In this document: piece after piece, positions 1 to 64,000 of the stretch | How the letters are laid out: every line of letters begins with the position of its first letter | Position numbering within the stretch: position 1 is the first letter of the stretch | Assembly (NCBI RefSeq): GCF_030733205.1 | Contig: NZ_JASHJL010000008.1 | Coordinates: forward strand, 124,001 to 188,000 | Reading direction: 5' to 3' | Length of the DNA stretch: 64,000 nt | DNA from: Mameliella sp. MMSF_3455 | GTDB lineage: Bacteria > Pseudomonadota > Alphaproteobacteria > Rhodobacterales > Rhodobacteraceae | The notes under the pieces: model-generated | Databases searched by the model: none | What the model was told of the DNA's origin: nothing | The model's input: only the letters and a program-made list of their open reading frames with translations | Program-made: the position numbers and the translations under genes

Positions 1-1570
1 ACGAGCCCCCGTTGCGGTGGCGGCGCGCGGCTTCCTCGATCAGCAGGTCGGCGCCGGGCATGTCGATCTCTCCGATGCCCTTGACGATGAAGATCATGTG
101 TTTCTGGCCCGGGCGGTCGATTTCGAACCGGCGAAAGGCGCGGCGCACATGTTCGACCGAGCCGAAGTAGAGCGGCCCGTCGAGCCGCGAGATCAGCAGT
201 TGCGGGCATTCCGCCAGGTTGTTTTCGGCGGCGTTCTTGAACATGCGGGTGGGGGTGTCGGGATCGGGGGCGCCGACGCCGACAAAGGGTTTCGAGGTCT
301 TTTTCAGGAACAGCGCCAGCGACAGAAGCACGCCGGCGTAGATCGCGAATTCGAGGTCGATGAGCAGTGCCGCGCCAAAGGTGACGCTGGCGATGGCGGT
401 TTCCTCGGGCGAGGTGGTCAGGATGTGGCGGATCTCGGGCAGGTTCACCAGGCGGATGGCGACCAGCAGGATCACGCCCGCCATCGCGGGGATCGGCACA
501 TAGGCGAACCAGGGCGCGACAAGCAGCAGGATCAGGAACAGGAAGAGCGCGGCAAAGATCGCCGAGAGTGGGGTCTGCGCGCCGCTGTCGTAATTCACGC
601 CCGACCGGGTGAAGGAGGCCGAGCCGGGGTAGCAGCGAAACAGGCTGCCGGCGATGTTGGAGAGGCCCTGCGCCACGAACTCGCGGTTGCCGTCGATGGT
701 CTGGCCGGATTTCAGCGCGATCGCGCGGGACACCGACATCGCCTCCAGCAGGCCGACCAGCGCGATGGCGAAGGCGGCAGAGCCGTGGTCGCGGATGGTC
801 TGCAAGGTGATGTCGGGCAGGGCAAACCCGGGCGCGACGCCCTCGATGGTGCCGATGGTTGCGAGGCCCGCGGCCTCTCCGCCCAGCAGGAGACCGAGGA
901 TCGTCGCGGCAAGGAGCGCGATCAGGTAGTTGGGCAGCGCCGGGTTCAGCTTGCGCACGCCCATCCCGATGCCAAGCGCCGTGCCCGCGACCAGAAGCGC
1001 GCGCCAGTCGGTCCCGGGCAGGCGTTCGGCCAGGGCCAGGGCGAATTCCCCCAGCGCCTCGGGGCGGGGCAGGTCGATGCCCAGGGCCTTGTCGACCTGG
1101 CTGAGGGCAATCAGGATCGCGGCCCCGGTGACAAAGCCGGTCATCACCGAATGCGAGACGAAATCGACCAGCACGCCCATGCGGGCCAGCCCCAGGGCCA
1201 GCTGGATCACGCCGACCATCAGCGCCAGCGCGATGGCGGCCGAGATGAACTGCGGCGATCCCGGCGCCAGGCTGCCCGCCAGCGCCCCGAAGACCAGTGC
1301 CGAGATGGCTGTGGTCGGGCCGGAGACCGCGTGCCAGCTGGACCCGGTCAGGGCGGCGACGACGGGGGTGATCATCGCTGTATAAAAGCCGTATTCCGGC
1401 GGCAGTCCCGCGATGGCGGCAAAGGCCACCCCCTGCGGCAGCACCAGCGTCGCACCGGTCAGCCCGGCAAAGGCATCGGCGCGCAGGCTGGTGGGGGTGA
1501 TCCGCGCCGTCCAATCCGGGCGCAGCGCGGAGAATGCCGCCGAGATGGCCCGTTCCGTCGCCGCCTTCAT
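1..1570 (-). CDS. SulP family anion (sulfate) permease with STAS domain, 3' end outside window
   Basis: An inner-membrane SLC26/SulP-type anion transporter; 523 codons are visible and the reading frame runs off the left edge. From the ATG at 1570 the protein begins MKAATERAISAAFSALRPDW, followed by the family signature region (GLTGATLVLPQGVAFAAIAG, then PPEYGFYTAMITP) and about ten to twelve hydrophobic segments. The last visible part (PQLLISRLDGPLYFGSVEHV) is the start of a cytoplasmic STAS domain, as usual in this family. The substrate cannot be read from sequence: sulfate is the common default, bicarbonate is possible. It is divergent from a LysR gene 120 bp away, which in turn precedes a sulfatase and TRAP operon, so a link to sulfate handling is plausible but inferred. 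Confidence 0.9.
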   Translation of the reverse strand, partial: MKAATERAISAAFSALRPDWTARITPTSLRADAFAGLTGATLVLPQGVAFAAIAGLPPEYGFYTAMITPVVAALTGSSWHAVSGPTTAISALVFGALAGSLAPGSPQFISAAIALALMVGVIQLALGLARMGVLVDFVSHSVMTGFVTGAAILIALSQVDKALGIDLPRPEALGEFALALAERLPGTDWRALLVAGTALGIGMGVRKLNPALPNYLIALLAATILGLLLGGEAAGLATIGTIEGVAPGFALPDITLQTIRDHGSAAFAIALVGLLEAMSVSRAIALKSGQTIDGNREFVAQGLSNIAGSLFRCYPGSASFTRSGVNYDSGAQTPLSAIFAALFLFLILLLVAPWFAYVPIPAMAGVILLVAIRLVNLPEIRHILTTSPEETAIASVTFGAALLIDLEFAIYAGVLLSLALFLKKTSKPFVGVGAPDPDTPTRMFKNAAENNLAECPQLLISRLDGPLYFGSVEHVRRAFRRFEIDRPGQKHMIFIVKGIGEIDMPGADLLIEEAARRHRNGGS

Positions 1571-1690
1571 GCCGTTTCCTCCCGTTCGTGGTGCATGGCG
1601 GCTAACGGGAAACGCGGCTTCGGGCTAGTGATCGAAAATTTCAGGGTATAAGTTTCGGGAATAGGGAAGGCTGCCCGGGGGAGGGGCCGC
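1571..1690. promoter_or_regulatory. Divergent promoter region between SulP and LysR genes
   Basis: The 120-bp gap separates two start codons pointing outwards, so it must carry both promoters. It includes a locally A+T-rich stretch (about 1625-1665) in otherwise G+C-rich DNA, as expected for promoters and a LysR-type binding site. I could not fix a unique T-N11-A operator. A strong ribosome-binding stretch (GGGGGAGGGG) sits just before the LysR start at 1691. Confidence 0.5.
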
Positions 1691-2611
1691 ATGATCAAGA
1701 TCCAGCATATCGAGATGCTGCTGGCCGTGGAACGCGCGGGCAGCATTCGCGCCGCGTCCAAGATGCTGGGCAAGACCCAGCCCGCGGTGACGAAGGCGCT
1801 GCGCCAGGCCGAGGCAGAACTGGGGGCCGCGATCTTCAAGCGGGCGCCCAGCGGGGTGATCGTGACCGAGGACGGCAAGCCGATCCTGCGCCGGGCGCAA
1901 GTGATCCAGTCGGAACTGCGCAAGATGCAGGAAGAGGTGGACCAGCGGCGCGGGCTGGGCACTGGGCGGCTGAACGTGACCGTCTCGCCGCTAGCGGCGA
2001 CGCGGCTGATCGGCGGAACGCTGAAACGGTTTCAGCGCCGGTTTCCCAACGTGCATGTGCAGATCAGCGGCGGGCACGAACCGATCGCCTTCGGGCCGGT
2101 GCGTGACGGGCAGGTGGATATCGTGATCGGGCCGGAACCGCAGGCGGCGGACGTGGCGGGCCTGAGCACGACATTCCTTGTCGAGACGCCGATCTCGGTG
2201 ATCACCGGGCGCAATTCGCGCTGGGTCGGGGAAACCCGACTGTCGGAACTGGCCAAGGGTGACTGGCTGATGATCGGGACACGTGCCCGGCTGCCCTTTC
2301 TGCGGCGCCATTTCACCAAGCTGGGACTGGAGCCGCCGGACCCCAAGGTGACATCGGATTCGATCTTCAGCGTGCTGTCGCTGATCGAGGAAAGCGACTA
2401 CCTCTGCACCTATCCCGGCCGCATCCTGGAACAGACCGCCGCGCGCTGGCGAATCGCGGCGCTGGAGGTGGATCCGCCGCTGATCTCGGCCCGGATCGCG
2501 ATCATCACCTCGTCCGAGCGTCCGCCGACGCCCGCGCTGCAATATTTCGTGGACTGCGTGCAGCAGGTGTCCAGCAACCTGTTCGGTTCGGGGGATGCCG
2601 AAAAGTTATAG
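1691..2611 (+). CDS. LysR family transcriptional regulator
   Basis: A 306-residue LysR-type regulator, normal length for the family. The N-terminal winged helix-turn-helix is at about residues 3-62 (IEMLLAVERAGSIRAASKMLG, then TQPAVTKALRQAEAELGAAI), and the remainder forms the two-lobed effector-binding domain. It lies between the divergent SulP gene and the co-oriented sulfatase/TRAP operon that starts 97 bp downstream, so it probably controls one or both of these. The effector is unknown; a substrate or product of the neighbouring transport and sulfatase genes is the natural guess. The ATG at 1691 is preceded by a G-rich Shine-Dalgarno stretch. Confidence 0.92.
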   Translation: MIKIQHIEMLLAVERAGSIRAASKMLGKTQPAVTKALRQAEAELGAAIFKRAPSGVIVTEDGKPILRRAQVIQSELRKMQEEVDQRRGLGTGRLNVTVSPLAATRLIGGTLKRFQRRFPNVHVQISGGHEPIAFGPVRDGQVDIVIGPEPQAADVAGLSTTFLVETPISVITGRNSRWVGETRLSELAKGDWLMIGTRARLPFLRRHFTKLGLEPPDPKVTSDSIFSVLSLIEESDYLCTYPGRILEQTAARWRIAALEVDPPLISARIAIITSSERPPTPALQYFVDCVQQVSSNLFGSGDAEKL

Positions 2612-2708
2612 CCATCAACATTCAGGGTCTCCCTGATGTGCCTTGCTGGCATTACTCCGCACTTGTCCGGGGTGTGCCATTGTCCCCGGCAAGGGAGGAG
2701 GAGGCACG

Positions 2709-4382
2709 ATGAATATCCTGTTCATCATGTATGACCAGTTGCGGTTCGATTACCTGAGCTGCGCCGGGCATCCGCATCTGCATACGCCGAACTTTGACCG
2801 GGTCGCCGCGCGCGGCGTGCGGTTCACGAATGCCTATGTGCAATCGCCGATCTGCGGCGCCTCCCGGATGAGTTTCTACACCGGGCGCTACGTCTCGTCC
2901 CACGGCGCGCAGTGGAACGGTTTTCCGCTGCGGGTGGGAGAGGTCACGCTGGGCGATCACCTGCGGGCGCTGGGCATGGACTGCTGGCTGTTGGGCAAGA
3001 CCCACATGAAGGCGGATGCCAAGGGCATGGAACGGCTGGGCCTTGCGCCTGACAGCCTGATCGGCGCGCGGCAGGCGGATTGCGGGTTCGATGCCTGGGC
3101 GCGGGATGACGGCCTGTGGGGATCGGGTCCGGACGGGGACTATGACCAGAAACGCTCTCCCTACAACGAGTATCTCAAGAGCAAGGGCTATGACGGCGAC
3201 AACCCCTGGGCCGACTACGCCAACGCGGGTGTCGACGATGGCCAGATCGCCAGCGGCTGGATGCTGATGAACGCCGACAAGCCGGCCAATATCCGCGAAG
3301 AGGACAGCGAGACGCCCTGGCTGACCTCGGAGACGATCCGCTTTGTCGACCAGGCAAGGGGGCCGTGGTGCGCGCATGTGAGCTTTATCAAGCCGCACTG
3401 GCCCTACATCGTGCCGGCGCCCTATCACGACATGTACGGTCACAACCAGATCCAGCCGCCCCTGCGGCACCCGGCCGAACTGGATGATCCGCACCCGGTT
3501 CTGGGCGCCTATCACGACGCCCGCGTGGCGCAGGCGTTCCAGCGCGACGAGGTGCGCGAAAAGGTGATCCCGGCCTACATGGGCCTGATCAAGCAATGCG
3601 ACGACCAGCTGGGCCGCCTGCTGGACCATCTTGAGGCAACGGGACAGATGGACGACACGATGATCGTCCTGACCTCGGACCACGGCGATTACCTGGGCGA
3701 TCACTGGCTGGGGGAAAAGGATTTCTTCCACGAGGCCTCGGTCAAGATCCCGATGATCATCTGCGATCCGCGCGCCGATGCCGACGCGACGCGGGGGACG
3801 ACCTGCGATGCGCTGGTCGAGGGCATCGACCTGGCCGCCACCTTTGTCGAGGCGGCGGGCGGCACGGTGCCGGATCACATCATCGAGGGCCGTTCGCTGA
3901 TGCCCTGGCTGCGGGGAGAGACACCGCGGGACTGGCGCGACTTCGTCATCAGCGAGTATGATTATTCCGTCACGCCGCGCGCCGACGCGCTGGGCGTCCA
4001 GCCCCGCGACGCGCGCATGATGATGGTCTTTGACGGACGCTGGAAGCTGATCCACTTCGAGGGCGGTTTCAGGCCGATGCTGTTCGACCTGGAGACCGAC
4101 CCGCAGGAATTCACCGACCTGGGCGACGATCCCGCGTACCAGGCCCAGGTCGACCGCATGTACGATTGTCTGGGGCAATGGGGGCGCCGCATGGCGCAGC
4201 GCGTGACCATGTCGGATGACGACGTGCGCGCGGCGCGCGGCCGGTCCATGCGGCGGGGCATCCTGCCCTTCCTGGCCGATGGCAGCGAGGTCCCGGCGGA
4301 CCTGACCGAGAAATATCGCGGCCCAGCCCGCCAGGTCCATGCAAAGACACCTATGGCGAAGGAGGAGAGCCATGACGTCTGA
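2709..4382 (+). CDS. Type I sulfatase / phosphonate monoester hydrolase-like enzyme
   Basis: A 557-residue member of the alkaline phosphatase superfamily that should hydrolyse a sulfate (or phosphonate/phosphate) ester. The formylglycine motif reads C49-G-A-S-R53 followed by TGR, matching the C-x-(P/A)-S-R core; the cysteine would be oxidised to formylglycine by a separate enzyme. Metal-binding sites are visible in the N-terminal MYDQLRFDY and in TSDHGDYLGDH with a following KDFFHEASVKIP. There is no signal peptide, so the enzyme should act in the cytoplasm on an imported substrate. The chosen ATG at 2709 follows AGGAGGAGG and fits the family N-terminus (NILFIMYDQ). Its 3' end overlaps the TRAP permease start by 11 bp, which indicates translational coupling. 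The substrate is not recognisable. Confidence 0.88.
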   Translation: MNILFIMYDQLRFDYLSCAGHPHLHTPNFDRVAARGVRFTNAYVQSPICGASRMSFYTGRYVSSHGAQWNGFPLRVGEVTLGDHLRALGMDCWLLGKTHMKADAKGMERLGLAPDSLIGARQADCGFDAWARDDGLWGSGPDGDYDQKRSPYNEYLKSKGYDGDNPWADYANAGVDDGQIASGWMLMNADKPANIREEDSETPWLTSETIRFVDQARGPWCAHVSFIKPHWPYIVPAPYHDMYGHNQIQPPLRHPAELDDPHPVLGAYHDARVAQAFQRDEVREKVIPAYMGLIKQCDDQLGRLLDHLEATGQMDDTMIVLTSDHGDYLGDHWLGEKDFFHEASVKIPMIICDPRADADATRGTTCDALVEGIDLAATFVEAAGGTVPDHIIEGRSLMPWLRGETPRDWRDFVISEYDYSVTPRADALGVQPRDARMMMVFDGRWKLIHFEGGFRPMLFDLETDPQEFTDLGDDPAYQAQVDRMYDCLGQWGRRMAQRVTMSDDDVRAARGRSMRRGILPFLADGSEVPADLTEKYRGPARQVHAKTPMAKEESHDV

Positions 4383-6486
4383 AGATACGGAAGCGCCCGC
4401 GCCCGATCGCGGCGGCGCCCTATTCGACAAGCACCTGGCCGACGTGGTCGCCATGGCGTTTTCCCTGGTCATCGTGATCTACGCCGCGTCCGGCCCGATC
4501 AGCGAATTCGTGCGCTGGTTCATCGAGGCGACGACCCCGGCCTTCGACGAGATGAGCCGCCGCGACCAGCGGGTGTTCCTGCGCGAACACTGGCTTGGGG
4601 CGGCCTATCGCGGTTTCGAACAATCGTTCCTGCTGCCGACCGGCCTGATCATCGGCCTGCCCATCGTGATGAGCTTTGCCATCACGCTGTTGACGCTGCA
4701 CCGCAAGCCGGGCCAGCGGGCGTTCAACTGGGGGCTGACGCTGCTGGCGGTCATGGCCTTCACCAGCTGGATCATCGCCATCTTCGCCTCTGACGCGGGC
4801 GCCTTGCCGGTGGCGCGGCCCATCGACTTCGTGATGTTCCCACTGGCCACGGCGATCACGCTTTACCTGACGTGGCGGCTCTTCGGCGGCTTTATCGTCG
4901 CCTTCTGCCTGTTCTGGGTGATCTATTTCTTTGCCAAGGGCTGGCTTCCGGAATGGACCGGCATCCTGGCCGGGTCCGAGTCGTCGATGGGACAGAACCT
5001 GCGCCAGATGGTGCTGCAGTTCTGGGCCCAGACCGGGGGCATGTTCGGCCAGCCGATCCAGGTGGTGACGGGCAACGTGCTGATCTTCATCGTCTTTGGT
5101 GCCGTGCTCATGGCCTCGGGGGCGGGGGATCTGCTGATGAAGATCGCCAACCGGCTGACCGGCGGGCTGATCGGCGGCGCGGCGCATGCCTCTGTCGCCT
5201 CTTCGGCATTGTTCGGCACGCTGAGCGGTGCGGCGATTTCCAACGTGGTGTCCACGGGGGTCATGACCATCCCGGTGATCCGCAAGGCGGGGTTCAAACC
5301 GGCCTTTGCCGGTGCCGTCGAGGCCGCCGCCTCGACCGGCGGGCAGATCATGCCGCCGGTCATGGGGGTCGTGGCCTTTTTCGTCGCCGGCCAGATCGGG
5401 CTGGAGTACCGCTATATCGTGGTCGCCGCGATCCTGCCCGCCGCGTTCTATTACCTGGGCACTTTCCTGGCGGTCTACTTCGAGGCCCGCAAGCGGGGCG
5501 TCGGTGCCCTGCCGCCCGAGGCGCGGCCGAAGCTGACGCGCGGGGAATGGGTGCAATGCCTGGTCTTCGTGCTGCCGCTGGGGACGCTGTCCTACTTCCT
5601 CTTCGCGCAGCCCTCGGTGCCCAAGGCCGGGTTCTACGGGCTGGTGGTCGCGGTGGTTTCTGCCGCCGTGCTGTTCCGAGAGTTCCGCTCGGCCAGCCGT
5701 ATCTGGCACGCCTTTGTCGATGCGGGCCGCATGGCCGCGTCGATCGTGGTGATCGTGACCGCCATCGGCCTGATCGTCGGGCTGATCCAGACCTCGGGCT
5801 TTTCCGGGCGGCTGTCGCAACTGCTGGCCGAGGCCGCAAGCGGGCCGCTGCCGCTGGTGCTGGTCGTGGTGGCCTTTGGCGCGATCATCCTGGGGATGGG
5901 GCTGCCGCCGGGGGCGACCTATTTCATCATCGTGATCGCGCTCAGCTCGGGCATCGACACGGTGGGCATCGCGCCGTTGACGCTGCACCTGTTCGTCGTC
6001 TTCTTTGCCATGATGTCGACGGTGACGCCACCGGTGGCCCTGGCCGCCTTTGCCGCCGCCCCCATCGCCGGGGCGGACCCGATCAAGACCGGGTTCGAGG
6101 CGGCGAAGATCGCCCTGGCGGGCTTCCTGATCCCCTTCGTCTTTGTCTATCACCCGGCGGTGCTCTACAAGCTGCAGGTGGTATTCGAGTGGTTCGGCGA
6201 GGATCCGGTCAATTCCCGCGCGATGATCGACATCGCCACGGTCACATGGTTCGAGTTCTTCTGGATCATTGCCGCCTTCGTCCTTGCGATGTGGCTGATC
6301 GCCTCGGCGCTGGCGGGCTACGACCGGACCCGGATCACACCCGCGGAACGCGTCCTGCGGCTTGCCCTGGGCGGCGCGGCCCTGCTGCCGCAGATGGCCA
6401 TAGCCGGTCCGGCGGCGGCGCTGGGGCTTGCGCTTCTCTTCATCAGCCCGCGCCTGGCCGGTCGGCCCGGCGCGGCCACCACATGA
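4372..6486 (+). CDS. TRAP transporter fused permease (DctQM-type, TAXI system)
   Basis: A 704-residue integral membrane protein that fuses the small and large TRAP permease subunits, as is typical of TAXI-type TRAP systems. It uses an ion gradient to import a solute delivered by the periplasmic receptor encoded next. Family blocks visible include GGLIGGAAHASVASSALFG, AISNVVSTGVMTIPVI, EAAASTGGQIMPPVMG and GMGLPPGATYFIIV, all in the large-subunit part, surrounded by many hydrophobic helices. The ATG at 4372 has an AAGGAGGAG ribosome-binding site and overlaps the sulfatase stop, so sulfatase and transporter are made together. The small cytoplasmic N-terminal stretch before the first helix is normal. 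Confidence 0.92.
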   Translation: MTSEDTEAPAPDRGGALFDKHLADVVAMAFSLVIVIYAASGPISEFVRWFIEATTPAFDEMSRRDQRVFLREHWLGAAYRGFEQSFLLPTGLIIGLPIVMSFAITLLTLHRKPGQRAFNWGLTLLAVMAFTSWIIAIFASDAGALPVARPIDFVMFPLATAITLYLTWRLFGGFIVAFCLFWVIYFFAKGWLPEWTGILAGSESSMGQNLRQMVLQFWAQTGGMFGQPIQVVTGNVLIFIVFGAVLMASGAGDLLMKIANRLTGGLIGGAAHASVASSALFGTLSGAAISNVVSTGVMTIPVIRKAGFKPAFAGAVEAAASTGGQIMPPVMGVVAFFVAGQIGLEYRYIVVAAILPAAFYYLGTFLAVYFEARKRGVGALPPEARPKLTRGEWVQCLVFVLPLGTLSYFLFAQPSVPKAGFYGLVVAVVSAAVLFREFRSASRIWHAFVDAGRMAASIVVIVTAIGLIVGLIQTSGFSGRLSQLLAEAASGPLPLVLVVVAFGAIILGMGLPPGATYFIIVIALSSGIDTVGIAPLTLHLFVVFFAMMSTVTPPVALAAFAAAPIAGADPIKTGFEAAKIALAGFLIPFVFVYHPAVLYKLQVVFEWFGEDPVNSRAMIDIATVTWFEFFWIIAAFVLAMWLIASALAGYDRTRITPAERVLRLALGGAALLPQMAIAGPAAALGLALLFISPRLAGRPGAATT

Positions 6487-6514
6487 CATTCGCACCGAAC
6501 AGGGAGGAAATCCG

Positions 6515-7492
6515 ATGCGACACCTGACACTTGCGGCCACTGCGGCCCTGACCGTCTCTGCCACCGCTGGCCTTGCGCAGGAGACGTTGAAAATGGCCAC
6601 GATCGAACCCAGCCTGGGCCAGGCGATCACCATGGCGACCTTTGCCAACGTGGTGAACGGGACGCTTTCCGACATCCAGATCGAGGTCGCCGGGGGCGGG
6701 GCCGCCACCCTGCACCAGATCGAGACCGCGCGCGGCAACCTGGACATGTACATGGTGTCGCCGACGATCTACAACTTCATTTCGACCGGCAAGGCGATGT
6801 ACGCCAACCAGCCCGACGCCGCCGAAGTGTCGGAAAACCTGGCGCTGCTGATGTGGTTCCCCTACGGCCAGTATCACTATGCCGTGCGTGGCGACAGCGA
6901 CATCGAGTATCTCGACGACATCGAGGGCGCGACCGTCTTTCTGGGCCCCGCGGGGGGCGGCGCCTTCAACGCGGCCAAGGGCTGGATCGAGGCCACGACG
7001 GGATTGATCGCGGGCGAGGACTACGAGGCGATCACCGCCAACTGGGCGACCGGATTCCAGTCTTTCCTGGACGGCAAGATCGACATGTACGTCAACGGCT
7101 GCATCGACCCCTGCCAGCAATTCATCCAGTTTACCGAGACCGAGAGCCTTCGCTTTATCGGGCCGGAGGATCACACCGGCGAGGCGGTTGACAAGTTCCT
7201 GGGCAATTTCCGCTACCTGGCCGAGATCCCGGCGGGCATCTACGGCAACCAGGTCAACGACGGGCCGGTGATGTCGAACGACACCGCCGTGGGCATCGGG
7301 CTGCGCGCGGACCTCGATGAGGAAACCGTCTACCAGGTGACCAAGGCCTTTTGGGACAACGTGGACAGCATCACCTCTGACGCGCCCTGGGCCAAGGCGC
7401 TGAGCATCGAGTTCGCGGTGCAATCGCTGGCCGGCATGCCGCTGCACCCGGGCGCAGAGCGCTACTACCGCGAGGTCGGCGCGCTGAAATGA
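6515..7492 (+). CDS. TAXI family TRAP transporter solute-binding protein
   Basis: A 325-residue periplasmic receptor for the fused TRAP permease just upstream (28-bp gap, GGGAGGAAA ribosome-binding site before the ATG at 6515). The first 22 or so residues (MRHLTLAATAALTVSATAGLA) form a classical signal peptide. The mature part carries TAXI-family features such as LKMATIEPSLGQAI, GGAATLHQIETARGNLDMY and GPAGGGAFNAAKG. TAXI receptors bind small organic acids and related solutes; here the sulfatase neighbour suggests an organosulfate, which is inference only. A strong stem-loop terminator follows the gene, so this is the end of the transcription unit. Confidence 0.92.
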   Translation: MRHLTLAATAALTVSATAGLAQETLKMATIEPSLGQAITMATFANVVNGTLSDIQIEVAGGGAATLHQIETARGNLDMYMVSPTIYNFISTGKAMYANQPDAAEVSENLALLMWFPYGQYHYAVRGDSDIEYLDDIEGATVFLGPAGGGAFNAAKGWIEATTGLIAGEDYEAITANWATGFQSFLDGKIDMYVNGCIDPCQQFIQFTETESLRFIGPEDHTGEAVDKFLGNFRYLAEIPAGIYGNQVNDGPVMSNDTAVGIGLRADLDEETVYQVTKAFWDNVDSITSDAPWAKALSIEFAVQSLAGMPLHPGAERYYREVGALK

Positions 7493-7499
7493 GGATCGG

Positions 7500-7526
7500 G
7501 GCCGGGGCAGCGATGCCCCGGCCTTT
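7500..7526 (+). terminator. Rho-independent terminator after the TRAP operon
   Basis: A perfect 9-bp stem (GGCCGGGGC with GCCCCGGCC) closes a six-base loop (AGCGAT) and is followed directly by TTT. It lies 8 bp after the TAXI receptor stop, the right place to end the sulfatase/TRAP transcript. Confidence 0.75.
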
Positions 7527-7553
7527 CGTTCGCAAGCACTCTGGAGACCGGCC

Positions 7554-7841
7554 ATGTTCATCCGCCGCACCACCTATCGCCTGACGCCCGAAACCGATCA
7601 GCCCGTCTTCGAGCGCGAGATGCGCGACAGCATCCGCCCGCATGAGATCGAGGGCCTGATCAGCACCGCGCATGTGCCCAACGACGATGGCAGCTGGACC
7701 GTCGTCGCGGTGTGGGAAACCAAGGTCGAGGCGATGGCCGCCGCGCCGCGCATCCGGGCAGAATGGGATCGCCGCGCCGGGCAGTTCGCCGCGCCGCCCG
7801 TGGTCGAGACAGCGGGCGTGAGTGTCTGGGAAGGCGCCTGA
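7554..7841 (+). CDS. Small protein of probable dimeric alpha-beta barrel fold
   Basis: A 95-residue cytoplasmic protein with no signal peptide. The pattern (MFIRRTTYRLTPE, then GLISTAHVPNDDGSWTVVAVWET, then an amphipathic helix) resembles small ferredoxin-fold proteins of the antibiotic-biosynthesis monooxygenase or NIPSNAP type, but no diagnostic catalytic residue can be named. The ORF starts 61 bp after the TAXI receptor gene, beyond the terminator, with a CTGGAGACC ribosome-binding stretch. Function is unknown; it may be expressed together with the acyl-CoA dehydrogenase downstream. Confidence 0.65.
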   Translation: MFIRRTTYRLTPETDQPVFEREMRDSIRPHEIEGLISTAHVPNDDGSWTVVAVWETKVEAMAAAPRIRAEWDRRAGQFAAPPVVETAGVSVWEGA

Positions 7842-7952
7842 ACGCCGCGTTGGGCGACAGCCGCTTGCCTCTGGCCCCCGGTCCTGCATGACTGTGACGG
7901 CGAGCGCCCCTTGTGGGTGGTCGACCGGATATGCTTGTGGAGGAGCCTTGCC

Positions 7953-9167
7953 ATGAATTTCAGCATCTCGCCGGAGCTGGAGGACCTGAGACGCCGTGTG
8001 GCGCGGTTTGTCGAGGACAGGCTGCTGCCGCTGGAGGCGGACCGCGCCAACTACGATGCGCATGAAAACATCGCCCTGGAGGTGCTGGACCGCGAACGGG
8101 CCGCCGCGCGCGAGGCAGGGTTGTGGTGCCTGCAGATGCCGCGCGCGCTGGGTGGTGGCGGGCTGGGCAAGGCCGGGATGGCCGTTGTCTACGAAGAGAT
8201 GAACCGCTCGATCTTTGGGCCGGTGGTGTTCAATTCCGCCGCGCCGGACGATGGCAACATGATGGTGCTGGGCGCGCTGGGGACCGAGGCGCAGCGCGAG
8301 CGCTGGCTGATGCCGATCATGTCGGGGGCGGTGCGCTCGGCCTTTGCCATGACCGAGCCGCACCCCGGCGGTGGGTCCGATCCGGGGATGATGCAGACGC
8401 GGGCAGAAAGGCGCGGCGACCGGTATGTCGTGACCGGGCGCAAGTGGTTCATCACCGGCGCGGCGGAGGCGGCGCATTTCATCCTGGTGGCGCGGACATC
8501 CGACGATGCGCGGCGCGGGCACACGGCTTTCCTGTTCCACCGCGACGATCCCGGCTGGCGGATCGAGCGCCGCATTCCGATCATGGGGCCGGAGGAACAT
8601 GGAGGCCACTGCGAGCTGGTCTTTGACGGGCTGGAGATCCCGGCCGAGAACGTGCTGTTGGAGGAAGGGCGCGGCATGAAGGTCACGCAGACGCGGCTGG
8701 GCCCCGCGCGGCTGACCCACTGCATGCGCTGGCTGGGCCTGGCCAAGCGCTGCATGGAAATCGCGACGGAGTATGCCGAGGTGCGCGAGGGGTTCGGCCA
8801 GCGGCTGATCGAACGCGAGAGCGTGGCGCAGATGCTGGGCGACATCGCCATGCGGATCGAGGTGGGTCGCCTGCTGGTGATGAAGGCCGCGCAGGAGATC
8901 GACCGGGGCGGGTTCGCGCGCAAGGAAATCTCGATGGCCAAGATCCAGGTGGCGAACGTGCTGCACGATGCCGCCGACGTGGCGATCCAGATCAACGGCG
9001 CGCGGGGCTATTCCAAGGACACGCTGCTGGAATGGATCTATCGCTATGCCCGGCAGGCGCGGCTGGTCGACGGCGCGGACGAGGTGCACCGCATGGTCCT
9101 GAGCCGCGAGTTGCGCAGCGAGGGGCGTGATTTCTGGCGCTGGGACGTCGCCGCGGAGGCGGAATGA
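7953..9167 (+). CDS. Acyl-CoA dehydrogenase, ACAD10/11-like
   Basis: A 404-residue FAD-dependent acyl-CoA dehydrogenase of full length. The N-terminal helical domain is followed by the flavin/substrate middle domain (FAMTEPHPGGGSDPG, KWFITGAAEAAHF) and the C-terminal four-helix domain (QINGARGYSKDTLLEW, RLVDGADEVHRMVLSREL). The DGADEVH ending is characteristic of the ACAD10/11 group rather than short- or medium-chain enzymes. The gene overlaps the following APH-type kinase by 4 bp (ATGA), so the two are translationally coupled. In known ACAD10/11 and levulinate (Lva) systems such a kinase-dehydrogenase pair processes 4-hydroxyacyl-CoAs through a phosphorylated intermediate; that role here is inferred from the pairing. 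The ATG at 7953 has a GGAGG upstream. Confidence 0.92.
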   Translation: MNFSISPELEDLRRRVARFVEDRLLPLEADRANYDAHENIALEVLDRERAAAREAGLWCLQMPRALGGGGLGKAGMAVVYEEMNRSIFGPVVFNSAAPDDGNMMVLGALGTEAQRERWLMPIMSGAVRSAFAMTEPHPGGGSDPGMMQTRAERRGDRYVVTGRKWFITGAAEAAHFILVARTSDDARRGHTAFLFHRDDPGWRIERRIPIMGPEEHGGHCELVFDGLEIPAENVLLEEGRGMKVTQTRLGPARLTHCMRWLGLAKRCMEIATEYAEVREGFGQRLIERESVAQMLGDIAMRIEVGRLLVMKAAQEIDRGGFARKEISMAKIQVANVLHDAADVAIQINGARGYSKDTLLEWIYRYARQARLVDGADEVHRMVLSRELRSEGRDFWRWDVAAEAE

Positions 9168-10171
9168 GCGAGACGGATTTCGACCCGGCCCGCCTGCAGG
9201 CGGCGCTGGACGCGCACCTGGGGACGGCGCCCGTCACGGAACTGACCCGGATTTCGGGCGGGCAGTCGAACCCGACCTATTTCGTCACCCACGGCGGGCG
9301 CCGCATGGTGCTGCGCAAGCAGCCCAACGGCGAGATCCTGAAAGGCGCCCATGCCATCGACCGGGAATACCGGGTCATGCAGGCGCTGGGTCCGGCCGAG
9401 GTGCCGGTGCCCAGGGCCGTGCTGTTCCACGACGATCCGGCGGCGCTGGGCACGCCGTTTTACCTGATGGAGCGGCTGGAGGGCCGGGTGTTCGAGGATT
9501 GCAGCCTGCCGGAGGTCGACCCGGACGAGCGGCGGCAGATCTACCTGGGCATGGCGGATGCGCTGGCGACCCTGCATTCGGTCGACCCCGAGGACATCGG
9601 GCTGGGCGACTACGGCAAACCGGGGAACTACTTTGCCCGGCAGGTCGGACGCTGGACGAAACAGCTGCATAGTTCCACCGGCGCGCCGATCCCGGAATTG
9701 AACTGCCTGTCGGACTGGCTGAACGCCAACCTGCCGGAGGACGACGGGCAGAGCCGCATCGCGCATGGCGATTTCCGGCTGGGAAACCTGATGTTCCACC
9801 CGTCCGAGCCGCGCGTGATCGCGATTCTCGACTGGGAGTTGTCGACGCTGGGGCATCCGCTGGCCGATCTTGGCTATTGCTGCATGACCTGGCACACCGC
9901 GCCGCAGGAATACGGCGGGATCCGGGGGCTGGACCTAGCGGCGCTGAACATCCCCGCCAAGGAAGAATTCGTAGCCCGGTACGAAGGACAGTCGCGATCT
10001 GGCCACCTGACGGATTTCCACGTCATCTTTTCGCTGTTCCGTTTCGGCGTGATCTTTGTCGGCATCGCAGACCGTGCCCGCGCCGGCACCGCGGCGGGCA
10101 GCAACGCCGATCAACTGGCCCCGCTGGCGCAGGCGCTGGGGCGGCGTGGGCTGGAGCTGTTGCCGGACTAG
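9164..10171 (+). CDS. APH-family phosphotransferase (ACAD10/11 kinase-domain-like)
   Basis: A 335-residue kinase of the aminoglycoside phosphotransferase/choline kinase fold. Visible motifs are the nucleotide loop (RISGGQSNPTYFVTH) with the lysine in MVLRKQPNG, the catalytic loop IAHGDFRLGNLMFH (Asp and Asn of HGDxxxxN) and the metal-binding AILDWELSTLGHPLADLGY. These last two motifs are typical of the kinase domain fused to ACAD10/11 dehydrogenases in animals, here a separate gene that overlaps the acyl-CoA dehydrogenase. The likely substrate is a hydroxyacyl-CoA rather than an antibiotic. Only 4 bp separate its stop codon from the 3' end of the convergent CofD-like gene. Confidence 0.9.
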   Translation: MSETDFDPARLQAALDAHLGTAPVTELTRISGGQSNPTYFVTHGGRRMVLRKQPNGEILKGAHAIDREYRVMQALGPAEVPVPRAVLFHDDPAALGTPFYLMERLEGRVFEDCSLPEVDPDERRQIYLGMADALATLHSVDPEDIGLGDYGKPGNYFARQVGRWTKQLHSSTGAPIPELNCLSDWLNANLPEDDGQSRIAHGDFRLGNLMFHPSEPRVIAILDWELSTLGHPLADLGYCCMTWHTAPQEYGGIRGLDLAALNIPAKEEFVARYEGQSRSGHLTDFHVIFSLFRFGVIFVGIADRARAGTAAGSNADQLAPLAQALGRRGLELLPD

Positions 10172-10175
10172 GGGC

Positions 10176-11357
10176 TCAGTCGAGCGAGACCAGCAGGCGC
10201 GCCACCCCGTCCTCGTCGTAGCGGGCGGCGGCCGAGGCGCCCGCGGGCAGGCGGTGGCAGGGGATTCCAAGGCGCTTTGTCACGGCCCGGCACTGCGCCT
10301 CGGGCCAGCTGTCGTCGCAGATCACATGGGTCATCAGCGCGGTCGGCGGCGTGTCCGCCCCCGCATCGCGCCGGAGCGGCGCGAGGATCGCCGCCACCTG
10401 GTCGGCAAGGTCGTGGTCCAGGGCCTCGGGATCGGTGCCGAGGCTGGGCAGGTAGACCTTGGGCACGCGGCGCGCGGCCACGGCGCGGCCCACGCCCGCG
10501 GGCAGCAGGTTGGCCACGACGCTGGAATAGAGGCTGCCGGGCGGATAGCAGATCACGTCCGCCTGCTCGATCAGCTTGCGGTTCCGCTTGGGCAGGGGCA
10601 CCTGCGCGGGGTCAAGTTCGGCCTTGCCGTCGCTGAGAAAGCAATGGGTGATGCGCGCGTCGACCGGGGCGACCTCCTTGCCGCTGATCCGGCGCTGGCC
10701 GATGATCCGGCGCCCGTCCGCAAGGTCGACGCCCAGGTGCAGGTTCTCGTCGACGATGGCGCGCACGGTGCCGCGCACGTCCACCATCTTGGACATCAGG
10801 AACAGCACGGGTTCCAGCGCGCGGCCGTTGCCGAGGTAGCCGCCCGCCAGGATCAGGTTGCCGATGCTGGCATTGCGATAGTCGAAGTCCGCGGGCACCT
10901 CGTCGGCGAAGCGGCGCAGTTGGATGCGGATCAACTGGCGCATCGGCTTGGCGATGGCGGTGATCAGCGGGTGCTTGCCCTGGACCATCCGCCCGACCTC
11001 GGCGCGCAGGTCATCTTGCGCGGCGTCCCTGGGCAGGCGATGGCTGAACAGCGCGTAGACATCCGGCTGACCCAGCACCGATTCGTCGGCCAGCGCCATC
11101 AGGCGCGAGCGCAGGTCGCCCACAGCGGGCATGTCGAAAGCCCGGCGCAGCACCTGCGAACTGCCGCCGCTGTCGAAGGGCGTGATCAGGTGCATCGAGT
11201 TGAAACTATAGCGTTTCAGGCGCCTCGAAATGCCGTTCAACGCGCTGCCGCCGCTGAAGAACAGGATGCGCGGGCCGAGGTGCGGCGCGCTTTCGGCGCG
11301 GGCGACGCGCAGGTCATCGGGCAGGCGCGCCTCTCTTTCGACGTTGATCGCGGTCAT
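10176..11357 (-). CDS. CofD/YvcK-like protein of the GAK system
   Basis: A 393-residue Rossmann-like protein related to CofD (2-phospho-lactate transferase) and to YvcK/gluconeogenesis factor. Conserved blocks are LFFSGGSALNGISRRLKRY (binding loop), PFDSGGSSQVLRRAF, PAVGDLRSRLMALAD, NASIGNLILAGGYL and ADVICYPPGSLYSSVVANLL. The DDGGSS of YvcK reads DSGGSS here. CofD uses a nucleotide-linked substrate and YvcK binds UDP-sugars, so a nucleotide-type ligand is likely; the reaction is unknown. It is transcribed away from the Nudix-led operon of ATP-grasp and HprK-related genes, the arrangement I associate with the GAK families of NCBIfam. The ATG at 11357 follows GGAGAG; a longer start about 16 codons upstream is possible but lacks a ribosome-binding site. 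Confidence 0.85.
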   Translation of the reverse strand: MTAINVEREARLPDDLRVARAESAPHLGPRILFFSGGSALNGISRRLKRYSFNSMHLITPFDSGGSSQVLRRAFDMPAVGDLRSRLMALADESVLGQPDVYALFSHRLPRDAAQDDLRAEVGRMVQGKHPLITAIAKPMRQLIRIQLRRFADEVPADFDYRNASIGNLILAGGYLGNGRALEPVLFLMSKMVDVRGTVRAIVDENLHLGVDLADGRRIIGQRRISGKEVAPVDARITHCFLSDGKAELDPAQVPLPKRNRKLIEQADVICYPPGSLYSSVVANLLPAGVGRAVAARRVPKVYLPSLGTDPEALDHDLADQVAAILAPLRRDAGADTPPTALMTHVICDDSWPEAQCRAVTKRLGIPCHRLPAGASAAARYDEDGVARLLVSLD

Positions 11358-11429
11358 TTCTTGTCCGTCTCTCCGAATTCTGCCCGATTCCGGCTTTGCA
11401 TCCATGCCGCCGGCGGCCCATATGTCCGC
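11358..11429. promoter_or_regulatory. Divergent promoter region of the GAK locus
   Basis: The 72-bp gap lies between the outward-facing starts of the CofD-like gene and the Nudix gene and is the only place for promoters of both GAK transcripts. It is too short and too G+C-rich to pick out reliable -35/-10 elements by eye; no clear repeat is seen. Confidence 0.4.
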
Positions 11430-11885
11430 ATGGACAATGAAGACTTCATACGTCCGACGGTGCGCGCTGTCATCCGCAAGGGAAGCCTTGTGCTGGTACA
11501 GGTCAAGCAGGCGGCCTCGGGGCAACGCTACCTGACCCTGCCGGGCGGTCGGCAGGAGGTGGGAGAGACAATGCAGCACGGCCTGATGCGTGAATGTCTC
11601 GAAGAGATCGGGGTGGCGCCGCAGGTCGGCGACGTGCGGCACGTCGCGGATGTCTTTCGCAAGCGGGCGGGGCGGCGGCGCCAGTTGCTGGAGGTGCTCT
11701 TCGACTGCACCGTGCCGGATACTTACGCGCCTGTCCTGGGCGTACGGCCGGACAAGCGGCAGGTGGCCACGATCTGGGCCGATCCGGCGCGACCAGAGGC
11801 GCCTTTCCTGCCGCGCTACGACCTGCCGCTGATGCGCGGCGATGCGCCGGTTCACCTTGGGAGGCTGGACTGTGCCACGCCCTGA
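11430..11885 (+). CDS. Nudix hydrolase, first gene of the GAK operon
   Basis: A 151-residue Nudix enzyme that should hydrolyse a nucleoside diphosphate linked to another group. The complete Nudix box spans residues 40-62: G40, E46, R54-E55, E58-E59 and G61 all match GX5EX7REUXEEXGU, so catalysis and metal binding look intact. A conserved basic stretch (RKRAGRRRQLLEVLFDC) follows. The start ATG at 11430 gives the typical N-terminus of a Nudix fold (IRPTVRAVIRKGSLVLVQ). Its end overlaps the next gene's GTG start by 14 bp. The substrate is not predictable; the operon suggests that it removes or recycles a phosphorylated metabolite of the GAK enzymes. Confidence 0.88.
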   Translation: MDNEDFIRPTVRAVIRKGSLVLVQVKQAASGQRYLTLPGGRQEVGETMQHGLMRECLEEIGVAPQVGDVRHVADVFRKRAGRRRQLLEVLFDCTVPDTYAPVLGVRPDKRQVATIWADPARPEAPFLPRYDLPLMRGDAPVHLGRLDCATP

Positions 11886-13503
11886 TCCGATCGGCGAGAA
11901 CATGTCGTTCCTGCTGGCCGAGCTGGACGGCCAGCTGACAAGGCTGATCGCCTATTTCGACAATCCCCGGACCGAAACCGCGCTGCAACTGGTGCAGCGG
12001 GCGGGCTATTCGCACAACCTGTCGATGCGCGTGCGCAGGGCCTGCCTTGCGGGCATGATGCGCAGCAAGAAGGCCGAGGCGACCCAACTGCGCCTGCAGG
12101 GGATCGACACGATCGCGCGCAACCTCGACCTGATCTCGCGCCTGGGCCGGCGGGCGGTGGAACAGGCGGAACGGATCGACCGGCAGAAACTGTTGCGGGC
12201 CGATACCTATGGTCCGCCGCTGAAACGCGTGCGCAGGACCGTGGCCCGCATCAACGAGGCGCTGGAGGCGCGGGACAGCAAGCTGGCGGTCGAGATCGGG
12301 CAGGCCCGGACCGAGATGGGCACCTTTCACGATCAGCTGTTCCGGACCTACACCCGCGACATGCAGGGGGCCAAGCATACCGAGGACTTGGCCTATGGGC
12401 TGCTGTGCCTGAACGAGGTCACCCGAATGGGAGAGGCGTTGCAGACCATCTCCGAGGCGATCCTGTCGATCAACATCGGCCAGTCGGTGCAGTTCGAACG
12501 CTATTTCACCCTGCGCAGCGTGCTGGCGGGCGTGGCGCGGGACGAGGAGATCACCCTGCAACCGCTGGCCGAGACCCGGTCCGGTTCGGCCATATCCAGC
12601 GTCAACCTGCGCGGCGCCAAGGGCGAGACCGTCGCCGCCGTGTTCAAGGACGGAGACCGCCGCAAGGTCAAGGAAGAGCGCGTCGGGGTGAAAAGCTGGA
12701 ACTCGGTCTATCCGGGGCTGGCGCCCGAGATCCTGTCCTACGAGAAAAGCGGTAAGTCCGCCGCCCTGCTGATCGAGCATCTCGAGGGCGAGACCTTCGA
12801 GGATATCGTCCTGGGCGCCACGGACGAGGCTTTGGCCGAGGCCCAGAAGGCGCTGCACAAGACCGTGCGCGACATCTGGCGCCAGACGCTGACCGGTGAG
12901 CCCGCCGAGATGAAGGCGATGGAGCAGCTGGCCAAGCGGTTGCCCGACGTGCACCGCCTGCACAGGCGCTTCGTGCCGGGGCCACAGGGGGTGAACGGCG
13001 TGACCGTGGCGGGGTTCGATGACCTTGTCACGGCGGCGGCAGAGCGCGAGGCGAAGATCGCGGCGCCGTTTTCCGTCTACATCCACGGGGATTTCAACCT
13101 CGACAACGTGATCTACGACGCGGTGGGCCGCAAGATCCGTTTCATCGACCTGCACCGCTCGCGCTACATGGATTATGTGCAGGACGTGTCGGTCTTCATG
13201 GTATCCAACTATCGCCTGCAGGTGCTGGACGCGGGCACGCGGGCGCGGATCGCACGAGTGGCCACCGACATGCACGCGATGGCGGCGAAATTTGCCCGCC
13301 GCCAGAAGGACCCGACCTTCGAATACCGCCTGGCGTTGGGGCTGGCGCGGTCCTTTGCCAGTTCGACCCGCTTTGTCGTCGACGAGAAACACGCGCGGCG
13401 GATGCTGCTGCGCGCCCGCTACATCCTTGAATCCGCGCTGGCCGTGCCCGAGGGCAAGGAAGGGCGGTTCAGGCTGCCGATGAAGGAATTGTTCAGTGAC
13501 TAG
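11872..13503 (+). CDS. PhoU-like helical domain fused to APH-type kinase, GAK operon
   Basis: A 543-residue two-domain protein. Residues of roughly 10-220 are all-helical with repeated PhoU-like spacing (ETALQLVQRAGYSHNLSMRV, RRTVARINEALEARDSKL, EALQTISEAILSINIGQS). The second half is a protein-kinase-like APH domain with a putative nucleotide lysine (VAAVFKDGDRRKVKEE), the catalytic loop H405-G-D407-F-N-L-D-N412 and a metal-binding IRFIDLHRS (D426). All core catalytic residues are kept, so it should be an active kinase on an unknown substrate. The GTG at 11872 is preferred because GGGAGG lies 7 bases before it; the ATG at 11902 lacks a ribosome-binding site. It overlaps both neighbours. Confidence 0.82.
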   Translation: MPRPDPIGENMSFLLAELDGQLTRLIAYFDNPRTETALQLVQRAGYSHNLSMRVRRACLAGMMRSKKAEATQLRLQGIDTIARNLDLISRLGRRAVEQAERIDRQKLLRADTYGPPLKRVRRTVARINEALEARDSKLAVEIGQARTEMGTFHDQLFRTYTRDMQGAKHTEDLAYGLLCLNEVTRMGEALQTISEAILSINIGQSVQFERYFTLRSVLAGVARDEEITLQPLAETRSGSAISSVNLRGAKGETVAAVFKDGDRRKVKEERVGVKSWNSVYPGLAPEILSYEKSGKSAALLIEHLEGETFEDIVLGATDEALAEAQKALHKTVRDIWRQTLTGEPAEMKAMEQLAKRLPDVHRLHRRFVPGPQGVNGVTVAGFDDLVTAAAEREAKIAAPFSVYIHGDFNLDNVIYDAVGRKIRFIDLHRSRYMDYVQDVSVFMVSNYRLQVLDAGTRARIARVATDMHAMAAKFARRQKDPTFEYRLALGLARSFASSTRFVVDEKHARRMLLRARYILESALAVPEGKEGRFRLPMKELFSD

Positions 13504-14377
13504 ACGGATCGGGGTCATCGGAACCCCCGGAAAATGGTCGACAGAGGCCCTGGCCGACGCCTTCGAGGCGCGGACCGGCACGCGCCATGTGATCGACATG
13601 GCATGCGCCTCGCTGGATCTGGACGCGGGGACGCTGACCTGCGACGGGCTGGACCTGTGTTCGCTGGACGGGCTGGTGCTGAAGAAGGTCGCCGAGGACT
13701 ACAGCCCCGACGCGCTGGACCGGCTGGAAATGCTGCGCGTGGCCGAGGCCCGGGGCGTGCGAATCTTCAGCCCCGCCGAACGGGTGATCCGCCTGATGGA
13801 CCGGCTGGCCTGCACCGTGACGCTGCGCGGGGCGGACATCCCCATGCCGCCCACCACCATCACCGAGGACGTGACAGCGGCCCGCGCCGCGCTGGACCGC
13901 TATGGCGCGGCGGTGTTCAAGCCGCTGTTTTCCACCAAGGCGCGCGGCATGGTCCTGCTGGACGCAGTTGCGCCGGATGCGGATGCGCAGATCGCCGCCT
14001 TCAAGGCCGCGAATCCTGTCATGTACATCCAGCAAAAGGCCGATCTGTCGGGACATGACCTGGGCATGGTGTTTTTGGACGGCGCCTATGTCTGCACCTA
14101 TGCCCGCGTCAGCCAGACCGACAGCTGGAACACCACGATTCATTCGGGCGGGAAATATGCCTCCTACGACCCTTCGCCGGAACTGATCGAACTGGGCCGG
14201 CGCGCGCAGGCGCCCTTTGGCCTGACCTTCACCACTGTCGACATTGCGCTGACACCCGATGGCCCCATCGTCTTTGAGGTCTCGGCCTTTGGTGGCTACA
14301 GCGGGGCGTTGAAAGGCTGCGGCATCGACGCTGCCGCGCTGGTGGCCGATCATGTGTTGCAAGAGGTGTCCGCATGA
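13496..14377 (+). CDS. ATP-grasp enzyme of the GAK system
   Basis: A 293-residue ATP-grasp family protein, the class of enzymes that form an acyl phosphate and ligate it to an amine or thiol. The N-terminal preATP-grasp segment (RRIGVIGTPGKWSTEALADA) is followed by GLVLKKVAED and ERVIRLMDRLACTVTL, a nucleotide-binding VFKPLFSTKARGMVLLD, and a C-terminal metal region (GPIVFEVSAFGGYSGALKG). It resembles short RimK-like ligases in layout. The GTG start at 13496 overlaps the upstream kinase by 8 bp and follows AAGGAA; its own end overlaps the HprK-related gene by 4 bp. Such tight coupling argues for a shared complex or pathway. The substrates are unknown. Confidence 0.85.
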   Translation: MTRRIGVIGTPGKWSTEALADAFEARTGTRHVIDMACASLDLDAGTLTCDGLDLCSLDGLVLKKVAEDYSPDALDRLEMLRVAEARGVRIFSPAERVIRLMDRLACTVTLRGADIPMPPTTITEDVTAARAALDRYGAAVFKPLFSTKARGMVLLDAVAPDADAQIAAFKAANPVMYIQQKADLSGHDLGMVFLDGAYVCTYARVSQTDSWNTTIHSGGKYASYDPSPELIELGRRAQAPFGLTFTTVDIALTPDGPIVFEVSAFGGYSGALKGCGIDAAALVADHVLQEVSA

Positions 14378-15447
14378 GAACCGCCGAGGATGTGCTGGCG
14401 CAGATCGACCTGGAGGCCGCCGGGACAGCGCCCTTTCACCTGGGGGTGGGGCATGTCGGAGTCACAGTGCTGGCGCCCGAGCCCTTGCGCACGCCCCTGA
14501 TGGCCTATTTCTCGGACGCATTGACGGAAACGCCCGGCGAGATCACGGTGCACCTGCTGCCGGGGCAGGGCCTGTCGCCCGCGCCGGAGTGGACCGACTG
14601 GCAGCGCGAACCGGGCAAGGCAGGGCGCAAGGATGCGATTCACGACCTGGCCGGTGCGCGCCTGATCCGCAAGGTTCGCAGCGGCGTGACCTTCTTGCAG
14701 GCGCCGGGCGTGGCCGTGGCGCTTGGCCCGCTGGCCGAGAATGAAAGCACCGTCATCAATTTCATCAACACACAGATCCTGAATGCCTGCCTGCGCGATG
14801 GCTGGCAGCTGTGCCATGCGGCGGCGGTGACGCGGGGCGCGCGCACGCTGGCGATCTCGGGCCTGTCGGGCGGGGGCAAGTCGACCTCGATCCTGCGAAT
14901 GATGGACCTCGAGGGGATGTGCTTCCTCAGCAATGACCGCGTTCTGGTGCGCGCGGGTCGCCCGCCACGCGCGCTGGGCATCCCCAAGCAGCCGCGCATC
15001 AACCCGGGCACGATCCTTGGCAACCCGCGCCTGCGGGACATGCTGACCCCGGCCCGGCGGGCCGAACTGGAGGCGATGCCACAGGCGGATCTCTGGGCAC
15101 TGGAGGACAAGCACGACCTGATCATCGCCGAGGTCTATGGCGACGATCGCCTGCGGTTCGAAGGCGCGCTGACCGATTTCTGGGTGCTGAACTGGGATCA
15201 CGCCACGGATGCACCGACGCAGGTGGCAGAGGTCGCCCTCGCCGATCGGCCCGACCTGCTGGGCGCGATCATGAAGAGCCCCGGACCTTTCTACCAGCAT
15301 CCCGACGGGCGTTTCGAACCGAACGGTGCCGCGCCCGATCCGTCCCCCTACCTTGAGGCGTTGCGCGGGGTGCGGGTCTGCGAGGTTTCGGGACGGGTGG
15401 ATTTCGATGCGCTGGCGGCAGAGGGGCGGCGGCTCTTCGATGACTGA
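14374..15447 (+). CDS. HprK-related kinase (type B), GAK system
   Basis: A 357-residue P-loop protein distantly related to HPr kinase/phosphorylase. The Walker A loop is G163-LSGGGK-S170-T171 within TLAISGLSGGGKSTSILRM, followed by FLSNDRVLVR, a typical HprK-like metal/substrate segment. The first 150 residues form a separate N-terminal domain with no motif I recognise. There is no HPr gene in the window, so it need not act on HPr: in the GAK context the target may be a small molecule or a partner protein. It is coupled by overlaps to the ATP-grasp gene (4 bp) and the histidine phosphatase (8 bp). The combination of ATP-grasp and HprK-related kinase gives GAK its name. Confidence 0.85.
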   Translation: MRTAEDVLAQIDLEAAGTAPFHLGVGHVGVTVLAPEPLRTPLMAYFSDALTETPGEITVHLLPGQGLSPAPEWTDWQREPGKAGRKDAIHDLAGARLIRKVRSGVTFLQAPGVAVALGPLAENESTVINFINTQILNACLRDGWQLCHAAAVTRGARTLAISGLSGGGKSTSILRMMDLEGMCFLSNDRVLVRAGRPPRALGIPKQPRINPGTILGNPRLRDMLTPARRAELEAMPQADLWALEDKHDLIIAEVYGDDRLRFEGALTDFWVLNWDHATDAPTQVAEVALADRPDLLGAIMKSPGPFYQHPDGRFEPNGAAPDPSPYLEALRGVRVCEVSGRVDFDALAAEGRRLFDD

Positions 15448-16126
15448 GCGCGCCTATGTCGCCGTCCTGCGCCACGGTGCCTATCACCAGCGCAAGGGTG
15501 TGCCTTCGGCGCGGCAGCCCTGGGCGCTGACCGATGAGGGCAGGGCGCAGGCTCGCGCGGGGGCGGATCTGCTGGCGGCGATGATTGCCGAGCACGGGCT
15601 GCGCCTGTCCCCCGTCGTCCATGCCTCGCGCCAGTTGCGGGCCTGGCAGACGGCGCGCGAACTGGTGACTCGCTTGGCGGAACTGGGACATGCGACCGAG
15701 AGCGTCGTGGAAACCCCGGCGCTCGCCGAGCGCGGGCTTGGCAGTGCCGCCAACCTGACGGTGGCGGAAATCGAGGCGGCGTTGCGCGACGATCCGCGCC
15801 ATGATCCACCCCCGCCGGGCTGGAAGTCGGACAGCGATTATTGCCTGCCGCTGGAAGGGGCCGAAAGCCTGATGATGGCCGGGCGGCGGGTGGCCGATCA
15901 CCTCGCGGCCACGGCGCGGCCCGGTTGGCTGACCGTTCATGTCGGGCACGGGGCATCCTTTCGCCATGCCTGTCATCACCTTGGCATCCTGGACCGGGCG
16001 GAAATCGCCCGGTTGTCGATGTTTCATGCCCGGCCGTCACTGATCTGTCATGATGGCGATGGTAGGTGGTCCCACTTGGCCGGAGCGTGGAAGATCAGGG
16101 AACCCGGGGGCGACCCCAAGGATTGA
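15440..16126 (+). CDS. Histidine phosphatase (phosphoglycerate mutase-like) of the GAK operon
   Basis: A 228-residue protein of the histidine phosphatase superfamily. The catalytic R11-H12-G13 motif is near the N-terminus (VAVLRHGAYHQRKG), the second arginine is in HASRQLRAWQTA, and the late catalytic histidine is in HVGHGASFRHACHH. It should remove a phosphate through a phosphohistidine intermediate. The ATG at 15440 overlaps the end of the HprK-related gene by 8 bp. It is shorter than glycolytic phosphoglycerate mutase and the context argues against glycolysis: it is more likely a phosphatase that opposes one of the three kinases/ligases of the locus. Confidence 0.85.
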   Translation: MTERAYVAVLRHGAYHQRKGVPSARQPWALTDEGRAQARAGADLLAAMIAEHGLRLSPVVHASRQLRAWQTARELVTRLAELGHATESVVETPALAERGLGSAANLTVAEIEAALRDDPRHDPPPPGWKSDSDYCLPLEGAESLMMAGRRVADHLAATARPGWLTVHVGHGASFRHACHHLGILDRAEIARLSMFHARPSLICHDGDGRWSHLAGAWKIREPGGDPKD

Positions 16127-16135
16127 CCCTCCTGA

Positions 16136-17470
16136 GTGCCCGGCCGTGGCAAGGGGGATCGGAAATTGGCGCAAATCCAGGACAATGTCGGTGGCGAGTC
16201 CATCCTGTTGCCGCAGGTCTTTGACGGCGATGCCTGCCTGCCGGACCTGCCGCGTACCGTCATTCCCTGGCCAGAGGCCGGGACGCAGCCGCAAATCGCC
16301 CGCTGCCTCGACCGCGCGCGGGCGCATGGCGGCTGGCGCTGGCCGGATCGGCCTGTCGTCTTCGTCTCGGACCCGCATGCGGATGCCGAGGGCTTTCTGC
16401 GCTCGCTGACCGCCGCCGGGGTGATCCATCGTGCGGGCGGGCGCATCGGGCTGACGGGGTTCGGCCAGCGGGCGCGGATCGTGCTGGGCGGGGACAGCCT
16501 GGACAAGGGGCCCAGCAACCTGGCCCTGCTGGATGCGATTGCCGCGCTGCACGGCACAGGGGCGGATGTTCATATCCTTGCGGGCAACCACGACCTGCGC
16601 ATGCGCATGGCCGTGGCCGCCCTGCGGGGGCCTAGGTCCGCCCTGCGCGAACACCTTTTCGTCCGCATGGGCCGCAAGATCCTGCCCGCCCTGCGCGAGG
16701 TGCTGGAACGGTTCGTCACCAAGGCCGACCTGGACGCCCTGCCGGACGAGGCCACCTGCAAGGCCCGGCTCTTGCCGCGTGCGGACTGGGCGGAACGGTT
16801 CGAACGCGCGGCCCGGGCCGTGCTGCGCCCCAAGGTCATCGCCAAGGAGACCGCCAAGCTGGGCGCCAAGCTGGAGAAATTCGATGCGGAACGCGCGCGG
16901 TCGGGGATGACCTGCCGCGAGATCCTGGCCGCGGCGCTGAAATGTCACCAGGTCTTTTTCGAACCGGGCGGCGCCTATGCCTGGTTCTATGACGGCATGG
17001 ACGTTGTGGCGCGCAGCGGGTCCTTGCTGTTCGTGCATGCGGGCCTTTGCGACAGCATGTGCGATGTGCTGTCGAACGAGGGACCGGAGGCGGTCAACGC
17101 GCGCTATCGGGCGGCGGCAGAGGATGCCTCCCTGGGGTTCTATTTCGGCCCGTTGGCGAACCTTGTGCGGACGAAATACCGCGCCTCGGACTGTGCGCTG
17201 ACGGATCGCGGAGTTGGGGCGCTGCACCGCGCGGGCATTCACATGGTTGTCCAGGGACATGTCAACAACCACGCCGGCCAGCGCCTGCTGGCCAAGCGCG
17301 GGCTGTTGCACCTCGAAGGGGACATCACGCTGGACCGGGCCTCTCGCGCGCTGGAGGGGCTTGAGGGCATCGGCGCGGGCGCGACCTTGATCTTTCCCTC
17401 CGGAGATGTGATCGGGCTGAGCCGTGACTATCCGTCGGCAAAGCACTTTGCCCCGGAACGCATGAGCTGA
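16136..17470 (+). CDS. Calcineurin-like metallophosphoesterase, GAK operon
   Basis: A 444-residue phosphoesterase with the complete dimetal site: VFVSDPHAD (D79, H81), VLGGDSLDKGPSN (G119-D120, D123), ILAGNHDLRM (N151-H152) and a late VQGHVNNHAGQ. The order and spacing resemble Ser/Thr-phosphatase or ApaH/PrpE-type enzymes, but about 120 residues of insert between the GNHD motif and the distal histidines have no obvious match. It could dephosphorylate a protein, a dinucleotide or a small phosphate ester. The start is uncertain: GTG at 16136 lies 9 bp after the previous stop but lacks a ribosome-binding site, whereas TTG at 16166 is preceded by AAGGGGG and would remove ten residues. Confidence 0.82.
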   Translation: MPGRGKGDRKLAQIQDNVGGESILLPQVFDGDACLPDLPRTVIPWPEAGTQPQIARCLDRARAHGGWRWPDRPVVFVSDPHADAEGFLRSLTAAGVIHRAGGRIGLTGFGQRARIVLGGDSLDKGPSNLALLDAIAALHGTGADVHILAGNHDLRMRMAVAALRGPRSALREHLFVRMGRKILPALREVLERFVTKADLDALPDEATCKARLLPRADWAERFERAARAVLRPKVIAKETAKLGAKLEKFDAERARSGMTCREILAAALKCHQVFFEPGGAYAWFYDGMDVVARSGSLLFVHAGLCDSMCDVLSNEGPEAVNARYRAAAEDASLGFYFGPLANLVRTKYRASDCALTDRGVGALHRAGIHMVVQGHVNNHAGQRLLAKRGLLHLEGDITLDRASRALEGLEGIGAGATLIFPSGDVIGLSRDYPSAKHFAPERMS

Positions 17471-17488
17471 GACAGCGAAAGGGTCGGC

Positions 17489-17761
17489 ATGAGCGACGAA
17501 AATGGCCGTTTCTCGCATGAATCCCTGCAGGATGCGAAGACGATCAAGACCCTTCTGACCGCGCTGGCCAAGGGGTTTTCCAAGGGTGAGATGACGCTGG
17601 GCGACGAGGACGACGAACTGGTCCTGAAGACCGCCGGGTTGATGAATGTCCGCATCAAGGGCGAACGCCAGGATGGCCAGTGCGAGGTCAGCCTGCGGGT
17701 GACCTGGGCCGATCCGGCCGAACCCGCGACGCGCAAGGAAAAGCCCCGGATCGACAGCTGA
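17489..17761 (+). CDS. Amphi-Trp domain small protein, end of the GAK operon
   Basis: A 90-residue acidic protein. The pattern HESLQDAKTIKTLLTALAKG, then MTLGDEDDELVLK, then alternating hydrophobic strands ending in VSLRVTWADP fits the amphi-Trp domain, a small fold often encoded beside GAK genes. It has no catalytic residues and no transmembrane segment, so it could be a binding partner or the carrier/target that the kinases or the ATP-grasp enzyme modify; that is inference. The related XXXCH family ends in Cys-His, but this protein ends in PRIDS, so that tail is absent. It starts 18 bp after the phosphoesterase with AAAGGG upstream. Confidence 0.75.
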   Translation: MSDENGRFSHESLQDAKTIKTLLTALAKGFSKGEMTLGDEDDELVLKTAGLMNVRIKGERQDGQCEVSLRVTWADPAEPATRKEKPRIDS

Positions 17762-17880
17762 GTCCCCCCGCACAGCCGGGACGTCGGTCATTCGCCTTGA
17801 ATGGACAGGGGACCTCGTGAAAGATGGTGTCGGAGGAGCGACGCTGTCCCCAAGGGCGCGCGCGAGGGGAGGAACGACAG

Positions 17881-19146
17881 GTGACCACAGTGCTCGGCGC
17901 GATTGCCGATGATTTCACCGGTGCGACGGACCTGGCCGGTTTACTGGCGCGATCCGGTGTCCGGGTGTCGCTGCGCATGGGCGTGCCGGAGGGGCCACCC
18001 GCCGATCCGGCGCCCTTCGAGGTGATCGCGCTCAAGATCCGGACCGCGCCGGTTGATGACGCCGTGGCCGAGGCGCGCGCCGCGCTGGACTGGCTGCGGC
18101 GGGCCGGGGCAGAGCGGTTCTTCTGGAAATACTGCTCGACCTTCGATTCGACGTCAAAGGGCAATATCGGCCCGGTGGCCGAGGCGCTGATGCGGGACCT
18201 GGGCGCGGAGCAGACCATCTATTGCCCGGCCTTTCCGGAAAACGGCCGGTCGATCTTCATGGGCAATCTCTTTGTCGGGGAACAGCCGCTGGGCGAAAGC
18301 CCGATGAAGGATCATCCGCTGACGCCGATGCGGGATTCGAACCTGATGCGCCTGCTGGCGCCGCAGGTCACGCAGCCAGTGGGGCTGGCCAACCGGCTGA
18401 CCGTGGCGCGCGGTGCCAGGGCGCTGACCGCGCGGCTGGCAGAGTTGCGGGCCGAGGGCGTGGCGCATGTGGTCGTGGACGCGGTGGCGAACGAGGATCT
18501 GCGGATCATCGCCGAGGCCTGCCGCGACATGCCGCTGATGACTGGCGGCAGTGCCGTGGCCATGCCCTTGCCCGGTCTCTGGCAGGCTGACGGGCTGCTG
18601 TCACAGGCAGCGGCGGTGTCGCCGCCAGAGGTGGCGTCGGGGGCGGTGGTCCTGTCGGGCAGTTGTTCGGCGATGACCAACGCGCAGGTGGCCGCCTATC
18701 GCGCAACGGGCGCCCCCGCTTTGCAGCTGGATCCGCTGGAACTGGCGGACCGTGGCGCGGCGCCTGCGATTGACTGGCTGCGTGGGGTGTCCGCCGGGGC
18801 CGCGCCGCTGATCTATGCCACTGCCGATCCGGCCTCTGTCAGGGCCACCCAGGAACGGCTGGGCACCGCCCGTGCGGGCGAAATCGTCGAAGAGGCGCTG
18901 GCGGCTTGCGCCATCGCCGCGCGCGACATGGGGCGGCGCCGGTTTGTCGTCGCGGGCGGAGAGAGCTCCGGCGCGGTGACGCAGGCGCTGGGCGTCACCC
19001 GGCTGGACGTGGGCCGGGAGATCGCGCCGGGCGTGCCCTGGTGTTTTGCCGAAAGCGGCGGCAAGCGCATCGCGCTGACGTTGAAATCGGGCAATTTCGG
19101 CGCCGAGAGCTTTTTCACCGACGCGCTGGACATGCTGGACCGATGA
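17881..19146 (+). CDS. otnK: 3-oxo-tetronate kinase (DUF1537 four-carbon acid sugar kinase)
   Basis: A 421-residue kinase of the four-carbon acid sugar kinase family, expected to phosphorylate 3-oxo-tetronate at the 4-position with ATP. The N-terminal sugar-binding part shows LGAIADDFTGATDLAG and a KYCSTFDST motif; the nucleotide-binding C-terminal part has VVLSGSCSAMTNAQ and FVVAGGESSGAVTQAL. Immediate neighbours are OtnC and OtnI homologues, which supports this identity over other DUF1537 kinases. The GTG at 17881 is chosen because GGGGAGG lies just upstream and the family starts at this point. The next gene begins inside its stop codon (ATGA overlap). No transporter gene is found in the operon. 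Confidence 0.88.
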   Translation: MTTVLGAIADDFTGATDLAGLLARSGVRVSLRMGVPEGPPADPAPFEVIALKIRTAPVDDAVAEARAALDWLRRAGAERFFWKYCSTFDSTSKGNIGPVAEALMRDLGAEQTIYCPAFPENGRSIFMGNLFVGEQPLGESPMKDHPLTPMRDSNLMRLLAPQVTQPVGLANRLTVARGARALTARLAELRAEGVAHVVVDAVANEDLRIIAEACRDMPLMTGGSAVAMPLPGLWQADGLLSQAAAVSPPEVASGAVVLSGSCSAMTNAQVAAYRATGAPALQLDPLELADRGAAPAIDWLRGVSAGAAPLIYATADPASVRATQERLGTARAGEIVEEALAACAIAARDMGRRRFVVAGGESSGAVTQALGVTRLDVGREIAPGVPWCFAESGGKRIALTLKSGNFGAESFFTDALDMLDR

Positions 19147-19793
19147 CCGAGGAAACCCGCCTTCGAGAGCAGATCTGCACGCTGGCAAAGTCGATGTTCG
19201 ACCGGGGACTGACCGGCGGATCGACGGGCAACATATCGTCGCGCACGCCGGACGGGGGGCTGCTGGTCTCGCCCACCGGAACCAGTTTCGGGCGGCTGGA
19301 CCCGGCGCGGCTCAGCCGGTTCGACGCCGAGGGGCGTCATGTGAATGGCGACCGTCCGACAAAGGAAATGCCCCTGCATTCGGCCTTTTACGACACGCGC
19401 AGCCGGGCCGGGGCGGTGGTGCACCTGCATTCCTGTCACGCGGTTGCCTTGTCCATGATGCCGGATGTGGACGAGGATGATTTCCTGCCGCCGCTCACGC
19501 CCTACGGGATCATGCAGCTTGGCCGGGTCCGGCTGTTGCCGTTTTTCCGTCCGGGCGATCCGGCGATGGGCGAGGCGGTGCGCGGGCTGGTGGGCAAACG
19601 CTCGGCGGTGATGCTGGCGAACCACGGGCCGGTGGTGGCGGGCAAGGATGTCGAGGCCGCCTGCAACGCCATCGAGGAACTGGAGGCCACCGCGCGGCTG
19701 GCGATGCTGACGCGGGGCCTGTCGCCGCGCGCGCTGTCAGAGGCGCAGGTGCAAGACGTCGTCACGCATTTCAACATCGAGTGGGACACATGA
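19143..19793 (+). CDS. otnC: 3-oxo-tetronate 4-phosphate decarboxylase (class II aldolase family)
   Basis: A 216-residue zinc enzyme of the class II aldolase/adducin family. Residues LTGGSTGNISSR and LLVSPTGTSFG bind the phosphate, VVHLHSCHAVALS carries the HxH zinc ligands with the third histidine in VMLANHGPVVAG, and an acidic residue in PLHSAFYDT region should assist catalysis. OtnC decarboxylates 3-oxo-tetronate 4-phosphate to dihydroxyacetone phosphate. Coupled by 4-bp overlaps with OtnK upstream and OtnI downstream. An L-fuculose-phosphate aldolase-like role would be the alternative, but the gene trio fits OtnC better. Confidence 0.87.
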   Translation: MTEETRLREQICTLAKSMFDRGLTGGSTGNISSRTPDGGLLVSPTGTSFGRLDPARLSRFDAEGRHVNGDRPTKEMPLHSAFYDTRSRAGAVVHLHSCHAVALSMMPDVDEDDFLPPLTPYGIMQLGRVRLLPFFRPGDPAMGEAVRGLVGKRSAVMLANHGPVVAGKDVEAACNAIEELEATARLAMLTRGLSPRALSEAQVQDVVTHFNIEWDT

Positions 19794-20554
19794 AGTTCTC
19801 TGCAAACCTGGGGTTTCTCTGGACGGACCTGACCTTGCCGGACGCGATCCGGGCGGCAGGGGCGGCGGGGTTCGACGCGGTCGAATGCCATTGGCCCTAT
19901 GATGTGCCGCCGGCGGATGTTCGCGCCGCGCTGGACGAAACCGGGCTGGAGATGCTGGGCCTGAACGCCCGGCGCGGCAACGTGGCGGCGGGGGACAACG
20001 GGCTGACCGCGATCCCGGGCCGCGAGGACGAGGCGCGCGCCGCCATCAACGAGGCGCTGGCCTATGCGCGCGCGATCGGAACGCTGTCGGTGCATGTCAT
20101 GTCGGGCTTTTCCGGTGGCCCAAGGGCGCAAGCGAGCTATTGCGAAAACCTGGCCTATGCCTGCGATGCGGCGGCGGCCGAGGGGATCACCATCCTGATC
20201 GAGCCGATCAACCACTACGATGCGCCGGGCTATTTCCTGTCGACCTCGGCGCAGGCCGCTGCCATCATCCGCGAGGTCGGGAGGCCCAACCTGAAGATGA
20301 TGTTCGATTGCTACCACGTCCAGATCATGGAGGGGGATGTCTGTCGGCGGCTGGAGGCACTGCTGCCGTTGGTCGGTCATATCCAGATCGCTGCCGTTCC
20401 CGACCGGGGCGCGCCGGATCATGGCGAACTGGATTACGGGCATGTGCTGGATCGGATCGGGCAATTGGGATGGACCCGGCCCATCGGGGCCGAATACAGG
20501 CCGAAGGGGGCGACGGATGACAGCCTGCGCTGGCTGGCAAGGCATCGCGGGTGA
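19790..20554 (+). CDS. otnI: 2-oxo-tetronate isomerase (hydroxypyruvate isomerase-like)
   Basis: A 254-residue TIM-barrel protein of the AP endonuclease/xylose isomerase superfamily, hydroxypyruvate isomerase branch. Typical blocks are FSANLGFLWTDLTL at the N-terminus, the catalytic glutamate in ITILIEPINHYDAPGY, NLKMMFDCYHVQIM, and GHIQIAAVPDRGAPDHGELDY. OtnI interconverts 2-oxo- and 3-oxo-tetronate ahead of OtnK. The ATG at 19790 overlaps the OtnC stop codon. Length and motifs are normal for the family; a true hydroxypyruvate isomerase is the alternative but would not explain the adjacent otnK and otnC. Confidence 0.87.
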   Translation: MKFSANLGFLWTDLTLPDAIRAAGAAGFDAVECHWPYDVPPADVRAALDETGLEMLGLNARRGNVAAGDNGLTAIPGREDEARAAINEALAYARAIGTLSVHVMSGFSGGPRAQASYCENLAYACDAAAAEGITILIEPINHYDAPGYFLSTSAQAAAIIREVGRPNLKMMFDCYHVQIMEGDVCRRLEALLPLVGHIQIAAVPDRGAPDHGELDYGHVLDRIGQLGWTRPIGAEYRPKGATDDSLRWLARHRG

Positions 20555-20581
20555 CACGGGCCGCTGGCCGGGAGGGATGAG

Positions 20582-21514
20582 ATGACAGAGACAATCGCCA
20601 TCATCGGCGCGGGCCTGATTGGCCGGTCCTGGAGCGTGCTGTTCGCGCGGGCCGGCTTTGACGTGCAGGTCTGGGATGTCGATCCCGCCGTGCTGGAGCG
20701 GTTTCCGCAGGACCTGGCGACACTCTGCGATACTCTGCAGGCAGAGGCTTTGCTAGAGGACAGCGAGGGCACGCAGTCCCGAGTCCGCACCTGTCCGACG
20801 CTGGAAGAGGCGGTCTTGGGTGCCTGTTTCGTGCAGGAAAACGGGCCCGAGCGGATCGAGGTCAAGCAAGAGCTCTTTGCCCGGCTGGACGCCGCCGCGC
20901 CGCCGGAGGCGGTGCTGGCCTCGTCGACCTCTGCCATCGTGCCATCGCGCTTTACCGAGCGGCTGGCGCAGCGCGGGCGCTGTCTCGTCGGCCACCCGGT
21001 GAACCCGCCGCACCTGGTGCCCGTGGTCGAACTGTGCCCGGCTCCCTGGACCACGGCAGAGACACTGGACCGGGCCGAAGCGATCTATGAAAAGATCGGC
21101 CAGGTGCCCGTCCGGATGAGCGCCGAGCGCGACGGTTTCGTGCTGAACCGCCTGCAGGGGGCGCTTCTGGCTGAGGCGCTTCGCCTGCTGGGCGAGGGTG
21201 TGGTCAGTGTCGAGGGGCTGGATGCCACGATCAAGCAGGGGCTGGGTCTGCGCTGGACGCTGATGGGGCCGATCGAGACCATCGACCTGAACGCGCCGGG
21301 TGGGCTGATCGATTACGCGACGCGCTATGGCCCCTTTTACGCGGGCTTGGCCGAGACACCGCCGGGGCCAGAGGTTTTTTCGGTCGAGACCGCCAAAAAG
21401 ATCGCCGCCACCTGGCCGCAGGACCGCAGCCCCGACAGCATCCGCGCGCGGCAGGACCACCGAGACCGTCGCCTGGCCGCCCTGCGCCGCCACCTGATGA
21501 CTGACACCGACTGA
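20582..21514 (+). CDS. 3-hydroxyacyl-CoA dehydrogenase-like NAD oxidoreductase (lambda-crystallin/L-gulonate or carnitine dehydrogenase type)
   Basis: A 310-residue NAD-dependent dehydrogenase. The Rossmann loop is IAIIGAGLIGRSWSVLFARAG, and the catalytic region reads CLVGHPVNPPHLVPVVELC, the form found in lambda-crystallin/L-gulonate 3-dehydrogenase and in carnitine dehydrogenase. The C-terminal helical domain follows (RLQGALLAEALRLL, IKQGLGLRWTLMGPIETID). It oxidises a secondary hydroxyl of a small hydroxy acid. In canonical tetronate clusters this place is usually taken by a 3-hydroxyisobutyrate-dehydrogenase-type enzyme (LtnD), so this may be a replacement; alternatively it pairs with the BKACE gene 15 bp downstream, as in carnitine breakdown. 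It starts 27 bp after otnI with GGGAGGGATGAG upstream. Confidence 0.85.
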   Translation: MTETIAIIGAGLIGRSWSVLFARAGFDVQVWDVDPAVLERFPQDLATLCDTLQAEALLEDSEGTQSRVRTCPTLEEAVLGACFVQENGPERIEVKQELFARLDAAAPPEAVLASSTSAIVPSRFTERLAQRGRCLVGHPVNPPHLVPVVELCPAPWTTAETLDRAEAIYEKIGQVPVRMSAERDGFVLNRLQGALLAEALRLLGEGVVSVEGLDATIKQGLGLRWTLMGPIETIDLNAPGGLIDYATRYGPFYAGLAETPPGPEVFSVETAKKIAATWPQDRSPDSIRARQDHRDRRLAALRRHLMTDTD

Positions 21515-21529
21515 TCCAAGGAGATCCCC

Positions 21530-22459
21530 ATGGCCAAGCCTCGCAAGGTGATCGTCACCTGTGCCGTCACCGGCGCCATTCACACGCCGTCGATGTCCGA
21601 ACACCTGCCGGTCACGCCGTCAGAGATCGCCGAGGCGGCCATCGGCGCGGCCAGGGCCGGGGCCGCCATCGTTCACCTGCATGCCCGTGATCCGCAGGAC
21701 GGGCGCCCTGACCAGACCCCGGAGGCCTTCGCGCCCTTCCTGGGCGTCATCAAGCAGGCATCGGACTGCGTGGTGAACATCACCACCGGCGGCGCGCCGA
21801 CCATGAGCGTGCAGGAACGGGTGGGCCCGGCGGAAACCCACCGCCCCGAGGTCGCCTCGTTGAACATGGGCAGCATGAATTTCGGCCTTTTCCCGATGCT
21901 GAAACGCTTTCCGGATCTGACCCACCAGTGGGAGCGCGATTACGTCGGCAACAAGGACATCATCTTCAACAACAGTTTCGGCCAGATCGAGTACATCCTG
22001 ACCACCCTTGGTGCCTCCGGCACGCGGTTCGAGTTCGAGTGTTACGATACCTCGCACCTCTACAACCTGCGGTATTTCCTGGACGAGGGGCTGGTGAAAC
22101 CGCCGCTGTTCATCCAGACCGTCTTTGGCCTGATGGGTGGGATTGGGGCGCACCCTGACGACGTGCAGCACATGAAACGCACCGCCGATCGGCTGTTCGG
22201 TGACCAGTACCGCTGGTCCGTGCTGGGCGCGGGGAAGAACCAGCTGCCGATTGCCGCGATGGCCGCGGCGATGGGCGGAAATATCCGGGTGGGGCTGGAG
22301 GATTCGCTCTGGCTTGGCCCCGGGGTGCTGGCGAAAACCAACGCCGAGCAGGTCGGCAGGGCACGCCAGATCGTCGAGGGGTTGGGCCTGGAACTGGCCA
22401 GCCCGGACGAGGCGCGCGAGATGCTGGCCTTGAAAGGCGCCGACAAGGTTGGCTTCTGA
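21530..22459 (+). CDS. BKACE family beta-keto acid cleavage enzyme (DUF849)
   Basis: A 309-residue zinc-dependent TIM-barrel enzyme that cleaves a beta-keto acid with acetyl-CoA. Family landmarks: KVIVTCAVTGAIHTPS at the N-terminus, zinc-binding IVHLHARDPQDGRP, NITTGGAPTMS, EVASLNMGSMNF, FECYDTSHLYNL and GGNIRVGLEDSLWL. Length is normal. Coupled with the preceding dehydrogenase it could take a 3-keto acid made there and split it, the logic of carnitine catabolism (dehydrocarnitine cleavage); no thioesterase partner is present, so the substrate stays open. The ATG at 21530 has AAGGAG seven bases upstream. Confidence 0.9.
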   Translation: MAKPRKVIVTCAVTGAIHTPSMSEHLPVTPSEIAEAAIGAARAGAAIVHLHARDPQDGRPDQTPEAFAPFLGVIKQASDCVVNITTGGAPTMSVQERVGPAETHRPEVASLNMGSMNFGLFPMLKRFPDLTHQWERDYVGNKDIIFNNSFGQIEYILTTLGASGTRFEFECYDTSHLYNLRYFLDEGLVKPPLFIQTVFGLMGGIGAHPDDVQHMKRTADRLFGDQYRWSVLGAGKNQLPIAAMAAAMGGNIRVGLEDSLWLGPGVLAKTNAEQVGRARQIVEGLGLELASPDEAREMLALKGADKVGF

Positions 22460-22534
22460 AGGCACGGGCGCGGCTTGGAGCGTCGGGCGATTGGCACTAG
22501 GCTGGATCCGCCGGGACGGCGTGAGGGGAACGGA

Positions 22535-23230
22535 ATGACGAAGGCACATGCGGTGATCATCGGCGCGGGCGAGGGGCTGTCGGCAGCCCTGGCGCGGGAA
22601 CTGTCGCGGGACCACGCGCTGACGCTCGCCGCGCGCGGCGGCGAAAAAATGCGCGCCGTGGCCGAAGAGACCCGCGCCCGCCGCGTCCTGCTGGATGCCA
22701 CGGACGAACACGACGTGGCACGGTTGTTCGACGACCTGCCGGCGGTGCCCCGGGTCGTGATCTACAACCCGTCGGCCCGGGTGCGCGGCCCGGTGGCGGA
22801 ACTCGACGCGGACGAGGTGCGCGCGGCGGTCGAGGTGACCGCAATCGGCGCCTTCCTGACAGGCAAACACGCGGCGCGCCGGATGCTGGAGGCGGACCCG
22901 GTGGCGGGCGCGCGCGGCACGATCCTCTTCACCGGCGCCTCGGCGGGGGTAAAGGGGTTTCCCAAATCGGCGCCCTTTGCGATGGGCAAGTTCGCCCAGC
23001 GGGGTCTGGCCGAAAGCATGGCGCGCGAGTTGCACCCGAAAGGCATTCACGTCGCCTGGATCAACATCGACGGGGCGATCCTGAACCCGGGCCGCAGCGA
23101 ACCCGACGAGGCGCCTTCTTCCATGCTGCGCCCCGAGGCGATCGCCCGCAGCTATCGCCACCTGATCGAACAGGACCGCAGCGCCTGGTCGCATGAACTG
23201 AGCCTGCGTCCTTGGGTCGAACGGTTCTGA
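22535..23230 (+). CDS. SDR-fold protein lacking the catalytic tyrosine
   Basis: A 231-residue short-chain dehydrogenase/reductase fold protein. The cofactor loop is variant (IIGAGEGLSAALARELS), the NNAG-like position reads VIYNPSARV, and the catalytic serine would be S136 (LFTGASAGVKG). Where the YxxxK motif should be, the protein has F148-A-M-G-K152, so the tyrosine is replaced by phenylalanine. A subgroup of SDR proteins carries this FxxxK form, and whether it is active as an oxidoreductase is unclear. It starts 75 bp after the BKACE gene with GAGGGGAACGG upstream and runs with the otn operon. Confidence 0.83.
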   Translation: MTKAHAVIIGAGEGLSAALARELSRDHALTLAARGGEKMRAVAEETRARRVLLDATDEHDVARLFDDLPAVPRVVIYNPSARVRGPVAELDADEVRAAVEVTAIGAFLTGKHAARRMLEADPVAGARGTILFTGASAGVKGFPKSAPFAMGKFAQRGLAESMARELHPKGIHVAWINIDGAILNPGRSEPDEAPSSMLRPEAIARSYRHLIEQDRSAWSHELSLRPWVERF

Positions 23231-23237
23231 AAGGGTC

Positions 23238-24038
23238 ATGACGCGGGTCCTGATCCTGTCCAGCTGGGTCGCGCATGGCCATGTCGGCCTCTCGGCGGCG
23301 GCGCCCGCGTTGCAGGCGCTGGGTCACGAGGTGACGCAACTGCCGACGACGGTCCTGTCGAACCACCCCGGCTGGCCGCATGTGGCCGGGGCGCCCGTGC
23401 CCGGTGCCCAGATCCGGGGCATGATCGAGGCGCTGGATGCAAACGGCTGGTTGATGGCGCAGGACGCCCTGTTGCTGGGCTACATGCCGTCGTCCGAGCA
23501 TGTGGCCCTTGCGGTTGATCTTGCCCGCCGGATGCGGGCGGCGGGCATGCGCGTCGTGGTTGATCCGGTTCTGGGCGACTTGCCCGGGGGGCTCTATGTG
23601 TCGCAGGAGGTCGCCTGTGCCCTGCGCGACGAGCTTGTGCCACTGGCCGATGGGCTGACGCCCAACCTGTTCGAACTGGGCTGGCTGACGGACGCCCCGG
23701 TCGAAGGACTGAAAGAGGCGAGGGCCGCCGCGTCGATGCTGTTGGACCCTGTGGGCGAGGTTCTGTTGACTTCCGCACCCGTGGGGCCCGGAACCACCGG
23801 ATTGTTGCGGGTCACGCCGGACGGCGCGCAGGTCTTTCCGGTGGCGCTGCGCAAGGCTGTGCCGCATGGTGTGGGGGACGTGTTCTCGGCCTTGGTGGCG
23901 GGCGGCCTTTCACCCGGTCATGCCCTGGGGCATCTGTCGGCCCTGATCGACGCAAGCCTGCACGCGCAGCACCTGCGTATCGTCCCGGCGGCCCCGAACT
24001 GGACCCGGGCCGCCCCACTGACCCCGACGGAGATCTGA
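23238..24038 (+). CDS. Pyridoxal kinase-like ribokinase-superfamily protein
   Basis: A 266-residue kinase of the PdxK/PdxY group. The N-terminus matches pyridoxal kinases (LILSSWVAHGHVGLSAAAPAL, then TTVLSNHPGWPH), followed by VVVDPVLGDLPGGLYV, TPNLFELGWLTD and the C-terminal anion hole/catalytic segment HGVGDVFSALVAGGL with the general-base aspartate. It may phosphorylate a B6 vitamer, or a hydroxymethyl substrate specific to this operon; the location inside a tetronate-type catabolic operon favours a non-housekeeping role. The gap to the SDR is 7 bp and to the next gene 3 bp. I leave the symbol empty because the substrate is uncertain. Confidence 0.8.
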   Translation: MTRVLILSSWVAHGHVGLSAAAPALQALGHEVTQLPTTVLSNHPGWPHVAGAPVPGAQIRGMIEALDANGWLMAQDALLLGYMPSSEHVALAVDLARRMRAAGMRVVVDPVLGDLPGGLYVSQEVACALRDELVPLADGLTPNLFELGWLTDAPVEGLKEARAAASMLLDPVGEVLLTSAPVGPGTTGLLRVTPDGAQVFPVALRKAVPHGVGDVFSALVAGGLSPGHALGHLSALIDASLHAQHLRIVPAAPNWTRAAPLTPTEI

Positions 24039-24041
24039 CCG

Positions 24042-25118
24042 ATGGCCTTCGATTTCATCCTGATGCTGACCGCAAATGACCGCACCATCCCCGATGCCCG
24101 CGCGCGGCTGGAAGAGGCGCTGGAAGGGGGCGTGCGCCACATCGGTTTCAAGGACGTCGGCCTGCCGTTGTCGGAACTCAAGGGGCTGGCGGCGGCGATC
24201 CGCAGCGCAGGCGGGCGGTCCTACCTGGAGGTTGTCAGCCTGGATGCGGAAAGCGAGCTGGCCTCGGCCCGGGCCGCGGTGGAAATCGACGTGGACTGCC
24301 TGTTGGGCGGAACCCGTGCGCAGGAGGTGACCGAGGTCACGCGCAACCATCCGCTGCGCTACTATCCCTTTCCCGGTCGGATCACCGGCCATCCGAGCGT
24401 ACTGGAAGGCCCGGCCGAGGATATCGTCACCTCCGCGCGGCGGCTGGCGGATCATGAGCATGTGCATGGGCTGGATCTGCTGGCCTACCGCTTCGATGGC
24501 GAAGTGCAGGGGCTGATGACCTCTGTTTGCGGGGCGGTGGGCAAGCCGGTCATCATGGCGGGCAGTATCGACAGCGAGGCGCGCGTGGCCGCCTGCGCGC
24601 AGGCGGGCGCGGCGGGGTTCACCGTGGGTACGGCGGCGCTGTCGGGCGTGTTCCCGGCGGAAAGCCAGGGGTTCGCGGCGCAGGTTCGGTCGATCCTTGC
24701 GATCACGGCGCGGGCGCGGGCCGTGTCCACGGCACCGCGCCGCCTGGCGCTGGTGGCGCACGACACGCGCAAGGCGCAACTGCGCGCCTGGGTGCTGCGG
24801 CACCGGGCGGCGCTTTCGGGGCATCGTCTGATCTGTACCGGCGGGACGGGCCGGATGCTGCATGACCTGGCGCCGGAACTGGACATCCGGCGCCTGCAAC
24901 GCGGCGACCGGGGTGGCGATCAGCAACTGGGCGCCCTTGTGGCGACCGGAGAGCTGGATGCGGCGATCTTTTTCGCCGACCCGACGGTCCCGCATGGCGG
25001 CGACGCCGATCTGCAGGCGCTGACCCGGCTTGCCATGCTGCATGACGTGCCGCTGGCGCTCAGCACCTCGGCGGCGGACATGCTGGCTGCCGCGCTGCTG
25101 TCGGCCGCGGTTTCGTGA
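24042..25118 (+). CDS. Fusion of a TIM-barrel (HisA-like) domain with a methylglyoxal synthase domain
   Basis: A 358-residue protein with two parts. Residues 1 to about 222 look like a phosphate-binding TIM barrel (FDFILMLTANDRTIPDA, HIGFKDVGLPL, VIMAGSIDSEARVAACA, AGAAGFTVGTAAL). Residues of about 233-350 match methylglyoxal synthase MgsA: LALVAHDTRK (H240, D241), RGGDQQLGALV (catalytic D293), VPHGGDADLQALTRLAM (H318, D321) and STSAADML. All MgsA catalytic positions that I can place are kept, though the usual C-terminal tail of about 25 residues is shorter. MgsA turns dihydroxyacetone phosphate into methylglyoxal and phosphate; OtnC in this operon should make dihydroxyacetone phosphate. The N-terminal domain's reaction is unknown. 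Last gene of the operon. Confidence 0.82.
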   Translation: MAFDFILMLTANDRTIPDARARLEEALEGGVRHIGFKDVGLPLSELKGLAAAIRSAGGRSYLEVVSLDAESELASARAAVEIDVDCLLGGTRAQEVTEVTRNHPLRYYPFPGRITGHPSVLEGPAEDIVTSARRLADHEHVHGLDLLAYRFDGEVQGLMTSVCGAVGKPVIMAGSIDSEARVAACAQAGAAGFTVGTAALSGVFPAESQGFAAQVRSILAITARARAVSTAPRRLALVAHDTRKAQLRAWVLRHRAALSGHRLICTGGTGRMLHDLAPELDIRRLQRGDRGGDQQLGALVATGELDAAIFFADPTVPHGGDADLQALTRLAMLHDVPLALSTSAADMLAAALLSAAVS

Positions 25119-25173
25119 CCGGAATACGACACTGCAAGACACACCCGGGGCGCCGGTGGCCGGAGCTTGGTAC

Positions 25174-25830
25174 TCAGATCGGCTCGATCAAATCGGGGCC
25201 GCTGGCACGGTTCGAATTCACCGCGGGGTCGACCCGGTAGAACTCCAGCGCGTCCTTTGGCGCGGGCCGCATCAAGGTCGCGGCGCCATGCCCCTCTTCG
25301 CCCAGCCATTTGGCCCAGTCCTGCGGGTCCAGCACCACGGGCATCCGGTGATGGATCTTTGACATGGCCGTACTGGCGCCGCAGGTGACGATGGCGCAGG
25401 TTCGATAGGCCAGCCCGTCGCGTTCCCAGTCCTGCCAGACACCGGCAAAGACCAGCGGACCTTCGCCCGAGGGATGGATGTACCAGGGCAGCCGGTTTCC
25501 CTCGGCGTCCTTTGTCCATTCATAGAACCCAGTGCAGGGAATCAGGCAGCGACGCTCGCGGCAGGCTGCCTTGAAGGCGGGTTTCTCGGCGATCGTCTCT
25601 GCCCGCGCATTGATCAGCAGCGGGCCACCGTTGGGGGCCTTGTACCAATGCGGCAGGAACCCCCAGCGCATCGAAACCAGCCGCCGACCGGCCTCTTCCA
25701 TGACGACGTGGATGTCGTTGGTCGGGCAGATGTTGTAGTTGGGCACCTCTGGCAGGTCGTTGGCGGGCACTGCGTCGAACAGCTGCGCCATCGCGTCCGG
25801 GGGCAGGGTGACCGCGAACCGCCCGCACAT
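25174..25830 (-). CDS. SRAP domain protein (HMCES/YedK family)
   Basis: A 218-residue SOS-response-associated peptidase family protein that covalently captures abasic sites in single-stranded DNA. The essential Cys2 follows the initiator methionine (MCGRFAVTLP), and the other active-site residues are visible: N74 in LLINARAETI, E104 in CTGFYEW and H161 in KIHHRMPVVL. The length is typical. It is convergent with the otn operon and followed on the same strand by nothing; upstream on the same strand a methyltransferase ends 3 bp before its start, so the two are probably co-transcribed. Confidence 0.92.
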   Translation of the reverse strand: MCGRFAVTLPPDAMAQLFDAVPANDLPEVPNYNICPTNDIHVVMEEAGRRLVSMRWGFLPHWYKAPNGGPLLINARAETIAEKPAFKAACRERRCLIPCTGFYEWTKDAEGNRLPWYIHPSGEGPLVFAGVWQDWERDGLAYRTCAIVTCGASTAMSKIHHRMPVVLDPQDWAKWLGEEGHGAATLMRPAPKDALEFYRVDPAVNSNRASGPDLIEPI

Positions 25831-25833
25831 CGC

Positions 25834-27027
25834 CTAGAGCCCGAAGCGCGAGTAATGCAGCAGCCCCCAGGCGGTCAGCTCGCGTTCCAGCCGACCCCAG
25901 AGGTCGGCAAAGCGTAGCGGGTCAAGCTTGGAGACCTGCTGGATCTGGGCGATGCTGCGGCGATTGTCGATGGCGGCCATGAGCGGCGCGCATTCGCGCG
26001 GCAGGCGGATCTGCACGTCCGCCTCCTTCAGCGTGATGGGCAGCGGGCGGCCCTGTGCAATCGCCTGGGCGGGACGGCGCATGTCGCTGGTGGGCGAGCG
26101 CGGGATCAGGCTCTGGCGCGCGCCGCGGGCGATGGGGCGGTCCTCGTCCGCGGGAACAAGGTAGCCCAGGTGTTTCTTCAACGTGCCGCGCAGTTTCTCG
26201 GCCTGGGCCATCGCGGTCGCGTCGTCCATGCCCTTGGGGCGCTCGGTGATGCGGGCGAGATCATACAGCCCGGGTTGCAGCAGCGCCTGCAGCTTCCAGC
26301 CGGTGTTGTCGAGGGTCTGCATCAGCCGGGGAATGTCGAAAGGCGTATCCTGCCCGTGCAGCAGCAGATCGTAGAAACCCGCGTCGCTTTGTTCGTGGTC
26401 GGTGACGTTGATGTTGGCGGCAAAGGGGTGCCCCTTGTGCAGCCCGCCGACGATCTTCTTTGCCTTGGCCAGACGTGCCTGCGGGGCCATGCCGTCGAAG
26501 AGCGCGCCAAAGGCCTCTTGCAGCTGGTAGATCCCGGAGCGGCCATAGGGGGCATAGACCATGAAACCCATCCCGCCCCCCGGCGCCACGGCGGCGCGCA
26601 GCGCGGCAAAGCCCGCGTCCGGGTCGGGCAGGTGGTGCAGCACGCCGCAGCAGTCGATGTAGTCGAACTGCCCAAGCTCTGCGGCGTCCAGCAGGCTGCC
26701 GGTGACGAAGGTGATGCCGGTCAGGCCGCGCGCCTTGGCCCGTGCCTCGGCAATCTCGCGCGAGGCGGTGGAGAGATCGACATAGGTGATTTCGTAGGGC
26801 GCGCGCGCGCTGGTCATCATCTGGGCGATCTGGATCAGCGCGTCGCCGGTGCCGCCCCCGGCCACCAGTACGCGGAGCGGTTGCGACCAGTCGCGCTGGC
26901 CGCCGAACAGGTAGTGGTCGATTTCAAGCGGGTGCGAGGGAGAGCCGGTGATCAGCCGCTTTTTCTCATCCTCCGGGCGCCTTTCCGGGTAGGGATAGCT
27001 TTCGTACTGTTCCTTGACCGATACCAT
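25834..27027 (-). CDS. Class I SAM-dependent methyltransferase
   Basis: A 397-residue protein with an N-terminal class I methyltransferase domain: motif I LRVLVAGGGTGDALIQIAQ at about residues 51-69, an acidic motif II in EITYVDLSTASREIAEAR, and motif IV in YIDCCGVLHHLPDPDAGF. The N-terminal YESYPYPERRPEDEK is typical of this group, and the C-terminal 120 residues form a separate domain ending in a PqqD-like segment (LPRECAPLMAAIDNRRSIAQ). The substrate is unknown; small metabolites or peptides are usual for such enzymes. It ends 3 bp before the SRAP gene. I see no sign of transfer. Confidence 0.85.
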   Translation of the reverse strand: MVSVKEQYESYPYPERRPEDEKKRLITGSPSHPLEIDHYLFGGQRDWSQPLRVLVAGGGTGDALIQIAQMMTSARAPYEITYVDLSTASREIAEARAKARGLTGITFVTGSLLDAAELGQFDYIDCCGVLHHLPDPDAGFAALRAAVAPGGGMGFMVYAPYGRSGIYQLQEAFGALFDGMAPQARLAKAKKIVGGLHKGHPFAANINVTDHEQSDAGFYDLLLHGQDTPFDIPRLMQTLDNTGWKLQALLQPGLYDLARITERPKGMDDATAMAQAEKLRGTLKKHLGYLVPADEDRPIARGARQSLIPRSPTSDMRRPAQAIAQGRPLPITLKEADVQIRLPRECAPLMAAIDNRRSIAQIQQVSKLDPLRFADLWGRLERELTAWGLLHYSRFGL

Positions 27028-27120
27028 GCGCGCCTCCGTGACCTAGGGACAAGGGTTTGCCCAAAAGGCGCGCCGGGAACAAGCCCGGATATGACCGGGC
27101 GCGCAGCGGCGAAAGACGCC

Positions 27121-27423
27121 TCAGCCGCGGCGCCGGGCGATTTCCAGCCGGGTTTCCAAGAGCGCGATTTCGCGGATCAAAAGGGCCCGTGCGTCACGGT
27201 CGGCGGTGTCGCGCAGGGTTTCGCGCAGGTGGGCCAGGTCGCGGGTCAGCGAGACGGCCTCCGGCACGGCGCCATTTTCCTTGAGGATGCGGGTCATGAC
27301 CGCGCCATCCGGATCATCGCAGCGCGGCAGCGGGCGCCCCGCACCTGCGAGGTTGTCGAATGCGCCGTCGCGTTCCGCAGCGGCAATGCGGGAATTGATG
27401 AGGTCGATCAGCGGGTGGTCCAT
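27121..27423 (-). CDS. DUF1992 (DnaJ-C28-like) small protein
   Basis: A 100-residue protein that matches DUF1992, the conserved domain also found in DNAJC28. Recognisable parts are HPLIDLINSRIAAAERDGAF, DNLAGAGRPLP and a C-terminal helical LETRLEIARRR. There is no J domain. The molecular function is not known. It is transcribed alone, 93 bp before the methyltransferase gene start on the same strand, and divergent from the acyl-CoA synthetase. Confidence 0.87.
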   Translation of the reverse strand: MDHPLIDLINSRIAAAERDGAFDNLAGAGRPLPRCDDPDGAVMTRILKENGAVPEAVSLTRDLAHLRETLRDTADRDARALLIREIALLETRLEIARRRG

Positions 27424-27633
27424 GCGGCGATGTTACCCCCAAACTGAGGTCCGGCAAAGTGGTCCAGGCCGGCAGGGCGCCGGACTATCGCGGCAATTCT
27501 AACCATCCGTTAACCTTTTTCGCGGAACGCGGCGTCACCGTTGAACTGCCGCTGCGTCGGCCACTCTTGCGCGGGGCGTCAAAGCCTCACACACTGCGCG
27601 GCAACGAAAACACTTTGGGGAGGAGTGGCCGAG

Positions 27634-29535
27634 ATGACCTACGCGGGCGTAGAGGATCGCAACGCAATCGAGGCAGAGATGCCCTGGGCGGAGCGGGACA
27701 TCCCGCCGACGCTCTGGGGACAGCTGTCGCGCACCGCCGACCGGTTTCCGTCGCGGCCGGCGGTCAGCTACCAGTTGCTGTCCGGCCCGCAGGACAAGGC
27801 GGAAACGCTGAGCTGGTCGCAGCTGCGTGACCAGACGGCCCAGGCCGCCAACCTGTTCCGCAGCCTGGGCATCGGCGAGAACGACGTGGTCGCCTATGTA
27901 CTGCCGAACTGCAACGAGACCATCTCGACCCTGCTGGGCGGTGCCGTCGCGGGGATCGTGAACCCGATCAACCCGTTGCTGGAAGCCGAACAGATCGCCG
28001 CCATCCTGCGGGAAACCGATGCCAAGGTGGTGGTCACGCTCAAGGCCTTTCCCAAGACCGACATCGCCCAGAAGATGGCCGAGGCGGTGCGCAATGCGCC
28101 GCATGTGCACACGGTGCTGGAGGTCGACCTGAACCGCTACCTGACCCCGCCCAAAAGCTGGATCGTGCCGCTGGTGCGGCCCAGGAACCCCGGCAACCAT
28201 CACGCTGACGTCAAGGATTTCCGCAAGGAATTGGCCAAGCACGCCAAGACGCTGGGCTTTGCCGACAGCGCCGGCAACCGGGTTGCGGCCTATTTCCATA
28301 CCGGCGGCACCACGGGTATGCCCAAGGTGGCGCAGCACACCTACGAGGGGATGTTGTACAACGGCTGGCTGGGTGACAGGCTGCTGTTCACCGAGGAAGA
28401 CAGCGTGATGTGCCCGCTGCCGCTGTTCCATGTCTTTGCCTGTCACGTCATCCTGATGGCGATGGTCTTTTCCGGCGCGCATGTGGTGTTCCCCACGCCT
28501 GCGGGCTATCGCGGCGACGGAGTCATGGACAACTTCTGGAAGCTCTGCGCGCGCTGGAAGACGACCTTTGTCATCACCGTGCCCACCGCCGTTTCGGCGC
28601 TTATGCAGCGCAAGGTGGATGCCGACATCACCAGCATCAAGACCGCTTTTTCCGGGTCCGCACCGATGCCGTTGGAACTGTTCAAGCGGTTCGAAAGCGC
28701 CTGCGGCGTCACGGTCTGCGAGGGGTATGGCCTGACCGAGGCAACCTGCCTGGTGGCGGTGAACCCGCCCGACGGGGCCAAGAAGGTGGGATCGGTCGGG
28801 ATCCCCTTCCCCTACACGGATGTGCGGATCATCAAGGTGGCGCATGGCGAACCGGTGGAATGCGAGGTGGACGAGATCGGAGAGATCTGCGTGTCGAACC
28901 CCGGGGTTTATGCCGGCAAGACCTATACCGAGGCGGCCAAGAACGTCGACCTGTTCCACTATGGCACCCATTTGCGCACCGGCGACCTGGGCCGCAAGGA
29001 CGCGGATGGCTACCTGTGGATCACCGGGCGGGCCAAGGACCTGATCATTCGCGGCGGCCACAACATCGACCCGGCCGAGATCGAGGAGGCGCTGCTGGCG
29101 CATCCGGCGGTTGCGTTTGCCGGTGCCATCGGTCAGCCTGACTCGCATTCCGGCGAATTGCCCTGTGCCTTTGTCGAACTGGTGGACGGGGCCGAGGTGA
29201 CAGAGGCGGAACTGCTGGAGCATGCGCGCGTGCACGTGCATGAGCGCGCCGCCCACCCCAAGCACATGACAATCCTGCCGGAACTGCCCAAGACCGCCGT
29301 GGGCAAGGTGTTCAAGCCCGACCTGCGCAAACACGCGATCACCCGGGTCTACAACGGCGCGCTGGAAAAGGCGGGCTGTGCCGCGCGTGTCGTCTCGGTG
29401 ATCGACGACAAGAGCCGGGGATTGGTCGCGCAGGTCGCGCCCAACGGTGCCGACGAGGCGCAGATCGGCGAGGTCCTGGGCGGCTTTACCCGGCCCTGGG
29501 AGAAGGCCGGGCAGGGTACGGCGACTGCGGTCTGA
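27634..29535 (+). CDS. Acyl-CoA synthetase (AMP-forming)
   Basis: A 633-residue ANL-superfamily ligase that activates a carboxylic acid to its acyl-CoA through an acyl-adenylate. The motifs are complete: P-loop-like YFHTGGTTGMPKVAQHT, YGLTEATCL, TGDLGRKDADGYLWITG, GRAKDLIIRGGHNIDPAE and the catalytic lysine in PKTAVGKVFKPDLRK. The length suits medium- or long-chain enzymes, and the chain length cannot be read. The ATG at 27634 follows GGGGAGGAG. The gene is monocistronic, with a convergent amidase ending 3 bp after it. Candidates for downstream use include the acyl-CoA dehydrogenase at 7.9 kb. Confidence 0.92.
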   Translation: MTYAGVEDRNAIEAEMPWAERDIPPTLWGQLSRTADRFPSRPAVSYQLLSGPQDKAETLSWSQLRDQTAQAANLFRSLGIGENDVVAYVLPNCNETISTLLGGAVAGIVNPINPLLEAEQIAAILRETDAKVVVTLKAFPKTDIAQKMAEAVRNAPHVHTVLEVDLNRYLTPPKSWIVPLVRPRNPGNHHADVKDFRKELAKHAKTLGFADSAGNRVAAYFHTGGTTGMPKVAQHTYEGMLYNGWLGDRLLFTEEDSVMCPLPLFHVFACHVILMAMVFSGAHVVFPTPAGYRGDGVMDNFWKLCARWKTTFVITVPTAVSALMQRKVDADITSIKTAFSGSAPMPLELFKRFESACGVTVCEGYGLTEATCLVAVNPPDGAKKVGSVGIPFPYTDVRIIKVAHGEPVECEVDEIGEICVSNPGVYAGKTYTEAAKNVDLFHYGTHLRTGDLGRKDADGYLWITGRAKDLIIRGGHNIDPAEIEEALLAHPAVAFAGAIGQPDSHSGELPCAFVELVDGAEVTEAELLEHARVHVHERAAHPKHMTILPELPKTAVGKVFKPDLRKHAITRVYNGALEKAGCAARVVSVIDDKSRGLVAQVAPNGADEAQIGEVLGGFTRPWEKAGQGTATAV

Positions 29536-29538
29536 CCG

Positions 29539-30969
29539 TCAGGCGGTGTGGGTCACCACGGGGTCGATCGGTGTACCGCCGACCTCGATGGCCTGCTCCA
29601 GCCGTCGGGCGATCTGCAAAAGCCGCGCCTCGCCCCGTGGTGGGCCGATCAGTTGCAGGCCCACCGGCAACCCGCGCGCATCGCGGCCCACGGGCAGCGA
29701 CATCGCAGGCAGTCCACAGAGCGTGGCGAGGAAGGCAAAGCGCAGCCAATCGAGGTAATCCGTACTGGCAACGCCGGCGATTTCCGGCGGGTACTCGCTC
29801 TCGACCGGAAGCGGCCCGATGCCGGTCACCGGGCAGGCCAGCACATCGACCCGTTCGAGATACTGGCGCATCGTCTCGTACAGGCGGGCGCGGGCCAGGT
29901 TGGCATCGGCGATTTTATCTACCGTCAGCTTGCCGCCCTGGGCGATGTTTGCCTTCAGGGTGGGTTTGTAGCGCGAGGTGATCGCCTCGGGCGTGGCGCG
30001 ATAGCCGGTCCACATGCCAAGCGCGCGGAAGGTGCGGAAGGTACTCTCGATCCCGGGCAGGTCGGGTGTCTCCTCGACGATTTCCACGTCGGGTGCCTGC
30101 AATCGGGTGAGTGCGGCGGCAAGGATCTGGGCCATCTCCGGTTCGACCGGGGCCAGCCCGCCAAGATCCGGCGCAAAGCCGATGCGGACCGGACCGGGAT
30201 CGCGGCGGCAGTTGTCCAGGTAGCCCCCGGCGGCGGGCGGGAAAGAGATCGGCGAAACCGGGTCGAACCCGCTCAGCGCATCAAGCAAGAGCGCGCAGTC
30301 CTCGACCGTGCGCGCCATCGGACCCTCGACGCCGAAGGGGTTGAACCCGTCACCGCCCGGGCTGGCGACGATACCGGGCGAGGGCCGCAGGCCGACGATC
30401 CCGCAAAAGCTGGCGGGCGTGCGCAGGCTGCCGCCCAGGTCCGAGCCCTGGCTGAGCCAGACTTCGCCCGCAGCCAGACCGGCCGCAGCCCCGCCGGAGG
30501 AACCGCCCGCATTCATGGTGGTGTCCCAGGGGTTGCGGGTGGCGCCGAAGACCGGGTTGAAGGTATTGGCGCCGGCGCCCATTTCGGGCGTGTTCGTCTT
30601 GCCCACCACCACGGCGCCGCGGGATTCAAGGCGCGTGACCAGCGGGTCCGACGCTTTGGGAACGAAATCCGCAAGGCCGGGCGTGCCGAAAGTCGTGCGT
30701 ACCCCGGCGACCGGGGTCAGGTCCTTGATCCCGATGGGCAGACCTCCCAGCAGGCTGGTGGCCGTCGCCTCTATGGCGGCCTCGCGGGCGCGCTCTGGGC
30801 AGGGGGTCACGAGGGCATTGATCGCCGGCGACGTCTGTTCGATCCGGGTCAGGCTGGCGTCCAGCAACTCGCTCGGGCTGACCTCGCCACGTTTCAACAG
30901 ATCGACCGCCTCGCAGGCGGTCAGGCGGCAAAGCTCGGGGCCGGAAAAGCCGGGATCAGCAGTCACCAT
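29539..30969 (-). CDS. Amidase (amidase signature family)
   Basis: A 476-residue amidase signature enzyme that hydrolyses a carboxamide, or acts as a related C-N hydrolase. The catalytic Ser-cisSer-Lys triad is visible: lysine in LPIGIKDLTPVAGVRT, the first serine in MNAGGSSGGAAAGLAAG, and the nucleophile region SQGSDLGGSLRTPASFCG. There is no partner gatB/gatC, and the sequence is not GatA-like in context, so this is a catabolic amidase. The ATG at 30969 is used; a GTG four codons upstream (30981) is also possible. In either case the start lies inside the end of the ArsR gene, implying co-transcription with that regulator. Confidence 0.9.
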   Translation of the reverse strand: MVTADPGFSGPELCRLTACEAVDLLKRGEVSPSELLDASLTRIEQTSPAINALVTPCPERAREAAIEATATSLLGGLPIGIKDLTPVAGVRTTFGTPGLADFVPKASDPLVTRLESRGAVVVGKTNTPEMGAGANTFNPVFGATRNPWDTTMNAGGSSGGAAAGLAAGEVWLSQGSDLGGSLRTPASFCGIVGLRPSPGIVASPGGDGFNPFGVEGPMARTVEDCALLLDALSGFDPVSPISFPPAAGGYLDNCRRDPGPVRIGFAPDLGGLAPVEPEMAQILAAALTRLQAPDVEIVEETPDLPGIESTFRTFRALGMWTGYRATPEAITSRYKPTLKANIAQGGKLTVDKIADANLARARLYETMRQYLERVDVLACPVTGIGPLPVESEYPPEIAGVASTDYLDWLRFAFLATLCGLPAMSLPVGRDARGLPVGLQLIGPPRGEARLLQIARRLEQAIEVGGTPIDPVVTHTA

Positions 30970-31291
30970 CGGGCTGTTCACAGAAAATGTCGTAGAGAAG
31001 GCCGATCACCCGGCTCGTGTTTTCGTCGGCAAGGCTGTAGTAGATCGTCTTGCCGTCGCGCCGGGTCTTCACAAGGCCTTCTTCGCGCAGGCGGGCCAGC
31101 ATCTGGCTGACCGCCGCCTGTCGGATTCCCAGCAGGACTTCCAGTTCACCAACCGATTTCTCGCTCGACCCGAGATGGCAGAGGATCATCAGCCGCCCTT
31201 CATGTGCCAGCGTCTTTAGAAAGGCCGCGGCGTGCTGGGCATTGGTTTGCATTTCCTCCGGCGGAGGCGGCAGTTTCGTCTGGTCTTCCAT
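30956..31291 (-). CDS. ArsR family regulator with SqrR/BigR-type cysteine pair
   Basis: A 111-residue winged-helix repressor. The DNA-binding part is SVGELEVLLGIRQAAVSQML with LVKTRRDGKTIYYSL. Two cysteines, C38 (MILCHLGSS) and C104 (YDIFCEQ), sit exactly 66 residues apart, as do Cys41 and Cys107 of the persulfide sensor SqrR; a third, C111, is the last residue. Sequence around the first cysteine (LKTLAHEGRLMILCHL) also matches BigR/SqrR. It may therefore sense sulfane sulfur rather than arsenic. No sulfide quinone reductase gene is adjacent; the coupled downstream gene is the amidase. Confidence 0.87.
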   Translation of the reverse strand: MEDQTKLPPPPEEMQTNAQHAAAFLKTLAHEGRLMILCHLGSSEKSVGELEVLLGIRQAAVSQMLARLREEGLVKTRRDGKTIYYSLADENTSRVIGLLYDIFCEQPDGDC

Positions 31292-31351
31292 GTGACTCGC
31301 GTCTTGATCGGTTGCTCCAATATAGCTCGCCGCTCGGGAAAGACCAGATCA

Positions 31352-32584
31352 TCAGTCTGTCAGGGGCGGCGCGCCGCCCTGGAAGGCATTGCCAAGGGCG
31401 TAATCGCAGGGCGCGTCCTGCATCTGCAGGTGCAGATCGCCGCCGGTATAGGGATGCGCGCGGGCCAGGTCCTCGTCCACCTCGATGCCCAGGCCAGGCG
31501 CGGTGGGCGCGGGGACGAAACCGTTGTCGAGCGTTATCGTGTTCTTGATGAGCGCGGCGTGGAAGGGGGTCTCGATGGTTTCGGCGAGCAGCAGGTTGGG
31601 GATGGAAACCGCAAGCTGGATGTTGGCCGCCCATTCGATCGGACCGGCATAGAGATGCGGCGCCATTTCCGCGTTGAAAGTCTCGGCCATCGCGGCCAGC
31701 TTGCGCATCTCCCAGATGCCGCCGGCGCGGCCAAGCGCCGGTTGCAGGATTTTCGCCCCGCCGCTGCGCAGCAATGTGGCGAATTCGGCGCGTGTGGTCA
31801 GGCGTTCGCCGGTGGCGACGGGCACGCGCACCGCGCGGGCCACCTCGGCGAACTCCAGCAGGTTGTCCGGTGGCACCGGCTCTTCGAACCAGAGCGGCAG
31901 GTAGGGCTCGATCGCCTGTCCCAGGCGGATGGCACCCGCGGTGGTGAACTGGCCGTGGGTGCCGAACAGCAGGTCCGCCCGGTCGCCCACCGCCTCGCGG
32001 ATGGCCTTGCAGAAGGCGACGGACATGGCGATGTCGCGCATGCCCGGCTGGTGCCCACCGCGCATCGTGTAAGGGCCTGCGGGATCGAACTTCACCGCCG
32101 TATAACCGCGCTCGACACAGTCGAGGGCCGATTCAGCCGCCAGCTCGGGCGAGGTCCAGAAGTCGTCCATCCGGTGCCGCGGCAGCGGGTAGAGATATGT
32201 ATAGGCGCGCACCCGTTCGTTCATCATGCCGCCGATCAGCGCCCAGACCGGCCTGTCCCGCGCCTTGCCCAGGATGTCCCAGCAGGCGATTTCCAGACCG
32301 GAAAAGGCGCCCATGACGGTCAGGTCGGGGCGCTGGGTAAAGCCCGAGGAATAGGTGCGGCGGAACATGCGCTCGATGTTCTCGGGGTTTTCGCCCTCGA
32401 AATAGCGGGCAAAGACATCGGCGATCACCGCGCGCATCGCCTCCGGCCCGACCGAGGCGGCATAGCATTCGCCCCAGCCGGTGATGCCGTTGTCGGTGGT
32501 CAGCTTGACGAGGATCCAATAGCGCCCACCCCACCCCGGTGCGGGGGGCGCGGTGATGATCACGTCAAGGTCCTGGAGTTTCAT
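31352..32584 (-). CDS. Mandelate racemase/muconate lactonizing enzyme family protein
   Basis: A 410-residue member of the enolase superfamily, which removes a proton next to a carboxylate. The N-terminal capping domain (LVKLTTDNGITGWGECYAAS) precedes a barrel domain. Visible candidates are K165 in AVKFDPAG, metal ligands E234 and E260 (LWFEEPVPP, VATGERL) and H310 in MAPHLYAG. The position that normally carries the first metal-ligand Asp reads FGTHGQF, so a different ligand may be used. A sugar-acid dehydratase or cycloisomerase is likely; the substrate is not clear. The ATG at 32584 is supported by the family start KLQDLDV. Confidence 0.87.
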   Translation of the reverse strand: MKLQDLDVIITAPPAPGWGGRYWILVKLTTDNGITGWGECYAASVGPEAMRAVIADVFARYFEGENPENIERMFRRTYSSGFTQRPDLTVMGAFSGLEIACWDILGKARDRPVWALIGGMMNERVRAYTYLYPLPRHRMDDFWTSPELAAESALDCVERGYTAVKFDPAGPYTMRGGHQPGMRDIAMSVAFCKAIREAVGDRADLLFGTHGQFTTAGAIRLGQAIEPYLPLWFEEPVPPDNLLEFAEVARAVRVPVATGERLTTRAEFATLLRSGGAKILQPALGRAGGIWEMRKLAAMAETFNAEMAPHLYAGPIEWAANIQLAVSIPNLLLAETIETPFHAALIKNTITLDNGFVPAPTAPGLGIEVDEDLARAHPYTGGDLHLQMQDAPCDYALGNAFQGGAPPLTD

Positions 32585-32611
32585 GGCCTGTCCCTGTGGC
32601 TTGCGGGGGAT

Positions 32612-32672
32612 GGGGGCTCTGCCCCCGTCTTCCTTCGGTCGACTCCCCCGAGAGTATTTTCGGCCCAAAGAA
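32612..32672. repeat. Rhodobacteraceae-type intergenic repeat with hairpin
   Basis: The stretch starts with a perfect hairpin (GGGGGCTCTGCCCCC, 32612-32626) and continues through CGGTCGACTCCCCCGAGAGT into ATTTTCGGCCCAAAGAA. From memory, very similar elements lie between genes in many Rhodobacteraceae chromosomes, often at 3' ends. Here it fills the gap between the stop of the alcohol dehydrogenase and the start of the enolase-superfamily gene and could act as a transcription terminator. Only one copy is seen in this window. Confidence 0.5.
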
Positions 32673-32693
32673 ACAGCGCGTGCGGGGCCGGGG

Positions 32694-33782
32694 TCAATGG
32701 CTGTCGAACAGGATGACGTTGCGGCGGGCGCCGCCGGTCATCGTGTCCGCGATGGCCTCGTTGATCTGGTCGAGCCGCCAGCGTCCAGACACCAGTTCAT
32801 CGAGCTTCAGGCGTCCCTGCCGGTAGAGGTCGGCCATCCAGGGGATGTCGCGCTGGATCACCACGTCGCCCATTTTCGAGCCGACCATCTGCTGGCCCAT
32901 GAAGGCGGGCACGACAGGTTCGTAGGTGGCCATCGCGCCGGAATGCGGCATCCCGATCATCACCATGCGACCGCCCCAGCCGAGGTAGCGCATGGCCTGT
33001 TCGTAGGCGGGGATCGCGCCCACGGTCACGGCAACCACGTCGGCGCCCCGGCCCAACGCGGTATGGGCCGCCTCCCAGGGCGCGTCCTGCGTGGCAAGGA
33101 TCCCGTCCGTGGCGCCGAAGGCTCGGGCGATCTCCAGTTTCTCTTCGCTCATGTCGACGGCGACGATGCGGCGGGCGCCGCCGATATGCGCGCCCTGTAT
33201 CGCGTTCAGGCCGACGCCGCCTGCGCCGATGACAACCACGTCGTCGCCCGGGCGCATCTTGCCGGCATTGATGACCGCGCCGATACCGGTGATCACGCCG
33301 CAGGCGAGCAGGCAGACGGCCTCTGGTGGCATGTCGTCGGGCAGGACGACGACCTGGCTTTGATCGACGACGACCTTTTCGGCAAAGGCACCACAGAACA
33401 TGGCCGACATCACCTCTGTGCCATCGGGCCGGGTGAGGGCGGGTGCGGTGTCGCGATCACCGATACAGATGGTCGGACGACCCGAGGCGCAGGTGGGGCA
33501 GGTGCCGCAGGCGCGGATCAGCGTGACGACGACACGGTCGCCGGTCTGCAGGCCGCTGATGCCGTCGCCCAGGGCGGTGATGCGGCCTGCGGCCTCATGG
33601 CCGTAGACCGCCGGAAGTGCGCCGCCCCAGGCGCCGGTGGCATAGGAAATATCGGAATGGCAGATAGCAACGGCCTCCAGCGTGACCTCGATCTCTCCGG
33701 CGCCGGGGGCGCGGAGGTCGAGTTCCTCGATCTGCAGGGGGGCGTCGAAGGCGGTGCAGACCGCCGCGCGGATGCGTGTCAT
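32694..33782 (-). CDS. Zinc-dependent alcohol dehydrogenase (MDR family)
   Basis: A 362-residue medium-chain dehydrogenase/reductase. Catalytic zinc ligands are in VAICHSDISYATG and VYGHEAAGRI; the four-cysteine structural zinc site is CGTCPTCASGRPTICIG. The NAD-binding Rossmann loop reads VVIGAGGVGLNAIQGAHIGG. The overall form resembles class III-like alcohol/S-hydroxymethyl dehydrogenases of the AdhC type. The ATG at 33782 fits the family start (MTRIRAAVCTAFD) and follows GGGGAGAAACC. It stands between the enolase-superfamily gene and a pca-like operon, all on the minus strand. Confidence 0.9.
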   Translation of the reverse strand: MTRIRAAVCTAFDAPLQIEELDLRAPGAGEIEVTLEAVAICHSDISYATGAWGGALPAVYGHEAAGRITALGDGISGLQTGDRVVVTLIRACGTCPTCASGRPTICIGDRDTAPALTRPDGTEVMSAMFCGAFAEKVVVDQSQVVVLPDDMPPEAVCLLACGVITGIGAVINAGKMRPGDDVVVIGAGGVGLNAIQGAHIGGARRIVAVDMSEEKLEIARAFGATDGILATQDAPWEAAHTALGRGADVVAVTVGAIPAYEQAMRYLGWGGRMVMIGMPHSGAMATYEPVVPAFMGQQMVGSKMGDVVIQRDIPWMADLYRQGRLKLDELVSGRWRLDQINEAIADTMTGGARRNVILFDSH

Positions 33783-33895
33783 GGGTTTCTCCCCGGTAAG
33801 TTGCGGGCAAGGTGCGCGGGTAGACAAGCGGGCCGCTGTTCCGAAAACGACATTACCGGGGTCGGTTGTGTTGCATGACGCGACGACAGGTTGCG

Positions 33896-35227
33896 TCAGG
33901 TCTTCAGGCTGCCGACCCTGGCGGCAAAGGCGCGGGCGTCGGCGGGTGCGGTGCCCATCTGGTGCACCGGATCGAACAGTTCCGCGGGCAGGTCGGGGTG
34001 CGCGGCGCGGGCGATCTCTTCCAGTGGCTGGTCGCTATCGCGTGCCTGCGTGCACAGTGCCTTGGAGGCGGCCTGTGCCTCGGGCCGGGGCATGGTTCGG
34101 GCCAGCGCAAAGGACAGCGCTTCGGCCATGAGCAGACCGCCGGTGGCATCCAGTGTCGCCCTCATCGCCGCCGCATCTGGGCTGAGGCGCTCTGCCAGGG
34201 ATTGCGCCTGCGTCGCCGCGGCTGCGGCGGAGAGCACAAGTTGCGGCAGGCAGAGCCATTCTGTGAACCATGCCGCGCCGTCGCGTTGCTGGCGATGCAG
34301 GGCCGCCCCCTGAAGCGTGGCGTTCAGACCCTGAGCGTGGCGCGCCAGCGCGACCAGGGCAGAGGGCGCCACCGGGTTCTGTTTCTGCGGCATGGTCGAG
34401 GAGGCGCCGGAGCCGCCAAGACGGACCTCGGCAATGCCGCTTTGCGTGGCGAGTACCAGGTCCTCTCCCAGTTTGCCGAAGGCAAGCGCGGTACGGGTGA
34501 ACCAGTCGGCGATGGTCAGGATCGGGGTGCGGTCGCTGTGCCAACCGTGGCCGGGGTCGGCCAGGCCCAGCTTGTCCGCCATCTCTGCGCGCAGGGCGGC
34601 CGGATCGGGTCCAAGGGCCGAGGCGGTGCCGGCGGCACCGGACAGCGAGACGCGCAGGGCGCTGGCGCGCAGGGCGGGCAGGGCCTCCAGCGCCGCGATC
34701 AGGGGCCAGCCCCAGGCGGCGGCCTGTGCGCCAAAACTGGTGGGCGTGGCGTGCTGGCCATAAGTGCGGGCGGCCATCGGTGTCTCGGCATGAGCATCGG
34801 CCAGCCGGGCCAGCGCGGTCAGCGTGGCGCGCAGGCGCTCTTCCTGCTGGGTCAGGGCCTGGCGCAGGCGCAGCATCAGCCCGGTGTCCTGGATGTCCTG
34901 CGAGGTGGCGCCCCAGTGCAGGTATTGCGCGTGTTCCGGGGCATTCATCGCCTGCCGAAAGGCCGCGACGAAGGCAGGCGTGGTGACGCCGTTCTGGCCC
35001 GTGGCCTCCGCCAGTTGGGCCGGGTCGATCTGGCATTCGAGGCTGGCGCGCTGGATCGCGGCGGCGGCGGTTTCGGGGATCGCCCCTTGTGCCGCCTGCG
35101 CCTGTGCCAGCGCGGCCTCGACCAGCATCATGGCGCGGATCTCGGCACTGTCGGACAACAGGCGCGCGGTCTCGCCGGTGGGAAAGAGGCGGTGCAGGTG
35201 GGCGCTGTCAAAGGGCGTTGCGGGCAT
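33896..35227 (-). CDS. pcaB: 3-carboxy-cis,cis-muconate cycloisomerase (PcaB-like)
   Basis: A 443-residue fumarase/aspartase superfamily enzyme, PcaB branch. The signature loop GSGASSTMPQKQNPVAPS carries the catalytic serine, HWGATSQDIQDTGLMLRL and TYGQHATPTSFGAQAA are the other conserved blocks. PcaB cyclises 3-carboxymuconate to 4-carboxymuconolactone in the beta-ketoadipate pathway. Upstream on the same strand lie a hydrolase (11 bp) and pcaD, so the three form an operon; no pcaC, pcaG or pcaH is present in the window. The ATG at 35227 is chosen over longer frames, which run into the hydrolase gene. Confidence 0.87.
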   Translation of the reverse strand: MPATPFDSAHLHRLFPTGETARLLSDSAEIRAMMLVEAALAQAQAAQGAIPETAAAAIQRASLECQIDPAQLAEATGQNGVTTPAFVAAFRQAMNAPEHAQYLHWGATSQDIQDTGLMLRLRQALTQQEERLRATLTALARLADAHAETPMAARTYGQHATPTSFGAQAAAWGWPLIAALEALPALRASALRVSLSGAAGTASALGPDPAALRAEMADKLGLADPGHGWHSDRTPILTIADWFTRTALAFGKLGEDLVLATQSGIAEVRLGGSGASSTMPQKQNPVAPSALVALARHAQGLNATLQGAALHRQQRDGAAWFTEWLCLPQLVLSAAAAATQAQSLAERLSPDAAAMRATLDATGGLLMAEALSFALARTMPRPEAQAASKALCTQARDSDQPLEEIARAAHPDLPAELFDPVHQMGTAPADARAFAARVGSLKT

Positions 35228-35238
35228 GGGGTGTCCTG

Positions 35239-35955
35239 TCAGGGGGTCTTGGCGGCGATCCGGTCGAGCAGGTCGGCCAGCCGTCCGGGCATGGAGAAAA
35301 AGGGCGAATGGCCGCTGTCCAGTTCGTAGACCTCGTCGGGCGCGAAACGGGCGGCGAGCTTGTCCTGCAGGTCGGGCGGGATCGCACCGTCCTGGCGGCA
35401 GAGGATGTAGCTGCGCGGCTTGTCCTGAGAATTGGCGGTCAGCTCGACCACGGTCTGGCCCGGGGCCTGCGCCTGCGGGGTGAAGCGGGGCAGGGCAAAA
35501 TCCACCGTTTCTGGCGGGCAGTCCTGGTAGAAAAGATCGGGGGCCATTGCCGGGTCGAACGTGTGGGACAGCCCGTCGTCCGAGACGCGGATGGCGGCGA
35601 CGAGCGGCTGCGTAGAACCGAGAAAGCGCATCTCGGACATGGTCTTGCCGGGCCAGGGCGTGTGCGCGCAAAGGTAGACGAGGCGCGCGATGTTGTCTGG
35701 TGCCAGCTCGGCTGCGCGGGTGATCGGGAAACCGGCCATCGAATGACCGACAAGGATCGTGGGTTCGGTCAGGTGGCGGATGATCGTTTCCGCGTAGAGT
35801 TCCAGCGTGACCTCGCCCACCGGGGTCTTGTCCGCGCCGTGAGAGGGCAGGTCTATGGCCCCGACCTGATGCCCATGTGCCTCCAGCGCGGGCAGCACGT
35901 CGCGCCAGCACCATGCCCCGTGCGAGGCGCCGTGGATCAGCAGAAAGCGCGCCAC
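35239..35955 (-). CDS. Alpha/beta hydrolase (salicylate esterase/MenH-like)
   Basis: A 238-residue alpha/beta hydrolase. The oxyanion motif FLLIHGASHGAWCWRD is at the N-terminus, the nucleophile elbow is TILVGHSMAGFPI, and the catalytic histidine lies in YELDSGHSPFF near the C-terminus. The architecture resembles plant-type methylesterase/hydroxynitrile lyase homologues common in bacteria. The GTG at 35955 is used because it follows the pcaD stop by a single base and the family begins with this FLLIHG strand. It lies between pcaD and pcaB, so a role as an ester or lactone hydrolase in aromatic acid breakdown is plausible but unproven. Confidence 0.83.
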   Translation of the reverse strand: MARFLLIHGASHGAWCWRDVLPALEAHGHQVGAIDLPSHGADKTPVGEVTLELYAETIIRHLTEPTILVGHSMAGFPITRAAELAPDNIARLVYLCAHTPWPGKTMSEMRFLGSTQPLVAAIRVSDDGLSHTFDPAMAPDLFYQDCPPETVDFALPRFTPQAQAPGQTVVELTANSQDKPRSYILCRQDGAIPPDLQDKLAARFAPDEVYELDSGHSPFFSMPGRLADLLDRIAAKTP

Positions 35956-35956
35956 G

Positions 35957-36748
35957 TCAGCCCGTCGCGCCCTGCGCCCTGAGGAAGGCGGACAGGAGGG
36001 CGGCGTATTCATCCGGTTTTTCGACACAGGGCAGATGGCCGGCGCCCCGGATCAGTTCCTTTTGCGCACCGGGGATCAGGTCGGCGGTTTCGAACACAAG
36101 GTCGGGCGGGGTCGATCCGTCTTCGGACCCGGCGATGGCCAGCGTGGGCAGGCGCAAGCCGCTGGTCGATGACAGAAAGTCCGTGCCCGCGATGGCGGCG
36201 GCACAGCCGGTCCAGCCCTCTGCGGGAGTGCGCAGGAACATGTTGCGCCAGCCGGGGAACTCTGCGGCGTCGTGAAAGGGTTTCGAGAACCAGCGATCCA
36301 TCGTCGGGCCGACAATACTGTCCAGCCCGCCGGTCTTGACCGCCTCGATCCGGTCTGCCCACATGTCGCGGGTGCCGATCTTGGCGGCGGTGTTCGACAA
36401 CACCATCGCGCGCACCAGGTCGAGCCGCTTGGCCGCAAGCCCTTGGGCGATCATGCCACCGATCGACAGGCCGACGAAGATCGCGTTGGAAAAGCCCGTG
36501 TGATCCATCAGCCGTTCCACGTCGGTGATGAGTGCGCCCATGCTGTAGGGGCCGGCAGGCGTATCCGACAGCCCGTGCCCGCGCTTGTCATAGCGCAGGA
36601 TGCGCAGGCCGGCGGGCAAGAGCGGCAGCACCTCGTCCCAGAGCCGGAAATCCGTGCCAAGCGAGTTGGCGAAGACGACGGGCGTGCCGTCGTCCGGTCC
36701 GGTGACGCTGTAGTGCAGGCGAAGATCGCCGAATTGAGCCATCTGCAT
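35957..36748 (-). CDS. pcaD: 3-oxoadipate enol-lactonase (PcaD-like)
   Basis: A 263-residue alpha/beta hydrolase with the PcaD pattern: LHYSVTGPDDGTPVVFANSL, DKRGHGLSDTP, nucleophile elbow FVGLSIGGMIAQGLAA, and the catalytic histidine in IRGAGHLPCVEKP. It opens beta-ketoadipate enol-lactone to beta-ketoadipate. The ATG at 36748 is used because AGGGAGG lies eight bases upstream; the second ATG two codons later has no better site. First gene of the three-gene operon with the hydrolase and pcaB. Other lactonases of the same family cannot be excluded. Confidence 0.87.
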   Translation of the reverse strand: MQMAQFGDLRLHYSVTGPDDGTPVVFANSLGTDFRLWDEVLPLLPAGLRILRYDKRGHGLSDTPAGPYSMGALITDVERLMDHTGFSNAIFVGLSIGGMIAQGLAAKRLDLVRAMVLSNTAAKIGTRDMWADRIEAVKTGGLDSIVGPTMDRWFSKPFHDAAEFPGWRNMFLRTPAEGWTGCAAAIAGTDFLSSTSGLRLPTLAIAGSEDGSTPPDLVFETADLIPGAQKELIRGAGHLPCVEKPDEYAALLSAFLRAQGATG

Positions 36749-36811
36749 GGGTCGTGCCTCCCTTTGGCGCATGGTTTAGCGCGTGGGGCAGGGGACCGGA
36801 AGGGGGCGCGC

Positions 36812-37918
36812 TCAGTACCGGGTGTCCAGCGGGCGCAGGCCGCCACGCGTGACCTGCACTTCGCCCCGCCATTCGGGGATACGGGTGAGGTCGGCACTGA
36901 TGGCGGCGCCGAAATCCACGGAATAGGAGATCACGCGCAGCCCGCCGGGCGCCGGTTCGACCGACAGGTCGATGCGGCAATACTGCTGCGCGCCGGCGCT
37001 GAACCAGCCGGGGACGCTGTAGCTTGGCCCGGTCAGCAGGGCGCGGCGGCGTTCGGGGCTGCCGTCCTGGGCCGGTTCGCGATCCCTGACATGAACGACG
37101 TAGTCGGCGCCCAGGTAGGCCGGGTCCGCTGTGCGGGCGACCAGATCGGCAAAGTCATAGCCTTCGCGCACGAAATGCTGGCGGTAGGTCAGCGTATGCG
37201 TGCTGATGCAGATGCGGCGATAGATCTGGTCGAAACTCGCGCGGGTGTCGGGAAAGACGCTGCTGTATTCCAGATCTTCGGTCAATTCGATGTCCATCAG
37301 CTTGGCCTCGGCAATCGTGTCGACATAGCGCATGTCGGCCGAGGGCGTACCCAGGACGATGGCCAGCAGTTCGGGCGGCAGCGCCGGGCCCGAGGCAGTG
37401 AGTGCCTTGTAGGAACTGTCGGCCAGCAGCTTTGCGACCTGAAGCGCCACGCGAAAGACCTCGGCGTCAGAGGCGGCGGGGTTGGCGCCGTCGCGGATGA
37501 AGGGAGAGTGGAAGCCCAGCCGCGCGCCCGGTTCCAGCTGGCGGCTGGGATAGGGGCTGTTGGCGCCGAAGGCCTGACCGAACATGAAGAGGATCGCGCA
37601 GGAAGACAGGCATTCGTCGCCCGTCTGAACCCGGGTTCCGAAAAAGAACCCGCCCGTGTCGCCGTTGGCGGCCTCTAGGAATTTCAGCACCTCCCCCAGC
37701 GAGCCGCCGGGGCTGTTCAGGCAGATGCGGGCGTTGAAGCCGCCCAGCACCTCCTCCTGGGTGGCGCGCATCAGGTCGCCGGGTTCGATGACCCCGTCGA
37801 ACCGAAGGGTGCAATCGCCGAATCCGTCCGGCTCCAACCGTGTCCATTCGCCCGCCCAGGCAGGGGCGGCGAGGGTCAAACAGGTGAGAGTGGCGACCAA
37901 GCGGAGCAAAGCGGACAT
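36812..37918 (-). CDS. Secreted ClpP/crotonase-fold protein (COG3904-like)
   Basis: A 368-residue protein with a signal peptide (SALLRLVATLTCLTLAAPAWA, cleaved near residue 22). Residues of about 50-170 resemble the ClpP/crotonase fold of COG3904-type periplasmic proteins: CLNSPGGSLGEVLKFLE, TGDECLSSCAILFMFG with a candidate serine, and RLGFHSPFI with a candidate histidine. The C-terminal half has no recognised domain. It may be a periplasmic peptidase-like protein, but activity is unproven. The start is supported by the signal peptide; there is no ribosome-binding site, because a hairpin and four Ts end right at the ATG. Confidence 0.8.
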   Translation of the reverse strand: MSALLRLVATLTCLTLAAPAWAGEWTRLEPDGFGDCTLRFDGVIEPGDLMRATQEEVLGGFNARICLNSPGGSLGEVLKFLEAANGDTGGFFFGTRVQTGDECLSSCAILFMFGQAFGANSPYPSRQLEPGARLGFHSPFIRDGANPAASDAEVFRVALQVAKLLADSSYKALTASGPALPPELLAIVLGTPSADMRYVDTIAEAKLMDIELTEDLEYSSVFPDTRASFDQIYRRICISTHTLTYRQHFVREGYDFADLVARTADPAYLGADYVVHVRDREPAQDGSPERRRALLTGPSYSVPGWFSAGAQQYCRIDLSVEPAPGGLRVISYSVDFGAAISADLTRIPEWRGEVQVTRGGLRPLDTRY

Positions 37919-37977
37919 GAAAAGGGCCTGTCTGTTGAAAACGACAGGCCCAGAATGCCGGGGGAAACGCCCCCGGC
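37919..37977 (-). terminator. Tandem hairpins between FKBP and ClpP-fold genes
   Basis: On the minus strand, downstream of the FKBP stop, two stem-loops occur in a row: one with 8-bp arms (GCCGGGGG/CCCCCGGC, 37957-37977), then one with 9-bp arms (GGGCCTGTC/GACAGGCCC, 37924-37951, ten-base loop) followed by TTTT. The second has the form of a Rho-independent terminator for FKBP, yet its T-run touches the next gene's start codon. Confidence 0.65.
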
Positions 37978-37996
37978 GCAATGTTTTCCTGAAGGC

Positions 37997-38425
37997 TCAG
38001 GCGATCTCGACCAGTTCGATGTCGAAGGTCAGGTCCTTGCCGGCCAGCGGGTGGTTGGCGTCCAGCGTCACGACCTCTTCGGTCACGGCGACGACGGTCA
38101 CCGGCAGAACCTGTCCGCCCTGTGCCTGCACCTGCAGCTGGGTGCCCAGGTCAAGCGGGATGTCGTCGGGGATCTCGGAGCGCGGCACGTCCTGGCGCGC
38201 CTCAGGGTTGGTGTCGCCGTAGGCGTCCTCGGCGGGAACCTGGACGGTCTTCTTGTCGCCAACTTCCATGCCCGGGATCGCCTTGTCGAGACCGGGGATG
38301 ATCTGACCCGAGCCGACGGTGAATTCCAGCGGGTCGCGGCCCTGGCTGGAGTCGAAGGTAGAGCCATCGGTGAGAGTGCCGGTGTAATGAATGCGCACGG
38401 TGTCGCCGGTCTTGACCTGCGTCAT
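37997..38425 (-). CDS. FKBP-type peptidyl-prolyl isomerase (SlyD-like)
   Basis: A 142-residue FKBP-type cis-trans prolyl isomerase. The N-terminus shows DTVRIHYTGTLTDGSTFDSS, then LEFTVGSGQIIPGLDKAI, with an inserted flap domain (VPAEDAYGDTNPEARQDVP) before returning to the FKBP fold, which is the SlyD layout. It lacks the histidine-rich metal tail of E. coli SlyD. It should act as a cytosolic folding catalyst; there is no signal peptide. It is divergent from the HAD dehalogenase gene across 211 bp. Confidence 0.9.
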   Translation of the reverse strand: MTQVKTGDTVRIHYTGTLTDGSTFDSSQGRDPLEFTVGSGQIIPGLDKAIPGMEVGDKKTVQVPAEDAYGDTNPEARQDVPRSEIPDDIPLDLGTQLQVQAQGGQVLPVTVVAVTEEVVTLDANHPLAGKDLTFDIELVEIA

Positions 38426-38636
38426 GGGGAACCTCTGTCTGTCAGGGGGTGATTGGGTGAGGCCGGGTCCGTCCCGGGTGCTCGGATTTGGCCCAGCCTA
38501 CGCGCGCCCGAACGGGTTTGCAAACCGGCTTGTCGGGTCAGAACGGCGCAAAACCGCGGAAATGGCGCCCGGATCGGGGTTTTCCAGCGTCTCGGGCCGT
38601 GTCAGGGTGTCGCTGGTTACGGGAAGGGAGACGATC

Positions 38637-39314
38637 ATGGCCATCAAGGTTTGCGTGTTCGATGCCTATGGCACGCTGTTCGACGTGGCCGCCGCGGCGC
38701 GGGTCGCGGCAGAGGAACCGGGGCGCGCCGCGCTGGCAGAGGTCTGGCCGCAACTGGCCGCCGACTGGCGCGCGAAACAGCTGGAATACAGCTGGCTGCG
38801 GGCCGTGACCGGCGACTACGTTCCCTTCTGGCAAGTGACCAAGGACGGGCTGGACTGGGCGATGGACCGCGCGGGTCTCGATGACATGGAACTGCGCGAA
38901 CGCCTGCTGGCGCTTTACTGGGAATTGCCGGCCTACCGGGAGGTGCCGAAGATGCTGGCGCAGTTGCAGGCAAAGGGCCTGGGGGCCGCGATCCTGTCGA
39001 ACGGCAACCGAGACATGCTGGATGGCGCGGTCGACAGCGCGGGCATCGGGCAATTCCTGCACGCGGTACTGTCGGTCGAACAGGTGGGCATCTTCAAACC
39101 GGCCCGCGTGGTCTATGACCTCGTGGGAGATGAATTCGGCTGTGCGCCCGAAGAAGTGTTGTTCGTGTCGTCCAACGGCTGGGACGCGGCAGGGGCGGCG
39201 GCCTACGGGTTCGAGACCGTCTGGGTAAACCGCATGGGGCTGCCGATGGATCGGCTGATGGCGCAGCCAAAGCACGTCCTGACCGACCTGACCACGATAC
39301 CGGAGCTTGTGTGA
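38637..39314 (+). CDS. Haloacid dehalogenase type II
   Basis: A 225-residue HAD-superfamily enzyme of the (S)-2-haloacid dehalogenase group. The nucleophile is D9 in VCVFDAYGTLFDV; the other motifs are ILSNGNRDML (motif II), the lysine of EQVGIFKPARVVYD (motif III) and FVSSNGWDAAGAAAYGF with the WVNR segment (motif IV). It should convert (S)-2-haloacids to (R)-2-hydroxyacids. The ATG at 38637 follows GGGAAGGGAG. It overlaps the next hydrolase gene by one base (TGATG), so both are on the same transcript. Confidence 0.9.
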   Translation: MAIKVCVFDAYGTLFDVAAAARVAAEEPGRAALAEVWPQLAADWRAKQLEYSWLRAVTGDYVPFWQVTKDGLDWAMDRAGLDDMELRERLLALYWELPAYREVPKMLAQLQAKGLGAAILSNGNRDMLDGAVDSAGIGQFLHAVLSVEQVGIFKPARVVYDLVGDEFGCAPEEVLFVSSNGWDAAGAAAYGFETVWVNRMGLPMDRLMAQPKHVLTDLTTIPELV

Positions 39315-40135
39315 TGCCCAGTTTCCAGTCCTCTGACGGGGTTTCCCTGTTCTACCGCGACGAGGGGGAGGGTCTGCCGCTGCTCTGCCTTGCGGGGTTG
39401 ACGCGCGACGGGCGCGATTTCGATTTCGTCGCCCCGCACCTGGAAGGCGTGCGGCTGATCCGGCTGGATTACCGCGGGCGCGGACAGTCGGGTTGGGCGC
39501 CGCACGAGACCTACCAGATCCCGGTCGAGGGTCGTGACGCGCTGGAGCTTATGGATCATCTGGGGCTGGAAAAGGCAGCGATTCTAGGCACTTCGCGCGG
39601 TGGGTTGATCGCGATGGTGCTGGCGACGACGGCCAAGGACCGGTTGCTGGGCGTGGCGCTGAACGACATCGGGCCCGAGATCGCCGGGCCGGGGCTGAAG
39701 GTGATCGAGGGCTACCTAGGGCGCAAGCCGCCGCAAAAGACCCTGGCCGACGTGGCTCAGCGGCGCGCCGAGGTCATGACAGGCTTTGTCGGCGTGCCCG
39801 AGGCGCGCTGGATGGAAGAGGCGGCGCGGCTATTTGTCGAGACGGATCAGGGGCTTGAACTGACCTATGATCCCCGGTTGCGCGAGGCCGTGCTGGGCGG
39901 AGGCGCGCAGCCCGCGCCGGATCTCTGGCCGCTATTCGACGCGCTGGAGGGCCTGCCGCTTTGCGCGTTGCGCGGGGAGAACTCCGATCTTCTGACGCCC
40001 GAATGTTTTGGCCAGATGCAGCAGCGGCGGCCAGACATGATCGCCACCGAGGTCAAGGGGCGGGGGCATATCCCCTTTCTCGACGAGCCGGAGGCGCTGG
40101 AAGCCCTGCAGAAATGGCTGGCGGCGCTGCGCTAG
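39314..40135 (+). CDS. Alpha/beta hydrolase coupled to the dehalogenase
   Basis: A 273-residue alpha/beta-fold hydrolase. The elements are FYRDEGEGLPLLCLAGLTRDGR, IRLDYRGRGQSGW, nucleophile elbow ILGTSRGGLIAMV and a histidine in KGRGHIPFLDEP. It has the overall form of lactonase, esterase or haloalkane dehalogenase relatives, but no diagnostic residue distinguishes them by eye. The start codon overlaps the stop of the 2-haloacid dehalogenase gene, so it may work on the same class of compounds. The 115-bp region downstream holds a palindromic site. Confidence 0.87.
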   Translation: MPSFQSSDGVSLFYRDEGEGLPLLCLAGLTRDGRDFDFVAPHLEGVRLIRLDYRGRGQSGWAPHETYQIPVEGRDALELMDHLGLEKAAILGTSRGGLIAMVLATTAKDRLLGVALNDIGPEIAGPGLKVIEGYLGRKPPQKTLADVAQRRAEVMTGFVGVPEARWMEEAARLFVETDQGLELTYDPRLREAVLGGGAQPAPDLWPLFDALEGLPLCALRGENSDLLTPECFGQMQQRRPDMIATEVKGRGHIPFLDEPEALEALQKWLAALR

Positions 40136-40152
40136 AACGGCAGGCGCATCTT

Positions 40153-40195
40153 GTACAAAACGTACGTTTTGTACGTCGATTCCAGCGTTTTGTAC
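40153..40195. promoter_or_regulatory. Perfect palindrome plus phased half-site between convergent genes
   Basis: A perfect 22-bp palindrome (arms GTACAAAACGT and ACGTTTTGTAC, 40153-40174) is followed by a third copy of its half-site CGTTTTGTAC at 40186-40195. The two same-direction half-sites start 21 bp apart, two DNA turns. It stands out as A+T-rich in G+C-rich DNA. It lies between the 3' ends of convergent genes, so it is not an ordinary promoter operator; it is not followed by a T-run, so it is a poor terminator. Confidence 0.6.
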
Positions 40196-40250
40196 AAAGC
40201 GGCAAGAACCCGTTAACCCGGGTCCGGCATGGGCGCGCCGGGCGCGCGTG

Positions 40251-41162
40251 TCACTCTGGCAGGTTAAAGACCCGGCTGGGGTGCAATTCCCCCGCCTTGA
40301 AGCGGCCCACCGCGACGGGTCGGCCCTCGAAACTGGCCCAGGCCTCGTCGCCGTATTCCACGTCGCCCGGCACCACCATGCCGGGGTTGCCGTTGCGCAG
40401 CCGCGCGGCGCCCTGCGCGGTGCATTTCAACTCGGGCAGTTCGTCGAGGCCAACCTCCAGCGGCAGCAAGTGGGTGTCCAGCTCCGGCGTGCGGGCCAGC
40501 GCATCGATCTGCTCCAGCGTGATGCCCTGCTCGGCCTCGAAGGGGCCGGACCAGAGACGGCGCAGGGTGACGACATGGCCGTGACAGCCAAGCGCCTTGC
40601 CCAGGTCGCGGGCGATGGAGCGGACATAGCCGCCCTTGCCGCAGGTCATTTCCAGAACGGCGGTGTCAGGATCGGGGCGTTCGGTCAGCACCAGTTCCTC
40701 GACCCAGAGCGGGCGGGCCTCGATCTCCATCTCCTCGCCGTCGCGGGCGCGCTTGTAGGCGCGTTCGCCATCGATCTTGACCGCGGAGAACTGCGGCGGG
40801 ACCTGCATGATCTCTCCGACGAACCCGTGCAGCGACTCCTTGATCTCGTCGTCCGAGGGGCGTGCCTCGGATGTGGCGATGACCTCGCCTTCGGCATCGT
40901 CGGTGTTGGTGGCCTGCCCGAAGCGCACGGTGAAACGGTACGCCTTCAGCGCGTCGGTGATATAGGGCACGGTCTTGGTCGCCTCGCCCAGGGCCACGGC
41001 CAGAACGCCGGTGGCTTCCGGGTCCAGCGTGCCGGCGTGTCCTGCCTTCTTGGCGTCCAGCGCCCAGCGGACCTTGTTGACCACGGCGGTCGAGGTCAGG
41101 CCCGCGGGCTTGTCCACGATCAGCCAACCGGAAATGTCGCGTCCCTTGCGCCTGCGTGCCAT
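40251..41162 (-). CDS. truB: tRNA pseudouridine(55) synthase
   Basis: A 303-residue TruB that makes pseudouridine 55 in the T-arm of tRNAs. The catalytic aspartate is D47 in [29 protein letters not shown] and [16 protein letters not shown] are the other family blocks, and a C-terminal PUA-like stretch ends the protein. Length is normal. It is transcribed alone from an ATG at 41162, 52 bp after the stop of the MATE gene on the same strand. It is convergent with the alpha/beta hydrolase across 115 bp. Confidence 0.95.
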
Positions 41163-41214
41163 GTCTTGCCCCTGTGCGATGAGGCGCGCGGGGTAGCAAG
41201 CGGCGGACAGGCTG

Positions 41215-42606
41215 TCAATCGCGGGCGAAGGTTCCGTCGCCGTGGCTGGCCCGGGGCAGCGACACGTCCAGCAGGCCGGCGGCGCGGCAGAGCACCAGCG
41301 CGAGCAGGACCGCCCAGAGGTTGGCCAGCACAAACGCGGCGGTGATCCCGGCAAAGCCGAAAAGCGCGGCACCCGCCCAGGCGAGCGGCACATAGACCAG
41401 CGCGATCCGGCTGGCCGAAAGCGCCATCGACCAGAGCGCGCGGTCGCGCGCGTTCATGGCGGCGTTGGCCGTGACGAGGATGCCGTAGCCGAAGAAGCCG
41501 AGGCTGCCCCAGCGCAGGTAGGTCGTTGCGTCCGCCGCGGCCGCGCCACCATCGGTCATGAGTGTCGCAAGCCAGGGCGCGGCGAACATCAATGCGCCCG
41601 ACAGCACCGCGCCATAGCCGAGGCAGGCCAGGAAGGTCAGGTGCACGGCCCGTTGCGCGCGGTCGAATTTCTCGGCGCCCCAGGCCTGGCCGACCACCGG
41701 GCCGATCCCGGACGAAAGCGCCAGCATCGGCACAAACAGCAGCGATTGCAGGCGTGTGGCGGCGCCAAAGCCGGCCACGGCGGCATCGCCCAGCGTGGCT
41801 GCGGCAGAGGTCACGAGCGACAGGCCCAGGGGGTTGATCGCGTTCGATGCCGCCGCCGGCCCACCGATGCGGGCGATGCGCCGAAGGCTGTCGCCGATCC
41901 CGGTCAGGCAGTTGCGCGAGAGGGACAGCCGCCCGCTGCGGAGGGCGAAGGTCAGCAGGCCCGCGAAGCCGATAACGCGCGCGATGCAGGTGGCAATGCC
42001 GGCGCCCTCGGTGCCCAGTGCAGGAATGGCGCCAAGCCCGAAGATGAAGATCGGGTCGAGGGCGATGTTGATGAGCGATTGCAGGGTCATCACCGTGGCG
42101 GCGATGCCGCTTTCTCCTCCGGCGCGGAAGACCGCGTTCAGCCCCATTCCCGCGACCATCGGGACGAAACTGGCGCACCACCAGGGTACATAGGACAGGA
42201 CAGCCTCTTTCACCGCGTCCCGGGCGCCCATCAGTTCGAAGAGCCAGGGGGCGGACAGGTAGAAGGCAAACGCCGCGACGATGGCCAGCGCGGTCGCGAA
42301 AATCAGCGAATGCAGGGCGAGGCGCGCGGCGATCGCGTCAGAGCCGCTTTCGCGCCCCAGCGCCTGGCTGACCACGGCAGAGGTGCCGGCGCCCATGCCG
42401 ATCGACAGCGAGGTCAACGCGATGATGGCCGGGTAGATGAAGCCTATGGCCGTCAGCGGCACGTCGCCCGCGCGCGCAAGAAAGGCGGCATCGGCAAGGC
42501 CGACGGAGAGCACACCGAGAATTCCGATGCTCATCGGGGCGGAGACACGAAAAAGGGCCCGTCCAACGGGCCCCTTGGTCAGATCACGGGTTTTTTGCTG
42601 CGACAT
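41215..42606 (-). CDS. MATE family efflux transporter
   Basis: A 463-residue integral membrane protein with the duplicated six-helix MATE arrangement (about twelve helices). The N-terminal [22 protein letters not shown] and the repeat [23 protein letters not shown] are typical, with the second repeat [22 protein letters not shown]. It should export cationic compounds or drugs in exchange for Na+ or H+. The gene ends 52 bp before truB; its start is 48 bp after the metG stop on the same strand, so the three may share a transcript. Confidence 0.92.
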
Positions 42607-42654
42607 GCGGACCGAACGCGCCGCGGGCGGTTCGGTTCCGCAGAAGCGCGCGGA

Positions 42655-44367
42655 TCAGTCCCGCTTGCCGGCAAAGCGCTCTTGCCATTCCTCGCGCTCG
42701 GCGTCGGTGATCTTGCGGAAGGTCACGTCCGGCACGGTGAAGGCATGGCCGACGGGCAGGGCGGTCAGCGCCGCCGTGACATCGTCGGGCCATTCGGCAT
42801 CCTCGGCGTGCATGGCTTTCAGCAGGTCGGCGCAGGCATCGGGGATGAAGGGAGAGGAGATCACCGCGTAGAGCCGGATCAGGTTCAGCGCCAGGCGGAT
42901 CTGCGCGGCGGCTTGCTCCGGATCGGTTTTGAAGGTGGTCCAGGGGGCGACCTCTTGCAGGTACTCGTTGCCAAGCACCCAGGCCGCGCGCAGGGCGGCG
43001 GCGGCCTTGCGGATCTCGATGGCCTCCATGTGGGTTTCGTATTCCCGGACCTTGGCGGTCAGGTCGGCGATCAGCTTGGCCTCGGCCTCGCCGGGGGTGC
43101 CGCCCTCGGGGACCGCCTCGGAGAACTTCGAACGGCAGAATTTCGTGACGCGCGACGCGAAGTTGCCCAGCACGTCGGCGAGGTCCTTGTTGACGCCGGA
43201 CTGGAAGCTTTCCCAGGTGAATTCGCTGTCCGAGGTTTCGGGGACGTGGGACAGGAGCCACCAGCGCCAGTAGTCGGCGGGCAGGATGTCCAGCGCCTGG
43301 TCCATGAAGACGCCGCGCCCGCGCGAGGTGCTGAACTGGCCGCCGTCGTAGTTGAGGTAGTTGAACGACTTGATGTAATCGACCAGCTTCCACGGCTCGC
43401 CCGACCCGAGGATGGTGACCGGGAAGGAGAGGGTGTGGAAGGGGACGTTGTCCTTGCCCATGAACTGGGTATAGCGCACGTCGTCGGCGCCCTTGTCGGT
43501 GCGCCACCAGCGTTCCCAGTTGTCGCCCTTTCCGGCATCGACCCATTCCTGACCGCAGGCGATGTATTCGATCGGCGCGTCGAACCAGACGTAAAAGACC
43601 TTGCCTTCCATGCCCGGCCAGGGCGCGTCGCCCTTTTGCACCGGCACACCCCAGTCGAGGTCGCGGGTGATGCCCCGGTCCTGCAACCCGTCACCGTCGT
43701 TCAGCCATTTCTTGGCGATCGAGGTGGTCAGCACGGGCCAGCCTTGCCGTGTGTCGATCCATTCCTCGATCTGGTCCTTCATCGCGGACTGGCGCAGGTA
43801 GAGGTGCTTGGTCTCGCGCATCTCGAGGTCGGTGGAGCCGGAGATCGTCGAATGCGGGTTGATCAGGTCGACCGGGTCGAGCTGCTTGGTGCAGTTGTCG
43901 CACTGGTCGCCGCGGGCCGAGTCGAAGCCGCAGTTGGGGCAGGTGCCCTCGATGTAGCGGTCGGGCAGGAAACGGCCGTCGGCCTTGGAATACATCTGCG
44001 TTTCCGAGACTTCGCGGATCAGCCCGTTGTCGTCCAGCACCTTGGCGAAATGCTGGGTCAGCTTGCGGTTCTGCTCGGACGAGGAGCGCCCGAAGTGATC
44101 GAAGGACAGCCGGAAGCCCTCGGCCAGCTTCGACTGCACCTCCCACATCTCGGCACAGTAGTCGGCGACCGGCTTGCCCGCCTTGGCGGCGGCCAGTTCG
44201 GCGGGGGTGCCATGTTCGTCGGTCGCGCAGAGATACAGCACCTCGTGCCCGCGGGCGCGCAGGTAGCGGGCATAGAGGTCGGCAGGCAATTGCGAGCCGA
44301 CGAGATTGCCCAGGTGCTTGATGCCATTGATGTAGGGAATGGCAGAGGTGATGAGATGTCGGGCCAT
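42655..44367 (-). CDS. metG: Methionyl-tRNA synthetase
   Basis: A 570-residue class I aminoacyl-tRNA synthetase that charges tRNA-Met. The HIGH-type signature is H18-LGN in [15 protein letters not shown]; a zinc knuckle is [17 protein letters not shown]; the KMSKS-type loop reads [11 protein letters not shown], the form found in the MetG1 group. The anticodon-binding helical domain follows and there is no C-terminal dimerisation (Trbp111) domain. The ATG at 44367 gives the typical start [11 protein letters not shown]; longer frames upstream lack a ribosome-binding site. Confidence 0.95.
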
Positions 44368-44554
44368 GATGTGCGCTTCTGTCAGAACCGGGGTTTGCGC
44401 ACGGTTTAGCCGCCAAGCGGCCCGAGGACCAGAGGGCGCTCCCGCTTTGTCGCAAACAGACCGCGATGCGGCGCTGCAGCGACGGAATCGCCCCCCGCCC
44501 CCGTGCGAGGCGGGGCCGGGTGAAACGAGCCTCTGACGCGAAGGAACCAGGGTG

Positions 44555-45829
44555 ATGTTGCAGGTTTTGTCGGGGGTCTGGGCCCTGCTTGTCGGCATGG
44601 TATTCATCATGATCGGCAACGGGATGCATTTCACGCTGATCGGTTTGCGCGGCGGGATCGAAGGGTTTTCGCCGGCCGAGCTGGCGATTGTCACCTCGGG
44701 GTATTTCGTCGGGTTCCTGTCGGGCGCGCGGCTGTCGCCGGGGATGATCCGGCGCGTCGGGCATGTCCGTGTCTTTGCCGCGCTGGGCAGCTTCATGTCG
44801 GCCGGGCTGATCGCCTTTCCCCTGATCGCCGAACCCTGGGCCTGGACCATCCTGCGGATCCTCGTCGGGTTCTGCATGTCGGGCGTCTATGTCACCGCCG
44901 AAAGCTGGCTGAACAACGCGGCCACGAACGAGACCCGCGGCAAGGTGCTGTCGGCCTACATGCTGGCGCAGACGCTGGGTGTCATCGCGGCGCAGGGTCT
45001 GCTGACCGTGGGGGATGCGGCCAGCGCGGCGCTGTTCATCGGCGCGTCAATCCTCGTCTCGCTGTCCTTCGGGCCGATCCTGCTGTCGGTGCAGCCGGCC
45101 CCGGCGACGGAACTGGCCAAGCCGATGGGGTTGATCGCGCTCTATCGCAATTCGCCGCTTGCAGCTGTGGGGATCTTTCTGCTGGGCGGCGTCTTTGCGG
45201 CGCAGTCGGGCATGGGCGCGGTCTATGCCACGCAGATCGGCATGAGCACCTCGCAGACCGCGCTGTTCGTGGCGATGAGCTTTGCCGGGAGCCTGGTGCT
45301 GCAATATCCGGTGGGCTGGCTGTCGGACCGGATGGACCGGCGATTGCTGATCCTTGGCGCCGCGCTGTTCGGGGGGGCGGCCTGCGGGCTGGGCTATGTC
45401 GCCGGCGAGATCAGGATCCTGATGGCGGCGGCCTTTCTCATGGGCGGGGTGGCGACGCCGCTTTACGCGCTCTTCATCGCCTACACGAACGACTATCTGC
45501 AGGTCGAGGACATGCCCGCGGCCTCTGGCGGCCTTGTCTTTGTCTACGGGCTTGGCGCGATTTTCGGGCCGCTGGCGGCCGGTGCTGTCATGGAATGGGT
45601 CGGGGCCGAGGGATTCTGGCTGGTGACGCTGGGCTTTTTCGCGGCGATTGCCGGCTATGCCGGGTGGCGGATGACGCAGCGCCCGGGGGTTCCGGTGGAC
45701 GAGACCGACAGCTACCTGGGTGTCTTGCCGACCTCGTCCCCGGTGGCGCTGGAAGCGGCCGGGGCATGGGCGGTCGACCAGGCCGAGGCCGAGGCGGAGC
45801 AGGAGGCGGCGACGGATCAGTCATCCTGA
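44555..45829 (+). CDS. MFS transporter (YcaD-like), member 1
   Basis: A 424-residue major facilitator with about twelve helices. The family signature [32 protein letters not shown] lies between helices 2 and 3 and [23 protein letters not shown] after helix 4, both as in YcaD. The acidic C-terminal tail ends in [14 protein letters not shown]. The substrate is unknown. ATG at 44555 has AAGGAA eight bases upstream; a GTG precedes it directly. Its 3' end overlaps by 13 bp the 3' end of a convergent related transporter gene. Confidence 0.88.
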
Positions 45830-47052
45830 TCCGGGCGGTCGCGGAAGCCTGACAGCAGGCGCCCCACCAGGAAGGTCGAGCGCGGCGTATAGATATAGCG
45901 CGTGCGGGTTTCCCTGGCGCGGCCCCTGCCCATCCGGACCAGGCCGAAGACCACCAGCAGCGCGTGCCCGGCGGCGATCATGACGAAAAGCGCGGGCGGG
46001 CCGTAAAGCTCGATCAGGGCCGAGGCGAACCAGGGCGCGGCGATGGCGCCCACGGCAAACCAGAACATCAGCGCCGCAGACAGGGCGATGCGTTCCTCGC
46101 TGGCGGCAAAGTCATGCGCGTGGGCGGCGGCGATCGAGAAGATCGGAAAGGTGGTCAGGCCGAAGATGGCGGCGGTCAGCATGATCCCGGGGGTGGGCAG
46201 GCCCGTGGCCAGCGCGGTCAGCGTGCAACTGCCGATGGCCGCGACCGACAGCCAGACCAGCACCCAGCGCCGGTCATAGCGGTCGGCCAGCCAGCCCACC
46301 GGGTATTGTGCCAGCGCCCCGCCGGCCACGAAGGAGGCGAGGAAAAAGGCGATCTGCGCGGTTTCCAGCCCGACGCCGGTGCCGTAGAGCGGGCCGACCA
46401 TGCGGAACGAGGAACTGGACAGCGCGGCCACCAGCACACCGGCGACCGCGAGGGGCGAGCGCGCCCAAGCCAGGCCCGGGGTCAGGCGCGGGGCGTCGGG
46501 GGTTTCCGGCGGGCGCAGGCGGCTCAGCGTCAGCGGCAACAGGGCGGCGGTGCAGAGCAGTGCCAGCAGCGTGTAGCTGACGTAATGCGCGGGCGGCAGG
46601 ATCGAGATCATCAACTGCGCGCTCAGCGAGGCGACGAGGTCGGCGAGGCGATAGGCGCCGGTGGCGCGGCCCCGGGTCTCGTTCGTGACCTTGGCGTGCA
46701 GCCAGGCCTCGATCACCGTGTAGCAGCCGGCGACGCAGAGCCCCTGGCCGATCCGCAGCGTCGCCCATGCATAGGGGTTTTCCACCAAGACGTGGCCGAG
46801 GATGCCGATGGTGCCCAGCGCCGTGAAGGCGGCGAAGGCGCGTGAATGGCCCACCGACCCCATGAGTCGCGGCGCCCACCAGCAACCGATGAAGAACCCG
46901 GCGAAATGCGCCGAGCCCAAGAGGCCGATCTGCGTTGTCGTGAAGTTCAGTGCCAGCCCTGAGAGCGCGTCGAGCGGGCCGACGCTGCCCGAGGAAAGCT
47001 GCAACAGGATGACCGAAAGAAAGAGCGAGGCAAAGGAGATGATCAGGCGCAT
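45817..47052 (-). CDS. MFS transporter (YcaD-like), member 2
   Basis: A 411-residue major facilitator related to its convergent neighbour: the same signature region (HFAGFFIGCWWAPRLMGSVGHSRAFAAF) and EAWLHAKVTNETRGRATGAYRL are present. About twelve hydrophobic helices are seen; the C-terminus is basic (RARETRTRYIYTPRSTF). The substrate is unknown. The start ATG at 47052 lies 78 bp after the imuA-like gene stop on the same strand, so it could be read with imuA. The convergence of two related transporters suggests an old inverted duplication or separate acquisition. Confidence 0.87.
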   Translation of the reverse strand: MRLIISFASLFLSVILLQLSSGSVGPLDALSGLALNFTTTQIGLLGSAHFAGFFIGCWWAPRLMGSVGHSRAFAAFTALGTIGILGHVLVENPYAWATLRIGQGLCVAGCYTVIEAWLHAKVTNETRGRATGAYRLADLVASLSAQLMISILPPAHYVSYTLLALLCTAALLPLTLSRLRPPETPDAPRLTPGLAWARSPLAVAGVLVAALSSSSFRMVGPLYGTGVGLETAQIAFFLASFVAGGALAQYPVGWLADRYDRRWVLVWLSVAAIGSCTLTALATGLPTPGIMLTAAIFGLTTFPIFSIAAAHAHDFAASEERIALSAALMFWFAVGAIAAPWFASALIELYGPPALFVMIAAGHALLVVFGLVRMGRGRARETRTRYIYTPRSTFLVGRLLSGFRDRPDQDD

Positions 47053-47130
47053 GGGGTGTTTCTGCCCGCTCGGGCGGCGGAAGTCAGGTGGCTTCGCGAC
47101 AAAATCTTGTCGTTTCGGCCGTGGCGTCCG

Positions 47131-47739
47131 CTAGTCGGGGGTGGGCCAGTCGTGCAGCTTTCCCCCCTCCAGCCGCCAGGTTCTGGGCGGCTGCATCCGG
47201 GCGCGCAGCCGGTCTATGCGCCAGGCGGTCTGTTCCGGCGCATGGAGGGGATCGCAGCGAAGCCGCGTCTCGACCCCCGGCGCGCCGCCCGCGCCGGGCG
47301 TCAGGATCAGCCCCAGCGGGCGGCACAGCCCCATGCCCGCCCCGGCCTCTGCCGCAAGGTGCAGCCGGCGCACCGGGGTCATCGGGGGTGGGTCAGCCAG
47401 GTCCCCCACCACCACCGGCGCCGCACCGCTGCGCAGCGCCTCTTCCATCGCCCAGAGGCTGTCGTCGGGGCGGTCGGTGGCGGCAAAGATCACCTCTCCC
47501 GGGGGCAGGATCGCCTGCATGCCGCAGGGGTTGAGCTGATCCGGGCTGTGGCGGCGGGTGATCCAGATCACCGGCCCGCCCGCCTGGGCCGCGACGTGCA
47601 GCGCCAGCGTGCGCCGGGCCTGGCCGCAGAGTTCGTGCACGCGGGCAAGCGGCAGCAGGATGTCGCGCCACAGAACCAGCGCGGGGGCGGCGCATGGGGG
47701 CGGCGGGTGAGCAGGGCAGAGGCCATCGTCATGCGGCAA
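47131..47739 (-). CDS. imuA: ImuA-like SOS mutagenesis accessory protein (orphan)
   Basis: A 202-residue protein of the RecA-like ImuA group, which assists ImuB and DnaE2 in error-prone repair. Recognisable parts are LPLARVHELCGQARRTLALHVAAQ, PVIWITRRHSPDQLNPCGM, GEVIFAATDRPDDSLWAMEEAL and VGDLADPPPMTPVRRLHLAAE. The only in-frame upstream start is TTG at 47739, ten bases after a LexA box, which suggests a leaderless or very short leader transcript. In most alphaproteobacteria imuB and dnaE2 follow; here an MFS gene does, so the gene stands alone. Confidence 0.8.
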   Translation of the reverse strand: MPHDDGLCPAHPPPPCAAPALVLWRDILLPLARVHELCGQARRTLALHVAAQAGGPVIWITRRHSPDQLNPCGMQAILPPGEVIFAATDRPDDSLWAMEEALRSGAAPVVVGDLADPPPMTPVRRLHLAAEAGAGMGLCRPLGLILTPGAGGAPGVETRLRCDPLHAPEQTAWRIDRLRARMQPPRTWRLEGGKLHDWPTPD

Positions 47740-47748
47740 GATTAACGT

Positions 47749-47763
47749 GTTCTCATTTTGTTC
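47749..47763. promoter_or_regulatory. LexA (SOS) box, GTTC-N7-GTTC
   Basis: The sequence GTTCTCATTTTGTTC is a perfect match to the alphaproteobacterial SOS box GTTC-N7-GTTC. It lies ten bases upstream of the imuA-like start on the minus strand, where bound LexA would block its promoter, and about 118 bases upstream of the divergent aldo/keto reductase gene. Confidence 0.85.
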
Positions 47764-47880
47764 TCAAGCGCGGAGTCCGGCCTGCCCGACGGAAATGCGC
47801 CGGGATCGGTGCCTCTTGCCATCCCGGCTGGGCCTGTCATTTTGGCGCCCGACCGACGATTTCAGACAAGGGCCTTTCCC

Positions 47881-48927
47881 ATGAAGATGAACCCGCTGGG
47901 CCGCACCGGCCTGATGGTGTCCGAATTGTGCCTGGGCACGATGACTTTCGGCAACCAGACCCCGCCCGAAGAGGCCCATCGCCAGATCGACAGGGCGCTG
48001 GAGGCCGGAATCAATTTCATGGACACCGCCGAGATGTACCCGGTGAACCCGGTGCGGGCCGAAACCCTTGGCCGGACGGAGGAGATCATCGGCGACTGGA
48101 ATGCCGCCTCGGGCCGCCGGTCGGAGTGGATCCTGGCCACCAAGCATTCCGGCGAAGGCAGCATGGCGCGCGACGGGGCGCCGATCACCTCGAAAACGAT
48201 CCGCGACACGGTCGAGGAGGCGCTGAAACGGCTCAAGACCGATTACATCGACCTCTACCAGTTCCACTGGCCGAACCGGGGCAGCTACATGTTCCGCAAG
48301 AACTGGCGCTATGACCCCTCGCAATCGGGCTGGACCCGCGCGCAGGTGGTGGCGGACATGGAGGATTGCCTGGACGCGCTGCAGGCCGAGGTCGAACGCG
48401 GCACCATCCGCGCATTCGGCCTGTCGAACGAAAGCGCCTGGGGCACGGCGCTGTGGCTGGAGGCGGCGGAGCGGGTCGGCGGGCCGCGCGTGGCCTCGAT
48501 CCAGAACGAATACTCGCTGCTGTGCCGGCTGGCCGATACCGACCTGGCCGAGCTGATGGTCTACGAGGAGGTGGGCCTGCTGCCCTTCTCGCCGCTGGGT
48601 GCCGGGTTCCTGACCGGCAAGTACCAGGGCGGCGCGGTGCCCGAGGGCTCGCGCATGTCGCTGAACGAGACGATGGGCGGACGGCTGAACCCGCGTGTCT
48701 TCGAGGCGGTGGAGGCCTATCTGGGCGTGGCGCGGGAGTTTGGCCTGGACCCGGTGCACATGGCGCTGGCCTGGTCCGCGCGGCGGCCTTTCGTGGCCTC
48801 CTCGATCTTTGGCGCGACCACGATGGACCAGTTGGAGCACCTGCTGGGGGCCAGCGACCTGGTACTGTCCGACGAGCTGCTGGAACGCCTGGACGAGGTC
48901 CACAAGGCGCATCCGATGCCCTATTGA
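47881..48927 (+). CDS. Aldo/keto reductase (Tas-like)
   Basis: A 348-residue NADP(H)-dependent aldo/keto reductase with a TIM-barrel fold. The catalytic tetrad is visible as D and Y in FMDTAEMYPVNP, lysine in ILATKHSGEG and histidine in LYQFHWPNRG. The PVNP loop and the long insertion with MFRKNWRYDPSQSG are typical of the Tas/YhdN-like subgroup. The C-terminal cofactor stretch is SIFGATTMDQLEHLL. The ATG at 47881 follows a short leader that shares its upstream DNA with the SOS-controlled imuA. Substrate unknown. Confidence 0.92.
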   Translation: MKMNPLGRTGLMVSELCLGTMTFGNQTPPEEAHRQIDRALEAGINFMDTAEMYPVNPVRAETLGRTEEIIGDWNAASGRRSEWILATKHSGEGSMARDGAPITSKTIRDTVEEALKRLKTDYIDLYQFHWPNRGSYMFRKNWRYDPSQSGWTRAQVVADMEDCLDALQAEVERGTIRAFGLSNESAWGTALWLEAAERVGGPRVASIQNEYSLLCRLADTDLAELMVYEEVGLLPFSPLGAGFLTGKYQGGAVPEGSRMSLNETMGGRLNPRVFEAVEAYLGVAREFGLDPVHMALAWSARRPFVASSIFGATTMDQLEHLLGASDLVLSDELLERLDEVHKAHPMPY

Positions 48928-48993
48928 GCCACGCGCTTCGCAGGCTGTCCGGCCTTGGACAGCCTGCGGGTGACGGGGGCGGACGGGCGCAGG

Positions 48994-50382
48994 TCAGAGC
49001 ACGAAGTCATCCGCCGTCAGGCCGGTGACATTGGCCACGCGGATCTCGGCGTCCGCTGTGCCGTCGCCATTGGCATCGAGTTGCACGATCGTGGACCCCG
49101 TGGCGGTTTCCAGAAGGCGCAGCTCGGCGTTGCCGGACGGCGCAAAGCCGGCGGTGCCGCGGAACTCGAAGACACCCGGCGAAAGCCCGGCCACGACGAT
49201 CAGGTCGATGCCCTGTTCGAAATCGAGGATCTGGTCGCGGTTCGCGCCCACCGCTGTTTCGGCGGTGCTGCGGAACACGAAACTGTCCGCATCCTGTCCG
49301 CCGGTGAGGAAGTCGCGCCCGAGACCGCCGGCCAACTCATCCTCGCCCGCGCGGCCGCGCAGGATGTCGTTGCCGTCGCCGCCTTCGAGCGTGTCGTCGC
49401 CGTTGCCGCCGTCGATGGTGTCCAGCCCGTCACCGCCATTCAGGACGTCACTGCCGTCCTGGCCGACGAGGATGTCGTTGCCGGTGCCGCCGTCAACGCT
49501 GTCGTCGCCGGCGTTGGCATTGATGGTGTCGTCGTTGAAGCCGCCGTCAATGGAATCATTGCCCGCGCCACCAAGGATCGCGTCATTGCCGGCATCGCCG
49601 GCAAGGAAATCGTCGCCGCCGCGACCAAGCAGGGTGTCGTCATCGTTGCCGCCGGAGAATTCGTCGGTGAAGGCGCCGCCGGCCAGCGTGTCGAGCCCTG
49701 CGCCGCCCGACACCGTGCCGACTGCCTTGCCGCTGCCTCCTTCGTACCTGTCATTGCCGTCGTCCAGATCGATTCCGCCGATCATCTCTCCGGCGTTTCG
49801 GATGACGTCGATGGCGCCGCTGCCGCTGTAGGACCGGGTCAGCCCCTGGATCACGCCACTGTTGTCCAGGGCAGTGATGCCGGACGCAGCGGAAAAGTCG
49901 GTGAAGACCCCCGTATCCTGCGCGGTAATGGTGCCTGTGTTGATGGCCGTGACGACACCGGTGCCGGAATAAAGCACCAGGCCGTCGCTGCGCGCCGAGA
50001 TATGGCCGTGGTTGTCGACCCGGATCACCGCCGCCCCATCGTTCGCACGCAGGTCGATCGCGTCGGAATCGGACTGGATGGTGCCGAAGTTGACGACATT
50101 GCCCGTCGTCGACAACGTGGCGTTGATCGCATCCGAGGTGCTGGACCCGACGTAGCCTGCCTGGCCGATCTCGAGGAATGTGTTGGTCCCGCTGTTGATG
50201 TCGATCGCCTGCCCCGAGAAGGCCTGCACGGCGCCCAGAACGGTGATCCTGACTTCTCCGGTTGCGTCTATGGCATCGCCGCTCGTTGAGGACAGGGACC
50301 CAAGTACGGAGACAAATCCGGTTTCACCAGAGCTGAGGTCCTGGTTCGTTGTCGTGTTGCTGGTGATCGTGAAACTGGCCAT
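48994..50382 (-). CDS. RTX (hemolysin-type calcium-binding repeat) secreted protein
   Basis: A 462-residue, strongly acidic, Gly/Asp-rich protein. Residues 1 to about 210 contain repeated short beta-strands (for example DAIDATGEVRITVLGAVQAF, and IDLRANDGAAVIRVDNHG), suggesting a beta-helix. From about 220 to 370 there are nonapeptide repeats of the GGxGxDxLx type (GGNGDDTLEGGDGND, GGAGNDSIDGG) that bind calcium outside the cell. The C-terminus (AEIRVANVTGLTADDFVL) looks like the type I secretion signal region. No protease motif is present and no type I secretion genes are nearby. The start at 50382 follows AGGAGAG. Confidence 0.88.
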   Translation of the reverse strand: MASFTITSNTTTNQDLSSGETGFVSVLGSLSSTSGDAIDATGEVRITVLGAVQAFSGQAIDINSGTNTFLEIGQAGYVGSSTSDAINATLSTTGNVVNFGTIQSDSDAIDLRANDGAAVIRVDNHGHISARSDGLVLYSGTGVVTAINTGTITAQDTGVFTDFSAASGITALDNSGVIQGLTRSYSGSGAIDVIRNAGEMIGGIDLDDGNDRYEGGSGKAVGTVSGGAGLDTLAGGAFTDEFSGGNDDDTLLGRGGDDFLAGDAGNDAILGGAGNDSIDGGFNDDTINANAGDDSVDGGTGNDILVGQDGSDVLNGGDGLDTIDGGNGDDTLEGGDGNDILRGRAGEDELAGGLGRDFLTGGQDADSFVFRSTAETAVGANRDQILDFEQGIDLIVVAGLSPGVFEFRGTAGFAPSGNAELRLLETATGSTIVQLDANGDGTADAEIRVANVTGLTADDFVL

Positions 50383-50397
50383 GGCGGACTCTCCTGT

Positions 50398-50417
50398 TTA
50401 CCAATGTCGTTACCAAT
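50398..50417. promoter_or_regulatory. Direct repeat upstream of the RTX gene
   Basis: The octamer TTACCAAT (ATTGGTAA on the RTX gene's strand) occurs twice, at 50398-50405 and 50410-50417, 12 bp apart. It sits about 16-35 bases before the start codon in an A+T-richer patch, where a regulator or the core promoter could lie. There is no other support. Confidence 0.35.
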
Positions 50418-50568
50418 TAATTGCCTTGCCCCTGTCCGGCCGGTGGCCCGTGCGGGTTGCCGCGTTGACGCAAATCACGTCGCCGCGTGAACAGGTGGCA
50501 GGTGCAGATGCTTGCACATAATGAATCCGGATGGCAGCGGTTTCGGGTGATCCAGATCACCGGGGCCC

Positions 50569-51444
50569 TCACCCGCGCGGATCATGCCCCACCTTTGCCT
50601 CCAGCGCCGTGACGTGGTCGGGCAGGGCGCGGGCGGTGATGCTGGCCTCTTTCACGAGGTGGTCGAAATGGCGGGTGATCGCGGTCACGCGTTCGGTGTC
50701 GCGGAAGGCCAGGTAGTTGCGGCCCAGGTAGAGCACCGCCAGGAGTGGCCCGAAGACCACGACCGGCGCCGAGTAGAGCCGTCGGGCGTCGAAGAGATAG
50801 ATCCGGAGCCGCGGGTAGAGCGTGGCGCTCAGTTCGGCCAGTTGCCTGAGTTGCGCGCGCCGGACCTCTGCCGGGATGCCGGCGTAATAGCCCACGCCTT
50901 CGGCGAAACTCTCGATCTCGTAGAGCGGAAAGGCGATTTCATAATCGGATTTCGAGGCGCGCATCCAGTCCAGCCGGTCCTCGGAGGCGTTGATCGCCTG
51001 TTCGGTGGTGCGGCCCAGATGCGGCCCGTATTCCCACTCCAGCACCGCCCGCGTCTTGAGCATGTCGGGAAGGGCGGCGGGAACGTGCCGGATCTTGTAT
51101 CCCTCCGCCTCGCGGTGCCAGCGAAAGATCTGTTCATCCACCAGTGCCCGGGGCGCCTCTGTCAGGGTCAGGGAGGTCGCCAGCAGGTCGGCGGCGGATT
51201 CCGGTCGGTCCGAGAGGCCAAGCAACCAGTCCGACGACACGCCAAGCGCCTGCGCGCAGGACCCGACAAGCTGGGCGTTGGGAAGGCGCGCGCCGGTGTC
51301 CTTGAGCAGTTGCGAGATGGTCGAGCGGTCCACGCCCACGGCCCGCGCCAGCGCGGTCTGGTTCGACCCGGCCCGCTGCATCGCCTCGGCCAGCCGTTTG
51401 CGCAGAAGGTCCGCGCGCGCCCGCTTGTCGATAATCTTGCTCAT
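50569..51444 (-). CDS. XRE family transcriptional regulator with large C-terminal domain
   Basis: A 291-residue DNA-binding protein. Residues of about 10-75 form a lambda-repressor-type helix-turn-helix (MQRAGSNQTALARAVGVDRS, TISQLLKD). The remaining 210 residues do not match a domain I know; they contain several aromatic stretches (FPLYEIESFAEGVGYYAG, FGPLLAVLYLGRNYLAF) and could bind an effector or partner. The ATG at 51444 fits the start of the helix-turn-helix. It is divergent from the DUF2061/desaturase pair; a short dyad lies immediately upstream. Confidence 0.82.
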   Translation of the reverse strand: MSKIIDKRARADLLRKRLAEAMQRAGSNQTALARAVGVDRSTISQLLKDTGARLPNAQLVGSCAQALGVSSDWLLGLSDRPESAADLLATSLTLTEAPRALVDEQIFRWHREAEGYKIRHVPAALPDMLKTRAVLEWEYGPHLGRTTEQAINASEDRLDWMRASKSDYEIAFPLYEIESFAEGVGYYAGIPAEVRRAQLRQLAELSATLYPRLRIYLFDARRLYSAPVVVFGPLLAVLYLGRNYLAFRDTERVTAITRHFDHLVKEASITARALPDHVTALEAKVGHDPRG

Positions 51445-51447
51445 ATA

Positions 51448-51461
51448 GTGATTTTTGTCAC
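51448..51461. promoter_or_regulatory. Short dyad in the XRE/DUF2061 divergent region
   Basis: GTGA-N6-TCAC (GTGATTTTTGTCAC) lies only four bases upstream of the XRE start codon and within 100 bp of the divergent DUF2061 start. It could be the autoregulatory operator of the XRE protein; the half-sites are short, so confidence is low. Confidence 0.3.
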
Positions 51462-51551
51462 GGAATGCGAGAAATGTGAACCATAGACAGGATGCCACCC
51501 CGCTTGCGCGCCCGTTACCTTGGCCCCGTGATCAATACATTCGGAGGTTCT

Positions 51552-51755
51552 ATGGAAACGCGGGCGCGTACGCTTGTGAAATCCGTCCTGTGGACGGCAC
51601 TGGGGCTGGTGATGATGGCCGGGGTGGGCCTGGCCTTTACAGGCTCTTTGGCACTCGGGGGCGGGATGGCGGTGGTGAACGCCGTGATCGGATTCCTGTC
51701 CTACCTGGTCTACGAGCGTGTCTGGTCGGGCATTCGCTGGGGGCGTCATGTCTGA
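51552..51755 (+). CDS. DUF2061 membrane protein
   Basis: A 67-residue protein of DUF2061 with two predicted transmembrane helices (SVLWTALGLVMMAGVGLAFTG and a second starting at LGGGMAVVNAVIGFLSYLVY) and a basic end (ERVWSGIRWGRHV). The ATG at 51552 is chosen because GGAGG lies six bases upstream. It overlaps the following desaturase gene by 8 bp, a common pairing in Rhodobacteraceae as far as I recall. Molecular function is unknown. Confidence 0.8.
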   Translation: METRARTLVKSVLWTALGLVMMAGVGLAFTGSLALGGGMAVVNAVIGFLSYLVYERVWSGIRWGRHV

Positions 51756-52647
51756 GCGGCTGCGCGGGCTGGAATGGCCGACGCTGGCGCTCTTGGCCGC
51801 GTGCTATGCGCTTTGGGCGCTGGGGACGACATGGGCGGCGGCGGTCTGGCTGCCGCTGGGCATGGTCCTGGTGACGCTGGGCGCGGCGCTGCATTCCTCC
51901 CTGACGCATGAGATGCTGCACGGGCATCCCTTCCGGTCGCGCTTCTGGAACGGGGCGCTGGTCTTTCCGGCGCTGTCGCTGGTGGTGCCTTACCTGCGGT
52001 TCAAGGACACCCACCTGGCGCATCACCGCGACTCGATCCTGACCGATCCCTATGACGACCCCGAGAGCAATTTCCTGGATCCCAAGTCCTGGCAGCGTCT
52101 GCCGCGCATGGCGCGGATGGTGATGCAGGTGAACAACACGCTTGCGGGGCGGATGCTGCTGGGGCCGTTGCTGGGGACGTTTGCCTTTGTTCTGTCGGAC
52201 CTGCGCGCCGTGCTGCGGGGGGATCGGCGGGTCTTGCTGGGCTGGGCACTGCATGTGCCGGCGGTGGCCGTTGTGGCCTGGTGGATGGTGGCACTGGGGC
52301 AGATGCCGGCCTGGGCCTTCCTGCTCAGCACCTACGCGGCGCTGTCGATCCTGAAGATCCGCACCTTCCTGGAGCACCGCGCCCATGAGGACGCGCGCGG
52401 GCGCACCGTCATCATCGAGGATCGCGGGCCGCTGGCGCTGATCTTTCTCAACAACAACCTGCACGTTGTGCACCACATGCACGCGATGGTGCCCTGGTAT
52501 CGGCTGCCGGTGATGTACCGCCGGAACCCGGAACGCTACCTGTCGCGCAACGGCGGCTATCGCTATGGCTCATACGCCGAGGTGTTCCGGCGCTACTTCC
52601 TGCGCGCCAAGGACCCGGTGCCGCATCCGCTTTGGCCGCGGGGCTGA
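51748..52647 (+). CDS. Fatty acid desaturase/hydroxylase family membrane enzyme
   Basis: A 299-residue di-iron membrane enzyme with the three histidine clusters of the desaturase superfamily: THEMLHGHP at about residue 60, DTHLAHHRDS at about residue 90, and LHVVHHMHAMVPWY near residue 240. Hydrophobic helices flank them. It introduces a double bond or hydroxyl into a lipid or carotenoid; the first box (HxxxHGH) and overall form suggest the beta-carotene hydroxylase/FA desaturase type. Coupled to DUF2061 by overlap. The ATG at 51748 gives a normal N-terminus. Confidence 0.88.
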   Translation: MSERLRGLEWPTLALLAACYALWALGTTWAAAVWLPLGMVLVTLGAALHSSLTHEMLHGHPFRSRFWNGALVFPALSLVVPYLRFKDTHLAHHRDSILTDPYDDPESNFLDPKSWQRLPRMARMVMQVNNTLAGRMLLGPLLGTFAFVLSDLRAVLRGDRRVLLGWALHVPAVAVVAWWMVALGQMPAWAFLLSTYAALSILKIRTFLEHRAHEDARGRTVIIEDRGPLALIFLNNNLHVVHHMHAMVPWYRLPVMYRRNPERYLSRNGGYRYGSYAEVFRRYFLRAKDPVPHPLWPRG

Positions 52648-52704
52648 CGCTGGTCCGGGGCGCGTTGCGCTTGTGCCCGGCGGTTCGCTGCCGCTAATGG
52701 CGGC

Positions 52705-53604
52705 ATGGACCTCTGGATTATCGCCACCCTCTGCGCGGCCACCTTTCAGACCGCGCGTTTCATGCTGCACAAGCTGTTGGCCACGGGCGACATCAGCGCC
52801 ACGGGCAGCACCTTTGCGCGGTTTGCCTATGCCATGCCTGCGGGATTGGTGGTCCTGCTGCTGTACCTGGGCCTGACCGGGGCCGGCCTGCCCGTGCCCG
52901 GGCCCGCCTTCTGGCCCTGGGCAGTGGTCGGCGGGATGGGGCAGATCCTGGCCACGGTGCTGGTGGTGCTGGCCTTCCGCGAGCGCAACTTTGCCGTGGG
53001 CATCACCTTCAAGAAGACCGAGGTCATCCAGACTGCGCTGATGGGGCTCGTCCTCTTGGGCGAGGCGATCTCTCCGCTGGGCTGGCTGGCAATCGGGATC
53101 GGGCTGGTGGGCGTGCTGATGCTGTCAAGGACGCCGGATGCGGCGGGGCTTTGGCGCGGCTTGCGCAGCCGGGCGGTGCTGTTGGGGGTCGGGTCGGGGT
53201 TCTTCTTTGCCGTGGCGGGCGTGGGCTATCGTGCCACGACGCTGGAGGTGCCCAGCGATGACCCGGTCCTGCGCGCGGCCCTGTCGCTGGTCTGCGTGAC
53301 GGCGCTGCAGACGCTGGGTATGGCGGTCTGGCTGCGCTGGCGCGAACCGGGGCAGTTGCGCGCGGTCTGGGCGGCGCGGCGCCGGGCGGTCTGGCTGGGG
53401 CTGAGCTCGATGGCCGGCACGATGGGCTGGTTCACGGCCTTCACCCTGCAAAAGGCGGCCTATGTCTACGCGCTGGGGCAGGTGGAGCTGATCCTGTCGC
53501 TGGCGGCCTCCGTTCTGTTCTTTCGCGAAACCGTCACGCGGCGGGAGGTGCTGGGGATCGCGGTGCTGACGGTGTCGATCCTGGTTCTGGTGCTGGGTCT
53601 GTGA
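52705..53604 (+). CDS. EamA family DMT transporter
   Basis: A 299-residue drug/metabolite transporter with about ten hydrophobic helices in two EamA repeats. Characteristic stretches are FRERNFAVGITFKKTEVIQTALMG after the first half and VYALGQVELILSLAASVLFF near the end. The substrate is unknown. It starts 57 bp after the desaturase stop. Its last 71 bp overlap the 3' end of the convergent DUF817 gene, an unusually long overlap. Confidence 0.88.
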   Translation: MDLWIIATLCAATFQTARFMLHKLLATGDISATGSTFARFAYAMPAGLVVLLLYLGLTGAGLPVPGPAFWPWAVVGGMGQILATVLVVLAFRERNFAVGITFKKTEVIQTALMGLVLLGEAISPLGWLAIGIGLVGVLMLSRTPDAAGLWRGLRSRAVLLGVGSGFFFAVAGVGYRATTLEVPSDDPVLRAALSLVCVTALQTLGMAVWLRWREPGQLRAVWAARRRAVWLGLSSMAGTMGWFTAFTLQKAAYVYALGQVELILSLAASVLFFRETVTRREVLGIAVLTVSILVLVLGL

Positions 53605-54430
53605 GCGGCGCAGGCAAGAGCGCGTCGCGCAGGACCAGTGTCACGGTGGCGAAGCTGACGTAGAGCAGCAGGTACCACGATCCCATCTTGGACAGGTGGA
53701 CCAGATCCAGCTTCGTCTGTCCCTTGTAGAGCCATGTGTTGGTGTTCGTGCCCACGTTCTCGGCGATCCAGAGAAAGATCGAGGTCAGGAAGGCCGCGAC
53801 CGGCAGCGGCATCCAGCGGCGGGTACGGTTTATCGTGAACCAGACGCGGGTGCGCGCGAAGAGCGCCACCGTGGCGGCCATCAGGACGTAACGCGCGTCG
53901 GGCAGGTAGTGGTGGGCGAAGAAGTTGACGTAGATCGCCACGGCCAGCGCCACACTCGTCCAGAACGGCGGGTAGGGGGCGAATTTCATGCCGAAGATGC
54001 GGATGACGCGGGCCATGTAGCTGCCCACTGCCGCGTACATGAAGCCGGAAAACAGCGGCACGCCGTAGAGTTTCAGCAGCGCCTCCTCGGGGTAGGCCCA
54101 GCTGCCGGCATTGACCTTGAACAGTTCCATCGCCGTGCCGGTCAGGTGGAACAGCAGGATCACCTTGGCCTCTGTCAGGGTTTCCAGTTTCAGGACCAGA
54201 AAGGAGACTTGCAGGGTGAGGGCGTAGAGAAAGAGCGCGTCGTAGCGGTGCAGCGCCCAGTCGTCCTGCCAGATCCGGTCGCTGACGAGCAGGCCGCCCA
54301 GCATCAGGAAGCCGAACAGGCAGGCCCAGCCCTGCTTGAGCAGGAACATCAGGAGATCGGCGAGGCCGGTGGGGAGATGCGCGCGGGTGAAATCGCCAAG
54401 CGCGCGTTCGAGGCGTCTGGTCGTGGTCAT
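53534..54430 (-). CDS. DUF817 family membrane protein (YoaT-like)
   Basis: A 298-residue integral membrane protein of DUF817. Conserved patches are LLKQGWACLFGFLMLGG, HLTGTAMELFKVNAGSWAYPE, LFSGFMYAAVGSYMARV and WIAENVGTNTNTWLYKGQ, spread over seven or eight helices. Its function is not known. The C-terminal 25 residues are Pro- and Ala-rich and are encoded in the part that overlaps the convergent EamA gene, so this tail may have been gained by read-through of an old stop. Confidence 0.87.
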   Translation of the reverse strand: MTTTRRLERALGDFTRAHLPTGLADLLMFLLKQGWACLFGFLMLGGLLVSDRIWQDDWALHRYDALFLYALTLQVSFLVLKLETLTEAKVILLFHLTGTAMELFKVNAGSWAYPEEALLKLYGVPLFSGFMYAAVGSYMARVIRIFGMKFAPYPPFWTSVALAVAIYVNFFAHHYLPDARYVLMAATVALFARTRVWFTINRTRRWMPLPVAAFLTSIFLWIAENVGTNTNTWLYKGQTKLDLVHLSKMGSWYLLLYVSFATVTLVLRDALLPAPLTDPAPEPGSTPSAPRSPAPPAA

Positions 54431-54583
54431 GGATCTGTCTTGGCGCGGCGCGGTGGCGGGCGCCAGTCAGGGATGCCTGACCTTTCGTTCCTTGGCGGGC
54501 GGGGGCAGGGAGTGCGGATCGGCCGATACCCGTCCATGCGAAGGGCGCCAAGAACGTCGCGGCGGAACCCAATGGATCGCTGG

Positions 54584-55339
54584 CTATGTCGCGACAGGTT
54601 TCGAGGCGCAGATCGCATATCGATGCTCCCAGCGGCGGAGCAACGACTTGCGCCAGCCCATCTGGCGCGCCTGTGCCCGGTGGATGCGCCCGAGCCCGGT
54701 ATCGATGTGCAGGTCGGTAAAGCCGGCTTGCGACAGCATCCGGGCGACGTCACCGGCCCGTGCCCCATGCGTGAAATGCACTTGCCGCAGGATGCGGTGG
54801 TGGCGCTCGGCGGCCCTGTGGTTGCCGGCCCTTCGTCCCCCCAGCAGTCGTGCGAGCCAGTTTTTCGTCACGAAGTCCCCGTCGATCACCAGAAGCTGCC
54901 CGCCCGGCGCAAGTACCCGATGCCATTCGGCGAAAGCCGCCGCGGGATCGACCAGGGTCCAGACCAGATGCCGCGTGACGATCACATCCATGCTGCCCGC
55001 GGGCAGCATGGTTCGTTCCGCATCCGCCTGCAGGAATGTCACATCGGGTAGTTTCGCCCGGGCGCGGTCCAGCATCGGTTCGGCCCAGTCCAGCCCGGTC
55101 ACGTCAAATCCCATCTTCTTGCAAAGCCGAGAGATTTCCCCTGTTCCCGAGGCAAGATCCAGCAAGCGGCGCCCGTGGCCGGTGCCCAGATGCTTGCGGA
55201 ACAGCTTGGCCCAGGCAGTCATTTCGGCGCCGTCGGCGATCTTGTGTCCGGGATCGTCGTCGAAGGTCGCGGCGCGGTCGGACCAGTAGTCCCGGATCTC
55301 GTCCCTTATGTCACGGTTCTTCAGGTGCGGGGTGGTCAT
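54584..55339 (-). CDS. Class I SAM-dependent methyltransferase, divergent from iron ABC genes
   Basis: A 251-residue methyltransferase of the UbiE/Methyltransf_11 type. Motif I is LLDLASGTGEISRLCKKMG, followed by VTGLDWAEPMLDRARAKL, the motif II-III stretch SMDVIVTRHLVWTLVDP and RVLAPGGQLLVIDGDF. The N-terminal IRDEIRDYWSDRAATFD is typical. The substrate is unknown. It shares a 123-bp upstream region with the iron-type ABC importer; the iron boxes there could also control this gene, so a role in making or altering an iron chelator is conceivable. Confidence 0.87.
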   Translation of the reverse strand: MTTPHLKNRDIRDEIRDYWSDRAATFDDDPGHKIADGAEMTAWAKLFRKHLGTGHGRRLLDLASGTGEISRLCKKMGFDVTGLDWAEPMLDRARAKLPDVTFLQADAERTMLPAGSMDVIVTRHLVWTLVDPAAAFAEWHRVLAPGGQLLVIDGDFVTKNWLARLLGGRRAGNHRAAERHHRILRQVHFTHGARAGDVARMLSQAGFTDLHIDTGLGRIHRAQARQMGWRKSLLRRWEHRYAICASKPVAT

Positions 55340-55379
55340 GGTGGTCCTCGTTCGTGCCCTGATGCTGGCTTCTTTTAGG

Positions 55380-55419
55380 TGACTAATTTTGTCAATTTAT
55401 AACTTGACTCATTTTGTCG
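55380..55419. promoter_or_regulatory. Two RirA-like iron boxes over a promoter
   Basis: TGACTAATTTTGTCA (55380-55394) is a perfect TGA-N9-TCA, the RirA iron-box form; TGACTCATTTTGTCG (55405-55419) is a one-mismatch copy starting 25 bp later. The second overlaps a likely -35 TTGACT (55404-55409), with a TATCCA at 55428-55433 after an 18-bp spacer, ahead of the ABC binding-protein gene. Repression under iron-replete conditions is expected. Confidence 0.65.
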
Positions 55420-55462
55420 GGAACCCCTATCCACGGCGCGAAATGGAACAGGGACCGCAAAC

Positions 55463-56593
55463 ATGACCTTTACCCGTCTGCTTGGCGCCACGGCGCTGGC
55501 CATCCTGCCGACACTGGTGCTGGCCGATCCGATCACCGTCACCGATATCACCGGGCGAGACGTCACGCTGGACGGCCCAGCCGACCGCGTCATCCTTGGC
55601 GAGGGGCGGCAGATCTTCTTTGCCGCCGTGCTGGATGGCGAAGATCCCTTCCAGCGCGTGGTCGGCTGGCGCGATGACCTGCTGCAGGCAGCCCCCGAAA
55701 GCTATGCGCTCTACGCAGAGAAGTTCCCGCAACTGGACGAGATCCCGACCTTCGGCGGCTTCAAGGATGGCACGTTCGACATCGAACAGGCGGTCGCCCT
55801 GGACCCCGACGTGTTGATCCTGAACCTCGAGGCCAAGGCGGCCACGGATGAGGCGGATTACGAGGAAAAGCTGGCCAAGGTCGGCATCCCGATCGTCTAC
55901 GTGGACTTCCGTGAAAAGCCGTTCGAACACACCGCCAAGTCCATGCAGATCATCGGGCAACTGTTCGGCAAGGCAGACCGCGCGGCAGAGTTCAACGCCT
56001 TCTACGAGGAACAGCTTGCCCGCGTGACCGATGTGATCGACGCGACCACGGACCTCGATCGCCCGCTGGTCTTTGTCGAACGCGCCGGCGGCTATTCCGA
56101 AGACTGCTGCATGTCTTTCGGCAATGGCAACTTCGGCACCTTCGTCGAGCTGGCCGGGGGCGAGAACATGGCCAAGCCGTTCATTCCCGGCACCTTCGGC
56201 ACGATCAACGCCGAACAGCTGATCGCCTCGGACCCCGACCAGATCGTGGTGACGGGCGGCAACTGGGACGCCTATGTGCCCGGCGGCGACTGGATCGGCG
56301 TCGGACCGGGATCGGATGAGGCAGAGGCCCGGGCCAAGCTGGCCGCCCTGATGGAGCGCCCCGGTTTTACCGGCGTGAAAGCTGTGGAGAACGGGCAGGT
56401 CCACGCGATCTGGCACCAGTTCTACAACAATCCCTACAGTTTCATCGCCGTGCAGCGGCTGGCCACCTGGATGCACCCCGACCTGTTCCCCGATCTCGAC
56501 CCGGAGGCGACGCTGGTCGAACTGCATGACCGATTCCTGCCGGTGGACTACCACCCCGGCTACTGGGTCTCGCTGGACGCGGCCACGAACTGA
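55463..56593 (+). CDS. ABC transporter substrate-binding protein, iron-chelate/cobalamin class
   Basis: A 376-residue periplasmic binding protein of the class III (FepB/BtuF) fold. The signal peptide is TFTRLLGATALAILPTLVLA. The mature protein begins with ITVTDITGRDVTLDGPADRV, the usual N-terminal strand, and has AVALDPDVLILNLEA and NAEQLIASDPDQIVVTGG later. The stretch GGYSEDCCMSFGNGN has an uncommon Cys-Cys pair. It feeds the FecCD-type permease encoded 47 bp downstream. The iron boxes upstream argue for an iron chelate or heme-type ligand over cobalamin. Confidence 0.9.
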   Translation: MTFTRLLGATALAILPTLVLADPITVTDITGRDVTLDGPADRVILGEGRQIFFAAVLDGEDPFQRVVGWRDDLLQAAPESYALYAEKFPQLDEIPTFGGFKDGTFDIEQAVALDPDVLILNLEAKAATDEADYEEKLAKVGIPIVYVDFREKPFEHTAKSMQIIGQLFGKADRAAEFNAFYEEQLARVTDVIDATTDLDRPLVFVERAGGYSEDCCMSFGNGNFGTFVELAGGENMAKPFIPGTFGTINAEQLIASDPDQIVVTGGNWDAYVPGGDWIGVGPGSDEAEARAKLAALMERPGFTGVKAVENGQVHAIWHQFYNNPYSFIAVQRLATWMHPDLFPDLDPEATLVELHDRFLPVDYHPGYWVSLDAATN

Positions 56594-56640
56594 TCTGACG
56601 GGGCGGTCATGGTGCCGCCCCCCTTTGCCCCGGAGGCCTC

Positions 56641-57702
56641 ATGGCTGCGCTGACTTCGAATACCCCCACCTATGCCTCCGCCTATCGCGGCCTTGTCGCG
56701 CGGCGGATCGCGATCCTGTTGGGGTTGGCCCTGCTGCTGGTGCTGTCGGTGGCGGTCGACGTGTCGCTGGGGCCGGCGCGCTATCCGCTGGGGGAGGTGC
56801 TGCAGACGATCTATTCGCCGGCGACAGCCGATCTGCAGATACGGGTGGTGATCTGGGACATTCGCATGCCGATGGCGCTGCTGGCGGTCACCGTCGGGGC
56901 CAGCCTCTCGCTGGCGGGCGCGCAGATGCAGACGATCCTTGCCAACCCGCTGGCAAGCCCCTTCACGTTGGGCCTGTCCGCCGCCGCAAGTTTTGGCGCG
57001 GCGCTGGCGATGGTGTTCGGGGTGGCGCTTTTCCCGGCGGCCATCGCGCTGATGGTGCCGATCAACGCTTTTGCCATGGCGATGGCGGCGTCGCTGCTGA
57101 TTTTCGGCCTCAGCACGCTGCGCGGCGTGACGGTGGAAACCATCGTTCTGCTGGGCATCGCCCTGGTGTTCAGCTTCAACGCCGCGCTGGCCCTGCTGCA
57201 ATACTTTGCCTCTGAACAGGCGCTGTCGGCGGTGGTCTTCTGGACCATGGGCAGCCTGACCAAGGCGACATGGGCCAAGGTCGCGGTCACCGCCGTGATC
57301 CTGTTGGTCTGCACGCCGCTGTTTGCCAGCCGCGCCTGGGCGCTGACCGCGATCCGACTGGGAGAGACCCGCGCCGCCGCGATGGGCGTGCCGGTGAAAC
57401 GGCTGAGGCTCGAGGCGCTGTTCCTAGTCTCGCTGCTGGCCGCGGTGCCGGTCAGCTTTGTCGGTACGATCGGATTCATCGGCATCGTCGGCCCGCATGT
57501 CGCGAGGCTGCTGCTGGGCGAGGATCAGCGGTTCTTTCTGCCCGGAGCGATGTTGTCGGGGGCGGTGATCCTGTCCGCGACCTCGGTCCTGTCCAAGGCC
57601 ATTTTGCCCGGCGCGGTCCTGCCCATCGGCATCATCACCGCCCTTGTCGGCGTGCCGTTCTTTGCCGCGCTGATCCTGACGAAAGGACGCAAATCATGGT
57701 AA
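56641..57702 (+). CDS. FecCD family ABC transporter permease
   Basis: A 353-residue inner-membrane permease with about ten helices, of the BtuC/FecCD type. Recognisable are IRMPMALLAVTVGASLSLAG, MQTILANPLASPFTLGLSAAA, VVFWTMGSLTKATW and the coupling-helix region FVGTIGFIGIVGPHVARLL. It forms a homodimer with the ATPase encoded next, whose start overlaps this gene's end by 7 bp. It belongs to the iron-regulated operon that begins with the binding-protein gene. Confidence 0.92.
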   Translation: MAALTSNTPTYASAYRGLVARRIAILLGLALLLVLSVAVDVSLGPARYPLGEVLQTIYSPATADLQIRVVIWDIRMPMALLAVTVGASLSLAGAQMQTILANPLASPFTLGLSAAASFGAALAMVFGVALFPAAIALMVPINAFAMAMAASLLIFGLSTLRGVTVETIVLLGIALVFSFNAALALLQYFASEQALSAVVFWTMGSLTKATWAKVAVTAVILLVCTPLFASRAWALTAIRLGETRAAAMGVPVKRLRLEALFLVSLLAAVPVSFVGTIGFIGIVGPHVARLLLGEDQRFFLPGAMLSGAVILSATSVLSKAILPGAVLPIGIITALVGVPFFAALILTKGRKSW

Positions 57703-58472
57703 GCCTCGCGCTCGACCAGGTCGGCGCGCGCTATGGCCGCCACCAGATCCTGACCGGCGCCACGACGCCCCGGATCGAGGGCGGTAGCCTGACCGCCCTT
57801 GTCGGCGCCAACGCGGCGGGGAAATCGACCCTGTTCCGACGCATCGCCGGGCAGCTTCGCGGCAGCGGCGCCGTCCGCCTGACCGGCGCAGAGCAGAGCG
57901 ACCTGCGCTACATGCCGCAGGACACCGCCATGAACGCTGCGCTGACCGTCTACGAATCCGTCATCCTCGCACTGAAACAGGATGGCGGGGGCTGGCGCCT
58001 GTCCTCAGCCGAACTTGCCGCCGTCGACGACGTGCTGCACCGCTTTGGTGTCGCGCATCTGGCGGACCGGCAATTGCCGGACCTGTCCGGTGGCCAGCGG
58101 CAGGCGGTCAGCATTGCCCAGACCCTGGTGACGCGGCCCAAGGTGGTGCTGATGGACGAGCCGACCTCGGCCCTGGATCTGTATCGCCAGTACGAGGTTC
58201 TCGAGGCGCTGCGTCGCTATGCGCAAGCGACGGGCGCGGTGGTGATCCTCGCCCTGCACGACCTCAACCAGGTGATGCGCGCCTGCACGACGGTGATGGC
58301 GCTGGCGGGCGGCCGCATCCTGGACACCGGCCCGACCTTGCAGGTGCTGACACCGGAACTGATCGCAAGGCTGTACGGCATTGACAGCCGCGTCGAGCGG
58401 TGTTCGCGCGGCTGCCCTATGATGATCGTGGACGGGCCCGCACACACCGCCACGCGGGAGGCAATCGCGTAA
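57696..58472 (+). CDS. ABC transporter ATP-binding protein, iron-chelate class
   Basis: A 258-residue ABC ATPase that energises the FecCD permease. Walker A is G37-ANAAGK-S44-T45, the Q-loop lies in RYMPQDT, the signature is LPDLSGGQRQAVSIAQ, Walker B reads KVVLMDEPTSALD, and the switch histidine is in VILALHDLNQVMR. The ATG at 57696 overlaps the permease gene and follows GAAAGGACG. Third and last gene of the importer operon; 204 bp of non-coding DNA without clear features follow before the convergent DUF4242 gene. Confidence 0.93.
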   Translation: MVSLALDQVGARYGRHQILTGATTPRIEGGSLTALVGANAAGKSTLFRRIAGQLRGSGAVRLTGAEQSDLRYMPQDTAMNAALTVYESVILALKQDGGGWRLSSAELAAVDDVLHRFGVAHLADRQLPDLSGGQRQAVSIAQTLVTRPKVVLMDEPTSALDLYRQYEVLEALRRYAQATGAVVILALHDLNQVMRACTTVMALAGGRILDTGPTLQVLTPELIARLYGIDSRVERCSRGCPMMIVDGPAHTATREAIA

Positions 58473-58676
58473 GGGTCGCGACCGTGCGGCCTGCCCGGCG
58501 GGATTTGCCCTGCCAGCCCATGCCTTCTTTGGTCGCATGCACGAGGCCGGTGAAGCCGCGACAAAAGCCGGTCGCGCTGCAGCAGCGGGTTCGCTCTGAC
58601 GGTCGAGCACATCGGGAGCGGCCCGGACCTGCCCTTGGTCGAAGCGATTGCCCCGGCACCTGCCGGGGAAATCCTG

Positions 58677-58973
58677 TCATACATAGGTCACCGGCTCGGG
58701 ATCGTCCCGCTTGACGGCAGTGCCGCGGGCAAGCCGGATGTCCTCGCTGGGCGCGCCGATGCGCTCTCCGTGTTCGCGGATGGCCTCGCGGTCGCTGGCC
58801 TCGTAGATGCAGACCGACCCGATGCGGCCGTCCTCCTCGGTCACGGCATAGCTGCGGATCCAGCGCAGCCGAGCCTTCATGGCCTCGCCGACCCGCAACG
58901 ATTTCTCGTTGGTCGCCGCGAGTTCGTCCTCGTTCGACCAGATGCCGTGACGGCGGATGATGTAGAGATCCAT
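58677..58973 (-). CDS. DUF4242 family small protein
   Basis: A 98-residue protein matching DUF4242, small ferredoxin-like-fold proteins sometimes called nickel-binding. The pattern is LYIIRRHGIWSNEDELAATN, then WIRSYAVTEEDGRIGSVCIY, then EASDREAIREHGERIG. Catalytic role unknown. It is divergent from the GlxA-type regulator across 149 bp, which may control it. Confidence 0.82.
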   Translation of the reverse strand: MDLYIIRRHGIWSNEDELAATNEKSLRVGEAMKARLRWIRSYAVTEEDGRIGSVCIYEASDREAIREHGERIGAPSEDIRLARGTAVKRDDPEPVTYV

Positions 58974-59122
58974 CTTTGCCTCCTCTCTATCTGTTCACGA
59001 CCAGAGAATGGGCCCGCTGCGGGCGAAATGGCACCGGGCGATGCGGACGGAAAGCGGCGGTTATCGTGCCAAACACGCGTGCGGCGCGTGAAATCCGCGG
59101 GCGAAAATGCCAGTATCGGGGG

Positions 59123-60124
59123 ATGACGGAGAAGAGCGACAAGCTGGACGTCGCGGTCGTTCTCGTCAACGACGGATACGCGTCGACGGCCGTCGGCCCG
59201 ATCGAGGTCTTCTCGGCCGCGGGAACCATGTGGAACGAGATGTGTGGCGATGACCCCGAACCGCGATTCAGGGTCACGACGGCGTCGATCGACGGGGCGC
59301 CGGTGCGCAGCGCCTATGGGCTGAACATCGCGCCCGATTGTGCACTTCCGGAACTGGGATCGCTCGACCTGGTGATGGTCTCGGCCTCGGGGCCGGTGCC
59401 GGACGACTGGATGGCGCGCCACGCCGCGATCCCGTCCTGGCTGGCCGAGCGGTATCGGACCGGCACGCGGATCGCCGGGGTCTGTTCCGGCGTTGCTTTC
59501 CTGGCCGAGGCGGGACTGCTTGCCGGTCGCACGGCCACGACACATTGGGGCGTCGCCGAGGGTTTCATGCAGCGATACCCCGATGTCGACTGGCAGACCG
59601 ACCTGCTCATCACCGAGGATGCGGGCCTCTATTGCAGCGGCGGTGTCAACGCGGCCAGCGACCTCAGCCTGCATCTTGTCGAGCGTCTCTGCGGGCGCGA
59701 CGTGGCGATCGAGTGCTCCAAGGCGCTGCTCCTCGACATGCCGCGGCCCAGCCAGTCCGGCTATGCCTTGCTGCCGCTGGCGCGGCCGCACGGCGACGAC
59801 AAGATCAGGGAGGCCGAGCATCATCTGACGGCGCATTTCACCCGCGAGGTTCCCGTCGAGGAACTTGCCGAGGTTGCGGGTATGAGCCGGCGCAACCTCA
59901 TGCGCAGGTTCAAGCAGGCGACGGGCCACATGCCGGGGGTCTATCAGCAGATGCTGCGTGTCTCGGCGGCGCGAAAGATGCTCGAGGACGGCGCGCCGTC
60001 GATCGAGCAGGTCGGGCTGTCGGTGGGATACGAGGATGTTGCCTTTTTCCGCCGCGTCTTCAAACGCCACTGTGGCGCCACGCCATCCGCCTATCGCGAC
60101 CGGTTCCGCCCGGGCAGGGGGTAG
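59123..60124 (+). CDS. GlxA family transcriptional regulator (DJ-1/PfpI plus AraC)
   Basis: A 333-residue regulator with two parts. Residues of about 8-190 form a DJ-1/PfpI-like amidotransferase-fold sensor (VAVVLVNDGYASTAVGPIEVF, and nucleophile-elbow-like RIAGVCSGVAFLAEAG). Residues of about 225-325 contain the paired AraC helix-turn-helices (VEELAEVAGMSRRNLMRRFK, then IEQVGLSVGYEDVAFFRRVF). Members commonly activate nearby catabolic genes in answer to a nitrogen compound. Neighbours are the divergent DUF4242 gene and the convergent cupin gene; the true target is unknown. The ATG at 59123 is chosen from the domain start. Confidence 0.9.
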   Translation: MTEKSDKLDVAVVLVNDGYASTAVGPIEVFSAAGTMWNEMCGDDPEPRFRVTTASIDGAPVRSAYGLNIAPDCALPELGSLDLVMVSASGPVPDDWMARHAAIPSWLAERYRTGTRIAGVCSGVAFLAEAGLLAGRTATTHWGVAEGFMQRYPDVDWQTDLLITEDAGLYCSGGVNAASDLSLHLVERLCGRDVAIECSKALLLDMPRPSQSGYALLPLARPHGDDKIREAEHHLTAHFTREVPVEELAEVAGMSRRNLMRRFKQATGHMPGVYQQMLRVSAARKMLEDGAPSIEQVGLSVGYEDVAFFRRVFKRHCGATPSAYRDRFRPGRG

Positions 60125-60148
60125 GCCCGGCACCCTTGCGCATGGGAA

Positions 60149-60175
60149 GGGCCCCTCGCGAAGAGGAGCCCATTT
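60149..60175. terminator. Hairpin between convergent GlxA and cupin genes
   Basis: A stem-loop formed by GGGC-C-CCTC and GAGG-A-GCCC (one mismatch) around a GCGAA loop, followed by ATTT, lies between the 3' ends of the convergent genes. It could stop transcription from the GlxA side; on the other strand the T-run is shorter. Confidence 0.5.
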
Positions 60176-60210
60176 GCGGCAAGGTTCAGGATTGCCAAGG
60201 GCGGGCGCTG

Positions 60211-60576
60211 TCAGGGATGGGCGCCCGGTGCTTCGAACAGGATCATCTCGACGCGCTCGTTGCCCGCGACCCAGGCGTCGTGACCGGGTGGGATCTCGAA
60301 GAAATCGCCTTTCGTGATCGGCGTTTCCTGTCCGCTTTCGACCATCCGGACGACAAGACGGCCGGACAGGCAGTAGCCGGTGTGGTGCATCGGGCAGGTA
60401 TCGGGATGGCCGAGGAGCGGCTTTTCGTCCGCCTCCCAGGTCCAGCCGGGTTCGAACACGGCGTGCATGCCGGTCGATCCCTGTCCTGTCTTCACGATGT
60501 CGATGCCGCCACGGTCCTTCATGTCGAGCCGCTCGTCGGGGCGCTCGAAGCGGTGGGTTTCGATGGCGTTAGTCAT
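60211..60576 (-). CDS. Cupin domain protein
   Basis: A 121-residue single-domain cupin. The metal-binding motifs are HPDTCPMHHTGYCLSGRLVV (motif 1, with His residues and the Tyr-Cys) and TKGDFFEIPPGHDAWVAG (motif 2, with a late histidine). It could be a small metal-dependent dioxygenase/isomerase or a binding protein. It is the last gene of a three-gene minus-strand operon with a truncated globin and a tautomerase. The gap to the globin gene is 45 bp. Confidence 0.85.
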   Translation of the reverse strand: MTNAIETHRFERPDERLDMKDRGGIDIVKTGQGSTGMHAVFEPGWTWEADEKPLLGHPDTCPMHHTGYCLSGRLVVRMVESGQETPITKGDFFEIPPGHDAWVAGNERVEMILFEAPGAHP

Positions 60577-60621
60577 GTCTTTCCTGCCTTTCGGAGGGCC
60601 GGTCGCGACGGACCGGCCTCG

Positions 60622-61023
60622 TTACATGTGTATGATTTCGGATTTCAGGGACTGGAGGATGTCCCCGACCTCGCCGCGTGTGCGCTGGTCGTAGTTCAGC
60701 GCCTCCATCGTCCCGAGGATGTCGTCGCAGGCGGCATCGTATTCCGCCGCGTCGATCTGCATGCTTCGATGCGCCTCGGCCATGCTGCGGCCCCGGTAGG
60801 TGTCGGGGCCGCCGCTGCCGGCGGCAAAGAAATCGCAGGTGTGCTGCTTGATCTCCTCGACCCGCTCCGGTTGGTCCGCATAGGGCGCGAACCGGTGCCC
60901 GATCAGCGGGTTGTCCATATGGGCCGCGACGGCACCGTCAACGATCCGGCGGATGCCGGCGGCGCCTCCGAGGCGCTCGTACAGCGTCACGGTTTGCAAG
61001 TCTGTGGCGACCTGGCTGGTCAT
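60622..61023 (-). CDS. Group I truncated hemoglobin
   Basis: A 133-residue truncated globin that should bind heme and O2/NO. The N-terminal LYERLGGAAGIRRIVDGAV, the helix carrying IGHRFAPYAD and the proximal histidine H85 in SMAEAHRSMQI are typical of group I. It is cytoplasmic. It is between tautomerase and cupin in an operon divergent from an HxlR regulator, suggesting a stress- or aromatic-compound-linked role (for example NO or O2 chemistry). Confidence 0.88.
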   Translation of the reverse strand: MTSQVATDLQTVTLYERLGGAAGIRRIVDGAVAAHMDNPLIGHRFAPYADQPERVEEIKQHTCDFFAAGSGGPDTYRGRSMAEAHRSMQIDAAEYDAACDDILGTMEALNYDQRTRGEVGDILQSLKSEIIHM

Positions 61024-61056
61024 GGCTGTTCCTTTCTGATCTGTCCGGGGACGTGT

Positions 61057-61278
61057 TCAGGCGGGTTGGGAGCGCGCCGCCCTGACGGCCTCTGCCGTCA
61101 TCGGCTTGCCGCCGATGGCCCATTCGCCGCTGGCAATCTCGTGCACCCGGACCCAGGTGACGCCGCGCATGGCCTCGCCCTCGACGCCGACCATCGCTTC
61201 GGTCACGTCATGGATCATCCGCTGTTTCTGGTCGTCGTCAAAGACGCCCGCGATCAGTTCGATATCGACAAGGGGCAT
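61057..61278 (-). CDS. 4-oxalocrotonate tautomerase-like protein
   Basis: A 73-residue tautomerase. After removal of the initiator methionine, Pro2 (PLVDIELIAGVFDD) becomes the N-terminal catalytic proline; the rest (QRMIHDVTEAMVGVEGEAMR and VTWVRVHEIASGEWAIGG) fits the family's beta-alpha-beta fold. It should interconvert keto and enol forms of a small acid. The ATG at 61278 is needed to place Pro2 correctly and has AAAGGAGAAG upstream. First gene of the tautomerase-globin-cupin operon. Confidence 0.87.
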   Translation of the reverse strand: MPLVDIELIAGVFDDDQKQRMIHDVTEAMVGVEGEAMRGVTWVRVHEIASGEWAIGGKPMTAEAVRAARSQPA

Positions 61279-61463
61279 TGTCTTCTCCTTTCGTGCTGGT
61301 CGGATTTCCTGTGCCGGAACCAACCGGCATGGGCGCAAAATGCCAGCCAGCCCCGTGATCGCGCCAGTTCAGGAACTGAATCGCTGCCGGTACAGAGTCT
61401 GAACTGGCTTGGCACGGGGGGAATCTGTCATGATGCAGACCCGAGACCGAAAGGAGGTCTGCC
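61279..61463. promoter_or_regulatory. Divergent regulatory region between tautomerase operon and HxlR gene
   Basis: This 185-bp gap must hold promoters for both directions. It contains the inverted repeat listed separately, placed nearer the HxlR start, as for an autoregulated HxlR-type protein that controls the divergent tautomerase-globin-cupin operon. Ribosome-binding sites are AAAGGAGAAG (tautomerase) and GAAAGGAGG (HxlR). Confidence 0.6.
61363..61408. promoter_or_regulatory. Inverted repeat, candidate HxlR operator
   Basis: A perfect 10-bp inverted repeat, GCCAGTTCAG (61363-61372) and CTGAACTGGC (61399-61408), with an additional GAACTG at 61373-61378 that makes CAGTTC-AG-GAACTG a tight dyad. 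It sits 55-100 bases upstream of the HxlR start and about 85-130 bases upstream of the tautomerase start. Confidence 0.6.
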
Positions 61464-62162
61464 ATGACCAATGCGAGCTACAAGCAGTTCTGCCCGGTTG
61501 CGATGGCCGCCGAAGTGCTGTGCACCCGCTGGACGGTCGTGCTGTTGCGCGAACTGGTCGCCGGATCGACCCGGTTCAACGAGTTGCGGCGGGGCGTCCC
61601 GCGGATGTCTCCGGCGCTGCTGTCGAAACGCCTGAGCGAGCTGGAGGCGGCGGGCGTCGTGGAACGCAGGCGGTTGACCGACCCGCCGGACGTGGATGCC
61701 TACCGGCTGACCCAGGCCGGGAAGGACCTGCAGCCGGTGATCGAGGCGATCGGCATGTGGGGGCAGAAATGGGTCGAGACCGAGCCGTCGCTCGAGAACC
61801 TCGATCCGGAATTGCTCATGTGGGACATGCGCCGCAATCTCGACACGACGCCGGTGCCCGACCGGCGCGTGGTGATCGAGTTCATCTACCCCGAATTGCC
61901 CGAGGCACAGCGCAAGTGGTGGCTGATCGTGGAACCGGACCGGACCGTGGACCTTTGCCATATCGACCCCGGCTTTGACGTGGATCTTTATGCGACCGTC
62001 GATCTGCGGACGATGACGGAGATCTGGATGGGCCTGCGGTCTGTGGCCGATGCAGTGGACCGCGATGCGCTGCTGCTTGTGGGATCGTCCGAGCTGACGC
62101 GCTCGATGCAGACCTGGCTGGGCCTCAGCCCCTTCGCACAGCAGGAAAAGCTGGCAAGCTGA
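61464..62162 (+). CDS. HxlR family transcriptional regulator with C-terminal SCP2-like domain
   Basis: A 232-residue regulator. The HxlR winged helix spans about residues 8-105 (VLCTRWTVVLLRELVAGSTR, FNELRRGVPRMSPALLSKRL), with C9 and C20 in the N-terminal part as possible redox-sensitive residues. The C-terminal half (QRKWWLIVEPDRTVDLCHIDPGF... region) resembles the SCP2-like sterol/lipid-binding extension seen in some HxlR proteins. It is divergent from the tautomerase-globin-cupin operon, its likely target. GAAAGGAGG precedes the ATG. Confidence 0.88.
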   Translation: MTNASYKQFCPVAMAAEVLCTRWTVVLLRELVAGSTRFNELRRGVPRMSPALLSKRLSELEAAGVVERRRLTDPPDVDAYRLTQAGKDLQPVIEAIGMWGQKWVETEPSLENLDPELLMWDMRRNLDTTPVPDRRVVIEFIYPELPEAQRKWWLIVEPDRTVDLCHIDPGFDVDLYATVDLRTMTEIWMGLRSVADAVDRDALLLVGSSELTRSMQTWLGLSPFAQQEKLAS

Positions 62163-62385
62163 TCGCCTTGCAAGGGGGGCCGGGTGCCTGCTGCATCGAG
62201 GCCGGGCGGATTGCCGGAAAGGCGATAGAACCTGCGTCCAAGAACGCGGCCTGACACCGATGATCATGTTGCGCCCGAGGGCGTGGGGCTGACCAGACAC
62301 GGCCCGGCACCCGTTCGCCAAACTTTGTGAATATGGCCATGAAACCTGATTCCATTCAGCAAGTCGGCCCAATCAAACCCAAGAA

Positions 62386-62413
62386 TGGCGGAAATTGTTC
62401 CTAATTTCCGCCA
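62386..62413. other. Perfect 11-bp stem-loop
   Basis: TGGCGGAAATT and AATTTCCGCCA pair perfectly around a six-base loop (GTTCCT). A short AATTT follows on the plus strand. It is 224 bp after the HxlR gene stop, too far for a simple terminator of that gene, so it may end an unlisted small transcript or be a DNA/RNA control element. Confidence 0.45.
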
Positions 62414-62512
62414 AATTTGACGAGCATCTTTCCCAAAGTCGAAGCCGTAGGTTTGGGAGAGGTTCCAATGCATTGTGCAATTGAGCGACGAAAGGCGGGT
62501 CGCACCCCACCT

Positions 62513-62530
62513 CCTATCCCTTCGGATAGG
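62513..62530. other. Short 7-bp stem-loop
   Basis: CCTATCC and GGATAGG pair around a CTTC loop. It lies about 100 bp downstream of the 11-bp stem-loop and about 210 bp upstream of sqdB. On its own it is weak evidence for an RNA structure. Confidence 0.3.
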
Positions 62531-62644
62531 GATGGCGCGAACGAGTAGGTAAAACGCCCCGAACGGGACACCTGCAGTCCGTCCGCGGGGATGACCACCA
62601 GGCCATTCCCCGTGATAGACCCGCCAAGCGACTTTAATACCGGG

Positions 62645-62680
62645 TTAATCAACTATCGGTACAGTTTTAATCAACATTCG
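62645..62680. promoter_or_regulatory. Direct repeat in the sqdB upstream region
   Basis: TTAATCAACTATCG (62645-62658) and TTAATCAACATTCG (62667-62680) are 14-bp copies differing at two adjacent bases, with starts 22 bp apart (about two helical turns). They lie 60-95 bp before the sqdB start, where an activator would bind. The form is not a Pho box. Confidence 0.45.
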
Positions 62681-62738
62681 TGAAACGGCCTGTCGAAACG
62701 CCCGGTCTGTCGAACGAGGATGCACGGAGGCCAAGATC

Positions 62739-63971
62739 ATGGCGAAGGCGAAGAAAGTACTTGTGATTGGTGGCGATGGTTTTTGCGGATGGCCGACGGC
62801 GCTGCACCTGTCCGAGCTGGGACATGATGTGGTGATCGCGGACAACCTGTCGCGCCGATCCATCGACGCAGAGCTTGGTGCGGAAAGCCTGACGCCCATC
62901 GCATCGATCGAGGAGCGGATCTCGGCGTGGAAGGACGTCTCTGGGAAAACCATCGGATTTGCCCAGATCGACGTCGCAAAGGATATCGCCGAACTGCGTG
63001 ACCTGCTTGAAGAGATGCGTCCGGACACCGTCATTCACTTCGGCGAACAGCGCGCGGCCCCCTATTCGATGAAGGGGCTTGAGCAGAAGATCTACACCGT
63101 CGACAACAACATCAACGCGACCCACAACCTGCTGGCGGTCATCTCGGAAACCGGGATCGACCCGCATGTGGTCCACCTCGGGACGATGGGCGTCTACGGC
63201 TACGACGGCGACGGGCTGGAAATCCCCGAAGGCTATCTGACGGTTTTTGTTCCCGGCGAAGACAGGATGTTCAAACGCGATATCCTGTACCCGACGAACC
63301 CGGGCAGCGTCTACCACATGACCAAGTCGATGGATCAGCTGTTGTTCCAGTTCTATGCCAAGAACAACATGATGCGGGTCACCGATCTGCACCAGGGCAT
63401 CGTCTGGGGTACGCAGACCGAGGAAACGCGCCGCGATGAACGCCTGATCAACCGCTTCGATTACGATGGGGATTACGGCACCGTTCTCAATCGTTTCCTG
63501 ATGCAGGCCGCCGTGGGCCATCCGCTGACCGTGCATGGCACGGGCGGGCAAACCCGCGCCTTCATCCATATCCAGGACACCGTGCGCTGCGTCGCGCTGG
63601 CCGTTGCCAACCCGCCGGAGCGGACTGGCAAGGTCAAGATCCTGAACCAGATGACCGAAACGCATCGGGTGCGCGATCTTGCCTACCTGGTTGCCGATAT
63701 TGCCGATGCCGAAGTCGCGCTTGTCGACAATCCGCGCAAGGAAGCCGCCGAGAACGAGCTGAAAGTGTCCAACGCCACCTTCCTTGACCTGGGGTTGAAG
63801 CCGATCACGCTGGCCGAAGGCTTGCTGGAGGAAACCGTGGGGATCGCGGCCAAATACGCGCATCGCTACAAGCCTGACACGGTGGCCTGCGTGTCGACCT
63901 GGACCGACCAGCAAAAGCCGGGCGTCGTACGCAAGAAACCCGCGCGGCAAGTCGCAGGCAAGGCCGCCTAA
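62739..63971 (+). CDS. sqdB: UDP-sulfoquinovose synthase
   Basis: A 410-residue extended short-chain dehydrogenase family enzyme that turns UDP-glucose and sulfite into UDP-sulfoquinovose, the head group donor of the sulfolipid SQDG. The NAD loop is VLVIGGDGFCGWPTALHLS with the SqdB-specific GFCGWPT. Other SqdB marks are HFGEQRAAPYSMK, VVHLGTMGVYGYDGDG and the catalytic region YPTNPGSVYHMTKSMDQLLF with its tyrosine and lysine, plus HQGIVWGTQTEETRRDERL. Length is normal. The ATG at 62739 is preceded by GGAGGCCAAGATC. The next gene starts 15 bp downstream. Confidence 0.95.
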   Translation: MAKAKKVLVIGGDGFCGWPTALHLSELGHDVVIADNLSRRSIDAELGAESLTPIASIEERISAWKDVSGKTIGFAQIDVAKDIAELRDLLEEMRPDTVIHFGEQRAAPYSMKGLEQKIYTVDNNINATHNLLAVISETGIDPHVVHLGTMGVYGYDGDGLEIPEGYLTVFVPGEDRMFKRDILYPTNPGSVYHMTKSMDQLLFQFYAKNNMMRVTDLHQGIVWGTQTEETRRDERLINRFDYDGDYGTVLNRFLMQAAVGHPLTVHGTGGQTRAFIHIQDTVRCVALAVANPPERTGKVKILNQMTETHRVRDLAYLVADIADAEVALVDNPRKEAAENELKVSNATFLDLGLKPITLAEGLLEETVGIAAKYAHRYKPDTVACVSTWTDQQKPGVVRKKPARQVAGKAA

Positions 63972-63986
63972 TCACGAAATGGAACT

Positions 63987-64000
63987 ATGACCAAGAAGGG
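63987..64000 (+). CDS. Start of the gene following sqdB (truncated by window end)
   Basis: An ATG at 63987 with four further codons (M-T-K-K) begins 15 bases after the sqdB stop, at the right spacing from a GAAATGGAAC stretch. In Rhodobacteraceae a glycosyltransferase for sulfolipid assembly (sqdD) often follows sqdB, which makes this its likely identity; nothing in the visible bases shows it. Confidence 0.35.

Follow-up and report, generated by a model that had tools for sequence, protein, structure and literature searches.

The GAK island in the window (the whole stretch of 64,000 nucleotides that was analysed) is a single unit of genes whose kinases and phosphatases keep their catalytic residues. 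In part of its relatives the operon starts behind Pho-box-like predicted sites, and in a few it adjoins phosphate-uptake genes. A plausible though tentative reading, in which the chemistry is inferred, is that GAK would be a phosphate-responsive kinase/ligase/phosphatase cycle acting on a small, probably phosphorus-bearing metabolite. All eight genes lie within positions 10176–17761. Their coordinates and order, as given in a preliminary description of this DNA, are borne out by the gene positions and by the NCBIfam and Pfam scores:

10176..11405, minus strand: CofD/YvcK-like protein, TIGR04357 (CofD_rel_GAK), 486.5 bits against a cut-off of 340
11406..11429, no strand: divergent gap between cofD and nudix, without a Pho-box-like site
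11430..11885, plus strand: Nudix hydrolase, PF00293, 40.9 bits against a cut-off of 21.1
11902..13503, plus strand: PhoU-domain and APH-type kinase fusion (PhoU-APH), PF01636, 44 bits (cut-off 23.2), and PF01895, 25.8 bits (cut-off 23.5)
13496..14377, plus strand: ATP-grasp enzyme, TIGR04356 (grasp_GAK), 434.1 bits against a cut-off of 300
14374..15447, plus strand: HprK-related kinase B (HprK-B), TIGR04355, 282.9 bits against a cut-off of 200
15440..16126, plus strand: histidine phosphatase, branch 1, PF00300, 53.8 bits against a cut-off of 21.7
16136..17470, plus strand: calcineurin/PPP-type metallophosphoesterase, start uncertain, PF00149, 21.0 bits, just below the cut-off of 21.5
17489..17761, plus strand: amphi-Trp small protein, TIGR04354, 60.7 bits against a cut-off of 31

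The CofD-like gene has a second possible start at 11357. The Pfam cut-offs were exceeded for CofD, NUDIX, APH, PhoU, RimK, His_Phos_1 and Amphi-Trp, with Metallophos falling just short. Nearly all gene ends had been said to overlap; this holds for three of the six plus-strand junctions (8, 4 and 8 bases), the other three being gapped (16, 9 and 18 bases). Curated NCBIfam models (TIGR04356, TIGR04357, TIGR04355 and TIGR04354) recognise four of the eight proteins above their cut-offs. In the descriptions of these models the name GAK is attached to the CofD-like and ATP-grasp families only; HprK-related kinase B and amphi-Trp are tied to GAK by their co-occurrence in genomes. The earlier statement that NCBIfam names GAK for the ATP-grasp and HprK-related pair and gives no function is thus right for the ATP-grasp model and its missing function, but not for the kinase. 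No description of GAK was found in the open-licence literature of PubMed Central. The designation as an undescribed system is apt for the function, but NCBIfam already had models of the families; to those models the present analysis adds the PhoU-APH, histidine phosphatase, calcineurin-type, Nudix and SixA-Nudix members and the link to phosphate.

The genes are clustered in the window and likewise in relatives. In a sample of 200 genomes, the ATP-grasp enzyme was found in 13 (12 above the cut-off and one partial), all 13 of which encode HprK-B (Fisher p 1.2e-18) and 11 of which encode amphi-Trp (p 6e-12), so that the consistent co-occurrence for which a genome search had been suggested was observed. 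CofD was present in six of the 200 genomes, five of them among the 13; it is unlinked to other GAK genes in two genomes and stands alone in a third, and these three are the exceptions to the finding that the genes are not scattered independently in relatives. A relative of the ATP-grasp enzyme is encoded by 494 stretches, of which 80 loci were read; together with the window these form set A (n=81), which was chosen by likeness to the window and may have species in common with the other sampled genomes. Set A contains PhoU-APH in 80 loci, HprK-B in 80, amphi-Trp in 79, the calcineurin-type enzyme in 77, the histidine phosphatase in 74, Nudix in 57 (at E<=1e-3) and CofD in 50. In a second set of 36 loci the counts were 35 for PhoU-APH, 35 for the calcineurin-type enzyme, 33 for amphi-Trp, 32 for HprK-B and 29 for the histidine phosphatase, with CofD inside the locus in 11. 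One locus (L110) has a reshuffled gene order with its content mostly kept. Co-occurrence and locus comparison thus support a single unit, complete in the window, that combines kinases, a ligase and phosphatases. Some loci lack HprK-B or the histidine phosphatase, and the proposed cycle, as drawn, is therefore not universal.

The link to phosphate, unnoticed in the preliminary description, is new here, and no paper assigning GAK to the Pho regulon turned up in the literature search. A matrix built from pstS promoters, with a threshold of 7.7 (the 98th percentile of pooled controls), flags GAK operon starts in set A (19/80) and in two further sets (13/23 and 4/11) against 13/565 and 0/51 control promoters, with Fisher p values of 7e-11, 1e-8 and 1e-4 for the three sets. 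Shuffled versions of the 80 windows gave a mean of 3.6 matches and a maximum of 10, compared with the 19 real ones; reverse-strand matches are also present (6/80, 5/23 and 1/11). A CTGTCA repeat with a spacing of 11 lies upstream of the operon in 12/80 loci, in the forward orientation in all 12, compared with 6/565 controls, and CTGTCA ranks first of 180 permuted hexamers when scored by genus label (9/46). The pstS promoters themselves pass this repeat test in only 10/28 cases. The repeat recurs in 2/11 loci, both from the same genus as genome G158, and in 7/23 loci with upstream DNA (0/51 controls), these seven representing two genera only. The 23-locus set is uneven, coming mostly from the order of G158, whose Pho box was known beforehand: seven of its 13 matrix matches are from the genus of G158 itself, and outside that genus 6/16 match, in two genera.

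Neighbouring genes point in the same direction as the promoter sites. Two genera each include one genome with the whole pstSCAB-phoU operon beside GAK; their remaining sampled genomes carry PstS on other contigs. In locus L202 the operon directly precedes cofD, and in locus L203 it is separated from GAK by 4 kb. A pstS-family gene follows amphi-Trp in one further locus (L170), and PstS or PhoU pieces occur near GAK in two others (L087 and L090). In all, Pst/PhoU genes were found in the flanks of only 5/119 GAK loci searched. The unlinked cofD genes of G158 and G142 have no Pho box and lie in a stretch with ugpC (above its cut-off) and a glycerophosphodiesterase-like gene. GAK thus resembles the Pho regulon (pstSCAB-phoU) by Pho-box-like sites and adjacency in some relatives and by the PhoU domain of a core protein, but the window's own copy differs: the 200 bases before nudix contain no Pho-box-like site (matrix score −3.7 against 7.7). 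Most loci likewise fail the matrix test (61/80, 10/23 and 7/11). The failures in set A, the window's among them, would be expected if the conserved island had a function outside all the readings considered here, such as modifying a peptide or a specialised cofactor without a tie to phosphate. That is unlikely, although it keeps a modest chance; the enrichment of Pho sites and the phosphate-gene neighbours in several lineages argue against it.

The kinase half of PhoU-APH keeps the catalytic HGDxxxDN motif and D416, with H395, D397, N402 and D416 present in 80/80 proteins, and profile matches in the PDB are to PhoU (4q25 and 1xwm) and to APH(3'). The ATP-grasp enzyme shares its family and overall alignment with the RimK/MptN alpha-L-glutamate ligases, in which E-x-N is a metal-binding motif. 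It differs from them in scoring below their cut-offs (MptN 121.9 against 350 bits; RimK family 77.1 against 143.4 bits) and in lacking E-x-N: EVSAFGG occurs in 80/81 loci, with E-V-S where the aligned RimK sequence has E-V-N. Among the phosphatases, R11 and H12 of the histidine phosphatase are kept in 74/74 proteins, and D56, H58, D97, N128, H129, H278 and H352 of the calcineurin-type enzyme in 73–74 of 77. A ninth member, missed in the preliminary description, is a SixA-phosphatase/Nudix fusion found in 37/81 loci of set A and 6/36 of the second set, and absent from the window locus. Its halves resemble SixA phosphatases and DIPP-type Nudix enzymes, but within GAK they form a single protein, with SixA first and Nudix second. 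Of the 36 copies that cover the RHG motif of the SixA half, 10 have another residue in place of its histidine.

These phosphatases bear on the reading that GAK synthesises and degrades a soluble, pyrophosphate-like messenger of phosphate status, comparable to inositol pyrophosphates or diadenosine polyphosphates, which the PhoU domain would read. The closest solved structures to the Nudix half of the fusion are human DIPP1-3 (E ~1e-12), followed by yeast DDP1 and Ap4A hydrolases, the calcineurin-type enzyme has its closest profile match in ApaH (2dfj, E 0.0012), and the Pho sites and phosphate-gene neighbours agree with such a role. Such a messenger is nevertheless rather unlikely: the ATP-grasp enzyme resembles amino-acid ligases, its Pfam matches being of RimK and GSH-S type with no inositol-phosphate kinase family among them, the fusion is confined to the loci counted above, and Nudix specificity is not revealed by sequence alone.

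HprK-B has the P-loop GLSGGGKST, and P-loop and Asp are kept among the loci compared. Its AlphaFold2 model (pLDDT 93.5) matched PEPCK 2pc9 (E 3.9e-6), 1ko7 (E 1.2e-5) and 1kkl (E 1.4e-5) in a Foldseek search. HprK-B is thus similar to HprK/P and PEPCK in predicted fold and P-loop. It is unlike HprK/P in forming a separate family, in going unrecognised by the HprK sequence family (Pfam gives only a weak AAA_33 match, and the PDB profile match to HprK 1jb1 has E 0.69) and in a locus without an HPr-type partner. Amphi-Trp carries F-x-H-x-S at residues 8–12, in 79/79 set-A proteins, and H10 and S12 occur together in 0/15 non-GAK relatives. Its AlphaFold2 model combines a helix with four strands at pLDDT 81.9, with a spread of 57 to 82 across the five models; in it, S12 immediately precedes helix 16–32. 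The predicted fold of HprK-B with its kept P-loop and Asp, the H10/S12 pattern and the place of S12 would suit a phosphoprotein switch in which HprK-B phosphorylates the Ser (or His) of the motif, as HprK does on HPr/Crh, and in which the reversal falls to the PPP-type and SixA/histidine phosphatases; SixA acts on the phosphocarrier NPr according to excerpts of PMC7948535 and PMC6282199. However, among 34 further amphi-Trp proteins in the second set the motif is present in 25; nine loci with HprK-B have Ala in place of the Ser (the His being kept in 4/9), and three have the motif intact without HprK-B, none being found in those genomes at E<=1e-6. Because the nine loci all belong to one genus and the three to another, the separation of motif and kinase represents two lineage events, not twelve. 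Furthermore, the amphi-Trp model had no match in the PDB at E<=0.001, HPr included. The switch is accordingly doubtful. Of the reversible phosphorylation or ligation cycle envisaged earlier, the unit of kinases, ligase and phosphatases stands, whereas amphi-Trp as its phosphorylated substrate is not upheld.

The CofD-like protein raises the possibility that GAK controls envelope precursors, as a counterpart to the yvcK (glmR) neighbourhood of firmicutes; this protein would then handle UDP-sugars and the other enzymes would tune it. At E<=0.01 its profile matches only YvcK-type proteins among solved structures (2ppv, E 2.5e-31), a likeness to the YvcK/GlmR UDP-GlcNAc-binding proteins. The excerpt of PMC10128056 gives D40, D41 and N198 as catalytic residues of GlmR; D62 (50/50) and N283 (47/50) were hand-mapped to D40 and N198. 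The protein differs, however, in scoring below the YvcK cut-off (TIGR01826, 97.3 against 196 bits) and in having one of the three mapped residues changed, with Ser at the D41 position in 50/50. With CofD inside only the minority of second-set loci given above, this reading too has little likelihood. A mobile accessory system, whether for anti-phage defence or otherwise, to which a patchy distribution (2/385 genomes of the window's class) and plasmid-borne copies (5/72,556 plasmid records) could point, is highly improbable, since PADLOC matched only one of nine proteins at E<=0.01, through a generic Nudix model (E 8.9e-8), and no relative was encoded at any of the 30 places where the pattern matched viral contigs.

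Many GAK hosts are marine, judged from their record names; in marine habitats phosphate is often scarce.

In the preferred reading, a phosphate-responsive cycle on a small metabolite, PhoU-APH would phosphorylate the metabolite, and its PhoU half would sense the phosphate system or dock to it. The ATP-grasp enzyme may attach an amino acid or other carboxylate via an acyl phosphate, and a second phosphate may come from HprK-B. Removal of phosphates would fall to the PPP-type, histidine-phosphatase and Nudix enzymes, the metabolite pool would fill and drain with changing phosphate supply, and amphi-Trp could serve as an adaptor. A bolder version, to be regarded as a long shot, is that GAK makes, edits and destroys a novel soluble phosphate-rich compound serving as a phosphate reserve or status signal; PhoB would switch GAK on, and the PhoU domain fused to the producing kinase would read the compound, in a parallel of role, not descent, with eukaryotic inositol-pyrophosphate signalling.

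GAK is thus a well-conserved enzyme set, with some parts named, without an assigned function. Its apparent tie to the phosphate-starvation regulon makes the proposal testable, by induction at low phosphate and by a change in phosphometabolites upon deletion. Should GAK prove to act through a new compound that stores phosphate or signals its status, bacterial phosphorus physiology would gain a new element.

Gene calls and family matches bore out the eight-gene GAK set that the preliminary description had placed at 10176-17761 of the window. Four of its proteins pass the cut-offs of NCBIfam models (CofD_rel_GAK, grasp_GAK, HprK_rel_B and amphi-Trp). Among the remaining four, one is a fusion of PhoU and APH domains (PhoU-APH), and the others are a Nudix hydrolase, a histidine phosphatase of branch 1 and a calcineurin-type enzyme that falls narrowly under its Pfam cut-off (21.0 against 21.5). 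The near-general overlap of gene ends described earlier was not recovered, as ends overlap at three of the six plus-strand junctions and gaps of 9 to 18 bases separate the genes at the rest. An acyl-CoA dehydrogenase-like gene lies near the set on its upstream side and is not part of it; nor is the following feature:

17824-22459: 3-oxo-tetronate operon, directly downstream of GAK

This stretch opens with 3-oxo-tetronate kinase, phosphate decarboxylase and isomerase-like genes and continues with a hydroxyacyl-CoA dehydrogenase-like gene and a keto-acid-cleavage (KCE-type) gene.

Four families, namely ATP-grasp, HprK-related kinase B (HprK-B), amphi-Trp and CofD, were sought in one sample of 200 genomes of the phylum. 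The GAK ATP-grasp was found above cut-off in 12 genomes, plus one partial copy, the weak matches in 138 of the 200 being other ATP-grasp enzymes; HprK-B was present in 15 genomes at E ≤ 1e-20 (13 of them above cut-off), amphi-Trp in 18 and CofD in six at E ≤ 1e-40. All 13 ATP-grasp genomes contained HprK-B (Fisher p 1.2e-18), in agreement with the proposal that the GAK genes form one unit, and in the two further HprK-B genomes the gene lies at a contig end. CofD co-occurs with GAK in the sampled genomes G142 and G158 but stands elsewhere in the genome, and in G006 it is present without HprK-B and without ATP-grasp above cut-off. The CofD protein of G006 is of the GAK type (locus L122, E 4e-167), and its adjoining genes resemble, by eye, those of polysaccharide export.

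When GTDB species genomes were queried with an alignment of 12 ATP-grasp sequences, at least 494 stretches were found to encode a relative, the best 80 of which formed set A, a set skewed towards the window by selection for similarity. Across these best 80 and the window, ATP-grasp was found in 81 of 81 loci, PhoU-APH and HprK-B in 80 each, amphi-Trp in 79, the calcineurin-type enzyme in 77, the histidine phosphatase in 74, Nudix in 57 and CofD in 50. Gene order is almost invariant in set A, with one rearranged locus (L110). The record names are those of Pseudomonadota throughout save L038, which bears the actinobacterial name Enemella evansiae; the ATP-grasp of L038 and that of the window share 86% identity, so this assembly is probably mislabelled or contaminated. 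A close ATP-grasp occurs in five plasmid records, and on the Tritonibacter mobilis F1926 plasmid (L123) GAK lacks annotated CofD or Nudix genes and adjoins a ketoacyl-synthase/acyl-carrier-protein cluster. In the endosymbiont of Lamellibrachia barhami (L107) the PhoU-APH and SixA-Nudix genes are each split in two pieces, possibly through assembly errors or symbiont decay. The distances of the members correlate with those of ATP-grasp (r 0.80-0.89; SixA-Nudix 0.65), values that fit joint inheritance and were not used as evidence, since species relatedness alone would also correlate.

The SixA-Nudix protein, in which a SixA-type phosphatase and a Nudix domain are joined, is a ninth member, present in 37 of the 81 loci (the best 80 of at least 494, and the window). 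Its place varies: some loci have it between HprK-B and the histidine phosphatase, others past CofD on the opposite strand. Among solved structures it is closest to SixA, which is reported to act on the phosphocarrier NPr (PMC7948535, PMC6282199), and to the human diphosphoinositol polyphosphate phosphohydrolases. Among flanking protein clusters that recur in 12 or more of the 81 loci, it was the sole added cluster found in many loci of both classes. Unlabelled members occurred in 14 clusters, and in 12 of these they overlap GAK genes almost completely in other frames; the two true neighbours are an ABC-transporter ATPase type (22 loci) and a TRAP-like type (12 loci), with one and no gammaproteobacterial locus, respectively, according to a hand-made list. 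Of the 36 copies that cover the RHG histidine position in the SixA half, 10 carry a different residue there, while the checked Nudix residues stay:

L054, L057, L060, L063-L065, L070, L075, L079, L082: SixA-Nudix copies without the RHG histidine

A search for the fusion in the window's own genome gave separate partial matches only (32-40% identity).

The second set of 36 loci combined the 12 ATP-grasp loci of the 200-genome sample with 24 others. These were drawn from the order of G158 (293 genomes, 27 with GAK) and from the class of the window (385 genomes, 2 with GAK). PhoU-APH and the calcineurin-type enzyme were each found in 35 of these loci, amphi-Trp in 33, HprK-B in 32, the histidine phosphatase in 29, CofD in 11, SixA-Nudix in six and Nudix in three, as counted with models trained on set A and with part of the loci ending at contig ends. 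Four genomes with the GAK ATP-grasp gave no HprK-B match at E ≤ 1e-6. From these results, the core of GAK is PhoU-APH, ATP-grasp and the calcineurin-type enzyme, together with amphi-Trp with few exceptions.

The second set also bears on the role of amphi-Trp, proposed in the preliminary description as a possible phosphorylated substrate. The motif F-x-H-x-S is present in 79 of 79 amphi-Trp proteins of set A (the best 80 of at least 494), and its histidine and serine occur jointly in none of 15 relatives outside GAK; a phosphorylated carrier protein was therefore suspected, and a phosphorelay from HprK-B to amphi-Trp was the leading idea from set A. The second set overturned it: of 34 amphi-Trp proteins 9, all from one genus, have lost the serine although HprK-B is present (the histidine being retained in four), and in a single other genus the motif is intact in three loci although HprK-B is absent. 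Because motif and kinase come apart in these two lineages, a simple phosphocarrier role appears unlikely, and it is kept as a rival account. The predicted amphi-Trp fold has four strands and one helix (pLDDT 57-82 over five differing models), and no solved structure matched it. Eight haloarchaeal-plasmid amphi-Trp genes outside GAK (L124-L131) showed no constant neighbour within 1.5 kb on either side, and universal stress proteins are encoded near three of them.

In set A the active-site residues of the APH domain, HprK-B, the histidine phosphatase and the calcineurin-type enzyme are kept nearly without exception. HprK-B is predicted to adopt the PEPCK/HprK fold (pLDDT 93.5), although its sequence match to HprK is weak. 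The nearest kin of the GAK ATP-grasp are glutamate ligases, in which an asparagine usually binds metal; in 80 of the 81 loci a serine occupies this position. Of solved structures, those of YvcK come closest to the CofD-like protein, which retains two of the three catalytic positions mapped from GlmR (PMC10128056); PMC5482804 was a further source. By sequence, the CofD-like protein did not qualify as a member of YvcK/GlmR, nor ATP-grasp of RimK/MptN, amphi-Trp of HPr or HprK-B of HprK/P. The idea of an anti-phage system was rejected, PADLOC and the viral contigs having yielded nothing specific.

Because a core protein carries a PhoU domain, Pho boxes were sought before the first GAK gene, using the consensus, a CTGTCA direct repeat, with a spacing of 11 and at least 10 of 12 matches. 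Such sites precede 12 of the 80 set-A loci, all in forward orientation, against 6 of 565 control upstream windows of the same loci. Counted by genus label (46, assigned by hand from record names), CTGTCA was the top of 180 permutations with nine genera, and the runners-up were shifted versions of it. Elsewhere 2 of 11 loci passed, both of the same genus. Among 23 loci with upstream DNA 7 passed, representing two genera, compared with 0 of 51 controls; here the motif did equally well when shifted by one base. The consensus criterion is insensitive, since pstS, the positive control, passes it in just 10 of 28 genomes.

A weight matrix trained on the pstS promoters of 28 genomes, with the 98th percentile of pooled controls as threshold, recognized pstS in 25 of 28. 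Among GAK promoters it flagged 19 of 80, 13 of 23 and 4 of 11, and among controls 13 of 565 and 0 of 51. The 23-locus set leans to G158, whose site was known before its order was picked; seven of the 13 matches of this set fall in the genus of G158, and elsewhere 6 of 16 loci match, in two genera. The 19 set-A matches are alpha- and gammaproteobacterial (e.g. Paracoccus, Roseibium, Tropicimonas, Thalassospira, Methylophaga and Marinobacter); shuffled set-A windows gave a mean of 3.6 and a maximum of 10. Reverse-strand matches numbered 6 of 80, 5 of 23 and 1 of 11. At the GAK promoter of the window neither the matrix (score -3.7) nor the consensus found a Pho site; the pstS promoter of the same genome fails the consensus (7 of 12) and passes the matrix, having been among its training promoters. 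No Pho boxes were found before unlinked cofD genes. By computation, the phosphate link holds for part of the GAK hosts.

Phosphate genes also occur beside GAK. A complete pstSCAB-phoU operon adjoins it at L202 and L203, one genome in each of two genera, other sampled genomes of which carry PstS on contigs separate from GAK. At L170 amphi-Trp is followed by a pstS-family gene below its cut-off, and the flanks of L087 and L090 hold PstS or PhoU pieces. Altogether, Pst/PhoU genes were found in the flanks, of unequal length, of 5 of 119 GAK loci searched, and PstS lies within 12 kb of ATP-grasp in two of 28 genomes, against 0.25 expected (p 0.03). Near the unlinked cofD genes of G158 (L133) and G142 (L135), which belong to one genus, lie two genes with phosphate-scavenging functions: ugpC, a few kilobases off and above its NCBIfam cut-off in each genome, and, in the same stretch, a glycerophosphodiesterase-like gene below its own cut-off.

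As a set of modelled families, GAK is already known to NCBIfam, and the families are visible in annotations such as that of the L123 plasmid. The earlier view of GAK as undescribed thus stands as regards papers, for none on GAK, amphi-Trp or their TIGR models was found in the open-licence PubMed Central literature, and does not stand as regards the families themselves. Nor did that literature yield a paper tying GAK to phosphate (Pho). The uneven sampling behind the 23 loci lowers the standing of the phosphate reading and the ugpC neighbours raise it, so that our estimate, somewhat short of even, is unchanged. The chemistry of the cycle is suggested by family membership. The best-supported account, held tentatively, is that GAK may run a cycle in which a small metabolite is phosphorylated, ligated and dephosphorylated in response to phosphate.
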